DNA from: Prauserella isguenensis
GTDB lineage: Bacteria > Actinomycetota > Actinomycetes > Mycobacteriales > Pseudonocardiaceae
Direction: 5' to 3'
NCBI RefSeq assembly: GCF_014191605.1
Contig: NZ_JACHWU010000002.1
Coordinates: forward strand, 620,001 to 684,000
DNA length: 64,000 nucleotides
Shown here: positions 1 to 64,000 of the stretch, one piece after another
Numbering within the stretch: the first letter of the stretch is position 1
How the letters are laid out: every line of letters begins with the position of its first letter
Translations under genes and position numbers: made by a program
Notes under the pieces: generated by a model
Seen by the model: only the letters and a program-made list of their open reading frames with translations
Told to the model about the DNA's origin: nothing
Database searches by the model: none

Positions 1-125
1 CCGGTGGCGAAGGCGGCGACGCGGAATCGGGCCAGCGGGCCGCGCAACGATGCCGGAGCCCGGTCACCCGCCGCGGTCGTGGCCGCGGTGTTCCCGCCGT
101 CGGCGTCGTGGTCGGTCGTCACCAT
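1..125 (-). CDS. DUF3817-like membrane protein, N-terminal fragment
   Basis: The gene runs off the left edge. Its ATG at 125-123 opens a frame with a threonine/alanine/aspartate-rich start followed by LRGPLARFRVAAFATG. That basic-hydrophobic run is how DUF3817 (YdzA-like) small integral membrane proteins enter their first membrane helix. The start lies 4 bp past the stop of the upstream gene at 130, so the two are probably cotranscribed. About 41 codons are visible, which is too few for a firm family call. Function unknown. Confidence 0.5.
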   Translation of the reverse strand, partial: MVTTDHDADGGNTAATTAAGDRAPASLRGPLARFRVAAFAT

Positions 126-129
126 GTCG

Positions 130-594
130 TCACTTCACCTCTTGATCACGTGCGTTGAGCTCGGCCAGATACCGGTTGTACGCGGCCAGCTCGGCATCGG
201 CGGGGTCTTCGGAATCGGCGGCGTCCTCGGGTGCACCGCCGGCGGGCCTGATCGGTCGGGGCGAACGCGATCGTGCGGACTCGCGCGCCCTCGTGCCCGG
301 TGCCGCGGCCTGCCCGCCGGTCTCGGCCGCGGCCGTCCCTCCGGACTCGGCACCGGATTCACCGGCGGCCTCCTCGGCCCGGCGGCGGCTGAGTACCCGC
401 CACCGCCACACCATGAACGCCGGGAACAGCCCGAACAGCGGCCATTGCAGGACGTACCCGAGATTCTGGAACGTCCCGCCCGCGGACGAGAACCGATCCC
501 ACTGCCACCAGGCCAGGCCGAAGCACACCACCATGGCCGCGACACAGAGCACCGCGATGCCCACGGCGCGACCGGTGATGGAGCGGGGATTCAC
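130..594 (-). CDS. small two-helix membrane protein, unknown function
   Basis: 154 codons from a GTG at 594. Two hydrophobic segments (about residues 8-30 and 46-62) contain the motifs LAWWQWDRF and LQWPLFGLFPAFMVWRWR. The remainder is a charged, alanine/glycine-rich cytoplasmic tail ending in a helix with LAAYNRYLAELN. This arrangement is typical of an actinobacterial membrane protein often auto-labelled as a glucitol-operon regulator, a label nothing in the sequence supports. Longer frames reach upstream, but homologous sequence begins at the GTG-Asn-Pro-Arg-Ser start. It is followed 4 bp later by the DUF3817-like gene, suggesting a two-gene envelope operon. Confidence 0.55.
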   Translation of the reverse strand: MNPRSITGRAVGIAVLCVAAMVVCFGLAWWQWDRFSSAGGTFQNLGYVLQWPLFGLFPAFMVWRWRVLSRRRAEEAAGESGAESGGTAAAETGGQAAAPGTRARESARSRSPRPIRPAGGAPEDAADSEDPADAELAAYNRYLAELNARDQEVK

Positions 595-679
595 GTCTTC
601 GACGCTAGCACCCGGGCGGCCGAGGCCGTGGTCACACACCCTGACGTGCGCAGCCTCGGCTCCGTACCCACAGGGCGCG

Positions 680-1600
680 TCAGTCCCGGGCGCCCGCGGC
701 CTGTGCGGCGTAACCGTCGGCGAGGCCGAACACCTTCTGCGCGTACTCCACCGAGTTGTTGTAGGACATGATCCCGGCCCACCAGCCGTCGGCGCCGGCC
801 ATGTCGCGTCCGCCCGCACAGAGGTACCGCGCCGCGGTGACGGCGGCGTCGTCGATCTGTTGCGGGTCGGCCTGTCCGTCGCCGTTGCCGTCGCTGGCGT
901 AGCGCATCCAGGTACTGGGAATGAACTGCATCGGGCCGACGGCGCGGTCGTGCCGGGGGTCGCCGTCGAGACGCCCGCCGTCGGTGTCGGTGATGCTGCG
1001 CACGCCGGGTGAGCCGTTCAGCGGTACGCCGATGATCGGGGACGAGGGTCTGCCGTCCTGTTGGAGGGTCACGCCGCCGTATCGGCCGTGGTCGGATTCG
1101 ACCCGGCCGATACCGGCCAGGGTCGCCCAGGAGACACGGCATTCCGGCCGGTGTTCCCGCATCGCGAGTTCGGCGTGGCCGTAGGCCCGCAGCGCACGGG
1201 CGGGCACGCCGGTGGCCGTCGCGGTGCGCTCGGCCCAGGCGTCGAGCGAGCCCGGGGGCCGCTGCGCACCGCCGCCGGTGCTCGCGCCCGGATCGGGCGG
1301 GGTGTCGCCGCCCGGGTCGGGTGCCGCCGACGGGTCCTCGCCGGGGGCTTCGGAACCGGGCGTCACGTGTGCCGGTTCGATGTCCCGCGCGGGCACGTCC
1401 GTCGTCGTGGGGCTCGCCTGCGGAGTGGCGGCGCCCGCCACGAGCCAGATGCCGCCCGCACCGACGGCGAGTACGAGAACGACGATTGCCAGCCTGGCCG
1501 CCACGGGCCGGAACGTCGTCAGGAGCCCCGCCACGGCTCTCGGTGCCGAATCCGTGCCACCACGGCTCTGCCCATCGTCCCCGGTTCCCGCTGTGCGCAA
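680..1600 (-). CDS. membrane-anchored lytic murein transglycosylase (SLT/MltB-type)
   Basis: 306 residues. An N-terminal membrane anchor (about 35-57) is followed by a Pro/Thr/Asp-rich linker to about residue 118, then a lysozyme-like domain. That domain has the catalytic motif GIGRVESDHGRYGG (Glu about 168), AVGPMQFIPSTW (about 220-231), and a calcium-loop-like DGNGDGQADP (about 237-246). This is the layout of secreted actinobacterial transglycosylases that cut peptidoglycan glycan strands. The proposed start is a TTG, chosen because GGAAAGG stands 7 nt upstream. A 12-bp palindrome lies about 55 bp upstream. Substrate specificity cannot be read from the sequence. Confidence 0.85.
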   Translation of the reverse strand: MRTAGTGDDGQSRGGTDSAPRAVAGLLTTFRPVAARLAIVVLVLAVGAGGIWLVAGAATPQASPTTTDVPARDIEPAHVTPGSEAPGEDPSAAPDPGGDTPPDPGASTGGGAQRPPGSLDAWAERTATATGVPARALRAYGHAELAMREHRPECRVSWATLAGIGRVESDHGRYGGVTLQQDGRPSSPIIGVPLNGSPGVRSITDTDGGRLDGDPRHDRAVGPMQFIPSTWMRYASDGNGDGQADPQQIDDAAVTAARYLCAGGRDMAGADGWWAGIMSYNNSVEYAQKVFGLADGYAAQAAGARD

Positions 1601-1653
1601 CGCCTGGCCTTTCCGTGCACCGATCCACCCGTGGGGCTAACGAACGGAGGCAC

Positions 1654-1665
1654 CGTAACGTTACG
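1654..1665. promoter_or_regulatory. palindrome CGTAACGTTACG upstream of the transglycosylase
   Basis: A perfect 12-bp palindrome in the short non-coding stretch before the transglycosylase start. Each half holds GTAAC, the core of MtrA-type response-regulator sites that control cell-wall hydrolases in actinobacteria. The assignment to MtrA is an inference; MtrA sites are normally direct repeats. Confidence 0.35.
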
Positions 1666-1757
1666 CCCGTCCGGTGACGGAGCGGCACGCCGCACCGGGC
1701 CGTGCCGGTGGTCCGCGCCGGGCCGGAAGGCCGGTGACGCGGAACGCCCGGCGGACC

Positions 1758-2261
1758 TCAGCTCGCGGCGTCGCGGCGCTGCCGCGTCAGGCGTGCCACG
1801 CACCAGGCGGGGGCGCTGCCCCTGCGAAGGTGCTCGAGGACCGTGAGCGGTCCGAGCCACTTGGCGAGGTCGTCGGGAGTCAACCCGGCGGCACGGTAGT
1901 CGAGCGCACGCTGGTCCAGCGGACTGATGCCCGCATCCCACCAGGCCTCGGCCTCGCGCACGTTACCGATCATCTGCCACCACCCCGCGGCGGCGACGAG
2001 CAACTCGTCGGGGGCGTCCGGGAGCCGCTGCCGCATGGCATCCAGGTAGGTGGTGTCGGCGCTGTCGAGCGCGGCCCACGCGCCGGCGCCCGCCGCTCCC
2101 CGCTGCCCCGGGATCCCGGGCGGCTGCGGGGAGGCCTGTGGAGTCTGCGGGGCCTCTGCGAGCCAGGACGTGGCGATGCGGTGCGCCTCGGCCTCCTCGG
2201 CGCTCTGCTCACGCTCAGAGGTCCACTGCTGGATGACCGCGTCAACGCCGGGATCGTGCAT
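1758..2261 (-). CDS. conserved actinobacterial hypothetical protein
   Basis: 167 residues starting at the ATG at 2261, which has a textbook AAGGAGG site 6-7 nt upstream; an in-frame start 6 codons earlier lacks one. The N-terminal third is acidic and proline-rich. The C-terminal two thirds are helical and tryptophan-rich (AAAGWWQMIGNVREAEAWWDAG, then a WLGPLTVLEHL helix). The C-terminus reads like a repeat or protein-interaction fold. No catalytic motif, signal peptide or membrane segment is visible. No function is proposed. Confidence 0.6.
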   Translation of the reverse strand: MHDPGVDAVIQQWTSEREQSAEEAEAHRIATSWLAEAPQTPQASPQPPGIPGQRGAAGAGAWAALDSADTTYLDAMRQRLPDAPDELLVAAAGWWQMIGNVREAEAWWDAGISPLDQRALDYRAAGLTPDDLAKWLGPLTVLEHLRRGSAPAWCVARLTRQRRDAAS

Positions 2262-2627
2262 CCCTGCCTCCTTCTGCAACGCACATCGGAGTCGCTTGCG
2301 GAAAGACTGTCGAGAGCAACGTTGTCGTCAGGGCAACGCTGTTCGCTGTCGGACACTGCCGCCGGGCGATGTCGCATCAGCCCGATCACGCAATGTGAGC
2401 ACCGTAGGAGAGCAACTCGGCTCCACGCCAGACCCTCTCGACGACGGATCCGTTGACCTGCGCTTTAGGCTCCGGAATCCACCCGGATGGTCCAGTCCGC
2501 AACCGGAAAACACCACGAATACACGCTGTGTAATCGCATTCTTTCCACGGACACGACGTTTCGCCGGTACCGGGTTTCCGGCACCGGACGACGCGCTGTC
2601 CATATGGTCGATACTGCGGTGTAACCG
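2262..2627. other. non-coding stretch with one small palindrome
   Basis: No convincing gene. It serves as the upstream region of the hypothetical gene ending at 1758 and the 3' flank of the small membrane protein gene. The only ordered element seen is TACAC-GCT-GTGTA at 2520-2532, inside a relatively AT-rich patch. Confidence 0.4.
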
Positions 2628-2795
2628 TCAGGAAAAGAGCCGCTCCACGAAGGTCACGAGCGCCTGGGCACCGTCTCCGAGCCAGCTCAGAGCCGTCTGC
2701 ACGGCTTCGGCCGACTCGGTGGGCTTGCTGATCAACAGAAACAGGACGAGAGCGACGACGCCGAAGATGAGGAATTTCTTGAGTCCCGGTGACAT
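2628..2795 (-). CDS. 55-residue single-helix membrane protein
   Basis: A short ORF from ATG 2795 with GTGGAG about 4 nt upstream. Residues about 6-23 (LKKFLIFGVVALVLFLLI) form one membrane helix. The rest is an amphipathic helix (ALSWLGDGAQALVTFVERLF) typical of tiny actinobacterial inner-membrane proteins of unknown role. In-frame sequence continues upstream to 2963 but shows no start with a ribosome site and no membrane-protein composition. It is monocistronic. Confidence 0.6.
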   Translation of the reverse strand: MSPGLKKFLIFGVVALVLFLLISKPTESAEAVQTALSWLGDGAQALVTFVERLFS

Positions 2796-3169
2796 CGCTC
2801 CACTCAATTCTTCACATCGGCGGCCGGTCCGGTCCTGTACCGGTTCCGCCGCGCCGGAGACCGTACGCGGTGACGGCCCGATGAACGCCGATGATCCCGC
2901 CTGCTCACGCGGGTCATTCAACAGCATCGTCACCGGGCCATGGGCCGCCCGACCGAGTCCCACACGAACGGCGGAATCCGATCACGGAACGTATCCCTGG
3001 GCGACACGTCCGGGTGCACCCTAGAAGGGTGAGACGGGGAGTCGCCAGAACGACACGCCGCGCGTCCCGGGCTGTTCCTCCACGCTCCCCATCGCCGACC
3101 GTCCCGCGACCCCGCCTCCTGGCAGGCCCGTCTCAGGCGGCGACCCGCCGTCAGGCGAGTGCCGCACCG
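2796..3169. other. non-coding stretch
   Basis: No gene found. The left part is the leader of the 55-residue membrane protein and the right part is the 3' flank of the racemase gene. Next to the racemase stop codon, the 11-mer CCGTCAGGCGA occurs twice (about 3148 and 3167), a small direct duplication touching the end of the gene. Confidence 0.4.
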
Positions 3170-4312
3170 TCAGGCGATGGCCCCGCTGTCCCGCAATGCG
3201 GCGATGGCCGCACCGTCGTATCCGCACGCGGCGAGCACCTCGGCGGTGTCGGCGCCCTGCGGATGCGGAGCCTGCGGCTCGGGCGCGGGCGTGCGGTCGA
3301 ACTTCGGCCCCGGCGCGGGCTGCACGGTCCCTCCGACGTCGGTGAACGTCCCGCGAGCGACGTTGTGGGGATGCTCGGCGGCCTCCTCCGGCGTGAGCAC
3401 CGGTGTCAGGCACGCGTCCGTGCCCTCGGCCTTGGCGACCAGCTCGTCGCGCGAGTATTTCCCGATCGCCTCGGTGAGGATCTCGCGGAGCTCGGGCCAC
3501 CGGGACTGGTCCAGATGCACGGGCAGTGCCTCGGCGTCCAGTTCGAGGACCTCCACCAGTGCGGCCCAGAACCGCATCTCGATCGCGCCGACGGCCACGT
3601 ACCGCCCGTCGGCGCATGCGTAGGTGTCGTAGAACGGCGCGCCCCCGTCGAGGAGGTTCTCACCACGCTCCCCGCCCCAGGCTCCGGCGGCCTTCATGCC
3701 GTGGAGCTGCGTGGTCAGCAGCGCGGACCCGTCCACCATCGACGCGTCGACGACCTGCCCCTTGCCGGAGGACATGCGTTCGTAGAGCGCCGCGAGCACG
3801 CCCATCGCCAGGTACTGCCCGCCGCCGCCGAAATCGCCGAGGTAGTTCACCGGCACCACCGGCTTCTCCCCCGCCCTGCCGATCGTCGCCAGGGCCCCGG
3901 AGAGTCCGATGTAGTTGATGTCGTGCCCGGCCACCGGCGCGAGCGGGCCGTCCTGACCCCAGCCGGTGACGCGCCCGTACACCAGCCGCGGATTCCGCGC
4001 GTGTACCTGCTCCGGGCCCAGGCCCATGCGCTCGGCGACGCCGGGACGGAAACCCTCGATGAGGACGTCGGCCCGTTCCGCCAGTGACAGCACCACCTCG
4101 ACGCCCTCGGGCGTCTTGGTGTCGACGCCGATGGTCCGCCTGCTGCGCGTGAGCGGGTCGTTCGGAATGCCCAGCACGTCCGCTCCCGGCCGTGCCCGAT
4201 CGACGCGCACGACGTCGGCACCGAGGTCGGCGAGCACCGTGCCCGCGAACGGGGCCGGCGCCAGGCCCGCCAGTTCGATCACCGTGAGACCGCCGAGAGG
4301 TCCGGCGTTCAT
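3170..4312 (-). CDS. mcr: alpha-methylacyl-CoA racemase (family III CoA-transferase fold)
   Basis: 380 residues. It belongs to the CaiB/BaiF fold and carries the residues that mark racemases rather than transferases: GHDINY (catalytic His), VDASMVDGS (catalytic Asp) and GAIEMRFWAAL (Glu). These enzymes epimerise the 2-methyl group of branched acyl-CoAs before beta-oxidation. The ATG at 4312 is preferred over a GTG at 4321 because AAAGG sits 8 nt before the ATG but abuts the GTG. It lies 27 nt downstream of an acyl-CoA dehydrogenase gene, forming an operon for branched-chain or sterol side-chain fatty acids. Control is probably by the divergent TetR protein. Confidence 0.9.
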   Translation of the reverse strand: MNAGPLGGLTVIELAGLAPAPFAGTVLADLGADVVRVDRARPGADVLGIPNDPLTRSRRTIGVDTKTPEGVEVVLSLAERADVLIEGFRPGVAERMGLGPEQVHARNPRLVYGRVTGWGQDGPLAPVAGHDINYIGLSGALATIGRAGEKPVVPVNYLGDFGGGGQYLAMGVLAALYERMSSGKGQVVDASMVDGSALLTTQLHGMKAAGAWGGERGENLLDGGAPFYDTYACADGRYVAVGAIEMRFWAALVEVLELDAEALPVHLDQSRWPELREILTEAIGKYSRDELVAKAEGTDACLTPVLTPEEAAEHPHNVARGTFTDVGGTVQPAPGPKFDRTPAPEPQAPHPQGADTAEVLAACGYDGAAIAALRDSGAIA

Positions 4313-4339
4313 GGTTGCCACCTTTCCACCCGCTCAGGA

Positions 4340-5497
4340 TCACAGGGTCCGGGAGATGATGTCCTTCATGATCTCGCTGGTACCACCGAAGATCCGCGAG
4401 ATCCGCATGTCCGCCCAGGCCCGCGCGACGGGGTACTCCATCATGTAGCCGTAGCCGCCGAACAACTGCACGCAGTCGTCGATGACACGGTTGGCCCGCT
4501 CGGTGGTCCACAGCTTGGCCATCGCCGCGCCCTGGACGTCGAGTTCGCCCTTCAAGTGCCGCTCGATGCACTGGTCGAGGAACGCGCGGGAGACGGCCAC
4601 CTCGGTGGCGGCCTCGGCGAGCGTGAACTTGGTGTTCTGGAACTTCGACAGCGGCCTGCCGAACGCCTCGCGCTCGTGGGTGTAGGCAATGGTCTGGTCC
4701 ACCGCCGCCGCCATGCCCGCGACCGAGGTGACGGCGATCAGCAGCCGCTCCTGCGGCAGCTGCTGCATCAGCTGGAAGAAGCCCAGCCCCTCCTGGTCTC
4801 CCAACAGGTTGGCCGCGGGCACCCGGACGTCGTCGAAGAACAGCTCCGCCGTGTCCTGACCCTTCATGCCGATCTTGTCGAGTACACGGCCGCGGCGGAA
4901 GCCGGGGGTCGACGTCGGGACGGCGATCAGCGACATCCCCTTGGCGCCCGCATCCGGGTCGGGGTCGGTCTTGCACGCCACGACGACGAAGTCGGCCATG
5001 GCACCGTTGGTGATGAACGTCTTGGCGCCGTTGATGACGTACTCGTCGCCGTCGCGTACCGCGCGGGTCTTGATGCCCTGCAGGTCCGATCCGGTGCCCG
5101 GTTCGGTCATGGCGATCGCGCCGATCCACTCGCCGCTCGCGAGCTTGGGCAGCCACTCCCGCTTCCTCTCCTCGCTCGCGTACGCGAGCAGGTAGTGGGC
5201 CACGATCCCGTTGTGCACCGACACGCCCCACGCGCTGTCGCCGCTGCGGGCCTGCTCCTCGTACAGCACGGCCTCGTGCGCGAACGTGCCGCCACCGCCG
5301 CCGTACTCCTCCGGAACGGACAGACACAGCAGACCGACCTCGCCCGCCTTGGTCCAGACCTCGCGGTCGATCTGCTTGTTCTCGATCCACCGGTCCTGGT
5401 GCGGCGTGAGTTCCTTCTGGCAGAACGACCGCGCCATCTCGCGAAAGTCGTCGAGCTCCTCGGTCAGCCACGAACTCCTGGGCAGTTGCAGCGGCAC
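4340..5497 (-). CDS. acyl-CoA dehydrogenase
   Basis: 385 residues, full length for the family. The N-terminal helical domain contains PEEYGGGGGTF. The middle beta domain has the FAD/substrate motif AMTEPGTGSDLQG. The C-terminal domain carries QLFGGYGYMMEYPVAR and IFGGTSEIMKDII, whose Glu is at the usual catalytic-base position. It introduces the 2,3-double bond into acyl-CoAs and passes electrons to ETF. It is the first gene of the operon with the racemase. The promoter region holds two palindromes shared with the divergent tetR gene. Chain-length preference is not readable from the sequence. Confidence 0.93.
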   Translation of the reverse strand: MPLQLPRSSWLTEELDDFREMARSFCQKELTPHQDRWIENKQIDREVWTKAGEVGLLCLSVPEEYGGGGGTFAHEAVLYEEQARSGDSAWGVSVHNGIVAHYLLAYASEERKREWLPKLASGEWIGAIAMTEPGTGSDLQGIKTRAVRDGDEYVINGAKTFITNGAMADFVVVACKTDPDPDAGAKGMSLIAVPTSTPGFRRGRVLDKIGMKGQDTAELFFDDVRVPAANLLGDQEGLGFFQLMQQLPQERLLIAVTSVAGMAAAVDQTIAYTHEREAFGRPLSKFQNTKFTLAEAATEVAVSRAFLDQCIERHLKGELDVQGAAMAKLWTTERANRVIDDCVQLFGGYGYMMEYPVARAWADMRISRIFGGTSEIMKDIISRTL

Positions 5498-5536
5498 GGT
5501 GGGCCTCCTCGATCACCTGACACATGGGGGTGGAAA

Positions 5537-5572
5537 ACATTCCGCCCGGAATGTAAGTTCCGATCGGAATGT
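5537..5572. promoter_or_regulatory. two adjacent palindromic TetR operators
   Basis: Site 1 (5537-5554) is ACATTCCG-CC-CGGAATGT. Site 2 (5558-5569) is TTCCGATCGGAA, with GGAATGT completed at 5572. Both share TTCCG/CGGAA half-sites and fill the 119-bp gap between the divergent dehydrogenase and tetR genes. This is the expected position for an autoregulating TetR repressor. Confidence 0.7.
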
Positions 5573-5616
5573 ACAACCGTCGTCCCAACAGGTAAAGGGG
5601 TGCAGGTGATGCGCTC

Positions 5617-6270
5617 ATGACCACGACGCCGCCGACACCGCCCACGCCGCCCGCGTCCGGACGCACGCACCGCACCCAGGCCGAGCGCCGGGCGCAGACG
5701 CGCACGGCGCTGCTCGACGCGACCGTCGAGTGCCTGGTGGAGCTGGGTTACCCGCGCACGTCGATGCAGGAGATCTGCGCCCGCGCCGGCGTGTCGAAAG
5801 GGGCGTTCCAGCACCATTTCTCGTCGAAGTCGGAGCTCATGGCCTCCGCGGTGGAGCACCTGACGACCCGGCTGCAACGCCGACGCGCACCCGAGGCACG
5901 GGAACTGCCCGACGGGCCCGACCGCATCGCCGCGGCGATCGACCTGCTGTGGAACTCCTACTCCGGCACGCTCGCCACCGCCGCGATGGAGCTCTGGATC
6001 GCCGCTCGCACGGACGCGGAGCTGCGCCGCGCGATCCGCCCGGTCGACCGCGCACTCGGCCGGTCGACCCTGGAGCTGCTGACCGGCCTGTCCGGCGACC
6101 TGTCCGAAGAACGTATGCAGACGTTGTTCTGGCTGACGGTGAACCTGACCCGGGGTCTGGCCCTGGACGCCGAACTCGGCGGCGATCCGCGTCGCCGCGA
6201 ACAGCTCCTCGCCGAGTGGAAACGCATCGCGACGCTGTACTTCGGCGAGGGACGACAGTGCGGCGAGTGA
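5617..6270 (+). CDS. TetR-family transcriptional regulator
   Basis: 217 residues. After a Pro/Thr-rich arm, residues about 20-68 form the TetR DNA-binding domain (RRAQTRTALLDATVECLVEL, then TSMQEICARAGVSKGAFQHHF). The C-terminal helical domain would bind an effector, plausibly an acyl-CoA given the neighbours. It is divergent from the acyl-CoA dehydrogenase/racemase operon and very likely represses that operon and itself through the palindromes at 5537-5572. The ligand is an inference from context only. Confidence 0.88.
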   Translation: MTTTPPTPPTPPASGRTHRTQAERRAQTRTALLDATVECLVELGYPRTSMQEICARAGVSKGAFQHHFSSKSELMASAVEHLTTRLQRRRAPEARELPDGPDRIAAAIDLLWNSYSGTLATAAMELWIAARTDAELRRAIRPVDRALGRSTLELLTGLSGDLSEERMQTLFWLTVNLTRGLALDAELGGDPRRREQLLAEWKRIATLYFGEGRQCGE

Positions 6271-6414
6271 GGACCCTGCGGCCACGCGGCGCTCGGCGGC
6301 CGGCGACGTTACGGGCGACCGGCGGCGTTCCGGCCAACGCAGGCACCCGCGGAGAGTGAGCCTGCCGACGATTCCGGCCGGAGGGATGCGGGGGTTGCGA
6401 CCATCGGTAAGGTA

Positions 6415-6428
6415 TTACTCACGAGTAA
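6415..6428. promoter_or_regulatory. palindrome TTACTC-AC-GAGTAA before gabD2
   Basis: A perfect 6+2+6 inverted repeat 26 bp before the aldehyde dehydrogenase start. It sits where a repressor would cover the promoter or start region. The cognate regulator is not identifiable here; its sequence differs from the TetR operators at 5537. Confidence 0.5.
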
Positions 6429-6453
6429 CAGTTTTGGCTCCCCGGAGGCTCCC

Positions 6454-8076
6454 GTGACCAGCACCGTGCCGCCCGCGCCCAGCCAGCCCGGCTCCACGGC
6501 CGGCCCCGCCGACCCCGTCGGCGGCGTTCCCGGCGCGCCCGCGACAAGGCGCGCCGAGCAGCTCACCCGCCGCGTCGCCACCGGCCTGGACGCGGCTCCG
6601 GTGACGATGCCCGCGCCGTTCACCGGACTGCCGATCACCGCGCTGCCGCAGGCGGCCGACGCCGAGGTGCGCCGCGTGTTCACGCGGGCACGCGAGGTGC
6701 AGCTGTCGTGGGCGGAATGGCCCGCACGCGAGCGCCAGCGCGTGCTGCTGCGTCTGGCCGACCTCGTGCTCGCCCAGCAGGACGAGGTCCTCGACCTGGT
6801 GCAGGTCGAGGCGGGCAAGGCGCGGATCGACGCCTTCGACGAGGTGAGCGCGACCGCACTGGTGGCCTCCTACTACGGCAAGCACAGCGCGCGGCTGCTG
6901 GCCGAACGCCGGGCCGCGGGTGCCCTCCCGGTGTTGACGAAGGCCTCCGAGGTTCGGCACCCCAAGGGCGTCGTCGGTGTCGTCTCACCGTGGAACTATC
7001 CGCTCGCGCTGACGGCCATGGACGTGCTGCCCGCCCTCGCCGCGGGCAACGCGGTCGTGCAGAAGCCGGACAACCAGACGGCGTTGTCGGCGCTGTGGCT
7101 GCACGAACTCGCCGAGCAGGCGGGACTGCCCGCCGACGCGTGGCAGGTCGTGCTGGGCCGCGGCTCGGCCATCGGCGACGCGATCGTCGAGGAGTCCGAC
7201 TACGTGTGCTTCACCGGCTCCACGCCGACGGGCAAGCGGCTGGCCGGGCAGATCGCGGAGCGGCTCACCGGCTATTCGCTCGAGCTCGGCGGCAAGAACC
7301 CGATGGTCGTGCTGCCGGACGCCGACGTGCAGCAGGCGGCCGCCGGAGCCGTCACGGCCTGTTTCTCGTCGGCCGGCCAGTTGTGCGTGTCGGTCGAGCG
7401 GATCTACGTGCACGAGAGCATCCACGACGAGTTCGTCCGGGCACTGGCCGAACGCACCGGGGCGCTCACGCTCGGATCGGGGCTCGACTACCACGCCGGC
7501 ATGGGCTCGTTGACCTCGCAGGACCAGCTGGCCGCGGTGTCGGCCCACGTGGACGACGCACGTGCGGCCGGTGCGACCGTCGTCGCAGGCGGCAGGCCGA
7601 GGCCGGACCTGGGCCCACTGTTCTACGAGCCGACCGTGCTCACCGGCGTGACGGAACGGGCGAAGCTGTTCCGGGAGGAGACGTTCGGCCCGGTCGTGGC
7701 CGTGTACCGCTACTCGGACGTCGACGAGGCGGTAGCGCGCGCCAACGACACCGAGTTCGGCCTCAACGCGAGTGTGTGGACCCGCGACGCCCGCCGCGGC
7801 GAGGAGGTCGCCCGTCGGATCAAGGCGGGCACCGTGAACGTCAACGAGGGCTACGCCGCCACCTTCGGCACGGTCGGCGTGCCGATGGGCGGGATGAAGG
7901 AGTCCGGCGTCGGCAGGCGCAACAGCGCCGAGGGGCTGCTCAAGTACACCGAGGCCCAGGCGGTCGCCGTGCAGCGCGGACTGCGGCTGCGCCCGTTCCG
8001 TGGCATGCCGCCCCGCCTCTGGGCGAAGGCCATGTCGGCCGGCATCGCGGCACTGCGACGGCTCCCCCGCCGCTGA
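6454..8076 (+). CDS. gabD2: succinate-semialdehyde dehydrogenase (NADP+)
   Basis: 540 residues, aldehyde dehydrogenase superfamily. Visible motifs are SPWNYPLAL, VQKPDNQTALSALW, FTGSTPTGK (cofactor loop), ELGGKNPMV with the general-base Glu, and SAGQLCVS with the nucleophilic Cys. EETFGPVVAVYRY and the C-terminal GGMKESGVGRR are also present. The QKPDNQ signature and a roughly 30-residue N-terminal extension match mycobacterial GabD2, which oxidises succinate semialdehyde to succinate. It is monocistronic, with a palindrome just upstream and a strong hairpin in the gap beyond its 3' end. Confidence 0.88.
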   Translation: MTSTVPPAPSQPGSTAGPADPVGGVPGAPATRRAEQLTRRVATGLDAAPVTMPAPFTGLPITALPQAADAEVRRVFTRAREVQLSWAEWPARERQRVLLRLADLVLAQQDEVLDLVQVEAGKARIDAFDEVSATALVASYYGKHSARLLAERRAAGALPVLTKASEVRHPKGVVGVVSPWNYPLALTAMDVLPALAAGNAVVQKPDNQTALSALWLHELAEQAGLPADAWQVVLGRGSAIGDAIVEESDYVCFTGSTPTGKRLAGQIAERLTGYSLELGGKNPMVVLPDADVQQAAAGAVTACFSSAGQLCVSVERIYVHESIHDEFVRALAERTGALTLGSGLDYHAGMGSLTSQDQLAAVSAHVDDARAAGATVVAGGRPRPDLGPLFYEPTVLTGVTERAKLFREETFGPVVAVYRYSDVDEAVARANDTEFGLNASVWTRDARRGEEVARRIKAGTVNVNEGYAATFGTVGVPMGGMKESGVGRRNSAEGLLKYTEAQAVAVQRGLRLRPFRGMPPRLWAKAMSAGIAALRRLPRR

Positions 8077-8200
8077 CCCTCACCCGCGGTCCCGCAGCGG
8101 TCCTCGGCCGTGCGCGGCGGCCCCGGCCTCGGCGCGGCGGCTCACTCCGAGCTTGGACCGCGGGCATGGGGCGACCACGTCGCAACGCACACGCCGCAGG

Positions 8201-8254
8201 CCCCTTACCCGCCTCCTCACCCGGACCACAGCGGGCGAGGAGGCGGGTAAGGGG
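8201..8254. terminator. 18-bp hairpin between convergent genes
   Basis: CCCCTTACCCGCCTCCTC (8201-8218) pairs perfectly with 8237-8254 across an 18-nt loop. The right arm abuts the stop codon of the DUF397 gene. Its position between convergent gabD2 and DUF397 indicates a bidirectional terminator, although no T-run follows, as is usual in actinobacteria. Confidence 0.8.
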
Positions 8255-8500
8255 TCAGGGACGGTCGAGTGCGCCGCTGCGCGCGGCCGTCAACAGCACG
8301 TCCCACTCGGACGCCGTCATGCGCAGCATGCCGCCGCCGGGGTTCTTCGAATCCCGTACGGCCGTGCCGCCCGGCAGGAACGCCACCTCGACGCAGTCGT
8401 TGCCGCCACCGCTGTAGCTGCTCTTGCGCCACGCGAGCTCGCCGGGGCGGACCCGGTTGGAACCACCCGGCACGGAACGGTGGGACGGGGCGTTGGCCAT
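8255..8500 (-). CDS. DUF397 small protein
   Basis: 81 residues. It contains the DUF397 hallmark LAWRKSSYSGGGNDCVEVA followed by VRDSKNPGG and a C-terminal helix. The start has AAGGAG 6 nt upstream. DUF397 proteins are encoded beside XRE/DUF5753 regulators across actinomycetes (the bldB/abaA-type and Scr1-type pairs) and act as their partners in developmental or antibiotic control. Here the regulator gene ends 22 bp upstream, so the two form one operon. Confidence 0.9.
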   Translation of the reverse strand: MANAPSHRSVPGGSNRVRPGELAWRKSSYSGGGNDCVEVAFLPGGTAVRDSKNPGGGMLRMTASEWDVLLTAARSGALDRP

Positions 8501-8522
8501 GTGTTCTCCTTGTCGATCCGTT

Positions 8523-9383
8523 TCAGTTGTCGTGCTTCTCGAACCGCCGCGCGGCGGCCTCGATCATGTCGAGCGAATCATCGGGCTTGGCGGCCGCGGC
8601 GCGCAAATGGTCGAACATGAGCGCGTAGCGATGAACCTCGGCGGCGTCCTCGAGATACAGTCCACCATTCGTACTGTCGACGTACACCACGTCCTGATCC
8701 GCCTGTTCCGGAAATCCGAGAATGAGAAACGGGCCCTCCATTCCCGGGTGGGCACCGCCGCCGAACGGGACGACCTGAATCGTCGCGTGCGGCAGCGCCG
8801 CGACGTCGAGCATGCGCCACAGCTGTTCCGCCATCACCTCCACACCGCCGACGGCGCGATGCAGCACGGCCTCGTCCATCACGGCCCAGTACTCGGGCGG
8901 GTGCGCGTCCTGCAGCAACGCCTGCCGTTCCATCCGCGCCTCGACCCGGCGGTCGATCTCGTTCTCGGTGGCGTCGGGCCGCATCGCCCTGATGACCGCA
9001 CGGGCGTACCGGCGTGTCTGCAGCAGGCCGGGAACGAGCAGCGCCTGGTACGCCCGCAGCGACGAGGCGTCAGCCTCGAGGCCGACGAACGTGCCGGTGA
9101 AGACCTCGTTGTAGGCATGCCACCAGCCCCGTTTCCGCGCCTCCCGCGCCAGCTGGACGAGCGCGTCGGCCTCCTCCCCCGTGACGCCGTACACGCCCAG
9201 CATGTCCCGCGCGTCCCGCGGCGTCACGCCGACGTTGCCGGTCTCGACCCGGCTCACCTTCGACGCCGAGCATTCCAGCCGCTCGGCCACGTCATCGATC
9301 GTCAGGTCCGCGGCCTCCCGCAGTCGGCGCAATTCCCCGGCCAGCCTGCGGCGGCGCACGGTCGGTCCCTGACCACGCGTCAT
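8523..9383 (-). CDS. XRE-family regulator with DUF5753 domain
   Basis: 286 residues. The N-terminal helix-turn-helix (about 14-70) contains LRRLREAADLTIDDVAERLE and SKVSRVETG. The C-terminal DUF5753 domain has ALLVPGLLQTRRYARAVI and later GPFLILGFPEQADQDVVYVDS. The ATG at 9383 is preferred over an adjoining GTG because GGAGG then lies 6 nt upstream. It is cotranscribed with the DUF397 gene. About 100 bp upstream lies a long inverted repeat that could be its operator. Such pairs behave like regulator/anti-regulator modules; the target genes are unknown. Confidence 0.9.
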   Translation of the reverse strand: MTRGQGPTVRRRRLAGELRRLREAADLTIDDVAERLECSASKVSRVETGNVGVTPRDARDMLGVYGVTGEEADALVQLAREARKRGWWHAYNEVFTGTFVGLEADASSLRAYQALLVPGLLQTRRYARAVIRAMRPDATENEIDRRVEARMERQALLQDAHPPEYWAVMDEAVLHRAVGGVEVMAEQLWRMLDVAALPHATIQVVPFGGGAHPGMEGPFLILGFPEQADQDVVYVDSTNGGLYLEDAAEVHRYALMFDHLRAAAAKPDDSLDMIEAAARRFEKHDN

Positions 9384-9478
9384 CACTCACCTCCACCTCG
9401 TCGCCGCGCCCCATCTAACCACCGAGCGCGCGAAAAAGTAGGGGCCGGGGAATCACATCGGCGACGAAGGATCACGGG

Positions 9479-9511
9479 ATTCGCAGAACTGCAAATTGCA
9501 TTTCTGCGAAT
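9479..9511. promoter_or_regulatory. 33-bp inverted repeat upstream of the XRE gene
   Basis: ATTCGCAGAA (9479-9488) and TTCTGCGAAT (9502-9511) are exact inverted copies. Between them TGCAA-A-TTGCA continues the symmetry with one mismatch. It is clearly more AT-rich than its surroundings. It lies 96 bp before the XRE start and 169 bp past the tesB stop, so it could be an operator or a tesB terminator. Confidence 0.6.
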
Positions 9512-9620
9512 GGCGCCGGGAACGGCGTGCGGCCGTCCCACCGCGCGAACATCGGCCGCGGCCGCCGGGCGCGCAGACACCCGAGCCTGCGCCGCGGACG
9601 CCGCAGCGCGACACGGGCCA

Positions 9621-9670
9621 GGCGCGGGCAAGGCGCGGGCAAGGCGCCACGCGGTGCGGTGCGGTGCGGG
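9621..9670. repeat. short tandem repeats after tesB
   Basis: Two copies of GGCGCGGGCAA (9621-9642), then GCGGT three times plus GCGGG (9651-9670), directly downstream of tesB on the minus strand. Probably slippage repeats without a coding role. Confidence 0.6.
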
Positions 9671-9679
9671 AAAGGCGTT

Positions 9680-10582
9680 CTAGAGGACGCGGACCAGGCC
9701 CTCCTGGACGACGGTCGCGATGTGGCTGCCGTCGTGGGCGAAGAAACGGCCCGTCGCCAGCCCGCGCGCGCCGGAGGCGGTGGGCGAGGTGCTGTCGTAG
9801 AGGAACCACTCGTCGGCCCGGAACGGCCGGTGGAACCACAGCGCGTGGTCGAGGCTGGCCCCGAGCACCCGGTCGAACTCCCAGTACACGCCGTGTTCGG
9901 CGAGCACGGAGTCCAGCAACGTCAGATCCGAGGCGTAGGTCAGCACGCACACGTGCAGCAGCGGATCGTCCGGGAGTCGGCCGTCGGCCTTCATCCACAC
10001 CCGGTTCCGGCTCTCCCAGCCGCCGGTCTCGCGGGTCACCCACGGCGGCTCGTTGACGTAGCGCATGTCCAGCGGCCGCGGCACCGCACGCGTGGCGAGC
10101 GTGTCGGCGTACGGCGCGAGCCGGTCGGCCAAGGTCGGCAACGTCTCCGGATCGGGCACGTCCGGCATCTCGCCCGCGTGCTCCACGCCGTCCTCGGCCA
10201 GCTGGAACGACGCCGACAGCGCGAAGATCGCCTTGCCGTGCTGCACCGCCGTGACCCGCCGCGTCGTGAACGACCGGCCGTCCCGGACACGGTCGACCTG
10301 GTACACGATCGGCACGGTCGGGTCACCGCCCCGGATGAAGTAGGCGTGCAGCGAATGCACGTGACGATCCGGCGGCACCGTGCGGCCCGCGGCGACGAGC
10401 GCCTGGCCGGCGACCTGACCGCCGAAGACGCGTGTCGGCGAGTTCGGCGGACTGACCCCGCGGAAGATGTTCTCCTCGATCTTCTCGAGGTCGAGGAGAT
10501 TCACCAGCCGATCCAGCACCGGCTGACCACCGTCCGAGTCGTCGCCGGGTTCCGATGCGGCCGCACGCGCCAGTTCCGTCAT
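9680..10582 (-). CDS. tesB: acyl-CoA thioesterase II
   Basis: 300 residues with the double hot-dog fold of TesB. The first half has FRGVSPPNSPTRVFGGQVAGQAL and HSLHAYFIRGGDP; the second has GASLDHALWFHRPFRADEWFLYDS. It hydrolyses medium- to long-chain acyl-CoA. It stands next to pyk in the same orientation but with a 47-bp gap and its own start region. Length and motifs are complete. Confidence 0.92.
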   Translation of the reverse strand: MTELARAAASEPGDDSDGGQPVLDRLVNLLDLEKIEENIFRGVSPPNSPTRVFGGQVAGQALVAAGRTVPPDRHVHSLHAYFIRGGDPTVPIVYQVDRVRDGRSFTTRRVTAVQHGKAIFALSASFQLAEDGVEHAGEMPDVPDPETLPTLADRLAPYADTLATRAVPRPLDMRYVNEPPWVTRETGGWESRNRVWMKADGRLPDDPLLHVCVLTYASDLTLLDSVLAEHGVYWEFDRVLGASLDHALWFHRPFRADEWFLYDSTSPTASGARGLATGRFFAHDGSHIATVVQEGLVRVL

Positions 10583-10628
10583 GGCTCGATTCTGGCAGCG
10601 GCGGCCCGCTCCGGCCGGTCAGGCACCG

Positions 10629-12053
10629 TCAGGCGTGGTCGTCCTCACCGAGCCGGTGGACCCGGATCAGGTTGGTCGACCCGACGGTGCCCGGCGGCGA
10701 GCCGGCGACGATGACCACCAGGTCGCCCTGCTGGTACCGGCCCGTCTCGATCATGGCGCGGTCGCACTGCTGGATCATCCGGTCGGTCGAATCGGCCTTC
10801 GGCACGAGCTGGGTGTGGGTGCCCCACGTCAGCGCGAGCTGGCTGCGCACGCTCTCCAACGGCGTGAACGCCAGCAGCGGCAACCGGGTGTGCAACCGGG
10901 CCAGCCTCCGCATCGTGTCGCCGGACTGGGTGAACGCCACCAGTGCCTTCGCGTTGAGCCGCTCGCCGATGTCGCGCGCCGCGTACGAGATCACGCCCCG
11001 CTTGGTGCGCGGCACGTGCGACAGCGGCGGTACCGCGGGCAGATCGGATTCGACGGCCTCGACGATCCGCGACATCGTCTGCACCGTCTCGATCGGGTAG
11101 CGGCCCACGCTCGTCTCCCCCGAGAGCATCACCGCGTCCGCGCCGTCAAGCACCGCGTTCGCGACGTCGGACGCCTCGGCGCGGGTCGGCCGGGAGTTGC
11201 CGATCATGGAGTCGAGCATCTGCGTGGCGACGATGACCGGCTTGGCGTTCTCCCGCGCGATCTGGATCGCCCGCTTCTGCACCAGCGGAACCTGCTCGAG
11301 CGGCAGCTCGACGCCGAGGTCGCCGCGGGCGACCATCAGGCCGTCGAAGGCCAGCACGACGGCTTCGAGGTTGTAGACGGCCTCGGGCTTCTCCAGCTTG
11401 GCGATCACCGGCACGCGACCCTTGCCGACACGGTCCATCACCTGGTGGACGACGTCGATGTCGGCGGGCGAACGCACGAACGACAGCGCGACGAAGTCGA
11501 CGCCGAGTTCCAGCGCGAACTCGAGGTCCTCGACGTCCTTGTCGGACAGCGCGGGCACCGACACGTCCATACCCGGCAGCGACACGCCCTTGTTGTTACT
11601 GACCGTGCCGCCTTCGGTGACGGTGCAGACCACGTCCGCCCCGTCGACCTCCTCGACCGTCAGCCCGACCTTGCCGTCGTCGACCAGTAGCCGGTCGCCC
11701 TGCTTGGCGTCCTCGGCCAGGCCCTTGTACGTGGTGGACACGCGGTCGTGGGTGCCGACCACGTCCTCCACGGTGATGCGCACCGTGTCCCCGGTGCGCC
11801 ACTCGACGGGACCGCTGGCGAACGTGCCGAGCCGGATCTTGGGGCCCTGCAGGTCGGCGAGGATGCCGACGGCCCGGCCCGTCTCGGCCGCGGCGGCACG
11901 GACGAGGTCGTACACCTGCCTGTGGTCGTCATGGTCGCCGTGACTGAAGTTCATCCGGGCGACGTCCATGCCCGATTCGACGAGGTCGTGGACCTTCTCC
12001 TTCGTCGCCGTCGCGGGGCCCATGGTGCATACGATCTTCGCTCGTCGGCTCAC
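10629..12053 (-). CDS. pyk: pyruvate kinase
   Basis: 474 residues, the usual bacterial length. It opens with KIVCTMGPAT and continues with MNFSHGDHDDH and LADLQGPKIRLG. The lysine/metal motif region IAKLEKPEAV and MVARGDLGVE follow, then MLSGETSVGRYP near the active-site lid. It converts phosphoenolpyruvate and ADP to pyruvate and ATP at the end of glycolysis. It starts at a GTG 8 nt after a TACGCT -10 box, suggesting a leaderless mRNA. The PPi-dependent phosphofructokinase gene lies 2 kb away. Confidence 0.96.
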   Translation of the reverse strand: MSRRAKIVCTMGPATATKEKVHDLVESGMDVARMNFSHGDHDDHRQVYDLVRAAAAETGRAVGILADLQGPKIRLGTFASGPVEWRTGDTVRITVEDVVGTHDRVSTTYKGLAEDAKQGDRLLVDDGKVGLTVEEVDGADVVCTVTEGGTVSNNKGVSLPGMDVSVPALSDKDVEDLEFALELGVDFVALSFVRSPADIDVVHQVMDRVGKGRVPVIAKLEKPEAVYNLEAVVLAFDGLMVARGDLGVELPLEQVPLVQKRAIQIARENAKPVIVATQMLDSMIGNSRPTRAEASDVANAVLDGADAVMLSGETSVGRYPIETVQTMSRIVEAVESDLPAVPPLSHVPRTKRGVISYAARDIGERLNAKALVAFTQSGDTMRRLARLHTRLPLLAFTPLESVRSQLALTWGTHTQLVPKADSTDRMIQQCDRAMIETGRYQQGDLVVIVAGSPPGTVGSTNLIRVHRLGEDDHA

Positions 12054-12061
12054 ACCTGCAC

Positions 12062-12067
12062 AGCGTA
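12062..12067 (-). promoter_or_regulatory. -10 box TACGCT of pyk (leaderless)
   Basis: TACGCT on the minus strand, 8 nt before the pyk GTG. Fits TANNNT with transcription starting at or next to the start codon. Confidence 0.45.
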
Positions 12068-12144
12068 GACCGTCGGCGCCGTCTCGTCTTGACCGATCCG
12101 GTCTCCGCGTGCCGCGTGGCGTGGTGTACCCGCACCGGCGCCGG

Positions 12145-12807
12145 TCAGCGCCGTGGCCGTTCGCTCACACCGACGTGGTCGCGGGCCCACTCGTTCAACG
12201 GCCGCACCTGCCGCCAGGCGCGGCGCACCCGATCGAGGCACTCCGGCTCGTGCAGCGTGTCGTCGGGCTCCCACGTGTGGATCGCGTACAGCCTGCGGTG
12301 ACGCAGCAGCTCCACACGGGGATGGTCGGCGGGCACGCCACGCGGCCGGGTCTTGAGCGTCTCCCCCGCGATCTCCCAGCCCGTGCCGCGCAGGTCGTCG
12401 AGGATGCGTTCGAGCGCGCGGCCGTGAACGTCGGTGTCGACGGCCTGCCGGAACCGGGCCAGCTGGTCGGTGGCGAGGTGGAAACACCCTCCGCCCGCGC
12501 GCAGCCCGGCGGGTCCGACCTCCACGTAGCACGCGCCGCCGCCGCGGCCGGCTTCGATCACCCCGCCGCAGTGGGTCTTGTATGGCGTCTTGTCCTTGGC
12601 GAACCGCACGTCACGGTACGGACGGAACACCTTCGGCTCGCCCAGGTCGGAGAACTCGTCGGCCAGCTCGGCCAACAGCGCCTCCATCGGGCCGCGCACG
12701 TCGCGACGGTAGGTCTCGACGTTGGCGTTCCAGTACGGTTTCGAGTTGTCCGCCACCAGGCCGTCGTAGAAGTCGATCGCGTACTCGCCGAATCCCGTGA
12801 ACCCCAC
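12145..12807 (-). CDS. DUF2461 family protein
   Basis: 220 residues. The DUF2461 pattern is plain: an N-terminal FYDGLVADNSKPYWNANVETY, then FRPYRDVRFAKDKTPYKTHCGG and CYVEVGPAGLRAGGGCF. Members are widespread single-domain proteins of unknown biochemistry. The start is a GTG preceded by TAGCGT 8 nt upstream (leaderless). It lies between pyk and pfp without overlap. No operon partner suggests a role. Confidence 0.88.
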   Translation of the reverse strand: MGFTGFGEYAIDFYDGLVADNSKPYWNANVETYRRDVRGPMEALLAELADEFSDLGEPKVFRPYRDVRFAKDKTPYKTHCGGVIEAGRGGGACYVEVGPAGLRAGGGCFHLATDQLARFRQAVDTDVHGRALERILDDLRGTGWEIAGETLKTRPRGVPADHPRVELLRHRRLYAIHTWEPDDTLHEPECLDRVRRAWRQVRPLNEWARDHVGVSERPRR

Positions 12808-12815
12808 GGCCGGAA

Positions 12816-12821
12816 ACGCTA
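12816..12821 (-). promoter_or_regulatory. -10 box TAGCGT of the DUF2461 gene
   Basis: TAGCGT on the minus strand, 8 nt before the GTG start; predicts a leaderless transcript. Confidence 0.45.
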
Positions 12822-12835
12822 ACCGGCCCTGCGGA

Positions 12836-13861
12836 TCAGCCGAAGAGGACCTCCGCCTCGGCGTACCGCTCGGGCGGCACCGTCTTCAGCTCGGCGGTCG
12901 CCTCGGCCAGGGGAACGCGGACGATGTCGGTGCCGCGCAGCGCCGTCATCGTCCCGAAGTCGCCGTCGGCGACCGCGGCCACGGCGTGCAGACCGAACCG
13001 GGTGGCCAGCACGCGGTCGTAGGCGGTCGGCGTGCCGCCGCGCTGGGTGTGACCGAGGACGACCGCGCGGGACTCGTTGCCGGTGCGCCGGGCGAGCTCG
13101 TCGGCCAACCAGTGACCCACACCGCCCAGCCGCACGTGGCCGAACGCGTCCTTCTCGCCGGTCTGCAGTACCTCGTCGCCGTCGTCGGGCTGCGCCCCCT
13201 CGGCCACGACGACGATCGGTGCGCGGTCGCGTTCGAACCCTGCCCGCACCCAGCCGACGACCTGCTCGACCGCGAACGGCCGCTCCGGCACGAGAATGAC
13301 ACTCGCCCCGCCCGCCAGGCCGGAGTGGAGCGCGAGCCAGCCGGCGTGCCTGCCCATCACCTCGACGACGAGTGCTCGGTGGTGCGACTCGGCCGTGGTG
13401 CGGAGCCGGTCGATCGCCTCGGTGGCGATGTGCACGGCGGTGTCGAAGCCGAAGGTGTAGTCGGTGGCGCCGAGGTCGTTGTCGATCGTCTTCGGGACGC
13501 CGACGACGTTCACTCCGTCCCGCCACAGTCGCTCCGCGACGCCGAGCGTGTCCTCGCCGCCGATGGCGACCAGCGCGTCGATCCCTTCCGCCGCCAGGAC
13601 CTTCGCGACCTGTTCGGCGCCTCCCTCCTCGGCGTACGGGTTGGTGCGTGAGCTGCCGAGGATCGTGCCGCCACGGGTGAGGATCGGCTCGACGTCGCCG
13701 GGGCCGAGCCGGCGCAGCGATCCGGTGAGCAGGCCGCGCCAGCCGTCGCGGAACCCGACGACCTCCCAGCCGTACTCCCCGGCGCCCTTCATCGTCACCG
13801 CGCGGATCACCGCGTTGAGCCCGGGACAGTCGCCGCCTCCGGTCAGGACCCCCACCCGCAT
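12836..13861 (-). CDS. pfp: pyrophosphate-dependent phosphofructokinase
   Basis: 341 residues, PfkA fold: LTGGGDCPGLNAVIR at the start, TIDND catalytic loop, MGRHAGWLAL. Two positions decide the phosphoryl donor. Where ATP enzymes have GGDG(104) and Gly124, this protein has GGED with Asp104, and VPKTIDND with Lys124. That Asp/Lys pair is the signature of PPi-dependent enzymes such as that of Amycolatopsis methanolica. It therefore probably phosphorylates fructose 6-phosphate reversibly with PPi. The ATG at 13861 gives the standard N-terminus. It is divergent from the DAHP-synthase leader. Confidence 0.9.
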   Translation of the reverse strand: MRVGVLTGGGDCPGLNAVIRAVTMKGAGEYGWEVVGFRDGWRGLLTGSLRRLGPGDVEPILTRGGTILGSSRTNPYAEEGGAEQVAKVLAAEGIDALVAIGGEDTLGVAERLWRDGVNVVGVPKTIDNDLGATDYTFGFDTAVHIATEAIDRLRTTAESHHRALVVEVMGRHAGWLALHSGLAGGASVILVPERPFAVEQVVGWVRAGFERDRAPIVVVAEGAQPDDGDEVLQTGEKDAFGHVRLGGVGHWLADELARRTGNESRAVVLGHTQRGGTPTAYDRVLATRFGLHAVAAVADGDFGTMTALRGTDIVRVPLAEATAELKTVPPERYAEAEVLFG

Positions 13862-14010
13862 TCGGCTCCACCCTCCGTGGTCATCCATCGCCCTGAGCAC
13901 CGAGGATAACCGCGCGTCACCGGGTCGGCGCAGCGCGAGACCGTGACCTCCGGCAACCGGTTCGACGTAGACATAGGTCACTGCACCGGTGGAGCGAGGT
14001 GAGCCTCTGC

Positions 14011-14016
14011 TACGGT
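14011..14016 (+). promoter_or_regulatory. -10 box TACGGT before the DAHP-synthase leader
   Basis: TACGGT ends 7 nt before the ATG of the leader peptide. No Shine-Dalgarno sequence precedes that ATG. The spacing predicts that transcription begins at the leader ATG itself, giving a leaderless leader peptide. Confidence 0.5.
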
Positions 14017-14023
14017 CCAGGGC

Positions 14024-14089
14024 ATGCAGCGCTATTACTGGTTTACCTGGCCGGCCCGTAGTGGGCCGGTCGGCGTGAACCTGCGCTGA
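14024..14089 (+). CDS. aromatic-rich leader peptide of DAHP synthase
   Basis: A 21-codon ORF beginning Met-Gln-Arg-Tyr-Tyr-Trp-Phe-Thr-Trp-Pro and ending in TGA. Five of residues 4-9 are aromatic (YYWF-W), the products of the pathway that the downstream gene starts. TTT and TAT, rare codons in DNA of this composition, are used. The ORF is followed by two hairpins before the DAHP-synthase start at 14165. This is the arrangement of ribosome-mediated attenuation: scarcity of charged Tyr, Trp or Phe tRNA would stall the ribosome and change the downstream fold. Confidence 0.8.
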   Translation: MQRYYWFTWPARSGPVGVNLR

Positions 14090-14125
14090 CCACATCCACT
14101 TCGAGCCGGACGTCAAGCCGGCTCG
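14051..14125 (+). promoter_or_regulatory. attenuator-like hairpins before DAHP synthase
   Basis: Hairpin A: CCGGCCC (14051-14057) with GGGCCGG (14063-14069), inside the leader ORF just after the aromatic codons. Hairpin B: CGAGCCGG (14102-14109) with CCGGCTCG (14118-14125), loop of 8. The GGGCCGG strand of A could also pair with CCGGC of B, so alternative folds exist. Hairpin B ends 39 nt before the aro start and does not cover its ribosome site, which favours transcriptional rather than translational control. No energy was computed. Confidence 0.65.
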
Positions 14126-14164
14126 GTGGTGCCCGGGGCGGCTTGCGGAAAGGAAGTCACCCCG

Positions 14165-15292
14165 ATGACCACTCTGCCGACCACGGCATCCCCCGATCCC
14201 GCGGCGACGGGCACTGCCGCGGCCTCGCACACCGGGATCCCGCTGGACGACCACCGCATCACCCACGTCAGCCCGTTGATGTCGCCCGCCCTGCTCCGCC
14301 AGGAACATCCCGTCGACGACACCGTCGCCCGCACGGTCACCGCGGGCCGGGACGCCGCCGTCGACATTCTGGCAGGCCGTGACGACCGCCTGCTGGTCGT
14401 CGCCGGCCCCTGCTCGGTCCACGACGCCGAGGCCGCGCTCGACTACGCCCGGAAACTGGCCGCCCACGCCGAGAAGGTCCGCGGCGAGCTGCACATCGTG
14501 ATGCGCGTGTACTTCGAGAAGCCCCGCACCACGCTCGGGTGGAAGGGCCTGATCAACGACCCCGATCTCGACGGCGGCTTCGCGGTCAACAAGGGCCTGC
14601 GTCTCGCGCGCCAGTTGCTGCTCGACGTCTCTGCGCTCGGCCTGCCGGTCGGCTGCGAGTTCCTCGACCCGATCATTCCGCAGTACATCGCCGACGTCGT
14701 GACGTGGGGCTCCATCGGTGCGCGCACCGCGGCCAGTCAGGTGCACCGCCAGCTGTGCAGCGGCCTGTCGATGCCGGTGGGCATCAAGAACTCCACCGAC
14801 GGCGACGTGCAGGTCGCCGTCGACGCCACACGCGCGGCTGCGGCGAGCCACGTCTTCCCCGGTATCACCACCGACGGCGTGTCCGCTCTCCTGACCACCG
14901 CCGGAAACGAGGACTGCCACGTCATCCTCCGCGGCGGCAGCGCGGGCCCGAACCACGACGCCGACACGGTTGCGGACACGCTCGCACGACTGCGCAAGGC
15001 GGGGCTGCCCGAACGTCTCGTCGTCGACGCCAGCCACGGCAACAGCGGTAAGGACCACGTGCGCCAGGCCGGTGTCGTGGCCGAGCTGGCCGAGCGCATC
15101 GGCGCGGGCGAGCCCGGCATCTCCGGGCTGATGGTGGAGAGCTTCCTGGCCGACGGCAGGCAGGACCTCACCCTCGGGCGCGCGGCCGACCTCGACTACG
15201 GACGCAGCATCACCGACGCGTGCCTGGACTGGACCACGACGGCGTCGCTGCTCGACGACCTCGCCGCGGCCGTCCGCGCCCGCCGGGGCTGA
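14165..15292 (+). CDS. 3-deoxy-7-phosphoheptulonate synthase, type I (AroF/G/H class)
   Basis: 375 residues. Type I motifs: VVAGPCSVHDAEAALDYA, MRVYFEKPRTTLGWKGLINDP, GCEFLDP, GARTAASQVHR, PVGIKNSTDGD, VDASHGNSGKD. It condenses PEP with erythrose 4-phosphate, the first step of aromatic amino-acid synthesis. The ATG at 14165 is chosen because AAGGAAG lies 8 nt upstream. In M. tuberculosis the gene beside the Rv2179c homologue is the unrelated type II enzyme, so the class differs here. Expression is probably attenuated by the upstream leader peptide. Confidence 0.94.
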   Translation: MTTLPTTASPDPAATGTAAASHTGIPLDDHRITHVSPLMSPALLRQEHPVDDTVARTVTAGRDAAVDILAGRDDRLLVVAGPCSVHDAEAALDYARKLAAHAEKVRGELHIVMRVYFEKPRTTLGWKGLINDPDLDGGFAVNKGLRLARQLLLDVSALGLPVGCEFLDPIIPQYIADVVTWGSIGARTAASQVHRQLCSGLSMPVGIKNSTDGDVQVAVDATRAAAASHVFPGITTDGVSALLTTAGNEDCHVILRGGSAGPNHDADTVADTLARLRKAGLPERLVVDASHGNSGKDHVRQAGVVAELAERIGAGEPGISGLMVESFLADGRQDLTLGRAADLDYGRSITDACLDWTTTASLLDDLAAAVRARRG

Positions 15293-15433
15293 GCGGCCCG
15301 CGCTCGCACACCTTTCCGTGGTCCGGCGGGGCGCGGCCGATTCCACCGCGTCCTGCCGGACCGCGGACCCATGCCGTCCACACAGCGGGGCCCGTCCGCG
15401 ACGCTCGCGTACCGGTCCGAGAGGGCCCGCCCG

Positions 15434-15934
15434 TCAGCGCGCGAAGCCCTCACGCAGACGTACCTGTTCGATGATCTTCCACCGCTCCAGGTTGTGCCGT
15501 GCGTCGGCGAGCGCGTCGTGCGCGTCGGGCGGCTGTTTGGGCAGCACCGGCTTGCCGACGTCCTCCCAACGCTGCCGCAGATCCCGGGTGAACCGGGGAA
15601 GTTGGCGCGGCAGTTTCGGCATCGAGCCCCACAGCTGGGCCAGGGCGACATGGTCGTAGGCGGCGTACCAGGCCCACAGCTCGATGCCCTCGGAGGGCTT
15701 GCCGAAGAACTCGAGCAGGCCCTCCCGGATGCTCTCGCGGCTGCGCCACGCCTTGTCCGCGGGCGACGGCAGCTTGTCGAGCACGTTCTCCCGCACCCAC
15801 TTGCCCGCCTTGTCCGGGTTGAACTCGGTGGAGACCGCGTAGAAACTGCGTCCGGATTCGTCCACCACACCGATCGACACCAGGTCGATGGTCACGCCGT
15901 CCTCGATGAACTCGGTGTCGTAGAAGAATCGCAC
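15434..15934 (-). CDS. Rv2179c-type 3'-5' exoribonuclease (polyadenylate-specific AS)
   Basis: 166 residues from a GTG at 15934; upstream in-frame sequence is low-complexity and not homologous. It begins VRFFYDTEFIEDG, where Asp and Glu are the first two acids of the DEDD catalytic set. Later come AWYAAYDHVALAQLWG and PPDAHDALADARHNLERW (His and Asp of the set). The M. tuberculosis homologue is a dimeric RNase T-like exonuclease. It is convergent with DAHP synthase and probably first in order before plsC, which lies upstream on the same strand. Confidence 0.88.
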   Translation of the reverse strand: MRFFYDTEFIEDGVTIDLVSIGVVDESGRSFYAVSTEFNPDKAGKWVRENVLDKLPSPADKAWRSRESIREGLLEFFGKPSEGIELWAWYAAYDHVALAQLWGSMPKLPRQLPRFTRDLRQRWEDVGKPVLPKQPPDAHDALADARHNLERWKIIEQVRLREGFAR

Positions 15935-16048
15935 CGCAGCACCGTAACGGGCGCCCCGCGGCGCCGGACGAGCCGGTCCGTACCGCCGCGGGCCGCTCGC
16001 CGAAGCCCTCATCCCGGCAGGCCGGCAGGGCCGGTGACCTCCGCCGAC

Positions 16049-16816
16049 TCAGCCCGCCCGGCTCTCCGGCACCCGTGACGGCGCGGTGCCCGCCCGGGCC
16101 GCGCCGACCTCGCCGGCCCGGCCGTGCAACGGCACCGCCTCGCCGAGCTCCTCCTTGGCCTTCGCGGCGTAGACGTCGACGTACTCCTGGCCGGACAGCT
16201 CCATGAGGGCGTACATGATCTCGTCGGCGATCGACCGCTCGACGAACCGATCACCCGCGAGACCTGCGTAACGGGAGAAGTCGAGCGGCTCACCGAACCG
16301 GATCTCCAGTCTCCGCGGCCACCACATCTTCGAACCGATGGGGTTGACCCGGTCGGTGCCGATCATCGCGACCGGAATCACCGGCACCTGCGCCTCGAGC
16401 GCGATGCGGGCGACGCCGGTCTTGCCCTTGTAGAGCCGCCCGTCGGGCGAGCGGGTCCCCTCCGGATAGATCCCCAGCAGACGCCCCTCCGCCAGCAGCC
16501 GGACACCGGTGTCGAGCGCGGCCTGGGCCGCCGAGGCACCAGACCTGTCGATCGGGAACTGGCCGGAAGCGGTGAAGAACCACTTCTGGAGCCGACCCTT
16601 GAGGCCGGGCGTGGTGAAGTACTCCTGCTTGGCAGGGAACGTCACGCGCCGCGGCACGTACACCGGCATGAAGAAGGAGTCGGCCACGGCGAGGTGATTG
16701 CTCGCGATGATCGCACCGCCCTCGGCGGGGATGTTCTCCGTGCCGGTGACCTTCGTCGGCCACAGCAGCCGCAGCAGCGGCCCCAGCACCACGTATTTGA
16801 GCAGCCGATACACCAC
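16049..16816 (-). CDS. plsC: 1-acyl-sn-glycerol-3-phosphate acyltransferase
   Basis: 255 residues. The HX4D acyltransferase motif is NHLAVADS, followed by QFPIDRSG and the YPEGTRSPDGRLYKGKTG substrate loop. It acylates lysophosphatidate in phospholipid synthesis at the membrane. A TTG at 16846 is possible, but GTG 16816 has AGGAGG 9-10 nt upstream and gives the VVYRLLKYVVLGPLLR start that matches M. tuberculosis Rv2182c. The C-terminal 30 residues are alanine/arginine-rich and not conserved. It is divergent from the deleted esterase gene. Confidence 0.9.
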   Translation of the reverse strand: MVYRLLKYVVLGPLLRLLWPTKVTGTENIPAEGGAIIASNHLAVADSFFMPVYVPRRVTFPAKQEYFTTPGLKGRLQKWFFTASGQFPIDRSGASAAQAALDTGVRLLAEGRLLGIYPEGTRSPDGRLYKGKTGVARIALEAQVPVIPVAMIGTDRVNPIGSKMWWPRRLEIRFGEPLDFSRYAGLAGDRFVERSIADEIMYALMELSGQEYVDVYAAKAKEELGEAVPLHGRAGEVGAARAGTAPSRVPESRAG

Positions 16817-17043
16817 CGGGCCGCGCCTCCTCGTCTCGTCACCCAACCGAGGCGATCACACTACGAACGTCGTGTTCACCGCCACAACCGCGGGGTCGTA
16901 ACCACCGTCTATCTCACACCGGCCGCCTCTCCGGAACGGCGCAGGTCCCCACCGGCGGGGAGAGCGGACGCTTCCCGCCCGCGGGTGGGGGCCGCCGTGC
17001 GACCATGGCCCCGATCACCCGTGGAGAGGAAGGGACCGACGGC

Positions 17044-17433
17044 ATGCCCGTGCTCGCCGGCGCCGAGCCGTTCCAGCACACCGGGACCAGCGGAACCGGC
17101 GTGGTGTTGTGTCACGGGTTCACGGAAACCCCGCCGAGTATGCGTCCGTGGGGACGGCATCTGGCGGCCGAAGGGCACACGGTGTGCCGTCCGCACCTGC
17201 CCGGGCACGACACCGCGTGGCGCGAGTGCAACCGCACGACGTGGCAGGAGGACATCGTCGAGCCGGTCGACTCCCGGGCGGTGCTCGACGGCATCGGTAC
17301 CGATCCGGCATGCGTCACCGAGGTCGTCTTGCACGACAGCGGTCACGTCGCCACCCTCGACAACGACGCGCCGCTTCTTTTCGAACGCAGCAGCGAGTTC
17401 GCAGCAGCCGGCAGGCAGGTGGGGACCAAGTGA
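17044..17433 (+). pseudogene. carboxylesterase (Est30-like) with internal deletion
   Basis: 129 codons from an ATG with AGAGGAAGGG upstream. The N-terminal part, VVLCHGFTETPPSMRPWGRHL and PHLPGHDTAWRECNRTTW, is the normal beginning of a roughly 250-residue alpha/beta hydrolase with oxyanion motif HGF. It then jumps directly to the normal C-terminus: EPVDSRAVLDGI, then EVVLHDSGHVATLDNDAPLLFE with the catalytic His. The whole middle, including the G-x-S-x-G nucleophile elbow, is missing, about 120 residues lost in frame. The reading frame and the overlap with the next gene are kept. It cannot be an active hydrolase of this class, though a residual non-catalytic role cannot be excluded. Confidence 0.75.
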
Positions 17434-18038
17434 GCAGACCAGGCTCCGACGGGCCGGAGAACGTCGACGCCGCGTTCGAGGAGATCGTCGCCGACCTGCG
17501 CGCGCAGGGATTCGGCGAGCAGGAGTTCGACGAACACGCGCTCGATCAGCAGGCCGCCGACGAACCCGGTGCCGACGATCACGGTGGCGACCGGGGTGGT
17601 TCCGGTGGCGACCGGGGCGACGGCGCGTTGCTGGAGCGGCCCGGCCCCGACCCGTCCGACGACCGCGAAGCCGACGCGGGCAGGACCACCGGCGCGCCGG
17701 GTTCCCGCGGCGACGGCTGGCGGGACAACCCGATCGCGTGGGACGAGACGATGTTCGGCCCGGCACCCGGCGACGACGACCCCGATGATCCCGACAACCA
17801 CTTCGTCCCGCCCGAACCGCCCCCGCTGCCGAGACCGCGCAAGGGCGCCGTACTCGTTCTCGCCCTGGTGGTCCTCGGCCTGGTGCTGTTGATGGCGCCG
17901 TCGCTCGTCGGACTGTCCGGCGCGGTCGCCACCCCGCTCGGCATGCTCTCGCTCGCGGCGGGGATCGCCCTGCTGCTGTTGCGGGTCAGGCAGGGTCCGC
18001 CGGACGGTGCCGATCCGACCAACGGCGCCCAGGTCTGA
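17430..18038 (+). CDS. acidic two-helix membrane protein
   Basis: 202 residues from a GTG that overlaps the stop of the esterase remnant (GTGA). The first 145 residues are acidic and Gly/Asp-rich, with an imperfect DRGGSGGDRGDG repeat. Then PPEPPPLPRPRKG leads into two hydrophobic helices (about 150-171 and 173-190), and it ends in a short basic tail. The shape is that of a cytoplasmic acidic arm with a C-terminal membrane hairpin, common next to plsC/ArsA-like genes in this family. Translational coupling to the esterase may explain why the broken gene keeps its frame. Confidence 0.7.
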   Translation: MSRPGSDGPENVDAAFEEIVADLRAQGFGEQEFDEHALDQQAADEPGADDHGGDRGGSGGDRGDGALLERPGPDPSDDREADAGRTTGAPGSRGDGWRDNPIAWDETMFGPAPGDDDPDDPDNHFVPPEPPPLPRPRKGAVLVLALVVLGLVLLMAPSLVGLSGAVATPLGMLSLAAGIALLLLRVRQGPPDGADPTNGAQV

Positions 18039-18056
18039 CCCGCCGCGGGTGGCCGC

Positions 18057-19007
18057 TCACGCGGGTGTGCAGGCGTCGAGCAGCCGCCACAGCACGGCCG
18101 GGTCGACAACGGCCGTCGCCTCAGCCTCGACCGCCTCGGCCTCGGCGGGTTGGCTGCGCCGGTCGGCGGCCGTGACCACGACGAGGTGATCGCCGGGCCG
18201 TGCCGCGCGCGCCGCACGAACGGCCGCTCCGATCCCGCGGTCTCCCTCCGTCACGGTCTCGATGCCCGCCACGGTCTCGATGGCCGCCGCTGCCTCGGTG
18301 CCCGCCACCGGCCCGATCCGCGCTCCGGCCCCCGCGGCCGGGCCGCCCGCGACCAGCACGACGTGCGGCCACCACGTCCAGTGCGCGGCGCCGGCCACAC
18401 CGTCGAGACCCAGGTCGCCCGCGGAGACTCCCACGCCCGCCAGCACCGCCAGCCGGTCTTGCAGCCACACCACAGCGCCACCCGGTTCGTTCGGCCCGCC
18501 ACCGGGGCGCGGGCCGAGCACGGACGCGGCGTCGACCAGCAGTACGAGCCTCCGGTCGAGCTGACCACGCAGCTCCGGCCAGGCCGCGGCGAAGCCGCTG
18601 TGCAACGGATAGTCAGCGACGTCGGTGGGCGGCACCCAGCGCAGCGCCGTGCTCTCGGCGTTGGTCACGCGGGGCCGTGCCGCGTCGCCGAGCACGGTCG
18701 CCAGGACCGTCGTGTATCGCCAGGTCCCGTGCTCGTCGGCGCGCTGGGCCAGCACCCGGAACGCCTCGCCGGGCACCGCCGTCTCCTCCTCGGTCTCCCG
18801 GGCGGCCGCCTGGGCCGAGGTCTCGTCGGGCTGCACCGCACCGCCCGGCAACGCCCACGAACCGCCCTCGTGCGTCCAACCCGCGCGGTGCTGCAACAGC
18901 ACGCCGCGCCGCGGATCACTCAACAGCAGTCCGGCGGCACCGAACAATCCCCAGTGCCGCCGTCCGCAGACGCAGCTGACGAACCCGTCCCCGTTGCCGA
19001 CCAGCAT
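18057..19007 (-). CDS. Nudix hydrolase fused to a C-terminal NYN-like domain
   Basis: 316 residues. Residues about 20-130 form a MutT-type Nudix domain with box GAVQPDETSAQAAARETEEET; the usual Gly near the end of the box is Ala. From about residue 153, RRLVLLVDAASVLGPRPGGG begins a second domain with an acidic DAA strand, WWPHVVLVAGGP and HLVVVTAADRR, the pattern of NYN/PIN-like nucleases. Between them an IETVAGIETVTEG duplication is visible. The protein probably hydrolyses a nucleoside-diphosphate derivative; the second domain may act on RNA. It is preceded by TAGATT 6 nt before the ATG. Confidence 0.75.
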   Translation of the reverse strand: MLVGNGDGFVSCVCGRRHWGLFGAAGLLLSDPRRGVLLQHRAGWTHEGGSWALPGGAVQPDETSAQAAARETEEETAVPGEAFRVLAQRADEHGTWRYTTVLATVLGDAARPRVTNAESTALRWVPPTDVADYPLHSGFAAAWPELRGQLDRRLVLLVDAASVLGPRPGGGPNEPGGAVVWLQDRLAVLAGVGVSAGDLGLDGVAGAAHWTWWPHVVLVAGGPAAGAGARIGPVAGTEAAAAIETVAGIETVTEGDRGIGAAVRAARAARPGDHLVVVTAADRRSQPAEAEAVEAEATAVVDPAVLWRLLDACTPA

Positions 19008-19013
19008 CGTTCG

Positions 19014-19019
19014 AATCTA
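19014..19019 (-). promoter_or_regulatory. -10 box TAGATT of the Nudix-NYN gene
   Basis: TAGATT on the minus strand, 6 nt before the ATG; predicted leaderless start. Confidence 0.45.
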
Positions 19020-19057
19020 GCGTGTCCGGCCCGCGACACGCCCGTGTTCGCCGGGGA

Positions 19058-20011
19058 TCAGACCACTCGGCGGCCACTCTCGGCCGCGAGCGTGGCGGAC
19101 CCGACGATCGCGGCCTCGTCACCCAGCTGTGCCGTCCGGATCCGCGCGTGCGGGCGGTGCTTGCCGCCCGTCACAGCGCGCAGATACGTCTCCCGCGCGT
19201 CGTCGAGGAACAGCGGGGCCGACGACGACACGCCCCCACCGATGACGACGACCTCGGGGTCGTACACGTCGGCGACGAGCGCCAGCCCCTCGCCGAGCCA
19301 CCGGGCCAGCTCCGCCATCGCCTTGCGCGCGAGCGGGTCGCCGTCCCGTGCCGCCCCGGCGACGCGGCGGCCGGTGACCGCTCCCGGGTCGCCCGCCGCC
19401 TCCCTGGCCAGCACCGTGGAGTGCTGAGGCCGCGTGGCCAGCAGTTCGATCGCCGTCGCGGCCAGTGCCGTACCGCTGCAGTAACGCTCCCAGCAGCCCG
19501 ACTTTCCACACGGGCACTGCCGCCCTCCCGGCACGAGACACAGGTGTCCCAGCTCCGGCGCCACGCCGTGCGCGCCACGGAACAACTCGCCGCCGAGCAG
19601 GAGACCGGCCCCGATGCCGGTGCCGAGGGCGACGAACACGCCGACCGACGTGCCCCGCGCGGCTCCGAACCGGTACTCGGCGAACGTGGCCGCGTTGGCG
19701 TCGTGTTCGAGGGTCACGGGCAACCCGAGGCGCTCGCTCATCCGGTCGGCCACCGTCGCGGTCCGCCACGGCAGGTGCGGGGCGAACATCACCGATGTGC
19801 GGTCACGTCCGACGAACCCGGCGACCGCGAGCCCGACGGCGGCCACCTCGTGCCTGCTCCGCAGGTCGGCGACCACGCCCGCGATGGCGTCCTCGAGGGC
19901 CGCCTCGTCGTGCGGGGTGCCCGTGCGCGCGGTGTCGAGCACGTCGCCGGTCGCGTCGACGACGCCTGCGCGAATGCTCGTGCCGCCGACGTCGATTCCG
20001 ATCGCGGCCAC
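19058..20011 (-). CDS. ROK-family glucokinase
   Basis: 317 residues. The ATP-binding GIDVGGTSIRAGVVD lies at the N-terminus. LEHDANAATFAEYRFGAARG holds the catalytic Asp region. GTGIGAGLL, ELGHLCLVPGGRQCPCGKSGCWERYCSG is the ROK zinc motif (CxCGxxGCxE), and VVIGGGVSSS closes the fold. It phosphorylates glucose or a related hexose with ATP. It is the last gene of a tight four-gene operon: SRPBCC, ArsA-like ATPase, CxxC hypothetical, kinase. The start lies 3 bp past the preceding stop. Confidence 0.9.
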   Translation of the reverse strand: MAAIGIDVGGTSIRAGVVDATGDVLDTARTGTPHDEAALEDAIAGVVADLRSRHEVAAVGLAVAGFVGRDRTSVMFAPHLPWRTATVADRMSERLGLPVTLEHDANAATFAEYRFGAARGTSVGVFVALGTGIGAGLLLGGELFRGAHGVAPELGHLCLVPGGRQCPCGKSGCWERYCSGTALAATAIELLATRPQHSTVLAREAAGDPGAVTGRRVAGAARDGDPLARKAMAELARWLGEGLALVADVYDPEVVVIGGGVSSSAPLFLDDARETYLRAVTGGKHRPHARIRTAQLGDEAAIVGSATLAAESGRRVV

Positions 20012-20014
20012 CGG

Positions 20015-20752
20015 CTACTCCCCTGGTTCCCAGCGTTCGCGCGGACGCACCGGCACCCGCTGCACCCGTCGCGCCGCGCCGGCCGGTCCGCCTGCCCCGG
20101 ATCCCCTGCCGGGCCACTCGGCGAACACCGACGCCCCCGACGGGGCCGGACCTGCCGGGGGCGGCCCCGGCCGCGACGACGGGCGATACCCGGGCATGTG
20201 CACGCCCTCGTCCGGCTGCCACCGGTCCGCGAGCACGGCCCGCAGCAGCGCGATCAGCGCGGCGGCCTGGTCCAGCACCCGCGCCGCCATCTCCGGCGTG
20301 TCACCCCGTACGACTGCGACGACCGCGCACAACGGGCACCACGAGCACGCCGAGGCGCGGCCACCCTGGCCACCCGTGGGACCGTCGCCCGCGGGACCGG
20401 ACTCCGCGGGCCCGGACTCCATGGGACCGGACGCAGTGGCACCGGACGAAGAGGCACCCGAGCCGTCCGCGGGCGGCGTGTCGTCCTGCGTGCTCCCCTG
20501 CCCGGCTCCCGTTCCTCCTCCTTGGCCGGTTCCTCCCGGCCAGGACCCGCCGGGACCGGGCGCGTCGCACGACTCCGGGTCGCCGCGGCCGTGCCCTGCG
20601 GCGAACACGCTGCGCAGCCACGGCTCGGCCCGCTCGGTGACGAGGTCGACCAGCAGCCGGATCTCCTCGGCCAGCCGCGCGCTGTCGGCCGCGGGGCCGT
20701 CCCCCGCCGCGGGCCCGTCCGCGTGGCCCGCGGAGCCGTCGGTGCCGCTCAT
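20015..20752 (-). CDS. hypothetical protein with CSWCPLC motif
   Basis: 245 residues. A helical N-terminus (LAEEIRLLVDLVTERAEPWLRSVF) is followed by about 70 residues of Gly/Ser/Pro repeats (SGPMESGPAESGPAGDGP). A conserved core follows, ACSWCPLCAVVAVVRGDTPEMAARVLDQAAALIALLRAVL, and a Pro/Arg-rich tail. The paired cysteines (CxxCxxC) suggest metal or redox binding. The start overlaps the ArsA-like stop (ATGA), so it is translationally coupled. Its constant partnership with the ArsA-like ATPase suggests an accessory role; no function is known. Confidence 0.7.
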   Translation of the reverse strand: MSGTDGSAGHADGPAAGDGPAADSARLAEEIRLLVDLVTERAEPWLRSVFAAGHGRGDPESCDAPGPGGSWPGGTGQGGGTGAGQGSTQDDTPPADGSGASSSGATASGPMESGPAESGPAGDGPTGGQGGRASACSWCPLCAVVAVVRGDTPEMAARVLDQAAALIALLRAVLADRWQPDEGVHMPGYRPSSRPGPPPAGPAPSGASVFAEWPGRGSGAGGPAGAARRVQRVPVRPRERWEPGE

Positions 20753-22005
20753 ACGGTTCCCTCCAGGTACACGAGCACGCCACGGGGATCGGACTCGGCG
20801 TCCGTGATCCGACAGGCGCGCAGTGGCTCCGGCAACGCGATCAGCCTCCGAACCCCGTCGACGGTGATCGCGAGGTCGTCGTCGACCCTCGCGAGGTCGA
20901 CGACGCTGTCCCGGGCGAGCGGCACTGCCACCCGGAGCCGATAGCCGTCGTCGGCCTCGAACATCTGCAACAACGGTTCGCGTCCGCCCGTTCCGGCCCG
21001 CTCGGACCGGTCACCCGCCTGCCCGCCGGTGACCTCCGACGTGCCGGCGTCGTCCCGCGCAGCGCCGCCGTCCGCCCGGGCACCGTCGTCCCCCCGGGCA
21101 CCGTCGTCCAACGGGTGGGTGGTGCCGTACAGCTCCGCGGCGACCTCGCGGAGCGCAGCCACCCCGACCGGTTCGTCGGCCCGGTACTCGACCGAGCGCA
21201 GGCGATCGGCCGCATCGCCGACCCCGGAGCGTGCCAGCTCCGCCAGGACCTCCTCCTGCTGCCGGCGCCGCTGCCGCACCCAGGCGGCGGCCGCACCGCG
21301 CCACCAGCCCGGCGACGGCATCACGCGGTTCGCGATCATGCCGTCGACCCGGATGCCGCGCAACGCGAGGGAGGTCAGCGTCCGCCGGGTCTCGGCCACG
21401 ACGACGCGTTCCGGCGTGAACACCAGCCGCACGCTCGTGCGGGCGGGATCGGTCAGCAGGTCCCGCAACGACCGGGTGTACTCGGCCAGCCGCGCCATGG
21501 ACCGAGCCAGCGCGGACCGTTTCGTGACGGGGCCGGCCATGCGCGTGAGGTACCCCGACACGGCGTCCGGCAACGCCAGCAGCCGCAGCGTCTCCGCCGT
21601 CGGACCGCAGTCGACGACGACGGCGTCCCAGCGCCCGGTTCCGGCGAGCCGCTGCACCTCCCCGAGTGCCAGCAGTTCGTCGACGCCGGGAACGACGCTC
21701 AGCTCCTCGGCCGCGAGCCCGTCCAGTCCGCCGCCGCGCACCAGCGCGGCCCGCAGCTGCTCGCGCACGCCGTCCCACGCGTCGTCGGCCAGCGCGCGGA
21801 TGTCGAGCTGTGCGCCGTACAGCCGGTCGGCCACCAGGACGGGGTCGTGTCCGACCGGCATCGCGAGGGCGTCGGCCAGGGAATGCGCCGGGTCGGTCGA
21901 CACGATCAGCGTCGTGCTGCCCCGGTCCGCCAGCGCGGCACCGGTCGCGGCGGCCAGCGTCGTCTTGCCGACGCCGCCCTTCCCGGTCAGCAGCAGCAGT
22001 CGCAC
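20749..22005 (-). CDS. ArsA/GET3-like ATPase with C-terminal HSP20-like domain
   Basis: 418 residues from a GTG at 22005. It starts VRLLLLTGKGGVGKTTLAAATG (deviant Walker A) and continues STDPAHSLADAL and VVVDCGPTAETLRLL (switch regions). After an acidic linker rich in GDDGARADGG comes EPLLQMFEADDGYRLRVAVPL, the alpha-crystallin-like cap of ArsA_HSP20 proteins. It matches M. tuberculosis Rv2184c in position. Homologues chaperone membrane proteins or form anion pumps; no arsenite-binding cysteines are evident here. It is followed by the CSWCPLC gene with a 4-bp overlap. Confidence 0.88.
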   Translation of the reverse strand: MRLLLLTGKGGVGKTTLAAATGAALADRGSTTLIVSTDPAHSLADALAMPVGHDPVLVADRLYGAQLDIRALADDAWDGVREQLRAALVRGGGLDGLAAEELSVVPGVDELLALGEVQRLAGTGRWDAVVVDCGPTAETLRLLALPDAVSGYLTRMAGPVTKRSALARSMARLAEYTRSLRDLLTDPARTSVRLVFTPERVVVAETRRTLTSLALRGIRVDGMIANRVMPSPGWWRGAAAAWVRQRRRQQEEVLAELARSGVGDAADRLRSVEYRADEPVGVAALREVAAELYGTTHPLDDGARGDDGARADGGAARDDAGTSEVTGGQAGDRSERAGTGGREPLLQMFEADDGYRLRVAVPLARDSVVDLARVDDDLAITVDGVRRLIALPEPLRACRITDAESDPRGVLVYLEGTV

Positions 22006-22010
22006 GCGCC

Positions 22011-22454
22011 TTAGCCCTCGGCCTCGACGCGCTTCTTCAGTTCCTTCAGTGCGGTGTCCATGATCATCTTCTCGGCCTTGCGGCGCAGCATCCCGATCAT
22101 GGGCAGCGCCAGCTCGACGGCCAGCGTGTAGGTCACCTGCGTCCGGCCGCCGCCGAGCGGTTGCAGTTCGTACCGGCCGTTCTGGGCCTTCTGCATCTGA
22201 CCCTTCACGAGGTGCCAGCTCACCGACAACCCGTCGTCGGACCAGTCGTACTCGAGCGTGTAGACGTCCTTGACCGGGCCCGAGTCGAGCGTGAACCGCA
22301 CCTGCGTGGCCCGACCCCGTTCGTCGGTACCCAGCACTTCCGTATGCTGCACCGCCTGGGCCCACTCCGGATAGGCGGGCAGATCGGCGATGACGGCCAT
22401 GATCTGCTCCGGAGGGGCATCGACCTCGATGGACTGCGTGGACTGGTCGGCCAT
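22011..22454 (-). CDS. SRPBCC family protein (Rv2185c-like)
   Basis: 147 residues. The START-like helix-grip fold is recognisable from SIEVDAPPEQIMAVIADLPAYPEWAQ and VLGTDERGRATQVRFTLDSGPVKD, and it ends in a long C-terminal helix with LRRKAEKMIMDTALKELKKRVE. Such proteins bind lipid or polyketide-like ligands. It is first in the operon with the ArsA-like ATPase, whose start is 5 bp past this stop. It is preceded by TACGCT 8 nt before the ATG, so it is probably leaderless. The ligand is unknown. Confidence 0.88.
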   Translation of the reverse strand: MADQSTQSIEVDAPPEQIMAVIADLPAYPEWAQAVQHTEVLGTDERGRATQVRFTLDSGPVKDVYTLEYDWSDDGLSVSWHLVKGQMQKAQNGRYELQPLGGGRTQVTYTLAVELALPMIGMLRRKAEKMIMDTALKELKKRVEAEG

Positions 22455-22462
22455 GGCGCTAG

Positions 22463-22468
22463 AGCGTA
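22463..22468 (-). promoter_or_regulatory. -10 box TACGCT of the SRPBCC-ArsA operon
   Basis: TACGCT on the minus strand, 8 nt before the ATG of the first gene of the operon. Confidence 0.45.
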
Positions 22469-22481
22469 GCGGTCCGGTGTC

Positions 22482-23270
22482 TCACCATCGCAGCACGTAG
22501 GGCCGCGGGTCGCGCTGGAAATGCCCGACGTTGCGGCACTCGGTCACACCGACCCGCTTCGCGTGGGACAACGGCTGGTGCACGTGGCCGAACAACGACC
22601 ACCGGGGCCGTTCCCGCACGATCAGGTCGGCGAGGGCTTCCGAGCCGAGCTCACCCCGACGCGCGACGACGTCGTAGGTCAGCTCCGGCAGCGCGGGCGG
22701 GATGTGACTGCCCAGCACGTCGACGCCGGTCAGCCCGGCGACGGCCTTGTCGAACTCCTCCCGCGTGCGCAGGTACGGCCGCCACGCCTGGTCACGCCGC
22801 GGTGTCGCACCCTCCGGCAGGACCGCTCCCCCGACGAACCCGAACCGCAGGCCGCCGATGTCGCGGACCTCGCCGTCGACGAAGTGCAGGCCGGGCGCGT
22901 CGAACTCGGGCCAGAGCGCGGGCGCGTCGACGTTGCCGGGGATCACGTAGGTCGGCGCGGGCAGTGCGGTGAACAGGCGCGTGTACTGCTCACGTACGGC
23001 CTCGTCCACCGCGGCCCGCGGGTCGTCCAAACTGCCCCACAGCCGTTTCGACAGCTCCACCATCTCCGGACGGCGGCCCGCGCGGCGCAGCCGGGCGAAC
23101 GTCGCGACGTTCTCGGCACCGAACAGCGCGCCGAGGATGCCACCCTCGTGTTCGTGGTAGTCGACGAAGTCGATCAGGTCGCCGAGCACGACCAGCGCGT
23201 CCGCGCCGTCACCGGCGCGCGCCAGTGCCTCGGCGTTGCCGTGCACGTCGGAGACCACATGAACCCGCAC
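22482..23270 (-). CDS. calcineurin-like metallophosphoesterase
   Basis: 262 residues with all blocks of the dinuclear-metal fold in order: VVSDVHGNAEAL, VVLGDLIDF, VIPGNVDAPAL, VLGSHIPPALPE, LFGHVHQPLSH. Asp, His and Asn metal ligands are all present. The phosphodiester or phosphomonoester substrate cannot be told. The start is a GTG with TAGGGT 6 nt upstream, although that box overlaps the stop of the preceding gene on the same strand, so operon transcription is also possible. It lies between the two SRPBCC genes. Confidence 0.88.
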   Translation of the reverse strand: MRVHVVSDVHGNAEALARAGDGADALVVLGDLIDFVDYHEHEGGILGALFGAENVATFARLRRAGRRPEMVELSKRLWGSLDDPRAAVDEAVREQYTRLFTALPAPTYVIPGNVDAPALWPEFDAPGLHFVDGEVRDIGGLRFGFVGGAVLPEGATPRRDQAWRPYLRTREEFDKAVAGLTGVDVLGSHIPPALPELTYDVVARRGELGSEALADLIVRERPRWSLFGHVHQPLSHAKRVGVTECRNVGHFQRDPRPYVLRW

Positions 23271-23274
23271 GTGA

Positions 23275-23691
23275 TCACCCTACCGCCGAGCGGGGCGGCA
23301 ACCCGGCGGCGCGGCCGTCCTCCAGCGTGACCTTCAGGTTCAGCGCGATCGCCTTGGCCGCGCGTGCCCGGCGGTCGAACTCCCGCCGCAACCGCGCGCC
23401 CGACGGCCGGGTGCCGTCGGCCACCACCGGGGTGGCACGGAGGAAGTAGTGCAGCAGGGTGCCGTCGAGCACGGGCTCGAGCCACACCTCCATCGTGCCG
23501 ACCAGCGCACCGCGCACGGTCCAGCGCAGGCCCCGCTCACCGCGGTCGGTATAGACTTCGAGTACCAGGTCGGGCCAGTACCGCCGCCACGCCGCCGGGT
23601 CCGCGAAGACCGCGGCGAGTGTGCTCGGGGGCACGGTCAGAAAGGTCTCGTCGACGATGTCGAGCGCAGGCTGGGATTCGGATCCGCTCAC
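23275..23691 (-). CDS. SRPBCC/polyketide-cyclase-like protein
   Basis: 138 residues. The start is DIVDETFLTVPPSTLAAVFADPAAWRRYWP; the middle strands are LEVYTDRGERGLRWTV and GTMEVWLEPVLDGTLLHYFL. A basic C-terminal helix (LRREFDRRARAAKAIALNLKVTLE) closes the helix-grip fold. It is a second START-like protein in the same neighbourhood, distinct in sequence from the one at 22011. It is followed 5 bp later by the phosphoesterase. The GTG start is supported by TACCAT 9 nt upstream. The ligand is unknown. Confidence 0.82.
   Translation of the reverse strand: MSGSESQPALDIVDETFLTVPPSTLAAVFADPAAWRRYWPDLVLEVYTDRGERGLRWTVRGALVGTMEVWLEPVLDGTLLHYFLRATPVVADGTRPSGARLRREFDRRARAAKAIALNLKVTLEDGRAAGLPPRSAVG
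23277..23282 (-). promoter_or_regulatory. possible -10 box TAGGGT of the phosphoesterase gene
   Basis: TAGGGT on the minus strand, 6 nt before the GTG; it overlaps the stop codon of the upstream SRPBCC gene. Confidence 0.35.
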
Positions 23692-23776
23692 GGTTGCGAG
23701 ATGGTATGCGCCTCACAACATGCCCGCACCCACCCATGGTGAACGGCACCGACACCGGCTAAGTTGACCGGCGAGT

Positions 23777-23788
23777 AACAACGTTGTT
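23777..23788. promoter_or_regulatory. palindrome AACAACGTTGTT before fadD15
   Basis: A perfect 12-bp palindrome 25 bp before the fadD15 GTG, next to GAGTAAC, which resembles one arm of the palindrome before gabD2. It is a candidate operator for a lipid-responsive TetR-type repressor. Confidence 0.45.
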
Positions 23789-23812
23789 TGGAATCCCACC
23801 GCGGAGGTTGAC

Positions 23813-25606
23813 GTGCGCGAGTACAGCGCCCCAGCACTACGGCCCATCGCCGACGACGAGAACGCCTCCGACGTCGTCTGGGCCAACGCCGAGCGGTTCG
23901 GCGACACCGTGAGCTTCCGTCGGCTGATCGACGGTTCGTGGCGCGACGTCACCGCGCGCACCTTCGCCGCCGAGGTGCTCTCCGCCGCCAAGGGCCTCAT
24001 CGCCGCGGGCATCGAACACGGCGACCGCGTCGGGCTGATGTCGAAGACCCGCTACGAGTGGACCCTGTTCGACTTCGCGATCTGGGCCGCGGGCGGCGTC
24101 ACCGTGCCGATCTACGAGACGTCGTCGGCCGAGCAGGTCCACTGGATCCTGTCCGACTCGGGGGCCAAGGCCGTCGTCGTCGAGACGGCCGAGCACACCG
24201 CCGCCCTGAACGAGGTGCGCGACCGGCTGCCTGAGCTGGCCCACGCCTGGCAGATCGACGGCGACGCCGGCGCCGTCGAGACGCTGACCGCGCTCGGTGC
24301 CGACCGCGCCGACGACGACGTCCACACCCGCCGCCGCTCGGTGCGGGCCGACGACGTCGCGACGATCTGCTACACGTCCGGCACGACGGGCAGGCCGAAG
24401 GGCGTAACGCTCACCCATCGGAACCTGCTCTCCGAGGTGCGTGCCGACATCGACGCCTTCCCGGACCTGATGGAGTCCGGGAACTCGCTGCTGCTGTTCC
24501 TGCCGCTGGCCCACATCCTCGCGCGCGCCATCGCCATCACGGCGTTCTCCTCCCGCGTGACGCTCGGCCACACCGACACCACGGACCTGGTCGCCGACCT
24601 GGGCGCCTTCCGGCCGACGTTCGTCGTCGCCGTGCCGCGCGTGTTCGAGAAGGTCTACAACTCGGCCAAGCTCAAGGCCCACGCCGCCGGCAAGGGCAAG
24701 ATCTTCGACGCGGCCGAGGCCACCGCGATCGCCTACAGCCAAGCCACCGACGCGGGCAAGGTGGGCCTCGGCCTCAAGCTCAAGCACGCCGTGTTCGCCA
24801 AGCTCGTCTACAGCAAGCTCCACGCCGCCCTCGGCGGCCGGTGCATCGCCGCCGTCTCCGGTGGAGCGCCGCTCGGCACCCGGCTCGCCCACTTCTTCCG
24901 CGGCATCGGCGTTCCGGTGTTCGAGGGCTACGGCCTGACCGAGACCACCGCGGCCGCCTGCGTGAACACGCGTGACGCCTTCAAGGTCGGCACCGTCGGC
25001 AGGCCCGTCGCGGGCACGTCGGTGAAGGTCGCCGAGGACGGCGAGCTGATGCTTTCCGGCGGCGTGGTGTTCGGCGAGTACTGGCGCAACGAGCAGGCCA
25101 CGGCCGAATCGCTCGAGGACGGCTGGTTCCACACCGGCGACCTGGGTGAGGTCGACGACGAAGGTTTCGTCAAGATCACCGGCCGCAAGAAGGAGATCAT
25201 CGTGACGGCGGGCGGCAAGAACGTCGCCCCGTCGACGCTCGAGGACGCACTCAAGGCGCACCCGCTGATCAGCCAGGCGATGGTCGTCGGCGACCAGCGG
25301 CCGTTCATCGGCGCGCTGGTGACGATCGACGAGGAGTTCTTCCCCACCTGGAAGGAACAGAACGGTTTCTCCTCCGACGCCACCGTCGCCGACCTGGCCT
25401 CGGAGGAGAAGCTGCGTGCCGACGTGCAGTCCGCCGTGGACGACGCGAACAAGCTCGTCTCGCACGCCGAGGCCATCAAGAAGTTCAGCATCCTGCCGCA
25501 GGACTTCACCGAGGCGGGCGGCGAGGTCACACCGAGCATGAAGCTCAAGCGGGGCGTCGTGAGCAAGAACTACGCGGGCGACATCGACTCGCTGTACGCC
25601 AAGTAG
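23813..25606 (+). CDS. fadD15: long-chain fatty-acid-CoA ligase (FadD15-like)
   Basis: 597 residues, ANL superfamily. Motifs in order: ICYTSGTTGRPKGVTLTHRN (P-loop), LFLPLAHILARAI, VSGGAPLGTRL, VFEGYGLTETTAAAC, and GWFHTGDLGEVDDEGFVKITGRKKEIIVTAGGKNV with the hinge Asp and adenylate-binding residues. The C-terminal KLKRGVVSKNY carries the catalytic Lys. It activates long-chain fatty acids to acyl-CoA via acyl-AMP. The GTG start has GGAGG 6 nt upstream. The neighbourhood matches M. tuberculosis Rv2187. Confidence 0.94.
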   Translation: MREYSAPALRPIADDENASDVVWANAERFGDTVSFRRLIDGSWRDVTARTFAAEVLSAAKGLIAAGIEHGDRVGLMSKTRYEWTLFDFAIWAAGGVTVPIYETSSAEQVHWILSDSGAKAVVVETAEHTAALNEVRDRLPELAHAWQIDGDAGAVETLTALGADRADDDVHTRRRSVRADDVATICYTSGTTGRPKGVTLTHRNLLSEVRADIDAFPDLMESGNSLLLFLPLAHILARAIAITAFSSRVTLGHTDTTDLVADLGAFRPTFVVAVPRVFEKVYNSAKLKAHAAGKGKIFDAAEATAIAYSQATDAGKVGLGLKLKHAVFAKLVYSKLHAALGGRCIAAVSGGAPLGTRLAHFFRGIGVPVFEGYGLTETTAAACVNTRDAFKVGTVGRPVAGTSVKVAEDGELMLSGGVVFGEYWRNEQATAESLEDGWFHTGDLGEVDDEGFVKITGRKKEIIVTAGGKNVAPSTLEDALKAHPLISQAMVVGDQRPFIGALVTIDEEFFPTWKEQNGFSSDATVADLASEEKLRADVQSAVDDANKLVSHAEAIKKFSILPQDFTEAGGEVTPSMKLKRGVVSKNYAGDIDSLYAK

Positions 25607-25633
25607 GCCAGCGACGCGGAGGACCCGAGACGC

Positions 25634-25671
25634 CGAGAGGGGTGCTCACCCGATGGTGAGCACCCCTCTCG
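25634..25671. terminator. strong hairpin between fadD15 and pbpB
   Basis: CGAGAGGGGTGCTCACC pairs perfectly with its inverted copy across the tetraloop CGAT, a 17-bp stem. It sits between convergent genes, so it probably terminates both. No poly-T follows. Confidence 0.85.
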
Positions 25672-25698
25672 CATGTCCGGGCGGTCGTGGGTGTGCCG

Positions 25699-27636
25699 TC
25701 ACTGCCGCCGGATCAGCGGCACGACCGGTGCCTCCTTGTCCGAGAGTGGGATCTCGTAGCGCTGCGCGAGGTACGACGAGATCTGCTTGAACAGCGGCGC
25801 CGCCGAACTGCCCTCGGGCAATGTGGTGTCCGGGGCGTCGAGCCGGATGCCGACGACGAACCGCGGATCGTCGGCGGGCAGCATCCCGGCGAAGGTGATG
25901 TTGTAGAGCTCGTTGCTGTACGCACCGGTCTCGGGGTCCACCTGCTGACCCGTGCCGGTCTTGCCCGCGATCTGGTAGCCCTCGATCGCCGCCTGCGGAG
26001 CGGTGCCGCTCTCGTACATGTCCCCGTCCTGCGTCGTCGCCCGCAGCATGTTGCGCACGGCCTCGGCCGCCTTCGGGCTCACGACCCGCGTGCGATCCGG
26101 CTTCGGCTCGGGCACCCGCCTGCCGTCGGGGGTGCGGGTCGCGGCGACGACACGTGGCTCGACGCGCACGCCGTCGTTGGCGATCGCCTGGTACATGCCC
26201 GCCATCTGCAGCACCGTCATCGACAGGCCCTGCCCGATCGGCAGGTTGCCGAATGTCGTGCCCGACCACTGGTTGCGCGGCGGGACGAACCCGGGGCTCT
26301 CGCCCGGCAGGCCCGCACCGGTCCGCTGCCCGAGTCCGAACTTCTTCAGCAGGTCCATGTACCGGTCGGGGCCGAGCTCCTGGGCGAGCATCAGCGTGCC
26401 GACGTTCGACGACTTGGCGAAGATGCCCGTCGTGGTGAACGGCTGCGTGCCGTGCTCCCACGCGTCACGCACGGTGTGGTCCGCGACCTTCATCGAGCCG
26501 GGAACCCGGTGGACGTCCTTCGGGTCGGTGATCCCCTCCTCGATCGCGCCCGCGGCGGTGATGACCTTGTTCACCGACCCCGGTTCGAACGGCTGCGTCA
26601 CGGCCTTCTCCGTCATCAGAGCCGGGTCGAGGTTCTTCGGGTCGAGGGTCTTCTCACTGGTCAGCCCGTAGATCTCGCCCGTTTCCGAATCCAGGACGAC
26701 CGCGCTGCCACCCTCCGCGCGAGACTTCTCGACGTAGTCGGACAGCATCCGCTGCACGTTGTACTGCACGTCGGAATCGATGGTCAGTTCCAGGTCGGAG
26801 CCGGGGACCGCCGGTTGCACCTCCCGCTCCGTACCGGGGATCACGACGTCGGTGCCCTGTGCCGTGTCCACGACCTGCCGTCCCGGCTCACCCGTCAGCA
26901 CCCCGTTACGGGCGCTCTCCAACCCGGCCAGGCCCTCGATGTTGTGCTTGGACTGGTCCGGCTCCTCCATGCGCCAGTTGGCGAAGCCCACGATGTTCGA
27001 ACCGACCTTCCCGGCCGGGTACTCCCGGCGGGCACGCTTCTCGTAGCCGATCTCGGGGAACTTCTCCTGGATCTCGTCGGCCACCGACGGCTGCACGTCG
27101 TCGACGAGGTAGGTGAAACTCGAATCCTCGTCGTGGAAGGCGTCGAGCAGCTCGGATTCGGACGTCTTCCCCGACACCTTCTGCGCGATGAACTTCGCGA
27201 TCTCGGCGACCCGCGTGTCGAAGTTCTCGCCGGACTTCGGGTGCTTCTTCTCGTGCTCGTCCCAGTTCTTACGCATCAGCCGCAGATTCGCCCACAGCGT
27301 CCGCGTCTCCACACTGAAGGCGAGTTTCGCACCCTTGCGGTCCACAATGGAGCCACGTTGGGCCGGGATGTCGATCGTGGTCGTGCGCTGCTGTTCCGCC
27401 CGGGCCGACAGCGCCTCCGCCTGAAAACCCTGCACGTAGCCGAGTTTGAGACCGGTGGCGACGAGCACCACGACGAGCACGATCCGGCCGATGACGAACC
27501 GGCTCCGCGTGCCGCGGTCGGCCGGGGTGCCGGAGCGACGAGCCTTGGCCGAGTACGTCCGGCCCACCGGGCCGCGCCCCCGCGACGGCTCCGACCTGTT
27601 CGCGCCGCCCGGCCTGCCCGGTCGTTTCGGTCGCAT
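25699..27636 (-). CDS. pbpB: class B penicillin-binding protein (septal transpeptidase)
   Basis: 645 residues. A basic cytoplasmic arm leads to one membrane helix (about 48-66), then the dimerisation/pedestal domain (IPAQRGSIVDRKG). The transpeptidase domain has EPGSVNK (Ser354, Lys357), KSSNVG (409-413) and AGKTGTGQQ. It cross-links peptidoglycan at the septum. Position and length match PbpB (Rv2163c) downstream of mraZ-rsmH-ftsL. It is followed by no further mur gene inside this window because the neighbour is convergent fadD15, so the rest of the dcw cluster lies elsewhere. Confidence 0.94.
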   Translation of the reverse strand: MRPKRPGRPGGANRSEPSRGRGPVGRTYSAKARRSGTPADRGTRSRFVIGRIVLVVVLVATGLKLGYVQGFQAEALSARAEQQRTTTIDIPAQRGSIVDRKGAKLAFSVETRTLWANLRLMRKNWDEHEKKHPKSGENFDTRVAEIAKFIAQKVSGKTSESELLDAFHDEDSSFTYLVDDVQPSVADEIQEKFPEIGYEKRARREYPAGKVGSNIVGFANWRMEEPDQSKHNIEGLAGLESARNGVLTGEPGRQVVDTAQGTDVVIPGTEREVQPAVPGSDLELTIDSDVQYNVQRMLSDYVEKSRAEGGSAVVLDSETGEIYGLTSEKTLDPKNLDPALMTEKAVTQPFEPGSVNKVITAAGAIEEGITDPKDVHRVPGSMKVADHTVRDAWEHGTQPFTTTGIFAKSSNVGTLMLAQELGPDRYMDLLKKFGLGQRTGAGLPGESPGFVPPRNQWSGTTFGNLPIGQGLSMTVLQMAGMYQAIANDGVRVEPRVVAATRTPDGRRVPEPKPDRTRVVSPKAAEAVRNMLRATTQDGDMYESGTAPQAAIEGYQIAGKTGTGQQVDPETGAYSNELYNITFAGMLPADDPRFVVGIRLDAPDTTLPEGSSAAPLFKQISSYLAQRYEIPLSDKEAPVVPLIRRQ

Positions 27637-27697
27637 CGGTCCCCTCCGGTTCGTTCACGTTCTCCCTTCCCGCACCGGCGGCAGGCGGGACCGGGAG

Positions 27698-28546
27698 TCA
27701 GTCGGCGGTCTCCCCAGCGCCTGAGTCCGCGGGCCGGTCACCGTCGCCGGTGGTTCCAGTGTCGCCGCCCCGGCCGCCGACGCCGCCGTCCCCGCGGTCA
27801 CCGCGCGTGTCGTCCCCGGCCTGCCGGTCACGCTGCTGCGCCCGGTCGCCCTGCGCATCGCCCGCCTGTCCGTCACCGGCCTGCCGGTCACGGCTCTGCG
27901 TGCCGGCACCGTCACCCTGTGCACCGCCGGAGCGCCCGTCACGGTCGCCCGCGTCGTTCGCGTCCCCGCCGGGACGCCCGGTCGACGGCTGCTGCGGTGC
28001 GGGCGGGCTCGCCCGCTCCGACTCACCGACCACGCGCACCGTGCCGTCGTCGCGCACGACGAGCCGGGCCGGATTGCCGCCCGGCACCATGCCCAGGTCC
28101 CTCGCACGCTCCGCGAGCCGTGCCGGCGCCTCGGCCGAGGCGACCGCGCGCTGCAGTTCCTCCGACCGCTCGGCCAGCGAGGCGTTGTTCTGCCGGAGCT
28201 GTTCGAGGCGGTACGAGTCGGAGATCGCCTGGGTCGAGAGCCACAACGTCGTCGCCACCCCCACGGCCATCAGGGCCATGAGCATCAACACGAACGACGC
28301 GCGCGATTTCGGCCAGCTCAGTCGAATGCGCAGCCTGCGTGGCTCCGGCGTCTCCCGGCGTTCGGTCTGCCGCTGCAGCGTCTCGGCGCGCTGGGCCCGC
28401 CGGGCGTACGCGCGCTCCGCCGCGGAACTGCGTCGCCGCGGCGATCCGGTTTCGGGAGCGGAGGTCGGCGCCTGCCTCGCGGTGCGGCGCGGGGTCTGCC
28501 GCGGCCGCTCGACCGGCTGAGTACGAGGACGTGCGGGTGCAGTCAT
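27698..28546 (-). CDS. FtsL-like cell-division protein with long repetitive tail
   Basis: 282 residues. A basic, proline-rich cytoplasmic arm (1-80) precedes one membrane helix (about 83-105). A leucine-zipper coil follows (about 108-138: [21 protein letters not shown]), then [17 protein letters not shown], which is typical of actinobacterial FtsL/DivIC. From about 178 to the end, some 105 residues are a Gly/Asp/Gln repeat with DRQAGD units that would lie outside the membrane. The start overlaps the rsmH stop (ATGA). It scaffolds the divisome with FtsQ/FtsB. The tail is unusually long. Confidence 0.85.
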
Positions 28547-29502
28547 GAGGCAGCCGCTCCAATCCGCTCGGCCGCGCGCAGCCGTACCGACGCCGCACGC
28601 GGGTTGTGCTCGATCTCCTGCTCGCCCGCCTTCTCGGCACCGCGGGTGAGCAGGCGGAACTCGGGTCCGTGCCCGGGAAGCTCGACGGGCAGCCCCTCCG
28701 GGGTCCGCGAGGTGGCACGGTCGGCCAGGGCACGTTTGACGATGCGGTCCTCGAGCGAGTGGTAGGCCTCGACGACGATCCGGCCGCCCTCACGCAGTGC
28801 GTCGAGCGCGGCCGGCACCGCGGCCCGCAGCACGTCCAGCTCCCGGTTGACCTCGATGCGCAACGCCTGGAACGTCCGCTTCGCAGGATGTCCACCTGTG
28901 CGCCTGCTCGCTGCGGGCACGACGTCGTAGAGCAATCGCACGAGACGGTCGCTCCGGTCGAAGGGCTCGGATTCCCGTTCCGCGACGACGGCCTTCGCGA
29001 TCCTCTGCGCGAACCGCTCCTCGCCGTACTCGCGCAGGATCCGCGTCAGCTCCGCGACCGAGTACGTGTTGAGGACGTCGGCGGCCCGCGGGCCGGTGGT
29101 CTGGTCCATCCGCATGTCCAGCGGAGCGTCCTGCGCGTAGGCGAACCCGCGGTCGGCGACGTCGAGCTGCATCGACGAGACACCCAGGTCCATCAGTACG
29201 CCGTCCACATGCGACAGCTCGAGCTCGTCCAGGACGTCGGGCAGCTCGTCGTAGACCGCGTGGACGTAGTCGACCCGATCGCCGTGACGAGACAATCGCT
29301 GCCGGGCACGGTCGAGGGCGTTCGGATCCCGGTCCAGACCGACCAGCCGCAACCGCGGGTGGTCGGCCAGCAGCGCGTCGGCGTGGCCGCCGAGGCCGAG
29401 CGTGGTGTCGACGAGCACCGCGTCCCGGTCCCTCAGCGCGGGAGCCAGCAATGCGGTGACGCGGTCGAGCAGCACGGGCAGGTGCGCGGAATCACTGGTC
29501 AC
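28543..29502 (-). CDS. rsmH: 16S rRNA (cytosine-1402-N4)-methyltransferase
   Basis: 319 residues, also called Mra[15 protein letters not shown] starts the protein, then [15 protein letters not shown] (SAM-binding loop), [16 protein letters not shown] and [29 protein letters not shown] near the C-terminus completes the family signature. It methylates C1402 of 16S rRNA in the decoding centre. The GTG start has GGAAGGGGG upstream. The 5' flank holds a long folded region like the actinobacterial mraW RNA motif. It is second in the mraZ operon. Confidence 0.95.
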
Positions 29503-29539
29503 TGCGCCCCCTTCCGCCCCGCCCCACCGGGACTTCTCT

Positions 29540-29669
29540 CCCCGACGCGGGGCGGATGCCTACAGGTTGCGGGCCTGATACCGGGGAAGGTGCATCAGGG
29601 CCGCAGCCTGAGGGCATCCGCGCCCACGTCGCCTGTCGTTGCTTCCCGTGTCCCCGACGACCCGGGAAG
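29540..29669 (-). ncRNA. mraW-motif-like structured 5' leader of rsmH
   Basis: On the minus strand between mraZ and rsmH. An outer stem GCGGATGCC/GGCATCCGC (29613-29621 with 29552-29560) encloses a long imperfect helix, CAGGCTGCGGCCCTGAT with ATCAGGCCCGCAACCTG. It is flanked by hairpins CCCCG-CGT-CGGGG (29540-29552) and CTTCCCG/CGGGAAG (29642-29669). A conserved structured RNA, the mraW motif, is known from this exact place in actinobacteria. Identity is inferred from position and fold, not from a covariance search. Confidence 0.6.
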
Positions 29670-29700
29670 CACGCCGCGACCGGACGTCGGAGATTCCGTG

Positions 29701-30132
29701 TCAGAAGACACCGGGCAGGATCTCCTCCTGCGCCTTGGCGTAGTTGTCCTCGTTCTCGTCCAGATAGGACTGCCACGCCTCGGAATCCCAGATCTCCAGC
29801 CTGGTGATCGCCCCGATCACCACGCATTCCTTGTTGAGCCCGGCATAGCGCCGCAGCTCGGGTGCGATCGGAATCCGGCCCTGGCTGTCCGGCCGCTGCT
29901 CATCGGTGCCCGCGAACAGGTACCGCTGATAGGCCCGCACCGATTCGTTCGTGAACGGGGCCTCCGCGACCTTCCTGGCCATCTGCTCGAACTCCGCTCG
30001 CGGGAAGACGTAGAGGCAGTGGTCCTGACCTTTGGTGATCATCAGGCCCCCGGCCAGCGCTTCCCGGAACTTCGAGGGCAACGTGAGCCGCCCTTTGTCG
30101 TCCAGCTTCGGGGTGTGAGTGCCGAGGAACAT
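29701..30132 (-). CDS. mraZ: MraZ, transcriptional regulator of the dcw cluster
   Basis: 143 residues, the standard length. It begins [22 protein letters not shown]. Two AbrB-like SpoVT halves each contain a DxxGR motif: LDDKGRL, and [18 protein letters not shown]. The ATG at 30132 follows GGGGAGGTGG. MraZ rings bind phased TGGGG-type repeats in their own promoter and repress the operon. Such repeats are seen 77-111 bp upstream of this start. It is first in the operon mraZ-rsmH-ftsL-pbpB. Confidence 0.95.
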
Positions 30133-30208
30133 CGGCCTCCACCTCCCCTGCCGAGCCCGCAGTCCTTCCCGTCGGACCTGCCGGCATCGACCACGGAGCT
30201 CCCTTCCG

Positions 30209-30243
30209 CCCCACTGGTCACCACCGTACCCCACTTCTCCCCA
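30209..30243 (-). promoter_or_regulatory. MraZ box array of the mraZ operon
   Basis: On the minus strand TGGGG, TGGGG, TGGTG and TGGGG begin at exact 10-bp steps (CCCCA at 30239, 30229, CACCA at 30219, CCCCA at 30209). This helically phased set is the expected MraZ operator, 77-111 bp before mraZ. Confidence 0.7.
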
Positions 30244-30317
30244 CAGTCAACGAGAAAACCGCGAGAGCAGCCGGGTTTGCGACGAGTTCACGCAGGTCAC
30301 AGCAGTGGTTCAACCGT

Positions 30318-30333
30318 GGGGAGAAGTGGGGGA
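30318..30333 (+). promoter_or_regulatory. second, inverted MraZ-like box
   Basis: GTGGGGAGAAGTGGGG on the plus strand is the exact inverted copy of 30229-30244 and lies 73 bp away. It repeats the two-box unit (TGGGG at 30319 and 30329). No plus-strand gene follows nearby. Confidence 0.5.
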
Positions 30334-30608
30334 AGATCGCCGCCCCGGGGGATGTCACCGCCGCGGAGACGAATATCCGGCGCCGGTTTGGTCCGATTCA
30401 CTGGGCGAATCCGGGGACCGGGACGCCCGGTGGGCGGCGGTGGGCAGCGCCGTGGGGAAGGGTGGCCGGGCCCGTGGGGCACGGTGAGTGGGGCCGTGTG
30501 GGGTGAGGGGCAGAGGTGGGGGATGGAGGTGGGGATGGAGGTGGGGTGGAGCCGTCCGAGAAGAGGCTCGACGAGCGAGCCGGTGGGGTGCGCGGCCGGC
30601 CCGGGCCG
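30334..30608. repeat. non-coding G-rich stretch with GATGGAGGTGGG repeats
   Basis: No gene seen. About 30481-30550 is strongly purine- and G-rich on the plus strand with many GTGGGG words. At 30522-30545 two perfect 12-bp GATGGAGGTGGG units stand in tandem. The runs of three to five G at close spacing could form quadruplexes. The stretch separates the mraZ promoter from the 3' end of espG. Confidence 0.5.
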
Positions 30609-31391
30609 TCAGCGGATGCCGGCGGCCGCCGCGGACCCGGCTCGGGTGGTCTGTTCCGCGACGAGGTCGGCGAGCCGGGTCGCCACCCGTTCGCGGTCGG
30701 CAGGCGCGAACGTCAGCCAGGAGTCGTCGTCGGAACGCGGCGCCACGGTGGCGGTGTAGGCGCCGACGTCGGTGAGGAACCAGCTCAGGCCGCCCTGCCG
30801 GACGAGCCGGGTGGCCTCGCGCCGGTACACGGAGAACTGCCCCGCGGCGAGTACCGGCCGCGCCTGAACGGCCAGCACCTCCCGCACCTGGTCGTCGCGT
30901 GACCGCGAGCCGCTGCCGCCGTCGTACACGGGGTCGGCCGCCGCGTCGAGCGCTGTCGAGGGCAGACTCACGCCCCGTCCGGGACCTGCGTCGACCTCGG
31001 GCAGGATGGCGGCCGCCTCGGCGCAGGCCCGGCCGTCGCCCACGGTGTCGAGGCCGATGGTCCGGTTCGGCTGCACGGCCAGCACTCCCCTGCCGCCCGC
31101 CGACTCGGCGACAAGGCCGCGCAACGGGTCGGTGTCGGCGGCGTCGAACAGCACTTCGCAGTCGATCAGCACGGAGGCGCGGGCGATCCCGGTCAGCCGG
31201 GCCCGCAGGGCCTCGTCCAGCTCGCCGGGATACAGGCCGCGGTCGGCGAGATTGGCGTAGACCTCCTGCCGGATCCGCGCGCGTTCCTCGGCGGTGCTGC
31301 CCACGCTCGGCACGGCCAGCACCGCGGGCGGTGGGCCGAGGTCGAGGTCCGACCAGAGGACGTCGAACGCCGACGCCGAGAGGCGGATCAT
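30609..31391 (-). CDS. ESX secretion-associated protein, EspG family
   Basis: 260 residues. It begins MIRLSASAFDVLWSDLDLG, the usual EspG entry, and has AEERARIRQEVYANLADRGL and FSVYRREATRLVRQGGLSWFLTDVGAYT. EspG proteins are cytosolic chaperones that hold PE/PPE-type substrates before type VII secretion. It overlaps the PPE-like gene by 4 bp, so chaperone and likely client are translationally coupled. No EccC-type ATPase or membrane component is in the window, so the secretion machine must be elsewhere. Confidence 0.8.
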   Translation of the reverse strand: MIRLSASAFDVLWSDLDLGPPPAVLAVPSVGSTAEERARIRQEVYANLADRGLYPGELDEALRARLTGIARASVLIDCEVLFDAADTDPLRGLVAESAGGRGVLAVQPNRTIGLDTVGDGRACAEAAAILPEVDAGPGRGVSLPSTALDAAADPVYDGGSGSRSRDDQVREVLAVQARPVLAAGQFSVYRREATRLVRQGGLSWFLTDVGAYTATVAPRSDDDSWLTFAPADRERVATRLADLVAEQTTRAGSAAAAGIR

Positions 31392-32029
31392 GCCGGCCCG
31401 CCCAGCCGCGGCGGCACGGTGAACGACCGCACCCCCGCGGCGTCGCGCAGCGCGAGGTCGCGCGCGTGGAGCACGTCGACGGCCCGGCGCCGGGCCTCCT
31501 CCGCCTCGGCGCGGCGCTGCGCCATCGCGTCGGTCAGACCTGCGAGGGCTGTGAGATCGCCGGCGCCCATGGCGTCACGGATCATCCCGCCCGGGTCGTA
31601 CGACACCGGATCCGGCATGGCCGACCGCGCGTGCGCCGCCGCGCCCGCCTGCGCCGAGACGGCGCCGCCCAGCGCGTCGGCGGTCGCGGCCGCCTGGCCC
31701 GCCCACGCCGTGGCCCGGTCCAGCGCGGCCCGCAACGCCCGGCCCGCCTCGCCCTGCCACGCCTCCTCGGAGGCCGCCGACGAGGCCGCCAGCTGCTCGC
31801 TCGCCTGCTGCAACGTCCGGCCGAGACTCCGCCAACCCTCTCCGATCTCGCCCGCGGACTCGGGGTCGTTGCCGGCATCGACCAGGGTCTTGAGCCGGTC
31901 GTGGCTGTACCACTCGTACCGCACGTCCGGCTGGGGAACCCGGGACTCGCCGGCGTCGCCGCCTCCGCCCGCCGCGGTCCCGTGCGATGGTTCACCGTGT
32001 CGGGATTCGTCGTGTCGGGATTCGCTCAT
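31388..32029 (-). CDS. PPE-like/WXG-superfamily ESX substrate
   Basis: 213 residues. After a His/Ser/Glu-rich arm (SRHDESRHGEPSHG) comes a long helical hairpin. YEWYSHDRLKTLVDAGNDP precedes a helix with GWRSLGRTLQQASEQLAASS, then EAWQGEAGRALRAALDR, a W-x-G-like turn (WQG) between two helices. The rest is alanine-rich helix. This is the PPE/WXG four-helix arrangement of type VII substrates in Pseudonocardiaceae. It sits between the DUF3558 lipoprotein and EspG genes with 4-bp overlaps on both sides. Confidence 0.72.
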   Translation of the reverse strand: MSESRHDESRHGEPSHGTAAGGGGDAGESRVPQPDVRYEWYSHDRLKTLVDAGNDPESAGEIGEGWRSLGRTLQQASEQLAASSAASEEAWQGEAGRALRAALDRATAWAGQAAATADALGGAVSAQAGAAAHARSAMPDPVSYDPGGMIRDAMGAGDLTALAGLTDAMAQRRAEAEEARRRAVDVLHARDLALRDAAGVRSFTVPPRLGGPA

Positions 32030-32742
32030 CCGGTTCTCCCCGGCAGATCGGGTGCGATCAGCTCCGCCACGGTGGACGCGCGCTCGCAGGACTCACGGGT
32101 GCCGCGGAAGTCCGCCGTGGACACATCGATGTGGACCGACGAGGTGGACCCGGCGGCGAGCAGCACCGTGCAGGTGCCGTCGTCGGCGACCGGGTCGGCC
32201 ACCCGCTGTGCCTCGCGGCCCGCGATCCGCAGCGGCGTAGCCTCCCCGTCCGGCCGGAGGTCGGCCAGTGCGGAGGTCGTGTCGAACGTGACGGTGACCC
32301 CGCCGGCGCCCTGTTCGGTGTAGTCGCACGCCGGGACCGAACCGACGGTCCGCCGCTCGCCCGGCACGGCCAACCCTGCGGTCGACCGTTCGGCGGGAGT
32401 CAGCCATGCGCACGGATCGGTCTCGGCCGGGGACGCACTCGACGGCTCCGCACTCTCCGACGGCGTGTTCTCCGACGACGCGGCCGGGGACGCACCACCT
32501 GGGCCCGCCGCCTCCCCGCCCGCCGCGCCACACGCGGAGGCGCCGAGCAGGCCCGCCGCCGACAGCACCGTCACGAGCGCCACGCGCAGCGGTGATTCGA
32601 CCCCATGCGATCCGAGCCCGCGCGATCCGAGTCGATGTGCTCCGACCCCATGTGCTCCGACTCGATGTGCGCCGGAACCGCGCGCTCCGGGGCCGGTACC
32701 CGCGGAGCCCGTGCCGCGCGACCCCGGGAACCGCCCGTTCAC
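32026..32742 (-). CDS. DUF3558 lipoprotein
   Basis: 238 residues from a GTG overlapping the preceding stop (GTGA). The first 50 residues contain degenerate five-residue repeats (GAHRVGAHGVGAHRLGSRGLGS) before a signal helix (LRVALVTVLSAAGLLGASAC) with a lipobox-like end; a later start may therefore be used. The mature domain shows PCAWLTPAERSTAGL and CDYTEQGAGGVTVTFDT, typical of DUF3558. It is presumably a surface lipoprotein accompanying the ESX cassette. The exact role is unknown. Confidence 0.78.
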   Translation of the reverse strand: MNGRFPGSRGTGSAGTGPGARGSGAHRVGAHGVGAHRLGSRGLGSHGVESPLRVALVTVLSAAGLLGASACGAAGGEAAGPGGASPAASSENTPSESAEPSSASPAETDPCAWLTPAERSTAGLAVPGERRTVGSVPACDYTEQGAGGVTVTFDTTSALADLRPDGEATPLRIAGREAQRVADPVADDGTCTVLLAAGSTSSVHIDVSTADFRGTRESCERASTVAELIAPDLPGRTG

Positions 32743-33134
32743 CCGCCCTGACAATCGACGCCCTTCAGTTCGCCCTCGGCCTGTTCGTCCTGCTGTCGGT
32801 ACTGCTCGAGCGCGCCGTTGATCCGGCTTCGCAGCTCCGCGAGCTCCCTGCCGAACGCCACGAGCGCATCCGACACGGCACCCGAGGACGGTTCACCGCC
32901 GCCGGCCGGGTCGATGCCGTAGCGGGCCATGAACTCGCCGATCTCCCCGGCGTAGCCGTCGCCCAGCGGCACCGACCGGCCGAGGACCTTCGCCTCCCTG
33001 ACGAGCCTGCCGACCACGTCCTGCAGCTCACCGATCCGCTGCAGCGCGTCCTCGGCCAGGTCGGGCGCGACGGCGAAGGCGCCCGCAGGCAGGTCGACCG
33101 GGCCCGTCACGGGCGCGGGCGCACCACTCGTCAT
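32739..33134 (-). CDS. WXG100-like small helical protein
   Basis: 131 residues, first gene of the ESX-associated operon. An N-terminal proline-rich stretch is followed by AEDALQRIGELQDVVGRLVREAKVLG, then a GYAGEIGEFMARYG turn and a second helix ALVAFGRELAELRSRINGALEQYRQQDEQ. The two-helix hairpin size fits a WXG100/Esx-like partner, but no canonical WxG is present. It is followed with overlap by the DUF3558 gene. Assignment rests on architecture and context. Confidence 0.6.
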   Translation of the reverse strand: MTSGAPAPVTGPVDLPAGAFAVAPDLAEDALQRIGELQDVVGRLVREAKVLGRSVPLGDGYAGEIGEFMARYGIDPAGGGEPSSGAVSDALVAFGRELAELRSRINGALEQYRQQDEQAEGELKGVDCQGG

Positions 33135-33346
33135 CGCGTCATGCCTCTCCGTGACCGGACGATTCCAGGCCGCAATCCTAGGCGACCACGCGCCACTGTC
33201 CAGCCCTCGTTCGTGCCGTACGGCCCGTGCCCCGTGTGCTCGTTGTCACCGTCTCACCACGCGGGGTGAATCTCCACGTTTCGCCCGTGTTTGACACACT
33301 CCGTGGGACCCTGGAGCAGGGCGCATGCACGGAATGTGGAGGTCGC

Positions 33347-34540
33347 GTGACGTCGAGAGGGCACTCTGCCGCAACCACCGAGGACTTCGGTGAACGCCCC
33401 GCGTACCCGACCCCCGCCGGTCCGGGCGTACAGCTCGGGCTCGGAGACCTGCACGACACGGCGCAGCGCATCGCGGCCAACGTGGAACGGGTGCTGGTCG
33501 GCAAGCCCGAGGTCGTCCGCATCGCGCTCGTCACGCTGCTGTCCGAGGGACATCTGCTCGTCGAGGACGTTCCCGGCGTCGGCAAGACCTCGCTCGCCAA
33601 GGCGTTGGGCCGGTCGATCGACTGCACCGTGAGCCGCATCCAGTTCACACCCGACCTCATGCCCAGCGACGTCACGGGCGTGTCGATCTACAACCGCCAG
33701 CAGGCCTCGTTCGAGTTCCGGCCCGGCCCGGTGTTCGCGAACATCGTCGTCGGCGACGAGATCAACCGCGCCTCCCCCAAGACGCAGTCCGCGCTGCTGG
33801 AGTGCATGGAGGAACGGCAGGTCACCGTCGACACCACGACGTATCCCCTCGACTCGCCGTTCATGGTGATCGCCACCCAGAATCCGGTGGAGATGGAGGG
33901 CACGTACGCCCTGCCGGAGGCCCAGCGCGACCGCTTCACCGCGCGGGTCTCGATCGGCTACCCGGACCCGCAGGCCGAACTCGCGATGGTGGACGAGCAC
34001 GCGGGAGACAACCCGCTCGACGGCCTCATGCCGGTGTCGGACGGCGAGACCGTGCACCGGCTCGCCCGCGCCGTCCAGCAGCTGCACGTGGCGCACGAGG
34101 TACGGCAGTACGCGGTCGACCTGGTGTCGGCCACGCGCCAACTGCCGGAACTGCGACTCGGCGCCTCTCCCCGCGCGACGTTGCAGCTGATCCGCGCCGC
34201 CCGCGCCCAGGCCGCACTCTCCGGACGCGAGTTCGTCGTACCCGACGATCTGCACGCGGTCGCCGTGCCGGTGCTCGCGCACCGGCTCGTCCTCACCACC
34301 GAGGCACTCGCCGCCCGCCGCTCTGCCTCGGACGTCGTCCACGCCGTCCTGCAGCGGGTTCCGGTTCCGCAGCGCGCCGCTCCCACAGGCAGTGCCGGCG
34401 CAGGAGCACCGGCACCCGCGGCAGGCGGCCATCCCGCGCCCCCGCACACGAGCAACGGTCACGGCGGTCACCGGGGGCAGCCCGGCGGCGCAGGCCGTCC
34501 CGGCGCCCCGGACGGCCACGGCGGCCCGTACGGCTACTGA
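33347..34540 (+). CDS. MoxR-family AAA+ ATPase
   Basis: 397 residues from a GTG with GGAGG 4-5 nt upstream. Walker A LVEDVPGVGKTSLAKAL, Walker B NIVVGDEINRASPKTQSALLECMEERQ, and sensor 1 VIATQNPVEMEGTY. The C-terminal lid contains LGASPRATLQLIRAARAQAAL, then a Gly/His/Pro-rich tail of about 60 residues. MoxR ATPases act as chaperones for complexes encoded by adjoining DUF58 and transglutaminase genes, exactly the order here. First gene of a three-gene operon. TTGACA at 33291 could be its -35 element; no clear -10 was found. Confidence 0.92.
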   Translation: MTSRGHSAATTEDFGERPAYPTPAGPGVQLGLGDLHDTAQRIAANVERVLVGKPEVVRIALVTLLSEGHLLVEDVPGVGKTSLAKALGRSIDCTVSRIQFTPDLMPSDVTGVSIYNRQQASFEFRPGPVFANIVVGDEINRASPKTQSALLECMEERQVTVDTTTYPLDSPFMVIATQNPVEMEGTYALPEAQRDRFTARVSIGYPDPQAELAMVDEHAGDNPLDGLMPVSDGETVHRLARAVQQLHVAHEVRQYAVDLVSATRQLPELRLGASPRATLQLIRAARAQAALSGREFVVPDDLHAVAVPVLAHRLVLTTEALAARRSASDVVHAVLQRVPVPQRAAPTGSAGAGAPAPAAGGHPAPPHTSNGHGGHRGQPGGAGRPGAPDGHGGPYGY

Positions 34541-34553
34541 GCACGGATCGACC

Positions 34554-35915
34554 ATGACCAGCTACGCGGCCGGTGTCCCGGCACCGCACGCGGCCCCCGA
34601 GCAGACCCGCCCTCCGGCGGAGTCACGCCGCCGACCGGCCCTCCTGCGGGCCCTGTCGGGTCTGACCACCCGTGGCCGTTGCCTGCTCGCAGCGGGCGTC
34701 GCAGCCGCGGCCTGTGCCGTCGTTCTCGACGAACGCGGCCTGCTGCGGGTCGCGGCCTTCGTCGTGGCACTGCCTCTGCTGGCCGCGGCACTCGCCGCGG
34801 TGTCGAAGGTCCGCATCGGCGCTCGCCGCATCATCACACCCGAACGCGTGCCCGCGGGCGGTGACGGCGACGTACGCCTGGACCTGTGGCGCACCGGCCG
34901 GCTCCCCGCGGGGGAGATCCTGCTCGAGGACCGGCTGCCGCACCCGCTCGGCCCGCGGCCGCGCTTCGTGGTGGAGCGGCTTCCCCACCACCCCGTCACA
35001 CTGCGCTACCCGATCCGGCCCGGCATGCGCGGCGTCCACCGCATCGGCACGTTGCGCGCGACCATCACCGACCCGTTCGGGCTCTGCGAGGTCGACCGAG
35101 ACCTCGTCCCGCCGTCAGGCGTAGTGGTCGTGCCGCGCGTAACCCCGCTGCGCGGCCGTCCCGGCGGCGCGGGCACCGGCGGGGTCGACAGCGGCGACGT
35201 CCGTCACCACGCGGGTCAGGGCGATCCGGACGTGATGGTGCGTCAGTACCGAACCGGCGACGACATGCGGAAGGTCCACTGGCGTTCGACGGCGCGACGC
35301 GACGAGATCATGGTCCGGGTCGAGGAACGGCCCTGGCGAGGCGGGACGACGGTGCTGCTCGACCGGCGCGCCGCCGCGCACCACGGCGTCGGCCGTCCCG
35401 ACGGCAGCCTCGAGTGGGCGGTCGAGTTCGCCGCCAGCGCGTGCGTGCACCTGAGCGGTTCCGGCAGCCCGGTGCGACTGGCCGACGAACGCGGCCACGT
35501 CCTGGCCGACATCCCCGACGGAGCCGGCCACGCGGGCGGCGGGGTCGTCCTCGACGCGCTCGCCGCTCTGCAGCCCGCGCACGAACGGGATCTGACCGTG
35601 TCGTCGGGACCGGCGCACGCCCAGGGCCACGAGCTGATCGCCGTCCTGGGCACGGTCGGCGCCCAGGGGGTTGCGGAGCTGACCCACACCCGCCCCCGCG
35701 GCGCACCCAGCCTCGCGGTGCTGCTGGACACCGCGTCGTGGCAGGACGCGTCGTGGCAGGAACCGGCCGCAACGGTCGCCGACACGGCGGCACTGCTCCG
35801 GGCCGCGGGCTGGCGGGTCGTCGTCGCGGGCAGGGACGCAGGCGTCGCCGACATCTGGGCGGAGCTGTGCCGCGCCACCACGACCAGCCCGCTGCAGACG
35901 GGTGATTTCCGGTGA
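34554..35915 (+). CDS. DUF58 domain membrane protein
   Basis: 453 residues. Two hydrophobic helices at about 43-80 follow a basic segment. A beta-rich extracytoplasmic-type region comes next, then the DUF58 signature DPDVMVRQYRTGDDMRKVHWRSTARRDEIMVR and a von Willebrand-like C-terminal fold. It works with MoxR and the downstream transglutaminase-like protein in an envelope complex of unknown substrate. The start is 13 bp after moxR stops. A duplicated TASWQDASWQEP near the C-terminus is a small internal repeat. Confidence 0.88.
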   Translation: MTSYAAGVPAPHAAPEQTRPPAESRRRPALLRALSGLTTRGRCLLAAGVAAAACAVVLDERGLLRVAAFVVALPLLAAALAAVSKVRIGARRIITPERVPAGGDGDVRLDLWRTGRLPAGEILLEDRLPHPLGPRPRFVVERLPHHPVTLRYPIRPGMRGVHRIGTLRATITDPFGLCEVDRDLVPPSGVVVVPRVTPLRGRPGGAGTGGVDSGDVRHHAGQGDPDVMVRQYRTGDDMRKVHWRSTARRDEIMVRVEERPWRGGTTVLLDRRAAAHHGVGRPDGSLEWAVEFAASACVHLSGSGSPVRLADERGHVLADIPDGAGHAGGGVVLDALAALQPAHERDLTVSSGPAHAQGHELIAVLGTVGAQGVAELTHTRPRGAPSLAVLLDTASWQDASWQEPAATVADTAALLRAAGWRVVVAGRDAGVADIWAELCRATTTSPLQTGDFR

Positions 35916-38440
35916 ACGCGCCCGCACCCCCGGCCGCACCGCCGGCCGCCCCCTCGCCGCCGCGACGGCGGCCACGGCTCACGCTGCACGGGATCATCGG
36001 CCCGCTCATGGCCGCGCTCGCGACGATCGCCGTCTCCACCGCGCTCACCGGCGTCGTGCAGGGATGGTCCTGGTTCGGTGACGTCGCGGCGGCCGCCCTG
36101 CTCATCGCGGGCACCGGCATCGCCGCGCGCGCCGTGCGGCTGCACCCGTTCCTCGTCGGCGCCGCGCAGCTGCTGGCGCTGCTCGTACTCGTCACCGGAT
36201 CGTTCACCACCGGCGGGGTACTCGGGCTGCTGCCGGGGCCCCAAGCGTTCGGCGAGCTGCATCAGGTGCTCACCGCCGGGTTCTCCGACATCCGCACCGG
36301 ACTTCCCCCGGTGGGCGCCAGTGACGGCATCCGCTGCCTGATCATGATCAGTGTCGGTCTCGTGGCGCTCGTGGTCGACCTGCTGGCCGTGACCGCCGCC
36401 GCGCCGGCCGCGACAGGCCTGCTCCTGCTGTGTGTCCACGCCGTACCGTCCGCGCTCACCTCGGAGCTGCTGCCGTGGTGGACGTTCGCGCTCGGGGTCG
36501 TCGCCTACGCCGCGCTGCTCGCCGTGGACGGCAGCCACCGGCACCGCGACCGCGTGTGGCGTACCCGGGCGCCGGCACGCGGATCGGGCGCCGGCGTGAG
36601 CGCGATGACCGCCCCGTCGGCACTCGTCGTCACCGCCGTCGTCGCAGGCCTGGTCGCGGGCGCGACGCTGACTGTCGTCGGCACCGAGGGCAGCCTTCCC
36701 GGATCGGACTCCGAGGAGCAGGCGGCGCCCGGCGGACTCGGCGTGGAACCGTTCACGTCGCTGCGCGGCATGCTCGGCGACCGCTCCCCCACCCGGATGT
36801 TCGAGGTCGACGGCCTCGGCGACAACGCACCCCTGATGCGCGCCTTCACCCTGTCCCGCTACATCCCCGGGCAGGGCTGGGGACTGCCGGACGGCCGCAG
36901 GATGCCCGCGGGCCGACCCGCCGACGGCCCCCTGCCGACCGCACCGGGCGACACGGTCGCCGGTGAGTCCCGCACCGTCCGCGTGACACCCGTCAACTGG
37001 ACCGACGTCTGGCTGCCGACCTACGGCAAGATCCGCAGCATCGACCCGCCCCCGGGCGACTGGTATTACGACCGCACCAGTGGGTCGGTCTACAGCGAGG
37101 ACCGGCGCAGGCCACGCACCTACACGATGACGACGTCGCTGGCCGAACCGACCCGTGACCGGCTCCGTGCGGCGGGCACCGTCACCGGCCCCGACCCCCG
37201 GTACCAGGAGGTCCCTCAGGTCGATCCGCGCGTACGTGCCCTCGCGCGCGACCTCACCGCCGACGAGCCGACGACGTTCGGCAAGGCCAGGGCCATCTGG
37301 CGGTACTTCACCGACCCGTCCAACGGATTCGTCTACGACACCGAGACCGCACCGGCCTCGGACCCCGACGCGCTCGCCGACTTCGTCCTACGCGGCAAGC
37401 GCGGATTCTGCGAGCAGTACGCCTCCGCCATGGCGGTCATGCTCCGCTCCCTCGACGTGCCGTCCCGAGTGGCCGTCGGCTTCACGCGGGGCACCACCGA
37501 CGGCCGGGGCACCCGGGTCCTGACGTCGGAGGACGCACACGCATGGGTCGAGGTGTACTTCGGCGACGACCTCGGCTGGGTCACGTTCGACCCGACCCCA
37601 CTCACCAACGGCCGCGGGTACACACCCGACTACCTGGACACCGGGGAGAACTCGGCACCCGACGAGCCGACCGGGTCGTCGCAGGCCCCGGAGAGCTCGT
37701 CGCCCGCGTCCCCGGAGCCGTCGCAGCCCGCCGCCGGGCCCGATCAGCAGGCGCAGAACGACGAGCAGGCCGGGCCACCACCGCAATGGCCCGGCTGGCT
37801 GGCAGGCGCCCTGCTGGCGGTGACGACCGCAGGCGTCCTGGCACTCGGCCGACGCCTCACCACCGGCCGCGCCGCTCCCGGCGCGGCGATCGCGGCCGTC
37901 GTCGGCAGCTGGCTCGTCGCGGTGGCACTGGCAGCATGGCTCGTGCACTGGGCCGTCGCACTCTGCGTGTTCCTGCTCGTCGCCTGCCTCGTGGGGCCCG
38001 CGTGTACCCGCGAGCTGATCCGCGAGCGCAGAATCGCCGAGGTGTCCCGCCTCACCGACGGGTCGCCGGACGCCGCCTGGCGCGAAGTGCTCGCCGAATG
38101 CGCCGACCGGGGCCTCGACCTGCCGGCGACGGCGACACTCAGGCAGTCGGCGGAGACCGTCGGCGACCGCCTCGGCCTCGACGACGCGGGCCGCCGCGAC
38201 CTGCACACGATCGTCACCGTCGTGGAACGGGCGTGGTACAGCCCGGCAGGTGCGGCCGGCGCGTCACTGAGCCGCCCCGAGTCTCCCCAGCCCTCCCAGT
38301 CTGGCCAGCCCTCCGAGTCAGCCCAGTCGGAACTGCAACGCGCCCTCGCGGGACTGCGCGAGAGCTTCGCACGCTGCGCACCGTTGTCCTGGCGGCGACG
38401 CATCCTGCCGCGGTCACTGCTGCGCCGTCGCGAGCACTGA
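35912..38440 (+). CDS. transglutaminase-like membrane protein (TgpA type)
   Basis: 842 residues from a GTG overlapping the DUF58 stop (GTGA). A Pro/Ala arm precedes about six membrane helices. The extracytoplasmic domain carries the catalytic triad: RGFCEQYASAMAVMLRSL (Cys about 500), SEDAHAWVEVYF (His) and GWVTFDPTP (Asp). A Ser/Pro/Gln linker leads to one or two more helices and a C-terminal cytoplasmic DUF4129-like domain. The family is peptide-crosslinking or protease-like at the envelope; the substrate is unknown. Last gene of the MoxR operon. Confidence 0.9.
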   Translation: MNAPAPPAAPPAAPSPPRRRPRLTLHGIIGPLMAALATIAVSTALTGVVQGWSWFGDVAAAALLIAGTGIAARAVRLHPFLVGAAQLLALLVLVTGSFTTGGVLGLLPGPQAFGELHQVLTAGFSDIRTGLPPVGASDGIRCLIMISVGLVALVVDLLAVTAAAPAATGLLLLCVHAVPSALTSELLPWWTFALGVVAYAALLAVDGSHRHRDRVWRTRAPARGSGAGVSAMTAPSALVVTAVVAGLVAGATLTVVGTEGSLPGSDSEEQAAPGGLGVEPFTSLRGMLGDRSPTRMFEVDGLGDNAPLMRAFTLSRYIPGQGWGLPDGRRMPAGRPADGPLPTAPGDTVAGESRTVRVTPVNWTDVWLPTYGKIRSIDPPPGDWYYDRTSGSVYSEDRRRPRTYTMTTSLAEPTRDRLRAAGTVTGPDPRYQEVPQVDPRVRALARDLTADEPTTFGKARAIWRYFTDPSNGFVYDTETAPASDPDALADFVLRGKRGFCEQYASAMAVMLRSLDVPSRVAVGFTRGTTDGRGTRVLTSEDAHAWVEVYFGDDLGWVTFDPTPLTNGRGYTPDYLDTGENSAPDEPTGSSQAPESSSPASPEPSQPAAGPDQQAQNDEQAGPPPQWPGWLAGALLAVTTAGVLALGRRLTTGRAAPGAAIAAVVGSWLVAVALAAWLVHWAVALCVFLLVACLVGPACTRELIRERRIAEVSRLTDGSPDAAWREVLAECADRGLDLPATATLRQSAETVGDRLGLDDAGRRDLHTIVTVVERAWYSPAGAAGASLSRPESPQPSQSGQPSESAQSELQRALAGLRESFARCAPLSWRRRILPRSLLRRREH

Positions 38441-38493
38441 ACCCGCGTCGCGGGCACGCCGAGCGCCCCGCGCACGACCCCGGCACCGCCGCT

Positions 38494-38538
38494 CGGCGGC
38501 ATCCACCCCGGCGGCGTCCACCCCAGTGGCGGCCACCC
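38494..38538. repeat. three 15-bp tandem units
   Basis: CGGCGGCATCCACCC, CGGCGGCGTCCACCC and CAGTGGCGGCCACCC follow each other directly after the transglutaminase gene. They are non-coding and imperfect. Confidence 0.55.
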
Positions 38539-38570
38539 CGTCAACGGGGACCGGACACGGCCGGACACGA

Positions 38571-38607
38571 CTCGAGCAGGGCTCCGCGTACGGGAGCCCT
38601 GCTCGAG
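38571..38607 (+). terminator. 15-bp hairpin after the MoxR operon
   Basis: CTCGAGCAGGGCTCC pairs with GGAGCCCTGCTCGAG across GCGTACG. It is followed by CAGAATCG and no T-run. It lies between convergent operons and probably terminates the MoxR-DUF58-transglutaminase transcript. Confidence 0.8.
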
Positions 38608-38716
38608 CAGAATCGTGCGATGACCACTGACGCCGGATCACGCCGCTGCGGAACACCGTGCCGCGGGATCCGGGGTCACGGGGCCCGGTGCCGCGGCGCG
38701 GACCGGCCGGGCGTCG

Positions 38717-39136
38717 TCATCTGTCGTCGAACCTCTGGCGGAGCCGGTCCTCCATCCGCTGGGAGAACGGACTGCGCCGGCGCTGTCCGGCGCCGCCGGA
38801 CGAGCCGCCGCCGGAATCCCCGGAACCGCTACCGGATTCCTCCTCCGGCTCCCCACCTGCTCGCATGGCAGTGACGACGAGCACCACCCCCAAGAACATC
38901 GCCAGGAAGCCGAACACGCTGATCAGCGGGATCTCGGCGACCCGCACCGGCACGACGACGCCGAGCACGAGCAGGCCGATGCCCAGCACGAACAGCGCGG
39001 CACCCTGCAGGCGCCTGCCACGCTTCGGGCGACGTACCTTCGCGCCGCGTACCGACGATGCGAACTTGGGGTCCTCGGCATAGAGCTCGCGCTCGATCTG
39101 GTCGAGCAGCCGCTGCTCATGCTCGGAGAGTGGCAT
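38717..39136 (-). CDS. DUF3040 membrane protein
   Basis: 139 residues from an ATG with GGAGG 5 nt upstream. It starts MPLSEHEQRLLDQIERELYAEDPKFAS, the DUF3040 signature. Two membrane helices follow (about 46-62 and 66-88) and a Glu/Ser/Gly-rich tail ending in an Arg-rich helix. The M. tuberculosis homologue Rv2169c lies near mraZ too. Function unknown; the cytoplasmic EHEQ arm may bind a partner. Single gene. Confidence 0.9.
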   Translation of the reverse strand: MPLSEHEQRLLDQIERELYAEDPKFASSVRGAKVRRPKRGRRLQGAALFVLGIGLLVLGVVVPVRVAEIPLISVFGFLAMFLGVVLVVTAMRAGGEPEEESGSGSGDSGGGSSGGAGQRRRSPFSQRMEDRLRQRFDDR

Positions 39137-39342
39137 CTTTCCTCCTCCGGCACAGCGCTTCCCGGCGCCACCTGGCGGCACCGGACCGCATTTCATCGTG
39201 GACCCTGACAGCCCCGGTCGGGGTGTCGGACTCCAGGATACGAGCACCGCGCGTCGGCGACTACCCGATCTCCCCTTCCGGCGGCAGTGTTTCCAGCGGC
39301 GACGTCCGGCGGTGCGCGAGCGGGCACGGAACGCGACGGACG

Positions 39343-40596
39343 TCACCTCTCATCGGGTGACAACAACGACGCCGGCCGCACGGCCGCGGCACCGAATCGG
39401 GAACGCGCGTCGTCGGCGGCGACCTCCGCGTCCCGCCACCGGGGCTCCGGTGCATCGAAGGTGAGCTGTTCTGCGGCGTCACCGGCCGTCAGACCTTCCA
39501 CGCGCACGCCCACGAGGCGCACGGCCGCACCGGAGGCGGCCTCGCGGAACAGTTCGGTCGCGGTGGCGTGGACCTCGTGGGCGACGTCGGTGGCGGCGGA
39601 CAGCGTGCGTGCGCGGGTGATCGTTCGGAAGTCGGAGAACCGCACCTTGATCGACACGGTCCTGCCTTTCAGGGCTTTCCGGCGCAGGGTCGCTGCGACC
39701 CGCTGGGCCAGTCGCAGCAGCTCGCGTTCGCACGCGCCGCGGTCCTGGACGTCGGCGTCGAAGGTGTGCTCGGCACCCACCGACTTCTCCTCCGACTCCG
39801 GCACGACGTGGCGGTCGTCGTGGCCGTGGGCCAATGCGTGCAGGTGTTCCCCCGCCGCGGCGCCGACACTGCGGCGGAGACGGTCGACCGGGGCCGCGGC
39901 GACGTCCGCGATCGTGGCGTAGCCGTGACTGCGGAGCGCGTCCTCGGTGCGCTTGCCCACGCCCCACAGCGCCGACACCGGCAACGGGTGCAGGAACGAC
40001 AGCGTCTGGGCGGCCGGGACGACGACCATACCGTCCGGCTTGGCCATCCCGGAGGCGAGCTTGGCGACGAACTTCGCCCTGCCGACGCCGACCGAGCAGG
40101 TGATGCCGTGATCGGCGGCCACCCGTTCGCGGATCCGCACGCCGATGTCGGCGGGCGTCGCGGACAACCTGCGCAACGCCCCGCTGACGTCCAGGAACGC
40201 CTCGTCGAGGCTCAGCGGCTCCACCAGCGGCGTGATGTCGCGGAACAGGGCCATGACCCCGTCGGAGACCTCCCGGTAGGCGTCACGGCTGGGCGGCAGC
40301 CACACCGCGTCGGGGCACAGCTTCCGTGCGGTCGCCGCGGGCATCGCCGACCGCACGCCGTAGCGCCGCGCCTCGTACGTCGCCGACAACACCACGGACC
40401 GCGGTCCCGCACCCGCCACGACCACCGGCCTGCCGACGAGCTCCGGGCGGGTGCGCAACTCGACGGCCGCGTAGAAGGCGTCCATGTCGACGTGCAGCAC
40501 ACCGCATCCCGAGTCGTCGGGCACCTCCGCCCGCGGGGCACCGGTACGCACCAGGAACCGCTCGTGCCCGCCGGGCAGCTGCGCATTACGTCCCAC
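39343..40596 (-). CDS. dinB: DNA polymerase IV (Y-family)
   Basis: 417 residues from a GTG at 40596. The palm has VLHVDMDAFYAAVEL (Asp37) and SLDEAFLDVSG (Asp131, Glu132), the metal-binding acids. SVGVGRAKFVAKLASGMAKPDG and ALWGVGKRTEDALRSHG follow (thumb), then the little-finger domain with KGRTVSIKVRFSDFRTITRARTL. It performs translesion synthesis. A TACTCT box 6 nt before the start suggests a leaderless mRNA. No LexA (GAAC-N4-GTTC) site was seen nearby, so SOS control is not supported by the sequence. Confidence 0.94.
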   Translation of the reverse strand: MGRNAQLPGGHERFLVRTGAPRAEVPDDSGCGVLHVDMDAFYAAVELRTRPELVGRPVVVAGAGPRSVVLSATYEARRYGVRSAMPAATARKLCPDAVWLPPSRDAYREVSDGVMALFRDITPLVEPLSLDEAFLDVSGALRRLSATPADIGVRIRERVAADHGITCSVGVGRAKFVAKLASGMAKPDGMVVVPAAQTLSFLHPLPVSALWGVGKRTEDALRSHGYATIADVAAAPVDRLRRSVGAAAGEHLHALAHGHDDRHVVPESEEKSVGAEHTFDADVQDRGACERELLRLAQRVAATLRRKALKGRTVSIKVRFSDFRTITRARTLSAATDVAHEVHATATELFREAASGAAVRLVGVRVEGLTAGDAAEQLTFDAPEPRWRDAEVAADDARSRFGAAAVRPASLLSPDER

Positions 40597-40602
40597 GGCG
40601 CC

Positions 40603-40608
40603 AGAGTA
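40603..40608 (-). promoter_or_regulatory. -10 box TACTCT of dinB
   Basis: TACTCT on the minus strand, 6 nt before the GTG; leaderless arrangement. Confidence 0.45.
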
Positions 40609-40655
40609 GCGGCCACCACCGACGATCACGGGGCACCGGCCGGGCGCCCGAGGCC

Positions 40656-41417
40656 TCAGGCGGGGCGGCGCGCCAGCACGTGCAGCCTGCTCGCGATGTC
40701 CCGCAGCGGCGGCGTCACGGCAGCCCGGTCCTCGAACTCGGTGACCTCGCGTTCCCATTCGGCGTCCGCGCCGTCGGCTCCCGCGTCGAGCTGGTGGGCC
40801 ACGTCCGCGACCACGCCGTCGCCCTGCATCAGCGACACCGCCAGTCCCGCACCACCGAGCAGCAGTTCGAGACCGGAGGTGTCGAACCGGCGCAGCACCG
40901 TCTCCGAATCCCCCGACAGCACGCCCTCCGGCGCCGTGAGCAGCGCCGTGGCCTCGGACAACTTGCCCGCCAACGCGCGCTGCAGCACGGCGGCGTGCCG
41001 GTTCGCGACGAGCACCGACACCGCGCCGCCGGGCGCGGTCACCGCGGCGAACGCACGCACTGCGGCGGCCGGGTCGTCCACGACCTCGAGCAGTCCGTGG
41101 GCGAGCACCAGGTCCGCCGAGCCCTCCGGAACGTGGCGGGCGAGCGCGTCGACGTCGTCGGCCACCACCGTGATCCGCTCGTCCGCACCCACCTCGTGGG
41201 CGCGGCGACGGAGCGTGGCGACGGCGTCCGGACTGGGCTCGACGACCGTCACGTCGCACCCCTGTCCCGCCAGCGGGACCGCCCAGCCGCCGGTACCGCC
41301 ACCGACGTCGATCACCCGTGGCCTGCCGGACCTGCGCTCGCGGGCCTGTGCCAGCTCGTCCGACAGCACTCGCCGTACGGCCGGGGACCCGTGGCCGGCC
41401 GCGTACTCCGTTCGCAT
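40656..41417 (-). CDS. class I SAM-dependent methyltransferase
   Basis: 253 residues. RVIDVGGGTGGWAVPLAGQGCDVTVVEPSPDAV is motif I with the acidic loop, VVADDVDAL the next, and ADLVLAHGLLEVVDDP motif IV. The rest is a cap domain with LLLGGAGLAVSLMQGDGVVADV, similar to CmoM/SmtA-like tRNA or small-molecule methyltransferases. It is upstream of dinB on the same strand but has its own TACGCT box 8 nt before the ATG. The substrate is not predictable. Confidence 0.85.
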   Translation of the reverse strand: MRTEYAAGHGSPAVRRVLSDELAQARERRSGRPRVIDVGGGTGGWAVPLAGQGCDVTVVEPSPDAVATLRRRAHEVGADERITVVADDVDALARHVPEGSADLVLAHGLLEVVDDPAAAVRAFAAVTAPGGAVSVLVANRHAAVLQRALAGKLSEATALLTAPEGVLSGDSETVLRRFDTSGLELLLGGAGLAVSLMQGDGVVADVAHQLDAGADGADAEWEREVTEFEDRAAVTPPLRDIASRLHVLARRPA

Positions 41418-41425
41418 GGGCGCCC

Positions 41426-41431
41426 AGCGTA
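41426..41431 (-). promoter_or_regulatory. -10 box TACGCT of the methyltransferase gene
   Basis: TACGCT on the minus strand, 8 nt before the ATG; divergent from the parA-like promoter about 130 bp away. Confidence 0.45.
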
Positions 41432-41561
41432 GTCACGCCTCCCCGCGCCCGCGCGCCCGGCGCCCGGACACGCCGACGGCGACGTCGCGGATCACGCCAC
41501 CACCCGAGTGAGCGATCTCCCCCGTGAACGCGGCACCACCCCGTGACACTCCGCGAGCCGA

Positions 41562-41567
41562 TACGCT
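41562..41567 (+). promoter_or_regulatory. -10 box TACGCT of the ParA-like gene
   Basis: TACGCT ends 7 nt before the GTG at 41575; no ribosome site is present, so a leaderless start is likely. Confidence 0.5.
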
Positions 41568-41574
41568 GTGCGGC

Positions 41575-42435
41575 GTGCATACGGTCGCGGTACTGAGTCT
41601 CAAGGGAGGCGTGGGCAAGACGACGGTCGCCCTCGGGCTGGCCTCCGCCGCGCTGCGCCGGGGCGCCCGCACGCTGGTCGCCGACCTGGACCCGCAGGGC
41701 AACGCCACGGCCACACTCAATCCGCCGATGACGACGTCCTCACTCACCGCCGTACTGGACACCCCTCGCGAGGCGGTCATCGCCGACGCACTCGCCCCCA
41801 GCGGCTGGAGCCCCGAACTGGACGTCCTCGTCAGTTCCGAGGACCTGGAACTGCTCAACGAGCCCGGCCCGGACGGCAGACGGCTCGACAACCTCGCACG
41901 CGCGCTCGAGGCACTGCGCGCACGCGGACACGGCGCACGAGGACAGGGCGACCGGCCGTACGAGGTGGCGATCCTGGACTGCCCACCGTCACTGGGCAGG
42001 CTGACCCGGTCGGCGCTGCTCGCCGCCGACACCGCGTTACTGGTCACCGAACCGACGATGTACGCCGTGTCGGGGGCCGAGCGCGCGTTCGAGGCGATCG
42101 AGGCGGTGCGGCAGGGGCCCAATCCGCGGCTGCAGTCGGCCGGCGTGCTGGTCAACCGGATGCGCCCGCGCTCGTACGAGCACCACTACCGGGTCGAGGA
42201 GCTGCGCCAGACGTTCGGCAGGGCGGTCATGCCCACGGCCATCCCCGACCGGCTCGCCGTCCAGCAGGCACAGGGCGCGTGCCTGCCCATCCACGAGTGG
42301 AAGTCGCCCGGGGCCCACGAGATCGGGTTGACGTTCAACATGGTGCTCGCGAAGATCCTGCGCTCCAGCCGTGCCGGGCGGCATCGGCTGCCGGGTGAGC
42401 CCGACGACCCGTCCGCACAGCCCGACTCGGCGTGA
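41575..42435 (+). CDS. ParA/Soj-family ATPase
   Basis: 286 residues. It starts VHTVAVLSLKGGVGKTTVALGLASAAL (deviant Walker A with both Lys), then LVADLDPQGNATATL (A'), VAILDCPPSLGRLTRSAL (Walker B). It ends with a basic arm. ParA-type ATPases position chromosomes or protein complexes. No parB or parS site is adjacent, and the gene is followed 3 bp later by nei, so it is an orphan ParA rather than the chromosomal segregation pair. The start is set by the leaderless promoter and by the family N-terminus. Confidence 0.9.
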   Translation: MHTVAVLSLKGGVGKTTVALGLASAALRRGARTLVADLDPQGNATATLNPPMTTSSLTAVLDTPREAVIADALAPSGWSPELDVLVSSEDLELLNEPGPDGRRLDNLARALEALRARGHGARGQGDRPYEVAILDCPPSLGRLTRSALLAADTALLVTEPTMYAVSGAERAFEAIEAVRQGPNPRLQSAGVLVNRMRPRSYEHHYRVEELRQTFGRAVMPTAIPDRLAVQQAQGACLPIHEWKSPGAHEIGLTFNMVLAKILRSSRAGRHRLPGEPDDPSAQPDSA

Positions 42436-42438
42436 TCC

Positions 42439-43290
42439 GTGCCCGAGGGCGACACCGTCTTCCTCACCGGCAGGCTCGTCGACCGGGCGCTGAGCGGGCG
42501 GACGCTGACGGCGACGGACTTCCGCGTGCCGTCACTGGCGACCGTCGACCTCACCGGAGCCGAGTTCGCCGGCGTGCGCACGGTGGGCAAGCATCTGTTC
42601 TTCCGTTTCCGCGGCGGCCGTGACCGATCGCCTCCCCGCGGCGGGAGCGGCGACCCGGAGCGCGAGCTGAGCCTGCACAGCCACCTGCGGATGGACGGCG
42701 CCTGGCGCACGCTGCGGACCGGCGGTCGCCGGGGAGCGCCCGCCCATCAGATACGGGTCGTGCTGACCGCCGGAGACGCCACGGCCGTCGGTGTCCGCGT
42801 GCACGACCTGGCACTTCTGTCCACATCGGATGAACACCGGCGAATCGGCCACCTGGGCCCGGATCTGCTCGATCCGGAGTGGACCGATGCACACGCGGCA
42901 CGCGCCGCCGCCGCACTGGCGGCCGATCCGGGCCGCGAGCTCGGCACCGCGCTGCTCGATCAGACCGCGCTGGCGGGCATCGGGAACCTGTACAAGGTGG
43001 AGATCTGTTTCCTCACCGGCGTCACGCCCTGGACCGCGGTGTCCGACGTGGACACAGCGAGTGTGGTCGACCTCGCACGGAGGCTACTGCGCGCCAATGC
43101 GCAGCGCTGGGAGCAGAGCACCACGGGCGAACTCGCCCGTGACAGGAGAACCTGGGTGTACGACCGCACCCGGCTCGGCTGCTTCCGCTGCGGCGGGCCG
43201 GTGCGCGTGGCCGCGCAAGGACCGGGCGCCGAGAGCAGGCCGACGTGGTTCTGCCCACGATGCCAGCACGGCCCGGCACCGGAACGCTGA
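42439..43290 (+). CDS. nei: endonuclease VIII-like DNA glycosylase
   Basis: 283 residues, Fpg/Nei family. The initiator Met is followed by Pro2 and Glu3, the catalytic N-terminus (PEGDTVFLTGRLVD). VRTVGKHLFFRF contains the beta-hairpin Lys, and QTALAGIGNLYKVEICF the helix-two-turn-helix. A C-terminal zinc finger shows CFRCGG and CPRCQ. It removes oxidised pyrimidines and nicks the AP site. It follows the ParA-like gene after 3 bp and is probably cotranscribed with it. Confidence 0.92.
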   Translation: MPEGDTVFLTGRLVDRALSGRTLTATDFRVPSLATVDLTGAEFAGVRTVGKHLFFRFRGGRDRSPPRGGSGDPERELSLHSHLRMDGAWRTLRTGGRRGAPAHQIRVVLTAGDATAVGVRVHDLALLSTSDEHRRIGHLGPDLLDPEWTDAHAARAAAALAADPGRELGTALLDQTALAGIGNLYKVEICFLTGVTPWTAVSDVDTASVVDLARRLLRANAQRWEQSTTGELARDRRTWVYDRTRLGCFRCGGPVRVAAQGPGAESRPTWFCPRCQHGPAPER

Positions 43291-43380
43291 CCGCGGGCCT
43301 CCGGCGGCCCCGCCGCGGCGGCCCGGCATCCACGCATGCTGCGCACGTGCGAGCCGGGACACACCGCGCGGAAAAACACG

Positions 43381-43410
43381 TTGCCGGGGGCGGCCGGACG
43401 CGCCTAGCGT
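43381..43410 (+). promoter_or_regulatory. promoter of the nei-pyrD mini-ORF
   Basis: TTGCCG (43381-43386) and TAGCGT (43405-43410) are 18 bp apart, a plausible housekeeping promoter. It would start transcription about 25 nt before the mini-ORF. Confidence 0.5.
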
Positions 43411-43442
43411 GGCGGGTACACGAGAAAGGAGGTGGTCCAGCA

Positions 43443-43481
43443 GTGAACAGCTACAGGACTCGTGAGGTGGCCGTCCGCTAG
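43443..43481 (+). CDS. 12-residue ORF with near-complete anti-SD complement
   Basis: GTG-initiated ORF encoding Met-Asn-Ser-Tyr-Arg-Thr-Arg-Glu-Val-Ala-Val-Arg, stop TAG. It is preceded at 43423-43437 by AGAAAGGAGGTGGTC, which matches the complement of the 16S rRNA 3' end over 14 of 15 positions, far more than any other gene here. CCGTCC-GCTA-GGACGG forms a hairpin with the stop codon in its loop. The unit has its own promoter and a terminator-like fold, and no obvious link to nei or pyrD. It may be a leader peptide, a real micropeptide, or part of a structured RNA. Confidence 0.6.
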   Translation: MNSYRTREVAVR

Positions 43482-43532
43482 GACGGTATGCGGACCACCG
43501 CGTGCCGCCCGGCGAATACCAGGCGGTCACCG

Positions 43533-43606
43533 ACCCCCGATGCTCCCGAGGACCGGTCCACCACGGGCCCGGACGGCTGACGACGTCCGGGAGTCGCATC
43601 GGGGGT
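43533..43606 (+). terminator. long-stem fold closing the mini-ORF unit
   Basis: ACCCCCGATGC (43533-43543) pairs exactly with GCATCGGGGGT (43596-43606). TCCCG/CGGGA (43544-43548 with 43588-43592) extends the stem after a 3-nt bulge. The loop contains palindrome GGACCGGTCC. GGGGGTTTCC follows, so it may end the transcript 130 bp before pyrD. Confidence 0.65.
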
Positions 43607-43737
43607 TTCCCTCATCCAGGCTCCGCTCCGGTCACATCGCTCGAGCGGTTCCCTGCGCTCCCTCGGCTCCGTCGCTCCGGTATGGCCCCGGGGCCGGTAC
43701 CGGCGGCCGGAGCGCACATACGGCACCATAAGCAGCC

Positions 43738-44787
43738 GTGCTCTTCGACAGTCTGCTCCGCCCCGCGTTGTACCGACTGCACGGCGGTGACGCCGAGCGG
43801 GTCCACGAACGCACCGTCCGCGCGCTCGGATCGCTGAGCGCCGCGCCCGCACCGGCCCGGGCGGCGCTGCGGCGCACCTACGCCGCCGCGGACCCCGTCA
43901 CCGCGTTCGGAGTCCGGTTCCCCGGCCGGGTGGGCCTGGCCGCAGGCATGGACAAGGACGGCCGCGCCCTGCACGCATGGCCCAGCCTCGGATTCTCGTT
44001 CATCGAGGTCGGCACCGTCACCGCCCGTGAACAGCCCGGCAATCCACGTCCCCGGCTGTTCGCCCTGCCCGACAGTGACGCAGTGATCAACCGCATGGGC
44101 TTCAACAACGCCGGCGCCGACGCCCTCGCGGCCCGACTCACCCGCGACGGCACGCCGGACGTTCCGCTGGGCATCAGCATCGGCAAGTCGAAGGCCACGC
44201 CGATCGACGAGGCCGTCGCCGACTACGAGACGTCCCTGCGCGCCCTGCACCCGTTCGCCGACTACGTCGCGATCAACGTCAGCTCCCCCAACACTCCGGG
44301 ACTGCGCACCCTGCAGGATCGCGACTCCCTCAGCGAGATCCTCACCGCGCTGCGCGACCTCGCACCCACGACACCGTTGCTGGTGAAGGTCGCGCCCGAC
44401 CTGACCGACGACGCATTGGGCGAGCTGCTGCAGGTGTGCACCGACCACGACGTCGCCGGGGTCATCGCCACCAACACCACGCTCGCCCGTGACGGCCTGG
44501 CGACGTCCGACGCCGCCGCGGCGTCCGAAGCCGGCGGGCTCTCGGGCAGGCCGCTCACCCGCCGCGCCCGGGACGTGGTGCGCTTCGTGCACACCCGCAC
44601 CGCGGGCGCGCTGCCGATCATCGGCGTCGGTGGGATCGGCGGGCCCGCCGACGCCGAGGCGATGCTCGACGCCGGCGCAGCGCTGGTACAGCTGTACACC
44701 GCGTTCGCGCTGCACGGCCCGTCGGTCGTGCGGGACATCAACCGCAGCCTCGCCGCCGAACGGGCACGGTGGCCCGCCGCGTACTGA
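43738..44787 (+). CDS. pyrD: dihydroorotate dehydrogenase (quinone), class 2
   Basis: 349 residues. An N-terminal amphipathic segment ([25 protein letters not shown]) that docks on the membrane marks class 2. Then [41 protein letters not shown], and [14 protein letters not shown] with the catalytic Ser. KVAPDLTDD and [17 protein letters not shown] (FMN phosphate site) complete it. It oxidises dihydroorotate in pyrimidine synthesis with quinone as acceptor. The GTG start is followed by the expected family N-terminus. Monocistronic. Confidence 0.95.
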
Positions 44788-44799
44788 ACGAGCTCAAGA

Positions 44800-44854
44800 C
44801 AGCGCCCCACAACAACGACAGCGCCCTCACGACGGTCAGCGCCCTCACGAGGAC
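44800..44854. repeat. three tandem 18-19-bp CAGCGCCC units
   Basis: Units begin CAGCGCCC at 44800, 44819 and 44837. The last two share CAGCGCCCTCACGA. They fill the gap between convergent pyrD and pspM. Confidence 0.6.
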
Positions 44855-44861
44855 GCCCGTC

Positions 44862-45839
44862 TCAGGACAGTTCGCGCAGCGCGACGGCCAGTCCGGCGAG
44901 CCGGTCGGTGGCGTCGGTGAGCGCCTCCTTCGCCGGGGTCGCGCCGTCGCTGCTCGCGGCGACCGCGCGGCCCGCCGCAGCGACGAGCGTGCCGTAGCCT
45001 TCGAGTCCCTCCTCGAGCTGCTCCCGCAGTGCGGTGACGGCCGAGTCCAGCCCGGCACGCTCGCGCGCGGGCGCAGCGTCCCGGGCCCGCTCGATCGACT
45101 CGAGCCGCGCCGCGAGCCCACGCAGGGCCGCCGAGGCGTCCATCGCCGTTGCCCTGGCGTCTTCGACGTCGAACCCGGTCGCCCCCGACGGCGCACCGTG
45201 CTGCGGGGTGGCCAGCTGGTCGAGCAGGTCGGTCAGGGTGCGTTCACTGTCGACGAGCTTCTCCATCGGCGCCCGGGCGGCCGAGTTCGCGGGCGGCAAC
45301 GTCGACGAGGGATCGGGCTTCGGCGGCTCGGCCCGCCCCAGCCGTCGCAGCTTCGTACCGGACGACACGGCCAGCGCACCGAACACGACGGTGCCCGCAG
45401 CGCCGGTCAGCGCGCCTTCGACGCCCTCGTACACCCCGATCACACCGAAGTACCCGGCGACGGCCCACAGCACCGCCAGGAGCGTCAGAACTGCCCACAG
45501 AGTGAAAGCACGCCGCGTCCAGCGCACCCGGCGCGCGTGTTTCGCCTCGGGCGAGTTCCACGCGGCGAGTTTGTCGCGGACGTCGGTCACGACCGTGAGG
45601 TCCACCTTGGGCCGCGGCGCCGGCCGATGACCGGTGCGGGGGCCGTCGGACCCGGCGGTCGTCTCGCCGCCGGGCTCCGACGTCCGGTCCCGGCCGTCGG
45701 CCGACCGCTGGTCCTCGGGCGGCAGGTACTTCTGGACCTTCTCCTGGGCCTTCTGCGCGTAGTCGGGCAGACGTTCGACGTGCTTACCGAGTTTCGCCGT
45801 CAGCTCGCTGAAATCCCGCCTGCCCGGCTTCCCCGCCAT
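44862..45839 (-). CDS. pspM: PspM-like phage-shock membrane protein
   Basis: 325 residues. It starts MAGKPGRRDFSELTAKLGKHVERLPDYAQKAQEKVQKYLP, a helical arm that in mycobacteria contacts PspA. Two adjoining membrane helices (about 110-155) follow TRRAFTLWAVLTLLAVLWAVAGYFGVIGVYEGVEG. A long C-terminal coiled region has MEKLVDSERTLTDLLDQLA and DSAVTALREQLEEGLEGYGTLV. It matches Rv2743c by order (clgR, pspA, pspM). It anchors PspA to the stressed membrane. The mycobacterial fourth gene pspN is absent; a convergent pyrD follows. Confidence 0.82.
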   Translation of the reverse strand: MAGKPGRRDFSELTAKLGKHVERLPDYAQKAQEKVQKYLPPEDQRSADGRDRTSEPGGETTAGSDGPRTGHRPAPRPKVDLTVVTDVRDKLAAWNSPEAKHARRVRWTRRAFTLWAVLTLLAVLWAVAGYFGVIGVYEGVEGALTGAAGTVVFGALAVSSGTKLRRLGRAEPPKPDPSSTLPPANSAARAPMEKLVDSERTLTDLLDQLATPQHGAPSGATGFDVEDARATAMDASAALRGLAARLESIERARDAAPARERAGLDSAVTALREQLEEGLEGYGTLVAAAGRAVAASSDGATPAKEALTDATDRLAGLAVALRELS

Positions 45840-45882
45840 GACCGCCTCCCGGACGTTCGTGAACCGGCCCGACCCGGCCGTG

Positions 45883-46746
45883 TCAGGCCTGGTTCTTCTG
45901 CTGTTCGGCCTGCACGCGCTGCTGGATCTCCTGCTGAATGTCCGGCGAGGCGGCGGGCTGCGTCGCACCCGCCGACGAGGTACCGGACCCGGTCGAACCG
46001 TCGGTCACCTCTCCTGCCACGGACCCGCCAGACATCGAGGCGCGGATCTGCTCGAGCCGGTTGTGCCCGGCGAGCTGCGTGGTCGAGTGCTGGACCTCCA
46101 TCATGCGGCCCTGCACCGAGTTCTGCGCCAGTTCCGCGGACCCCACGGCCGTGGTGTAGCGCTTCTCGATCTTGTCGCGGACCTCTTCCAGCGACGGGGT
46201 GTTGCCCGGGGCGGCCAGTTCGGTCATCTGATTCAGGGACGCGGAGACCTGCTCCTGCATCTTGGCCTGCTCCAGCTGCGACATCAGCTTGGTCCGCTCG
46301 GCGAGCTTCTGCTGCAGCATGCTCGCGTTGCGCTCCACAGCCTGCTTGGCCTGGTCGGCGGCCTGCAGCGCCTGGTCGTGCAGCGTCTTGAGGTCCTCGA
46401 TGCTCTGCTCGGCGGTGACGAGCTGGGCGGCGAAACCCTCCGCGGCCGTCTCGTACTCCTGGGCCTTCTGCTCGTCGCCGCGGGCGCGGGCCTCCTCGGC
46501 CAGCGTCAGTGCCTGCCGCGTCGACGACTGCAGCTTCTCCACCTCGCCCAGCTGGCGGTTCAGCTTCATCTCCAGCTGCCGCTGATTACCGATCACCGAG
46601 GCCGCCTGCTGCGACAGCTGCTGGTGGTTGCGCTGCGCCTCCTCGATGGCCTGCTGGATCTGCACCTTCGGATCGGCGTTCTCGTCGACCTTCGCCGAGA
46701 ACGCCGCCATCAGGTACTTCCATGCCTTCACGAAAGGGTTGGCCAT
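45883..46746 (-). CDS. pspA: phage-shock protein A (PspA/IM30)
   Basis: 287 residues, almost all coiled coil. [34 protein letters not shown] is the amphipathic membrane-binding start, followed by [20 protein letters not shown] and further heptads to about residue 215, then a Gly/Ser/Thr tail. The ATG at 46746 gives this family start; a GTG 21 bp upstream is also possible. It forms ESCRT-III-like scaffolds that stabilise damaged membranes. Its own sigma-E-type promoter is seen upstream, besides read-through from clgR. Confidence 0.92.
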
Positions 46747-46817
46747 CTTTCCGCCTGCCTTCTCCACGTCCCACGGGCTTACTGTCCGGTGTTGTCACCG
46801 CTGGCCGTCGACCTGGC

Positions 46818-46844
46818 AACGTGCAACCCCCGGTGTCGGGTTCC
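46818..46844 (-). promoter_or_regulatory. sigma-E-type promoter of pspA
   Basis: GGAAC (46844-46840) and CGTT (46821-46818) on the minus strand are separated by 18 nt, fitting the actinobacterial SigE consensus GGAAC-N17/18-CGTT. Transcription would start about 65 nt before pspA. Confidence 0.65.
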
Positions 46845-46878
46845 ATCGTGTCAGGTCGGCAGCGGTCGTTCCACAAGA

Positions 46879-46916
46879 CCCCGAAGGATTTCGGGGGATT
46901 TCACCGGGTTTCCCGG
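46879..46916 (-). terminator. hairpins between clgR and pspA
   Basis: CCCCGAA/TTCGGGG (46879-46896) and CCGGG-TTT-CCCGG (46904-46916) stand just after the clgR stop. They would reduce read-through into pspA, leaving pspA to its own stress promoter. Confidence 0.6.
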
Positions 46917-46947
46917 ACAAGCGGATGATCTCGGCTCGTGGCCGTAC

Positions 46948-47430
46948 TCAGGCCACGAGCGCGGCCTTCGCCTCCGGCTGATGAATCGTCGTGCGCAGCA
47001 CCGGCGACAGCTGCAGGTCGGTCAGTTCGTCGCCGACCGGGCCCGCCACGAGCGACCCGCCTTCGAAGCCCTCGCGATCGGTCGCGGCGCTCGCGTGTGC
47101 CTCGCCGACCTCGACCGCGCGCTCCGCGGTCGTGTCGGCCCCGTCGACGGCGGGCTCGACCGGCCCGTCCACGGCCCCGACGGCGTCCACGCTGTCCAGC
47201 GCGGAGACGTCACCGGCGACGCTGACCAGCAGGTCCGACAGGGGAAGATCCAGGGCCTCGCAGATCGAGGCCAGCAGTTCGCTGGAAGCCTCCTTCTGTC
47301 CGCGTTCGACTTCGGACAGGTATCCCAGGCTCACCCTCGCGACGCGCGAGATGTCGCGCAGCGTCCGCTGCCTCGTGGTCCGGGCATGGCGGAGCCGGTC
47401 ACCGATCGCCTCACGTAGCAGCACGGTCAT
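46948..47430 (-). CDS. clgR: ClgR, XRE-family stress regulator
   Basis: 160 residues. The helix-turn-helix (about 6-65) reads [49 protein letters not shown] in the family pattern; an acidic, poorly conserved region follows, then [20 protein letters not shown]. The non-polar C-terminus resembles the Clp-protease degron of other ClgR proteins, which activate clp and psp genes and are themselves degraded by ClpP. The ATG start follows AAGGGAGG. A 25-bp imperfect palindrome 68 bp upstream is a likely autoregulatory site. Confidence 0.9.
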
Positions 47431-47497
47431 CACGCGCCTCCCTTCAACCACCGCCCACGGTACCGACCGGGACCGACACCGCACAGTGATGAGCGCG

Positions 47498-47522
47498 GTT
47501 CGTCCGCCATCGGCGAACGAAC
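47498..47522. promoter_or_regulatory. ClgR-type palindrome upstream of clgR
   Basis: GTTCGT (47498-47503) and ACGAAC (47517-47522) enclose CGCCATCGGCG (47505-47515), all centred on 47510. The core fits the CGC-N5-GCG pattern of ClgR sites except for one central base. Confidence 0.6.
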
Positions 47523-47608
47523 CGGGTCCACCACGGGGCCCGACCGCGATCACCGGCGGTACCCACCCGGAAGGTCCGGGCGGGCTGTATCCCGGTACAA
47601 CGCCCAGG

Positions 47609-48085
47609 TCACCCGAGTTGTTCCGCGAGCAGCACGAGCGCGCCCCGGACCGCCCCGGTGCGCACCGCGTCCCGGTCCCCGGAAATCTTCAGTGTCCGGG
47701 CGTGGCGGCCGTCCGGACCGCACGCGGCGACGTGCACCGTCCCCGGCGCCACCCCGTCCTGCGGCGCAGGGCCGGCGACGCCGGTCAGGCCGAGTCCCCA
47801 GTCGGACCGGCACCGCTCGCGGGCCCCGGCCGCCAGCTGCGCCGCCACCTCCGGGTGCACCGCACCCTCGGCCTCCAGCAGTGCCGGGGAGACGCCCGCC
47901 AGTTCGTGCTTCAACTCCGTGGCGTACACGACCAGGCCGCCCCGCAGCACCACGCTCGACCCCGGCACCTCGGCCAGGGTCGCGCACACCAGCCCCGCGG
48001 TCAGCGATTCCGCCGCAGCCACCGTCTGCCCGGCGGCGGTCAGCAGTTCGACGACCCGCCGTGGCAACGTGCCCTGCTCGCTCAC
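47609..48085 (-). CDS. pncC: CinA-like nicotinamide-nucleotide amidohydrolase
   Basis: 158 residues, only the C-terminal CinA domain. [22 protein letters not shown] carries the catalytic Ser; [34 protein letters not shown] and [13 protein letters not shown] follow, the usual PncC order. It deamidates nicotinamide mononucleotide in NAD recycling. GTG start, 16 bp after the pgsA stop on the same strand, so it is the last gene of the rimO-pgsA-pncC operon. clgR lies next on the same strand. Confidence 0.9.
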
Positions 48086-48101
48086 GCCAGCATTCTGCCG
48101 A

Positions 48102-48770
48102 TCACGACGCCGTCGTGCCCGCCGAGGTCGCCCGCAGCCGCAGCGCGCGGACGACGTAGTCGAGCCCGGTCGCCACCGTGAGCACCAGCGCCACCACCAT
48201 CACGGTCCAGCTCACTATGTCCAGCGCGGCGGGCAGCGGCAACAGGAACAGCCCGATCGCGACGACCTGGGCGAGCGTCTTGGCCTTGCCGCCCCGGCTC
48301 GCCGGGATCACACCGTGGCGGATCACCCAGAACCGCAGCAGCGTGATCCCCAGTTCGCGCACGGCGATCACGATCGTCACCCACCACGGCAGTTCGCCGA
48401 GCACGCTCAGCCCGACCAGTGCGGCCCCGATGAGGGCCTTGTCGGCGATCGGATCGGCGATCTTGCCGAAGTCGGTGATCAGGTCGTACTTGCGGGCCAC
48501 CCAGCCGTCGACGTTGTCGGTCAGCGCCGCGATGGCGAACAGCGCCGCCGCGACGTACCGCCACAGGCCGGCCTCACCGCCGCCGTCCACCTCGCCGGTA
48601 CCGCTCACGAACAGGGCGATCACGAACAGCGGCACCAGCACCAGCCGCGAGATCGTCAGCAGATTCGCGATGTTCAGCGTCGGCACCGACACCACGCTCG
48701 GCCGGCCGGCCCCGTCCGCGGAACCGCCTGCACCCCCCGCGGCGCCGTCGCCTCCGGGTGCGCCGGTCAC
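48102..48770 (-). CDS. pgsA: CDP-diacylglycerol-glycerol-3-phosphate 3-phosphatidyltransferase
   Basis: 222 residues. [19 protein letters not shown] starts the membrane part after a Gly/Ala-rich arm. The CDP-alcohol motif is complete: [29 protein letters not shown], with the DG-AR-G-D-D metal ligands. About five membrane helices. It makes phosphatidylglycerol phosphate. The GTG start overlaps the rimO stop. The order rimO-pgsA corresponds to the region of M. tuberculosis pgsA3 (Rv2746c). Confidence 0.92.
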
Positions 48771-50260
48771 CGCGCGGCGTCCTCACCGGCAGGGTCCTCA
48801 CCCGTGACGGGCCCCGCCGGGCGCACGATCAGGTCGACGCCCTCGCTGTCGACCACCTCGCAGCGAATCACCGCACCCCGCTCGACCTCTCCCGCGTCGA
48901 GCACGACGCATTCGCCGTCGACCTCCGGCGCCTGGTGCGCCGCACGGCCCCTGACCTCGGCGTCCTCGGAATCCTCGGCGTCGGAGTCCTCGGAGTGGGA
49001 GCCCGCCTGCTCGACGAGCACGTCGACGACGGTCCCGACGCGCTCCTCCGCCCGCTGCGCCGTCAGCTCCTCGACCAGCGTGGAGATGCGCGCGACCCGC
49101 TCGGCGATCACGTCCTCGTCGAGCTTGCCCTCGTACCCCTCGGCCTCGGTGCCGTCCTCGTCGGAGTACCCGAACACGCCGACGGCGTCGAGCCGCGCGC
49201 CCGTCAGGAACCGCTCCAGCTCCGCCACGTCGTCCTCGGTCTCCCCGGGGAACCCGACGATCACGTTGGTGCGGATACCCGCCTCGGGCGCGTACTCCCG
49301 GATCTGGTCGACGAGGGCGAGGAACGAATCGGTCGACCCGAACCGCCGCATCCGCCGGAGCACCGATTCGCTGGAGTGCTGGAACGACAGGTCGAAGTAG
49401 TCGGCCACGCCCGGGGTCGTGGCGATCGCCTTCACCAGGTCGGGACGCGTCTCGGCGGGCTGCAGGTACGACACACGCACCCGTTCGACGCCGTCGACCT
49501 CCGCCAGCCGCGGCAGCAGCGCCTCCAGCGCCCGCGTGCCGCCCAGCTCCCGGCCGAGGTCCTTGCCGTAGGACGTCGAGTTCTCGCTGACCAGGAACAG
49601 CTCCCGCGCCCCCTGCGTGGCCAGCCACTCCGCCTCGGCCACGATCTCGTCCGGGTGCCGGGAGACGAACGACCCGCGGAACGACGGGATGGCGCAGAAC
49701 GAGCAGCGGCGGTCGCAGCCGGAGGCGATCTTCAGCGACGCGACCGGCGCGTCGTCGAGTCGCGTGCGCAGCACGCGCGGCCCCCACCCCGCGTGTCCGG
49801 GCACCGCGACGTCCTCGGCGGCGTCCTGTCGTTCGACGGGGCTGATCGGCAGCAGCTTCCTGCGGTCCGCGGGCGTGTGCGAGCTGATCCGCCTGCCCGC
49901 GGCGACGTCGTCGAGTCGTTCGGCGAGCTGCGCATAGTGATCGAAGCCCAGCACGGCGTCGGCCTCGGGCAGGTTCTCGGCGAGCTGCTCGCCGTAGCGC
50001 TCGGCCATGCAGCCGACGGCGACGACCTTCGCACCCGTGTCGGACGCGGCCAGCAGCGTGTCCACCGAGTCCTTCTTCGCCGACTCGACGAACCCGCACG
50101 TGTTGACCACCACGACGTCGCTGCCTGCGGGGTCGCTCTCCAGCTCCCAGCCCCCCGCGGCGAGTCGCCCCGCGAGTTCCTCGGAGTCGACCTCGTTACG
50201 GGAACAGCCCAGGGTCAGCAGGGACACCCTGCGGCCGGGCGAGGAATCTGCGGAAGACAT
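48767..50260 (-). CDS. rimO: ribosomal protein S12 methylthiotransferase RimO
   Basis: 497 residues. The UPF0004 domain starts [15 protein letters not shown] with cluster cysteines (also NTCGF and VGCMAERYG). The radical-SAM motif is [17 protein letters not shown] (CxxxCxxC). A C-terminal TRAM domain follows. It adds a methylthio group to the conserved Asp of ribosomal protein S12. The TRAM domain is interrupted at about 419-436 by an acidic Ser/Glu/Asp run ([15 protein letters not shown]), unlike most homologues. The ATG at 50260 gives the normal N-terminus. First gene of the operon with pgsA and pncC. Confidence 0.93.
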
Positions 50261-50311
50261 CCCGACAAGAGTAACGACCAGGCCATCGGTGTGTCCGCGC
50301 AACCCGGCCGC

Positions 50312-50317
50312 TAGCGT
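50312..50317 (+). promoter_or_regulatory. -10 box TAGCGT of argA
   Basis: TAGCGT ends 7 nt before the argA GTG; no ribosome site is present, so the mRNA is probably leaderless. Confidence 0.5.
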
Positions 50318-50324
50318 TTGAGCG

Positions 50325-50822
50325 GTGGAGTCACCGATCATTCGCCGCGCCCGCATCGCCGACGTCCGCACCATCAAACGACTCGTCGACGCCAACGCAG
50401 GCAGGGTGCTCCTCGAGAAGGACCTGGTCACGCTCTACGAGGCCGTGCAGGAATTCTGGGTCGCCGAACTCGACGGCGAGCTCGTCGGCTGCGGGGCACT
50501 GCACGTGTTGTGGGAGGACCTCGCCGAGATCCGCACCGTGGCGGTCGACCGCGCGGCCCGCGGCCACGGCATCGGGCACGCCCTGGTGTCGGCGCTGATC
50601 GACCTCGCACGCAGGCTCGGGCTGCCCCGGCTGTTCGTGCTGACGTTCGAGACCGACTTCTTCAGCAGGCACGGCTTCCGCGCCATCGACGGCGCGCCCG
50701 TCCCGCAGGAGGTCTACGACGAGATGCGCCGCTCCCCCGACACGGGCGTCGCCGAGTTCCTCGACCTGCCGTTCGTCAAGCCCAACACCCTCGGCAACAC
50801 ACGCATGCTCCTCGAGCTCTGA
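50325..50822 (+). CDS. argA: amino-acid N-acetyltransferase (short ArgA type)
   Basis: 165 residues, GNAT fold. [33 protein letters not shown], then [39 protein letters not shown] (acetyl-CoA pyrophosphate loop), and [15 protein letters not shown]. It matches the stand-alone N-acetylglutamate synthase of M. tuberculosis (Rv2747), also located between pgsA and ftsK. It starts arginine synthesis. Convergent with ftsK. Confidence 0.9.
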
Positions 50823-50891
50823 CCCCGCCGGTACGCCGGCTGACGCCTGCCTGGGGGTCTCAGCGCGCTCGGGGGTGCGAGCCGTGGGGCG

Positions 50892-53621
50892 TCACTGCTC
50901 CTCGGGCTGGTCGTCACCGGACGGTGGCGGATCGTCGCCGCGGATGAACGCCAGCGTCGCAGGCAGGTCGTCCGGTTTGACCAGCACGTCGCGGGCCTTC
51001 GACCCCTCGGAGGGGCCGACGACTCCCCTGCTCTCGAGCAGGTCCATCAGCCGTCCCGCCTTGGCGAAGCCGACGCGGAGCTTGCGCTGCAGCATCGACG
51101 TCGAGCCGAACTGCGAGGTCACCACGAGCTCGGTGGCCTGCAGCAGCACGTCGAGATCGTCGCCGATGTCCTCGTCGATCTGCTTCTTCTCGTCGGCCTT
51201 CGCCTGGGTGACGCCCTCGGTGTAATCGGGCTCGGCCTGCTGTTTGGTGAAGTCGACGACCGACTGGATCTCGTCGTCGCCGATGAACGAACCCTGGATT
51301 CGGATGGTCTTGCCCGCGCCCATCGGCAGGTACAGCCCGTCACCCATGCCGATCAGCTTCTCGGCACCCGGCTGGTCGAGGATGACCCGTGAGTCGGTCA
51401 GCGACGACGTGGCGAAGGCCAGCCGCGAGGGCACGTTCGTCTTGATCAGGCCGGTGACGACGTCGACCGACGGCCGCTGCGTCGCCAGCACCAGGTGGAT
51501 GCCGGCCGCACGCGCCTTCTGGGTGATGCGGACGATCGCGTCCTCGACGTCGCGCGGCGCGGTCATCATCAGGTCGGCGAGCTCGTCGACGATGGCGAGG
51601 ATGTACGGGTAGGGCCGGTACTCGCGCTCGCTGCCGGGCGGGGCCGTGATCTCGCCGGAGCGCACCTTCTCGTTGAAGTCGTCGATGTGGCGCACCCGGT
51701 TGGCCTGCATGTCCTGGTACCGCTGCTCCATCTCCTCCACCAGCCACGCCAGCGCCGCGGCGGCCTTCTTCGGCTGGGTGATGATGGGGGTGATCAGGTG
51801 CGGGATGCCCTCGTACGGCGTCAGCTCGACCATCTTCGGGTCGATGAGGATCATGCGGCACTCGTCGGGCGTCGACCGGGACAGCAGCGAGACGAGCATC
51901 GAGTTGACGAAGCTCGACTTACCGGAACCGGTCGAACCGGCCACCAGCAGGTGCGGCATCTTCGTGAGGTTCGCCGTCACGAAGTCGCCCTCGATGTCCT
52001 TACCGAGGCCGATCACCATCGGATGCGAGTCCTTGGCGGCCTTCGCCGACCGCAGGACGTCGCCGAGCCGCACCATCTCGCGGTCGGAGTTGGGCACCTC
52101 GATGCCGACGGCCGACTTGCCGGGGATCGGCGCCAGCAGCCGGACGTTGTCCGTGGCCACGGCGTAAGCGATGTTCTTCGTCAGTGCGGTGATCTTCTCG
52201 ACCTTCACGCCGGGGCCGAGTTCGACCTCGTAGCGCGTCACCGTCGGACCACGGACGAACCCGGTGACCTGGGCATCGATGTTGAACTGTTCCAGCACGC
52301 CGGTGATCGACTCGATCATGGCGTCGTTGACCTTGCTGCGGGCCTTCGGCGGGTCGCCGAGCGTGAGCAGGTCTGGCGGCGGCAGGGTGTAGTCGCCGTC
52401 GACGGTGCGCGTGATCGCCAACGCGGGCTCGGCCTGCGCTGTCTCGGACTTCGCCTCCGCCTTCTCCGCGGCCTTCGCGGCGGGCTTCGCGACGGCCTTC
52501 TCGGCGGCTCCTCCGGCGGCCTTGTCGGCGGTCTTCGGCCGAGCCGCGGCCTGCTCCGTCGCACTCGCCGCGGCGTCCTCGCCATCGAGCATCTCGTCCA
52601 GCGTCGAGGATCCCGACGCGGATTGCCGCCGCCGCGACGGCTTCCGCAACCGCACCGCGGACGGATCACCCTCGGCCACGCGACCGGCACCGCGGGCCCC
52701 GCGCGGCGAATCGTCGTCGGCCTCGACGTCACCGGCGTCGTCGGCGGGCTCGGTGCCCCATTCGCTGAGCCGCCGCGGAATGTCGCGCACCGGCGTTCCG
52801 GTGAATACGAGCACCCCGAACCCGAGCGCCAGCACCAGCAGCGGCGCGGCCACCCACACGGTGACCCCGCGGGCGAGCAGGTCACCCGAGAACCAGCCGA
52901 GCCCTCCGCCCGCGTACATCAGGCCCTCGTGCCCCTGCGGCCGCGCGTTGATCAGGTGCAGCAGGCCGAGCACAGCCAGGCCCATCAGCAACAGCCCGAT
53001 GACCCGGCGCGGACGCGTGTCCGAATTCGGCTCCGAGCGCATCAACGCGACGGCAAGTACGAGCAGCACGAGCGGGATCGCCACCGAGCCTGCACCGAAC
53101 ACCGTGCGCATGCCGATCGTGACGATCTCCCCGATCGGTCCGGCGCTCTCCCACAGCACGCCGACGGCCGTGACGAGCGCCAGCGCGATCAGGCCGAGCG
53201 CAAGACCGTCCCTGCGATGCTCGGGCTCGAGCTCACGGGTGCGGCCGACCGTACGGGCCAGCCCGCCGACGGCTTTCGCCGCGAGGTTCCAGCCGCCGCG
53301 TACGGCCGATCCCGAGCCGCGCGTGGCCCCCGGCTTCGCACCGCCGCCCTTGCCGCCCGTGGCGGGCTTCCTGGCCGGTGTACGCGAGGACGACGCCGTC
53401 CGCGTGCGCGCCGACGAGGCCCCCTTGGCCCCGCCGCTGCCCTTCGCCGCGCTGCCCTTCGCCGCGCCGCCCTTCGCCGCGCCGCCCTTCGTGGCGGCGG
53501 AGGTGCGCGCACCCGATCCCCGGGCACCGCCCGAGCCACGAGACCCGCCGGACTTGGCGCCGGAACCGCCCGATCCCCGCGCCGCGCCGCCCCGGCCTTT
53601 CGTCACCGACCCACTCGCCAT
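50892..53621 (-). CDS. ftsK: DNA translocase FtsK
   Basis: 909 residues. The first 110 are a Gly/Ala/Ser/Lys repeat region with AAKGG units encoded by 15-bp tandem repeats (about 53437-53490). Four membrane helices follow (about 145-275), then an Ala/Lys/Glu linker. The motor has Walker A VAGSTGSGKSSFVNSM and Walker B MILIDPKMVELTPYEG region. The gamma winged-helix domain VVTSQFGSTSMLQRKLRVGFAKAGRLMDLLE ends it. FtsK pumps chromosome ends through the septum toward dif. ATG start 53621. Confidence 0.95.
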   Translation of the reverse strand: MASGSVTKGRGGAARGSGGSGAKSGGSRGSGGARGSGARTSAATKGGAAKGGAAKGSAAKGSGGAKGASSARTRTASSSRTPARKPATGGKGGGAKPGATRGSGSAVRGGWNLAAKAVGGLARTVGRTRELEPEHRRDGLALGLIALALVTAVGVLWESAGPIGEIVTIGMRTVFGAGSVAIPLVLLVLAVALMRSEPNSDTRPRRVIGLLLMGLAVLGLLHLINARPQGHEGLMYAGGGLGWFSGDLLARGVTVWVAAPLLVLALGFGVLVFTGTPVRDIPRRLSEWGTEPADDAGDVEADDDSPRGARGAGRVAEGDPSAVRLRKPSRRRQSASGSSTLDEMLDGEDAAASATEQAAARPKTADKAAGGAAEKAVAKPAAKAAEKAEAKSETAQAEPALAITRTVDGDYTLPPPDLLTLGDPPKARSKVNDAMIESITGVLEQFNIDAQVTGFVRGPTVTRYEVELGPGVKVEKITALTKNIAYAVATDNVRLLAPIPGKSAVGIEVPNSDREMVRLGDVLRSAKAAKDSHPMVIGLGKDIEGDFVTANLTKMPHLLVAGSTGSGKSSFVNSMLVSLLSRSTPDECRMILIDPKMVELTPYEGIPHLITPIITQPKKAAAALAWLVEEMEQRYQDMQANRVRHIDDFNEKVRSGEITAPPGSEREYRPYPYILAIVDELADLMMTAPRDVEDAIVRITQKARAAGIHLVLATQRPSVDVVTGLIKTNVPSRLAFATSSLTDSRVILDQPGAEKLIGMGDGLYLPMGAGKTIRIQGSFIGDDEIQSVVDFTKQQAEPDYTEGVTQAKADEKKQIDEDIGDDLDVLLQATELVVTSQFGSTSMLQRKLRVGFAKAGRLMDLLESRGVVGPSEGSKARDVLVKPDDLPATLAFIRGDDPPPSGDDQPEEQ

Positions 53622-53762
53622 GTCCCCACGGTAACCGGATCACCACCTGCGTCCCAGCCGCCACACGCGGCCCGCGCGTCACGAACGACGAGGTCACACC
53701 GCGACCCCCGCTTCGCCGCCCGGGAGGCTGCGCTCGTCCGTGCGCGTGACATCCTTCTGGGC

Positions 53763-54587
53763 ATGCTGAGCGGTACCACCGGCAGTTCCACCGACGATCA
53801 CGCTCCGTCACGAGGTGGCGGGACCCCGGCGATCTGGCGCGCGATGCTCGCCGCGGACCACAATCTCGTCCGCGTCGCGGGCAGGTTGCGGGTCACCGGA
53901 TCCGTCCCGCGGCGACTGCGCGGAAGGCCGCTGCTCATCGCGGCGAACCACATCGGCAACTTCGACCCGTTCGTGCTGATGGCCGCGTGCCGGTCGATCG
54001 GACTGGCTCCGCGGTTCATGCTCGCGGGCGGCCTGCTGGACGCCCCGGTGCTCGGCTCCGCCCTGAAGGCCAGCGGCCACCTGCGGGTCGACCGCGGTTC
54101 GGCCTCGGCCGTGCAGCAGTTCGCCGACGCCGTCGACGAACTCAGGTCGACGCGGGTGCCGATCATCGTCTACCCCGAGGGCCGGATCAGCCACGACCGT
54201 GGTCTGTGGCCCGAACGCGGCAAGACGGGCCTCGCCCGGCTCGCGCTCGGATCCGGCGTGCCGGTCGTGCCGGTCAGCCAGTGGGGAGCCCACGAGGCCG
54301 TCTACTGGGGCACCCCGACCGTCAGCGGGCTCGGCGACCTCGTTCCCCTGGCACGTTCCGGTTTCACCTCGCCGCTGCGCAGGCCGACCTTCCGGGTCCA
54401 CTTCGGCGAACCGGTCGACCTCGCCGAGTTCGACGCGGGCACACCCGGCCATGCGGTGAAGGCACACGCCAAGATCATGCGGACCATCACCGAAGGGCTC
54501 GTCCCGCTGCGCCGCGACGAACCCGACGTCCCGAGGTTCCGGGATCCGACAAGGCCGACGGACACGGTCAGTCCGTGGCACCCGTGA
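53763..54587 (+). CDS. PlsC-family acyltransferase
   Basis: 274 residues. ANHIGNFDPFVLMA is the HX4D motif; GHLRVDRGSAS and VYPEGRISHDRGLWPERGKTGLARLALGSGVPVVPV are the substrate-binding blocks. It is the second lysophosphatidate-acyltransferase-like gene in the window, clearly different in sequence from the one at 16049; it may act on another lysolipid or glycolipid. Its 3' end overlaps the convergent lrp gene by 20 bp. The start ATG at 53763 is tentative because no ribosome site is evident. Confidence 0.85.
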   Translation: MLSGTTGSSTDDHAPSRGGGTPAIWRAMLAADHNLVRVAGRLRVTGSVPRRLRGRPLLIAANHIGNFDPFVLMAACRSIGLAPRFMLAGGLLDAPVLGSALKASGHLRVDRGSASAVQQFADAVDELRSTRVPIIVYPEGRISHDRGLWPERGKTGLARLALGSGVPVVPVSQWGAHEAVYWGTPTVSGLGDLVPLARSGFTSPLRRPTFRVHFGEPVDLAEFDAGTPGHAVKAHAKIMRTITEGLVPLRRDEPDVPRFRDPTRPTDTVSPWHP

Positions 54588-55077
54588 CCCCGCCGACCCC
54601 GTCCGGTCCACGCGTCGGGAGCGCCGACCCGGTGCGCACCGGGTCGAGGACGAACAGCGTCGTGTAGCGCTTGACGTTGGGGTCCTGCTGGAACAGCCGT
54701 TTGGCGACCTCGTTCTCCCGGCGCATCCCCACGCAGGCGAGCACCACGACGTAGTCGTAGTCGCCGGAGACCTCGTAGGCCTGCTGCACCTCCGGCACCT
54801 CCAGCAGCCGCTCCCGGTAACGACGTCCCTCCTCGGGGGTGTCGTCCTCGATGGTCACGAGACAGACGGCGAGGATCACCTCGGGCACGTGCCGGGGATC
54901 GAGCACCGCGACGTTGTGGCTCAGCAGACCCGCACAGCGGTAGCGCTGCACGCGGCGCAGCACCGCGCTCGGGGACAACCCCACCTCGTCGCCCAGGTCC
55001 CGCAGCGTGCGGGAGGCGTCGCGCTGCAGCAGGGCGAGCAGGTCGTGGTCGAGGTCGTCCAGCCGCAGATCGCTCAC
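54568..55077 (-). CDS. Lrp/AsnC-family regulator
   Basis: 169 residues from a GTG at 55077. The helix-turn-helix is LDHDLLALLQRDASRTLRDLGDEVGLSPSAVLRRVQRY. The ligand-binding RAM domain contains VTIEDDTPEEGRRYRERLLEVPEVQQAYEVSGDYDYVVVLAC. It is divergent from an EamA exporter gene, a common pair in which the regulator controls amino-acid or metabolite export. A palindrome covers its own start codon, pointing to autoregulation. The ligand is not predictable. Confidence 0.9.
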   Translation of the reverse strand: MSDLRLDDLDHDLLALLQRDASRTLRDLGDEVGLSPSAVLRRVQRYRCAGLLSHNVAVLDPRHVPEVILAVCLVTIEDDTPEEGRRYRERLLEVPEVQQAYEVSGDYDYVVVLACVGMRRENEVAKRLFQQDPNVKRYTTLFVLDPVRTGSALPTRGPDGVGGVTGATD

Positions 55078-55092
55078 GCAACAATTTTGCGT
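55076..55092. promoter_or_regulatory. palindrome ACGCAA-CAATT-TTGCGT at the lrp start
   Basis: A perfect 6+5+6 inverted repeat overlapping the lrp GTG, with an AT-rich centre as in Lrp/AsnC sites. It sits 92 bp before the divergent eamA gene and could control both. Confidence 0.65.
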
Positions 55093-55184
55093 CTCACCGG
55101 GACGATTTTCAATCGGCCCCACCCCGGTTCCCGCTACCGTCATCGGCGTCCCCCTCCGTTCGACCCTGCGAGGAACACGCCCGC

Positions 55185-56189
55185 ATGACCACGACGCGGC
55201 CCGCACAGCAGGCCGGCGGCGACGCCGCCCCCGTTCCACCCACCCCGCTTCGCCCGCACGCCGGCCGTGGCGTGCTGTTGCTGGTGGTGGCGTCGCTCTG
55301 CTTCGGCAGTTCCGGCGTGATCGGCAAACCCGCGATGACCGCGGGGCTCGGCCCGGAGCAGGTCGCGGCCGCGCGGATCGGGATCGCCGCGCTGGTCATG
55401 CTCACGTGCGTCGCGCTGCTGCGCCCTTCGCTGCTGCGGGTGCGGCGCGCGCAATGGCGGCTGCTGGTCGCCTACGGCCTGCTCGGCGTCGCGGGCGTGC
55501 AGCTGCTGTACTTCGTGGCCGCGTCCCGCATCCCCGTCGGCGTGGCGATCCTGCTGGAGTTCACCTCGCCGGTGCTCGTGGCGCTGTGGGTCCGGTTCGT
55601 CCGGCGCGTGCGACTGCCGTGGCCGATGTGGCTGGGCATCGCCTGCGCCCTCACCGGGCTGGCCATGGTGGCGCGGATCGGCGGCGGAATCACGCTCGAC
55701 GCGATCGGCCTGCTCGCCGGCGCCGGCGCGGCCGTGTGCTCGGCGGCGTACTTCCTGCTCGGGGAACGCGGCGTCGCCGAGCAGCACCCGCTCGGCATGG
55801 TCACGTGGGGAATGACGGTCGGCGGCGTCGCCATGTGCGTCGTCGCACCGCCGTGGACGTGGCCCGGCGACGTGGTGACGGCGCCGGCCGAACTCGGACC
55901 GTGGCAGCCGCCGGTATGGGTGCTGCTGATCGCGGTGGCCCTGCTGTCGACGGTGCTGGCCTACAGCTCGGGCACCGCATCCCTGCGCCATCTTCCCGCG
56001 GCCGCGGCGAGCGTGCTCGCGCTCATGGAGCCACTGATCGCCACGGGACTCGCCTGGCTGCTGCTCGGCGAGGCGCTCACCTGGACACAGGTGCTCGGCG
56101 CGGCGATCCTGCTGGGCGGCGCCGCGCTGGTCCAGCTGACGTCACCGAAGAAGCAGCCCGTCGGCGAACCCCTCCCGGTGGCCGACTGA
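55185..56189 (+). CDS. EamA/DMT-family exporter
   Basis: 334 residues, ten hydrophobic helices in two EamA repeats. The first repeat begins GVLLLVVASLCFGSSGVIGKPAM and ends near VRFVRRVRLPWPMWLGIACALTGL. The second ends in ALMEPLIATGLAWLLLGEALTWTQVLGAAILLGGAALVQL. Drug/metabolite transporters of this class export amino acids or related metabolites by proton exchange. It is divergent from the Lrp-type regulator, which probably senses the exported compound. Confidence 0.9.
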   Translation: MTTTRPAQQAGGDAAPVPPTPLRPHAGRGVLLLVVASLCFGSSGVIGKPAMTAGLGPEQVAAARIGIAALVMLTCVALLRPSLLRVRRAQWRLLVAYGLLGVAGVQLLYFVAASRIPVGVAILLEFTSPVLVALWVRFVRRVRLPWPMWLGIACALTGLAMVARIGGGITLDAIGLLAGAGAAVCSAAYFLLGERGVAEQHPLGMVTWGMTVGGVAMCVVAPPWTWPGDVVTAPAELGPWQPPVWVLLIAVALLSTVLAYSSGTASLRHLPAAAASVLALMEPLIATGLAWLLLGEALTWTQVLGAAILLGGAALVQLTSPKKQPVGEPLPVAD

Positions 56190-56321
56190 CTCCGCCACGC
56201 TCCACCACGCGTGTCCTGCACCCGTGCGCGTACTCCGCGTTCCCGCCCGTCCCGTTCGGCAGTGCTCGTCGGCGGCGCCCGCGCCCCGGCAGCGCCGCCA
56301 GTACCGGCGACCCTGCGGGCC

Positions 56322-56348
56322 GCGGGCGTCCCGATTCCGGGCGCCCGC
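56322..56348. terminator. hairpin between eamA and rnj
   Basis: GCGGGCG/CGCCCGC with inner CCCG-ATTC-CGGG and one bulged T. It lies 2 bp from the RNase J stop in the convergent gap. Confidence 0.65.
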
Positions 56349-56350
56349 GC

Positions 56351-59277
<2,927 letters not shown>

Positions 59278-60804
59278 TCAGGCGATGCCCCGCGTGGCCG
59301 TCCCCTCGAGCCTGCCGCTGTCGGCGGGAACCAGGAAACACAGCACGCCGCGGACCGGCGAGTCGAAGTCGTCGGCGGGCTCCTGGTTCCACTCGTCCTC
59401 GGTCGGCACCAGTGCCAGGAACCGCAGGCCCGGCCGCTCGTCGTCCCGGACCCGGTTGGTGTGGAACGTCGCCGTGCACTTGGCCTCGGCGAAGGCACGC
59501 AGCCGGTCCTCGCCCGGGTACGTCGCCGCCGCGACGTCGGAATCGCTCGACTCCGGCACCGCGAGGGCGATCTCGAACAGCTGCGCGTCGTGGGCCTCGT
59601 CCTCGCAGTCGACCCAATTGCTCGACGCGAGCGCCCGGCCGCTCGCGAGCGGCGTGTTGACGCAGTAGTTCGACCTGCCGTCGATGTCGTAGGTGGCGAT
59701 GTCGCCACCGCGGCCGTAGGTCAGGGTCTCGTCCATCGCGTCGTCGACCGCGGGGCCCCACAACGGCTTGCCCGCGAAGAATCCGCCGACCAGCAGCGCC
59801 ACCGCCGCCACGGCGCCGCCCGCGGTCAGCAGCTTGCGCCGCGTCCGGTTCGCGGGCGCGGGACCCGGGCCCGGCGTCGCGGCGAGTGTCGGCGGACCGC
59901 CGTGGTGCATGGCCGTGGCCTGGGCGTCACCACCGGGCGGGGTGTGCGGCCCGGGCTGCGCCGCGGCGGTCAGCAGCCCCCGCGCGTGACCCGCCGGGAT
60001 CCGCGCCTCGGGCGCCGTGGTCAGCATGCCCATGATCGCCGAAGCCAGCGGACCGTGGGCCCGCGCCAGCGGCGGCATCTCGTGCATGATCGCGTGCAAC
60101 GTCGCCGCGGTGGTCGACCGTTGGAACGGCAGCGCGCCCTCCGCCGCGAAGTACAGCGCCGCACCGAGCGACCACAGGTCGGAGGCGGCGAGCGCCTCCT
60201 GTCCCGCGACGCGCTCGGGAGCCATGAACGCCGGTGAGCCGACGAGCATGCCGCTCGTGGTGATCCGCGGATCGTCGACGGCCTGCGCGATGCCGAAATC
60301 GGTCAGCTTCACCCGCCCGTTCGGTGCGACCATGATGTTGCCGGGCTTGACGTCGCGATGGACGATCCCGGCCCGGTGCGCGGCCTCGAGCGCCGACAGG
60401 ACCTGCTCACCGATCCGCGCCACCTCGTGTGCGGGCAGCGGGCCACGCCGGTCGACCAGCTCGGACAGGGTCGGTGCCTCGACCAGTTCCATGACGATGA
60501 ACGTCGCGTCGCCGTCGGCGACGACGTCGAACACCGTCACCACGGCCGGATCGTTGAGCCGTCCGCCGGTGCGAACCTCGCGCAGGATGCGCTCGGAGAA
60601 CACACCCGCGTCCTCGGCGCCGTCCGGCAACCGCAGTTCCTTCACCGCGACGTGCCTGCCGATCACGGTGTCCTCGCCGCGCCAGACGACGCCCATGCCG
60701 CCGCGGCCCAATTCCTCCAGCAGGGCGTACCGCCCGGCCACCGTGCGCAACGGCGCGTGCGCCCGGGTACTCGAATCGGTGTGCTGCTCGGGGTTCTCGG
60801 TCAC
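59278..60804 (-). CDS. receptor-type Ser/Thr protein kinase
   Basis: 508 residues. The Pkn-type kinase domain has the glycine loop ELGRGGMGVVWRG, catalytic Lys55, HRDVKPGN (Asp151), DFG (169-171) and APERV. A Pro/Gly linker leads to one membrane helix (about 326-346). The external domain has three to four cysteines (NYCVNT, VDCEDE, KCTATF, LCFLVP) and resembles septum-formation-type extracellular domains. It probably senses an envelope signal and phosphorylates division or cell-wall proteins. GTG start with a GAGGG site. It is a single gene. Confidence 0.88.
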   Translation of the reverse strand: MTENPEQHTDSSTRAHAPLRTVAGRYALLEELGRGGMGVVWRGEDTVIGRHVAVKELRLPDGAEDAGVFSERILREVRTGGRLNDPAVVTVFDVVADGDATFIVMELVEAPTLSELVDRRGPLPAHEVARIGEQVLSALEAAHRAGIVHRDVKPGNIMVAPNGRVKLTDFGIAQAVDDPRITTSGMLVGSPAFMAPERVAGQEALAASDLWSLGAALYFAAEGALPFQRSTTAATLHAIMHEMPPLARAHGPLASAIMGMLTTAPEARIPAGHARGLLTAAAQPGPHTPPGGDAQATAMHHGGPPTLAATPGPGPAPANRTRRKLLTAGGAVAAVALLVGGFFAGKPLWGPAVDDAMDETLTYGRGGDIATYDIDGRSNYCVNTPLASGRALASSNWVDCEDEAHDAQLFEIALAVPESSDSDVAAATYPGEDRLRAFAEAKCTATFHTNRVRDDERPGLRFLALVPTEDEWNQEPADDFDSPVRGVLCFLVPADSGRLEGTATRGIA

Positions 60805-60859
60805 ACGCCCTCACTTCGTCCTCGCGGTGCGCGCCGCATCCTAGCGGCGCATCACCCGG

Positions 60860-61261
60860 TCAGACGTCGGCGCGGTGCACCTCGTGCCCTCCGGATCGCA
60901 ACGCGTCGATCGCCCGGTCCAGATCGCCGCCCGCGACCAGGAAGTGGTCGGTGTCGAAGGTCGAGACCGCGAACAGTGCCACCCCGGCGGCCGCGAGCTC
61001 GCTCGACAGCGCGGCGACGATGCCGGTGAGGCTGAACGCGAGCGGGCCGCGCACGGTCAGCAACCGCCACCCCGGCTCCTCACGGTCGGCGGCGATCACC
61101 CGCTCGGACGGCCCGACCACCGACAGCTCCTCGGCCGTGCGGACCACGGAGACCAATTCCCCGCCCGGTGGATCGAGCAGCCCCGCAGGCACGGGTGCGG
61201 CCGCGTCGTACCGGGCGACCGTGTACTCCCCGGGCTGGACGTCGATGGCGAGCCGGCGCAT
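60860..61261 (-). CDS. ACT-domain protein
   Basis: 133 residues from an ATG at 61261. MRRLAIDVQPGEYTVARYDAA starts the protein, and WRLLTVRGPLAFSLTGIVAALSSELAAAGVALFAVSTFDTDHFLV is the ACT fold that binds small effectors, followed by a second ACT-like helix. Such stand-alone proteins are often annotated as amino-acid-binding regulators. It lies 8 bp downstream of thyX, so it is probably cotranscribed. Ligand unknown. Confidence 0.8.
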   Translation of the reverse strand: MRRLAIDVQPGEYTVARYDAAAPVPAGLLDPPGGELVSVVRTAEELSVVGPSERVIAADREEPGWRLLTVRGPLAFSLTGIVAALSSELAAAGVALFAVSTFDTDHFLVAGGDLDRAIDALRSGGHEVHRADV

Positions 61262-61269
61262 GGATCCCC

Positions 61270-62022
61270 TCACCCTTCCGCAACGCGGGGACTGGTCGCG
61301 ACCTCGGTGCCGTCCGGCAGCTCGGAGATCGTGAAATCGTCGAACACGTTCGGTGCGGCCTTCTGCAGCTCCCGCAGACAGGCCACGGCCAGCTTGCGGA
61401 TCTCGACGTCCGCGTGCTCGGTGGCGCGGACACCGACGAAGTGCCGCCATGCGCGGTAGTTGCCGGTGACGACGATCCGCGTCTCGGTGGCGTTCGGCAG
61501 CACCGCGCGCGCGGCCTGGCGGGCCTGCTTCCGGCGCAGCGTGGCGTTCGGCGCGTCGGCGAATTTCGCCTCGAGGCCGTCCAACAGCTCTCGGTACGCG
61601 TCCACACCGGCCTGCGCCGCGACGAGGAACTTCTCGTGGAGCTCCGGATCGTCGGCGATGACGTCCGGCTCGACGACCGCCGCGTCCTTCTCGGGCACGT
61701 ACCGCTGCGAGAGCTGCGAGTAGGAGAAGTGGCGGTGCCGGATCAGTTCGTGGGTCAGTGAGCGGGAGATGCCCGTGATGTAGAAGGTCACCGAGCCGTG
61801 TTCGAGGACCGACAGGTGGCCGACCTCGATGATGTGGTCGAGATAGCCGGCGTTCGTCGCGGTCTTCGGGTTGGGCTTCTGCCACGACTGGTAGCAGGCG
61901 CGGCCCGCGAACTCGGCGAGAGCCTGCCCGCCGTCGGCGTCGGTGCTCCACGCCACGTCCTCGGGCGGGAAGAACTCCGTCTTCGCGATCACGCGTACCT
62001 GCGGTGAGACCGTTTCGGCCAC
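61270..62022 (-). CDS. thyX: flavin-dependent thymidylate synthase
   Basis: 250 residues, the same length as M. tuberculosis ThyX. The signature [13 protein letters not shown] (95-107) is complete, preceded by [19 protein letters not shown]. It makes dTMP from dUMP using FAD and methylenetetrahydrofolate. The GTG start has AGGGAG 7 nt upstream. The gene is first of a small operon with the ACT protein and is divergent from the ribbon-helix-helix gene. dapA and rnj nearby repeat the mycobacterial order. Confidence 0.95.
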
Positions 62023-62183
62023 GTCCGACTCCCTCTGCCGACGACTCCGCAGGCAGCGTACTGCCCGGCCCCGGTGGCGCCCGAGGCCAGCCCGACACCA
62101 CCGGGCCACGCCACCGCCCGCCGCCACCGGGCACGACCATGGGCGACACCCCCAGAACCGCATGACGCCATACCTGAATTGCG

Positions 62184-62214
62184 TGACATCACTTGTGGTG
62201 TCACAGTGATGTCA
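62184..62214. promoter_or_regulatory. three-copy GTGATGTCAC operator on the RHH start
   Basis: TGACATCAC (62184-62192) is the exact inverted copy of GTGATGTCA (62206-62214). GTGGTGTCAC (62195-62204) lies between them in direct orientation with the latter. The last copy ends on the A of the start codon at 62214. Closely spaced half-sites of this kind are typical of ribbon-helix-helix autorepression. Confidence 0.7.
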
Positions 62215-62924
62215 TGGATCTCACGCCCTACCTCGACCGTCTCCGCGAGGACCTCGCCACGAGCGCCTCGGCCGGCGATCAGGACATGAAACGCACCGCC
62301 GCGGTGCTGTCGGCGGCACTCGAGCCGGCCGCGCGCCTGACCCTCATGAACGCGCTCGCCGACATGGCCGCGGAGGTGACCGCCCACCTGCATGACCAGG
62401 TGGTGGACGTCCGCCTCGACGGACGGGACGTGCGCGTCGTCGTGACCGGACCGGAGCCACGGTCGGACGCCACGGCATCGGCGTCGGCATCGGCATCCGG
62501 CGCGGACGACGCCACACACGGGAGCGACGACATCACCGGCGACACCATCCGCGGTTCAGGACAGGGCCGCGACGGGACCGACGACCGGGGAACCGGCGCG
62601 GGCGGGCCGGGCGCGGGCGGCTTCGGCGACATGGCCGGCGCGGGCGGTGACATCAGCCGCATCACGTTGCGCATCGTCGAGCAGATCAAGGCCCAGGCCG
62701 AACAGGCGGCGGCCGCCCAGGGTCAGTCGCTGAACGCGTTCGTCGCCCAGGCCGTGCAGCAGGCCGTCCGCGGCGGACTGCAGGGCCACGGGCACAAGGG
62801 CGGTCAGCGTGACGCGTCCGAGACGTCCGGCCGCGGCCGCGCAGGCGAGCGGGGTGACTGCGGCCCGGGTGCCCGGTCCGAGGGCACGACCCGGTCGCAC
62901 CTGCACGGCTGGGTGGAAGGGTGA
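62214..62924 (+). CDS. ribbon-helix-helix (HicB/Arc-like) DNA-binding protein
   Basis: 236 residues. The N-terminal 80 residues are helical (MDLTPYLDRLREDLAT, then LEPAARLTLMNALADMAAEVTAHL). A low-complexity Ala/Ser/Gly/Asp linker includes ATASASASASG, encoded by GCATCG/GCGTCG hexamers. ISRITLRIVEQIKAQAEQAAAAQGQSLNAFVAQAVQQAV near 145-190 is the ribbon-helix-helix. A charged tail follows. It is coupled to a DUF4097 gene 2 bp downstream. Three half-sites cover its start, so it very likely represses itself. It is often auto-called a HicB antitoxin, but no HicA toxin is present. Confidence 0.82.
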   Translation: MDLTPYLDRLREDLATSASAGDQDMKRTAAVLSAALEPAARLTLMNALADMAAEVTAHLHDQVVDVRLDGRDVRVVVTGPEPRSDATASASASASGADDATHGSDDITGDTIRGSGQGRDGTDDRGTGAGGPGAGGFGDMAGAGGDISRITLRIVEQIKAQAEQAAAAQGQSLNAFVAQAVQQAVRGGLQGHGHKGGQRDASETSGRGRAGERGDCGPGARSEGTTRSHLHGWVEG

Positions 62925-62926
62925 CC

Positions 62927-63826
62927 ATGAGCGAGCAGCAGTCCGAACCGGCCCGCACCGAGGCGTTCGACGCGCCCGGCCCCGTGGACGTCGACGTCGA
63001 CATCCCGTTCGGGCGCGTGGCCGTGCATCTCGGCGGCGACACGTGCTCGGTGGAGATCCGCCACGACCCCGGTGCACACCTGCCGTGGACCGAGAGCGTC
63101 GCGGGCATCCTCAGCTGGGTCGGTGACCGGTTCGGCACCGGTGACCTGGCCGGCTCTCCCGAGGAGGCGATCGCGCAGTGCCGCATCGAACACGAGGTCC
63201 GGACGCTGGTCGTCCGCGGTCCGCAGGCACTGCCACTGCACGGCGTGCCACTCGCGGTGACGGTGCGAGCACCCGAAGGATCCGCGGTGCGGGTTCGCGC
63301 GGCGGCAGGCGCGGTGACGGTGACCGGCACGGCCCAGCGGTTGGAGGTGACCACCGGTTCCGGCGAGGTGCGGGTGGGTGACGCCGACGGCCCGGCGACG
63401 ATCCGCGCAGGTGGCGGCGACGTCACCACGGGAGCCCTGCGCGGTGGTGTGCAGCTGCGCGCGAGCCGCGGCGACGTGTCGATCGCCGCCCTTCCCGCGA
63501 CAGGCAGCGTCACGACGGCCGCGGGCGCCGTGCGGCTCGGCGAGATCGGCGGCGACGTGCTGATCCGCACGAGCAGCGGCGACGTGACGGTCGCCGACGC
63601 GGCGGCCGGCTCTCTCGAGGTGACCACCGGCTCCGGCACGATCCGCATCGGCGTCCGTTCCGGCGTGGCCGCGGAGATCGACCTCTCGTCCGGTTCCGGA
63701 CGAGTCGGCAGTGAGCTCGACGTGGCCGACATGGCGCCGGACCGGGACGTCCCCCTCGCGGTGCGGGCGCGCACGGGCGCAGGCGACGTCGTCGTCGGCA
63801 GAGCGCTCGTCGGCTCCACCGGCTGA
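62927..63826 (+). CDS. DUF4097 beta-repeat protein
   Basis: 299 residues. The N-terminal third is FDAPGPVDVDVDIPFGRVAVHL; the rest is a ladder of short beta strands with recurring GD(V/A) and TGSGxV/I steps (VTTGSGEVRVGDADGPATIRAGGGDVTTGAL, and so on), the DUF4097 beta-helix. An ATG 6 nt past a GTG is used, with GGAAGG 7 nt upstream. No signal peptide or membrane helix is present. The constant pairing with the RHH gene suggests a sensor/regulator unit. Biochemical role unknown. Confidence 0.85.
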   Translation: MSEQQSEPARTEAFDAPGPVDVDVDIPFGRVAVHLGGDTCSVEIRHDPGAHLPWTESVAGILSWVGDRFGTGDLAGSPEEAIAQCRIEHEVRTLVVRGPQALPLHGVPLAVTVRAPEGSAVRVRAAAGAVTVTGTAQRLEVTTGSGEVRVGDADGPATIRAGGGDVTTGALRGGVQLRASRGDVSIAALPATGSVTTAAGAVRLGEIGGDVLIRTSSGDVTVADAAAGSLEVTTGSGTIRIGVRSGVAAEIDLSSGSGRVGSELDVADMAPDRDVPLAVRARTGAGDVVVGRALVGSTG

Positions 63827-63862
63827 ACGCGGCCGGCCGAGTGCCGCGGCGCGCGTGCCGGG

Positions 63863-64000
63863 TCAGCCGTGCGCGGCGATCTCACGGCGCAGGGCGTCCG
63901 CGAGATCGCCGCGATCGCCGACGTCGACGCCGTCGAGTTCGAGCCAGTCGGCCGTCTCCCGCAACCGGTGGGCGAGTTCGGCAGCGACGCGGACTCGGTC
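63863..64000 (-). CDS. C-terminal end of a YcaQ-like winged-helix protein
   Basis: 45 codons before a TGA at 63863 run off the right edge: VAAELAHRLRETADWLELDGVDVGDRGDLADALRREIAAHG. The helix, then GVDVGDRGDLA and a final helix resemble the end of actinobacterial YcaQ-family DNA-glycosylase/winged-helix proteins. It is convergent with the DUF4097 gene. The call is tentative because only the tail is visible. Confidence 0.45.
   Translation of the reverse strand, partial: DRVRVAAELAHRLRETADWLELDGVDVGDRGDLADALRREIAAHG

Follow-up and report, generated by a model that had tools for sequence, protein, structure and literature searches.

A conserved aromatic leader peptide before a type I DAHP synthase gene of Prauserella isguenensis: a candidate AroR-type attenuator with a putative translational output

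In the trp attenuator of Escherichia coli, a stalled ribosome chooses between RNA folds. The attenuators of Corynebacterium glutamicum, including AroR, were reportedly called leaderless by Neshat and colleagues in 2014. AroR itself, an attenuator with a leader peptide that precedes C. glutamicum aroF (cg1129), was reported in 2013–2014 (PMC4046766; review PMC11802643) and is reported to respond to Phe and not to Tyr (PMC11802643). A survey published in 2005 on the amino acid genes of actinobacteria gives no conserved RNA structures before phenylalanine or tyrosine operons; it describes the LEU element before actinobacterial leuA, which has a leader peptide, alternative pairings, no terminator, and a proposed output at the SD box, with which its leucine codons pair in a pseudoknot; and it proposes Rho for the terminator-less cys leaders of Mycobacterium (PMC1262725). 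Mycobacterial leaderless polycysteine ORFs before cys genes are cited, in a further paper, as sensing an amino acid and controlling translation (PMC13236596), and another describes the uORFC-13-1 motif before aroF of Acholeplasma, a short ORF with Phe codon(s) accompanied by an RBS and a terminator (PMC8632094). Our literature search, which covered few subscription papers and judged papers by title, the start of the abstract, or selected passages, found none on aroF leaders in actinobacteria outside Corynebacterium.

Here, we analyzed a leader before the aroF gene of Prauserella isguenensis in a window of 64,000 nucleotides, by which we mean the whole stretch of DNA that was examined and to which all positions refer. 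We take this leader to be a real, conserved attenuator of a kind already known from C. glutamicum. Like AroR, it has a short leader peptide, rich in aromatic residues, immediately upstream of a DAHP synthase gene aroF, here of type I. AroR controls transcription by a terminator; no U-run terminator was found in the leader region of the window, and we therefore file this leader as a variant of AroR and not as a plain member. AroR is reported to respond to Phe, whereas Tyr and Trp are the predicted signals of the leader in the window. The LEU element is alike in the general traits listed above, but its pairing of the codon run with the SD box is uncoupled in the aroF leaders compared. The polycysteine ORFs resemble the presumed leaderless, amino acid-sensing design with putative translational control, and differ in the amino acid and in the genes; the Acholeplasma motif, from a different phylum, is a likeness that implies no kinship. 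As in the E. coli trp attenuator, a ribosome stall would pick the RNA fold, although the switch pairing here joins strand 1 with strand 3 (A:C) and no terminator follows. A preliminary description of this DNA, made from its letters, had suggested a distinct variant with a leaderless leader for three amino acids. An aroF leader attenuator as such was already known as AroR, and the variant proposed here lies in the output, which appears to differ.

The aroF leader and its occurrence in relatives

The ORF of 21 codons with Tyr-Tyr-Trp-Phe-Thr-Trp near its start, the 75 nt between its stop and a DAHP synthase gene, and the -10 box 7 nt before its ATG, all given in the preliminary description, were confirmed in the sequence (Table 1). 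The ORF runs from ATG to TGA on the plus strand and encodes MQRYYWFTWPARSGPVGVNLR; the product of the gene, 375 aa long, matched the type I DAHP synthase models TIGR00034 and NF009395. We scanned the window for short ORFs (8–40 codons, ATG or GTG starts), and the leader alone among 786 had at least five aromatic residues in six codons; each of 20 Markov-1 shuffles yielded 0 such ORFs. The 150 nt from the leader ATG fold at -85.9 kcal/mol versus a mean of -60.1 kcal/mol for 200 dinucleotide shuffles (z -6.45). A consensus scan of 13880–14400 found no intrinsic terminator and no promoter, the promoter scan requiring a -35 box and so being blind to leaderless actinobacterial promoters. Rfam families gave 0 matches at gathering score between 9000 and 20000, and a genome search for TGGTTTN6CCGGCCC, which finds close copies only, found it once, at the leader, with no close second copy.

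Table 1. Features of the aroF leader region, in window positions
Feature	Position	Strand	Evidence
-10-like box TACGGT	14011–14016	+	Sequence; 7 nt upstream of leader ATG
Leader ORF MQRYYWFTWPARSGPVGVNLR, presumed leaderless	14024–14089	+	Sequence; short-ORF scan; leader match at 104/110 same-family loci
Sensor codons 4–9, Tyr Tyr Trp Phe Thr Trp	14033–14050	+	Sequence; short-ORF scan
Strand A (pairs with B or C)	14051–14057	+	A:B and A:C coupling, p 0.0005 each
Strand B (hairpin 1 with A)	14063–14069	+	Coupling test; fold
Pre-C and strand C (with A and its loop, or C with D)	14095–14109	+	Coupling; folding
CAAGCCG, 5' part of D, E-pairing	14114–14120	+	D:E coupling, p 0.0005; 119/165 cells paired versus 96 shuffled
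Strand D (hairpin 2 with C)	14118–14125	+	C:D nearly invariant, p 0.77; coupled in terminator-type relatives, p 0.0002
Hairpin 3 (E:F), CGGGG/CCCCG and GGCUU/AAGUC	14134–14164	+	E:F coupling, p 0.0005; fold; 3' end abuts ATG
Strand E, CGGCUUG (with D or F)	14139–14145	+	Coupling; D:E pair counts
aroF ribosome-binding site GGAAAGGAAG	14147–14156		In loop and 3' arm of hairpin 3
Type I DAHP synthase gene (aroF-type)	14165–15292	+	TIGR00034, E 3.8e-144; NF009395, E 1e-144

Divergent to aroF, on the minus strand, lie a gene at 12836–13861, which we take by eye to be a phosphofructokinase gene, and a further gene at 10629–12053, presumably for pyruvate kinase on the same kind of label; glycolysis genes, so labeled, flank the DAHP synthase promoter region on the side away from aroF. 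Besides aroF, the genome encodes a class II DAHP synthase, and C. glutamicum, included as a control, gave a class II match too. No aromatic ORF with a TAnnnT box was found in the 600 nt upstream of class II genes (8 loci of 9 fetched), that of this genome included.

Conservation in relatives, which the preliminary description had named as a check, was borne out within the family and beyond it. Of 297 same-family genomes searched, 169 had an aroF match at E ≤ 1e-80, and the 110 loci that we examined came from the higher-scoring matches (30, the window's included, plus 80), with some in the same score range left out and few of the weakest taken. A leader with a TAnnnT box was present at 104 of the 110, the window's own counted. 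At two of the remaining six (L091 and L143), a leader-like frame is present and the usual start is missing. The other four (L118, L126, L127, and L156, from genomes G091, G063, G232, and G196) all belong to genus g26 and have an otherwise orthologous aroF without a recognizable leader; this loss could serve as a natural control. All seven same-genus genomes carry the leader, including G095, which the aroF search had missed and in which the contig ends just inside aroF.

At the level of the order, 298 genomes gave aroF matches in 169, and 31 of the 45 loci examined had the leader. The 14 without it were L208 and L209 (family f8), all 8 examined of family f16, additional copies in multi-match genomes (L233, L249, and L250), and a distant single copy (L251). 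Among 80 loci with organism names, the leader was found at 21, all actinobacterial: Amycolatopsis, Pseudonocardia, Actinomycetospora, Rhodococcus, Antrihabitans, Mycobacterium, Mycolicibacterium, Williamsia, Dietzia, Micromonospora, Paractinoplanes, Glycomyces, and Kribbella. It was not found in this named set at Nocardiopsis, two Streptosporangiales-type MAGs, or a Bifidobacteriaceae MAG. Two order-level loci of family f8 (L215 and L216), from small genomes (2.4 and 2.7 Mb) and probably from Corynebacterium, have the aromatic run WRFYF in the leader before aroF, in keeping with the Phe-Tyr-Phe that AroR is reported to have; unlike the window's clade, which is without a terminator and has the E:F hairpin, they carry a terminator hairpin.

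Short ORFs packed with aromatic residues were also seen up to 500 nt upstream of proteobacterial aroF genes and of one in an Anaerolineae MAG (loci L030, L034, L036, L052, L054, L055, L056, L061, L065, L069, L070, L071, L078, and L081; also L063), for example MSAKFYFYFFWYLRPLADREG in Burkholderia and MITVATSYFWYFSYDSSLAAGGSRSI in Bradyrhizobium. The range of aromatic leaders before aroF may therefore be much wider than the actinobacteria.

A scan of 236 loci, some of them the same place under two ids, gave 157 leaders with a TAnnnT box and 129 distinct DNAs, with L049 dropped as a false leader. Tyr, Trp, and Phe all occur within residues 2–16 in 124 of the 129, and the start codon is GTG in 92 and ATG in 37, with an SD-like motif upstream in two. 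This set was picked partly by its TAnnnT box; in 160 loci picked by peptide motif alone, the box stands 6–7 nt before the nearest start in 134, as compared to 1.2% of random positions, and the 26 without a fitting box include some proteobacterial loci and many with another in-frame upstream start that fits. On these sequence grounds we presume the leader to be leaderless, with the transcript starting at or next to its ATG. Codon usage in the 129 leaders runs to TTT (134 versus 69 TTC) and TAT (104 versus 31 TAC), codons that are rare in six genes of the window (TTT 0/49, TAT 2/39); the stretch concerned in the window's leader is 14033–14044. The preference may serve to delay the ribosome during decoding or to limit pairing of the sensor region.

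Alternative RNA pairings and the effect of a stalled ribosome

Both stems of the preliminary description, of 7 bp (CCGGCCC of strand A with GGGCCGG of strand B) and of 8 bp (CGAGCCGG of strand C, 14102–14109, with CCGGCTCG of strand D), are present in the sequence. The second has no U-run and does not qualify as an intrinsic terminator in the window. A better output candidate is a third hairpin, missed in the first reading, that surrounds the ribosome-binding site of aroF (region F).

We measured coupling between strands by comparing the duplex energy of native partners with that of partners swapped between species, an alignment-free test. The test set was 55 terminator-less leaders less than 93% alike, out of 92 with a located aroF start (25 more were without one); it was edited by hand to include L085 and L159 and to exclude L023, L027, L031, L215, L216, and L240. 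A:B, A:C (A and its loop against pre-C), D:E, and E:F were coupled (p 0.0005 each), as were the sensor codons with B (p 0.0035). The results support alternative pairings, A:B against A:C in the leader and D:E against E:F at the aroF ribosome-binding site; the intervening C:D is almost invariant and so gave no coupling signal. As controls, the pairs A:E, B:D, C:E, codons:F, and A:F were all uncoupled. A stem between the leader start and stop was also considered as a part of the switch and rejected (p 0.97).

The four couplings were retained when we thinned the set to 34 and to 15 sequences; with 5 very different sequences, A:B and A:C were retained and D:E and E:F lost significance. Three pairs of D:E vary, and these were standard in 119 of 165 cells versus 96 in shuffles (p 0.0002), or in 54 of 90 versus 47 when counted on distinct combinations (p 0.023). 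All three are formed in 27 of the 55 sequences, two in 14, and fewer in 14. Folding of the E:F region relative to shuffles was modest (mean z -1.08; z < -2 in 17 of 55).

We modeled a stalled ribosome by keeping bases unpaired to 15 nt past the first base of the P-site codon. For a window transcript ending before D, the probability of the A:C core was 0.00 in free RNA, 0.85 with the ribosome at Tyr5, 0.71 at Trp6, 0.24 at Phe7, and 0.01 at the stop codon. The corresponding means for the 55 leaders were 0.51, 0.83, 0.69, 0.16, and 0.12, and A:C exceeded 0.5 in 34, 55, 54, 0, and 6 of them, respectively. Free RNA therefore already favors A:C in 34 of 55 relatives, and a Trp6 stall raised A:C in 26 and lowered it in 26 (p 0.056). 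In this model, Tyr and Trp are predicted to be the main signals in this species, because the only Phe codon, codon 7, is too close to strand A for the A:C fold. The peptide does hold all three aromatic residues, but the earlier claim that it senses all three is not matched by the low A:C value at Phe7. For leaders with Tyr-Phe-Trp-Phe, which are common, the model would predict a response to Phe as well.

In full-length leaders, a Tyr stall increased the predicted openness of the ribosome-binding site in 25 of 55 and decreased it in 2 (p 3e-6); a Trp stall increased it in 18 and decreased it in 4; and a ribosome at the stop codon left it unchanged. A Phe stall also increased it (up in 14, down in 6; p 0.005) even though A:C falls, indicating that the A:C chain is not the whole story. 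In the window's own full-length leader, the shut fold was best in every state, with no inversion at equilibrium, and predicted openness stayed at 0.5; a stall narrowed the lead of the shut fold over A:C plus D:E from 18.8 kcal/mol to 4.9 (Tyr5), 7.9 (Trp6), or 11.4 (Phe7). In the same comparison among relatives, L082, L083, L087, and G095 count, and L084–L086 were excluded because the D:E constraint had not been applied. Folding of both states, another check proposed at the outset, thus gave the A:C switch in transcripts ending before D and no flip of the window's full-length leader, and the switch would have to be set during transcription.

Proposed mechanism and alternatives

A conserved ORF with codons for the pathway products stands before a biosynthetic gene, as in leader peptide attenuators, and an alternative hairpin, coupled as E:F and predicted by folding, covers the ribosome-binding site, as in translation attenuators. 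We regard a conserved leader peptide sensor as well supported by the comparison of relatives, in which the leader, the promoter spacing, and the A:B, A:C, D:E, and E:F couplings are all seen. We lean, on balance, toward an AroR-type, ribosome-mediated attenuator with a translational output at the aroF start. The ribosome-mediated attenuation of the preliminary description is retained in its conserved aromatic leader and coupled strands, with the putative output now placed at a hairpin that it had not listed.

The transcript would start at or beside the leader ATG. When Tyr- or Trp-tRNA is scarce, the ribosome would pause at codons 4–6 and mask bases of the lower stem of hairpin 1, and strand A, just ahead of the paused ribosome, would pair with C instead of B. 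With C occupied, D would be free for E, leaving the aroF ribosome-binding site open. With an ample supply of aromatic amino acids, translation of the leader would proceed to the stop codon and the ribosome would depart, A:B and C:D would form, and E would then pair with F, shutting the aroF start in hairpin 3. The sign of the modeled response, with a stall opening aroF, is right for a biosynthetic gene.

A less likely arrangement keeps the same sensor and places Rho-dependent termination between the leader stop and aroF, with the hairpins governing access of Rho. The lack of a U-run terminator in the window and the Rho proposal for mycobacterial cys leaders would suit it, but the spacer is G+C-rich and strongly folded, and the E:F hairpin over the ribosome-binding site, with its coupling to D, would be left unexplained.

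We also considered a LEU-like arrangement, in which A, along with the run of aromatic codons, is paired directly with E and the ribosome-binding site until a stalled ribosome frees the site. Such pairing appears in the minimum-energy folds of L088 and L104, has its precedent in leuA, and would account for the increase in openness at all stall positions; however, native partners were no better than swapped ones (A:E, p 0.91; codons:F, p 0.75; codons plus A against E plus F, p 0.58), and we dropped this candidate as improbable. We hold it just as doubtful that hairpin 2 terminates transcription in the ordinary way without a good U-run: terminator-type relatives do have their terminator at the corresponding place, between C and D, but no U-run is present there in the window, and even in 27 of those relatives none of the strands tested was coupled with the 5' arm of the terminator. 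Arrest of the ribosome by the peptide itself, through its sequence or a bound aromatic ligand, seems very improbable: the PAR.G residues conserved beyond the aromatic run in near relatives speak for it, but they are the codons of A and B, and more distant relatives have other tails (EAPGGA, ELALEE) and keep A:C.

Terminator-type relatives and the history of the leader

Many relatives have a true terminator in the leader, whereas the window's clade is without one. Among 27 relatives of the terminator type, coupling was seen for A:C, C:D, and the terminator stem (p 0.0002 each) and not for A:B (p 0.23). A classical antiterminator was considered for these relatives and rejected on the terminator 5' arm result given above. 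Several of them (L015, L217, L236, L238, and others) have a long, coupled A:C ending at most a few nt before the terminator stem, and the terminator forms in each masked fold, among the folds listed. Three loci (L163, L184, and L187) have a long C–D loop with a hairpin and no detected U-run, and look like intermediates.

Rhodococcus and Antrihabitans have terminator-less leaders, and a tree of 78 AroF proteins groups them within the window-family clade on starred branches; Mycobacterium, Williamsia, and Dietzia, whose leaders are of the terminator type, are placed separately. Leader type tracks the gene, as would be expected had the two been transferred as a unit. Since terminator-type leaders occur in more families, we infer that the terminator was probably lost in the window's clade. 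It is likely that the output moved from termination to translation.

We offer the following history tentatively, as a possible course of events to which we give somewhat less credence than to the mechanism itself. A single aromatic leader, in which a conserved switch pairs strand 1 with strand 3 (A:C), would span the order. Most lineages beyond the window's clade would have an intrinsic terminator in the loop between C and D; in the clade itself that terminator would have been lost from the loop, D:E and E:F would connect the switch with the start codon of aroF, and gene and leader would have passed together into Rhodococcus. If true, the ribosome sensor would have stayed as it was and its output would have changed from transcription to translation.

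These data extend one documented case, AroR, to a family that spans several actinobacterial families and has a testable switch. The natural series of leaders, with a terminator in the loop, a hairpin without a U-run, or a short loop, lends itself to the question of how the output of an attenuator can change. Aromatic amino acids and many actinobacterial products alike are reached through DAHP synthase, and its control therefore matters for production strains.
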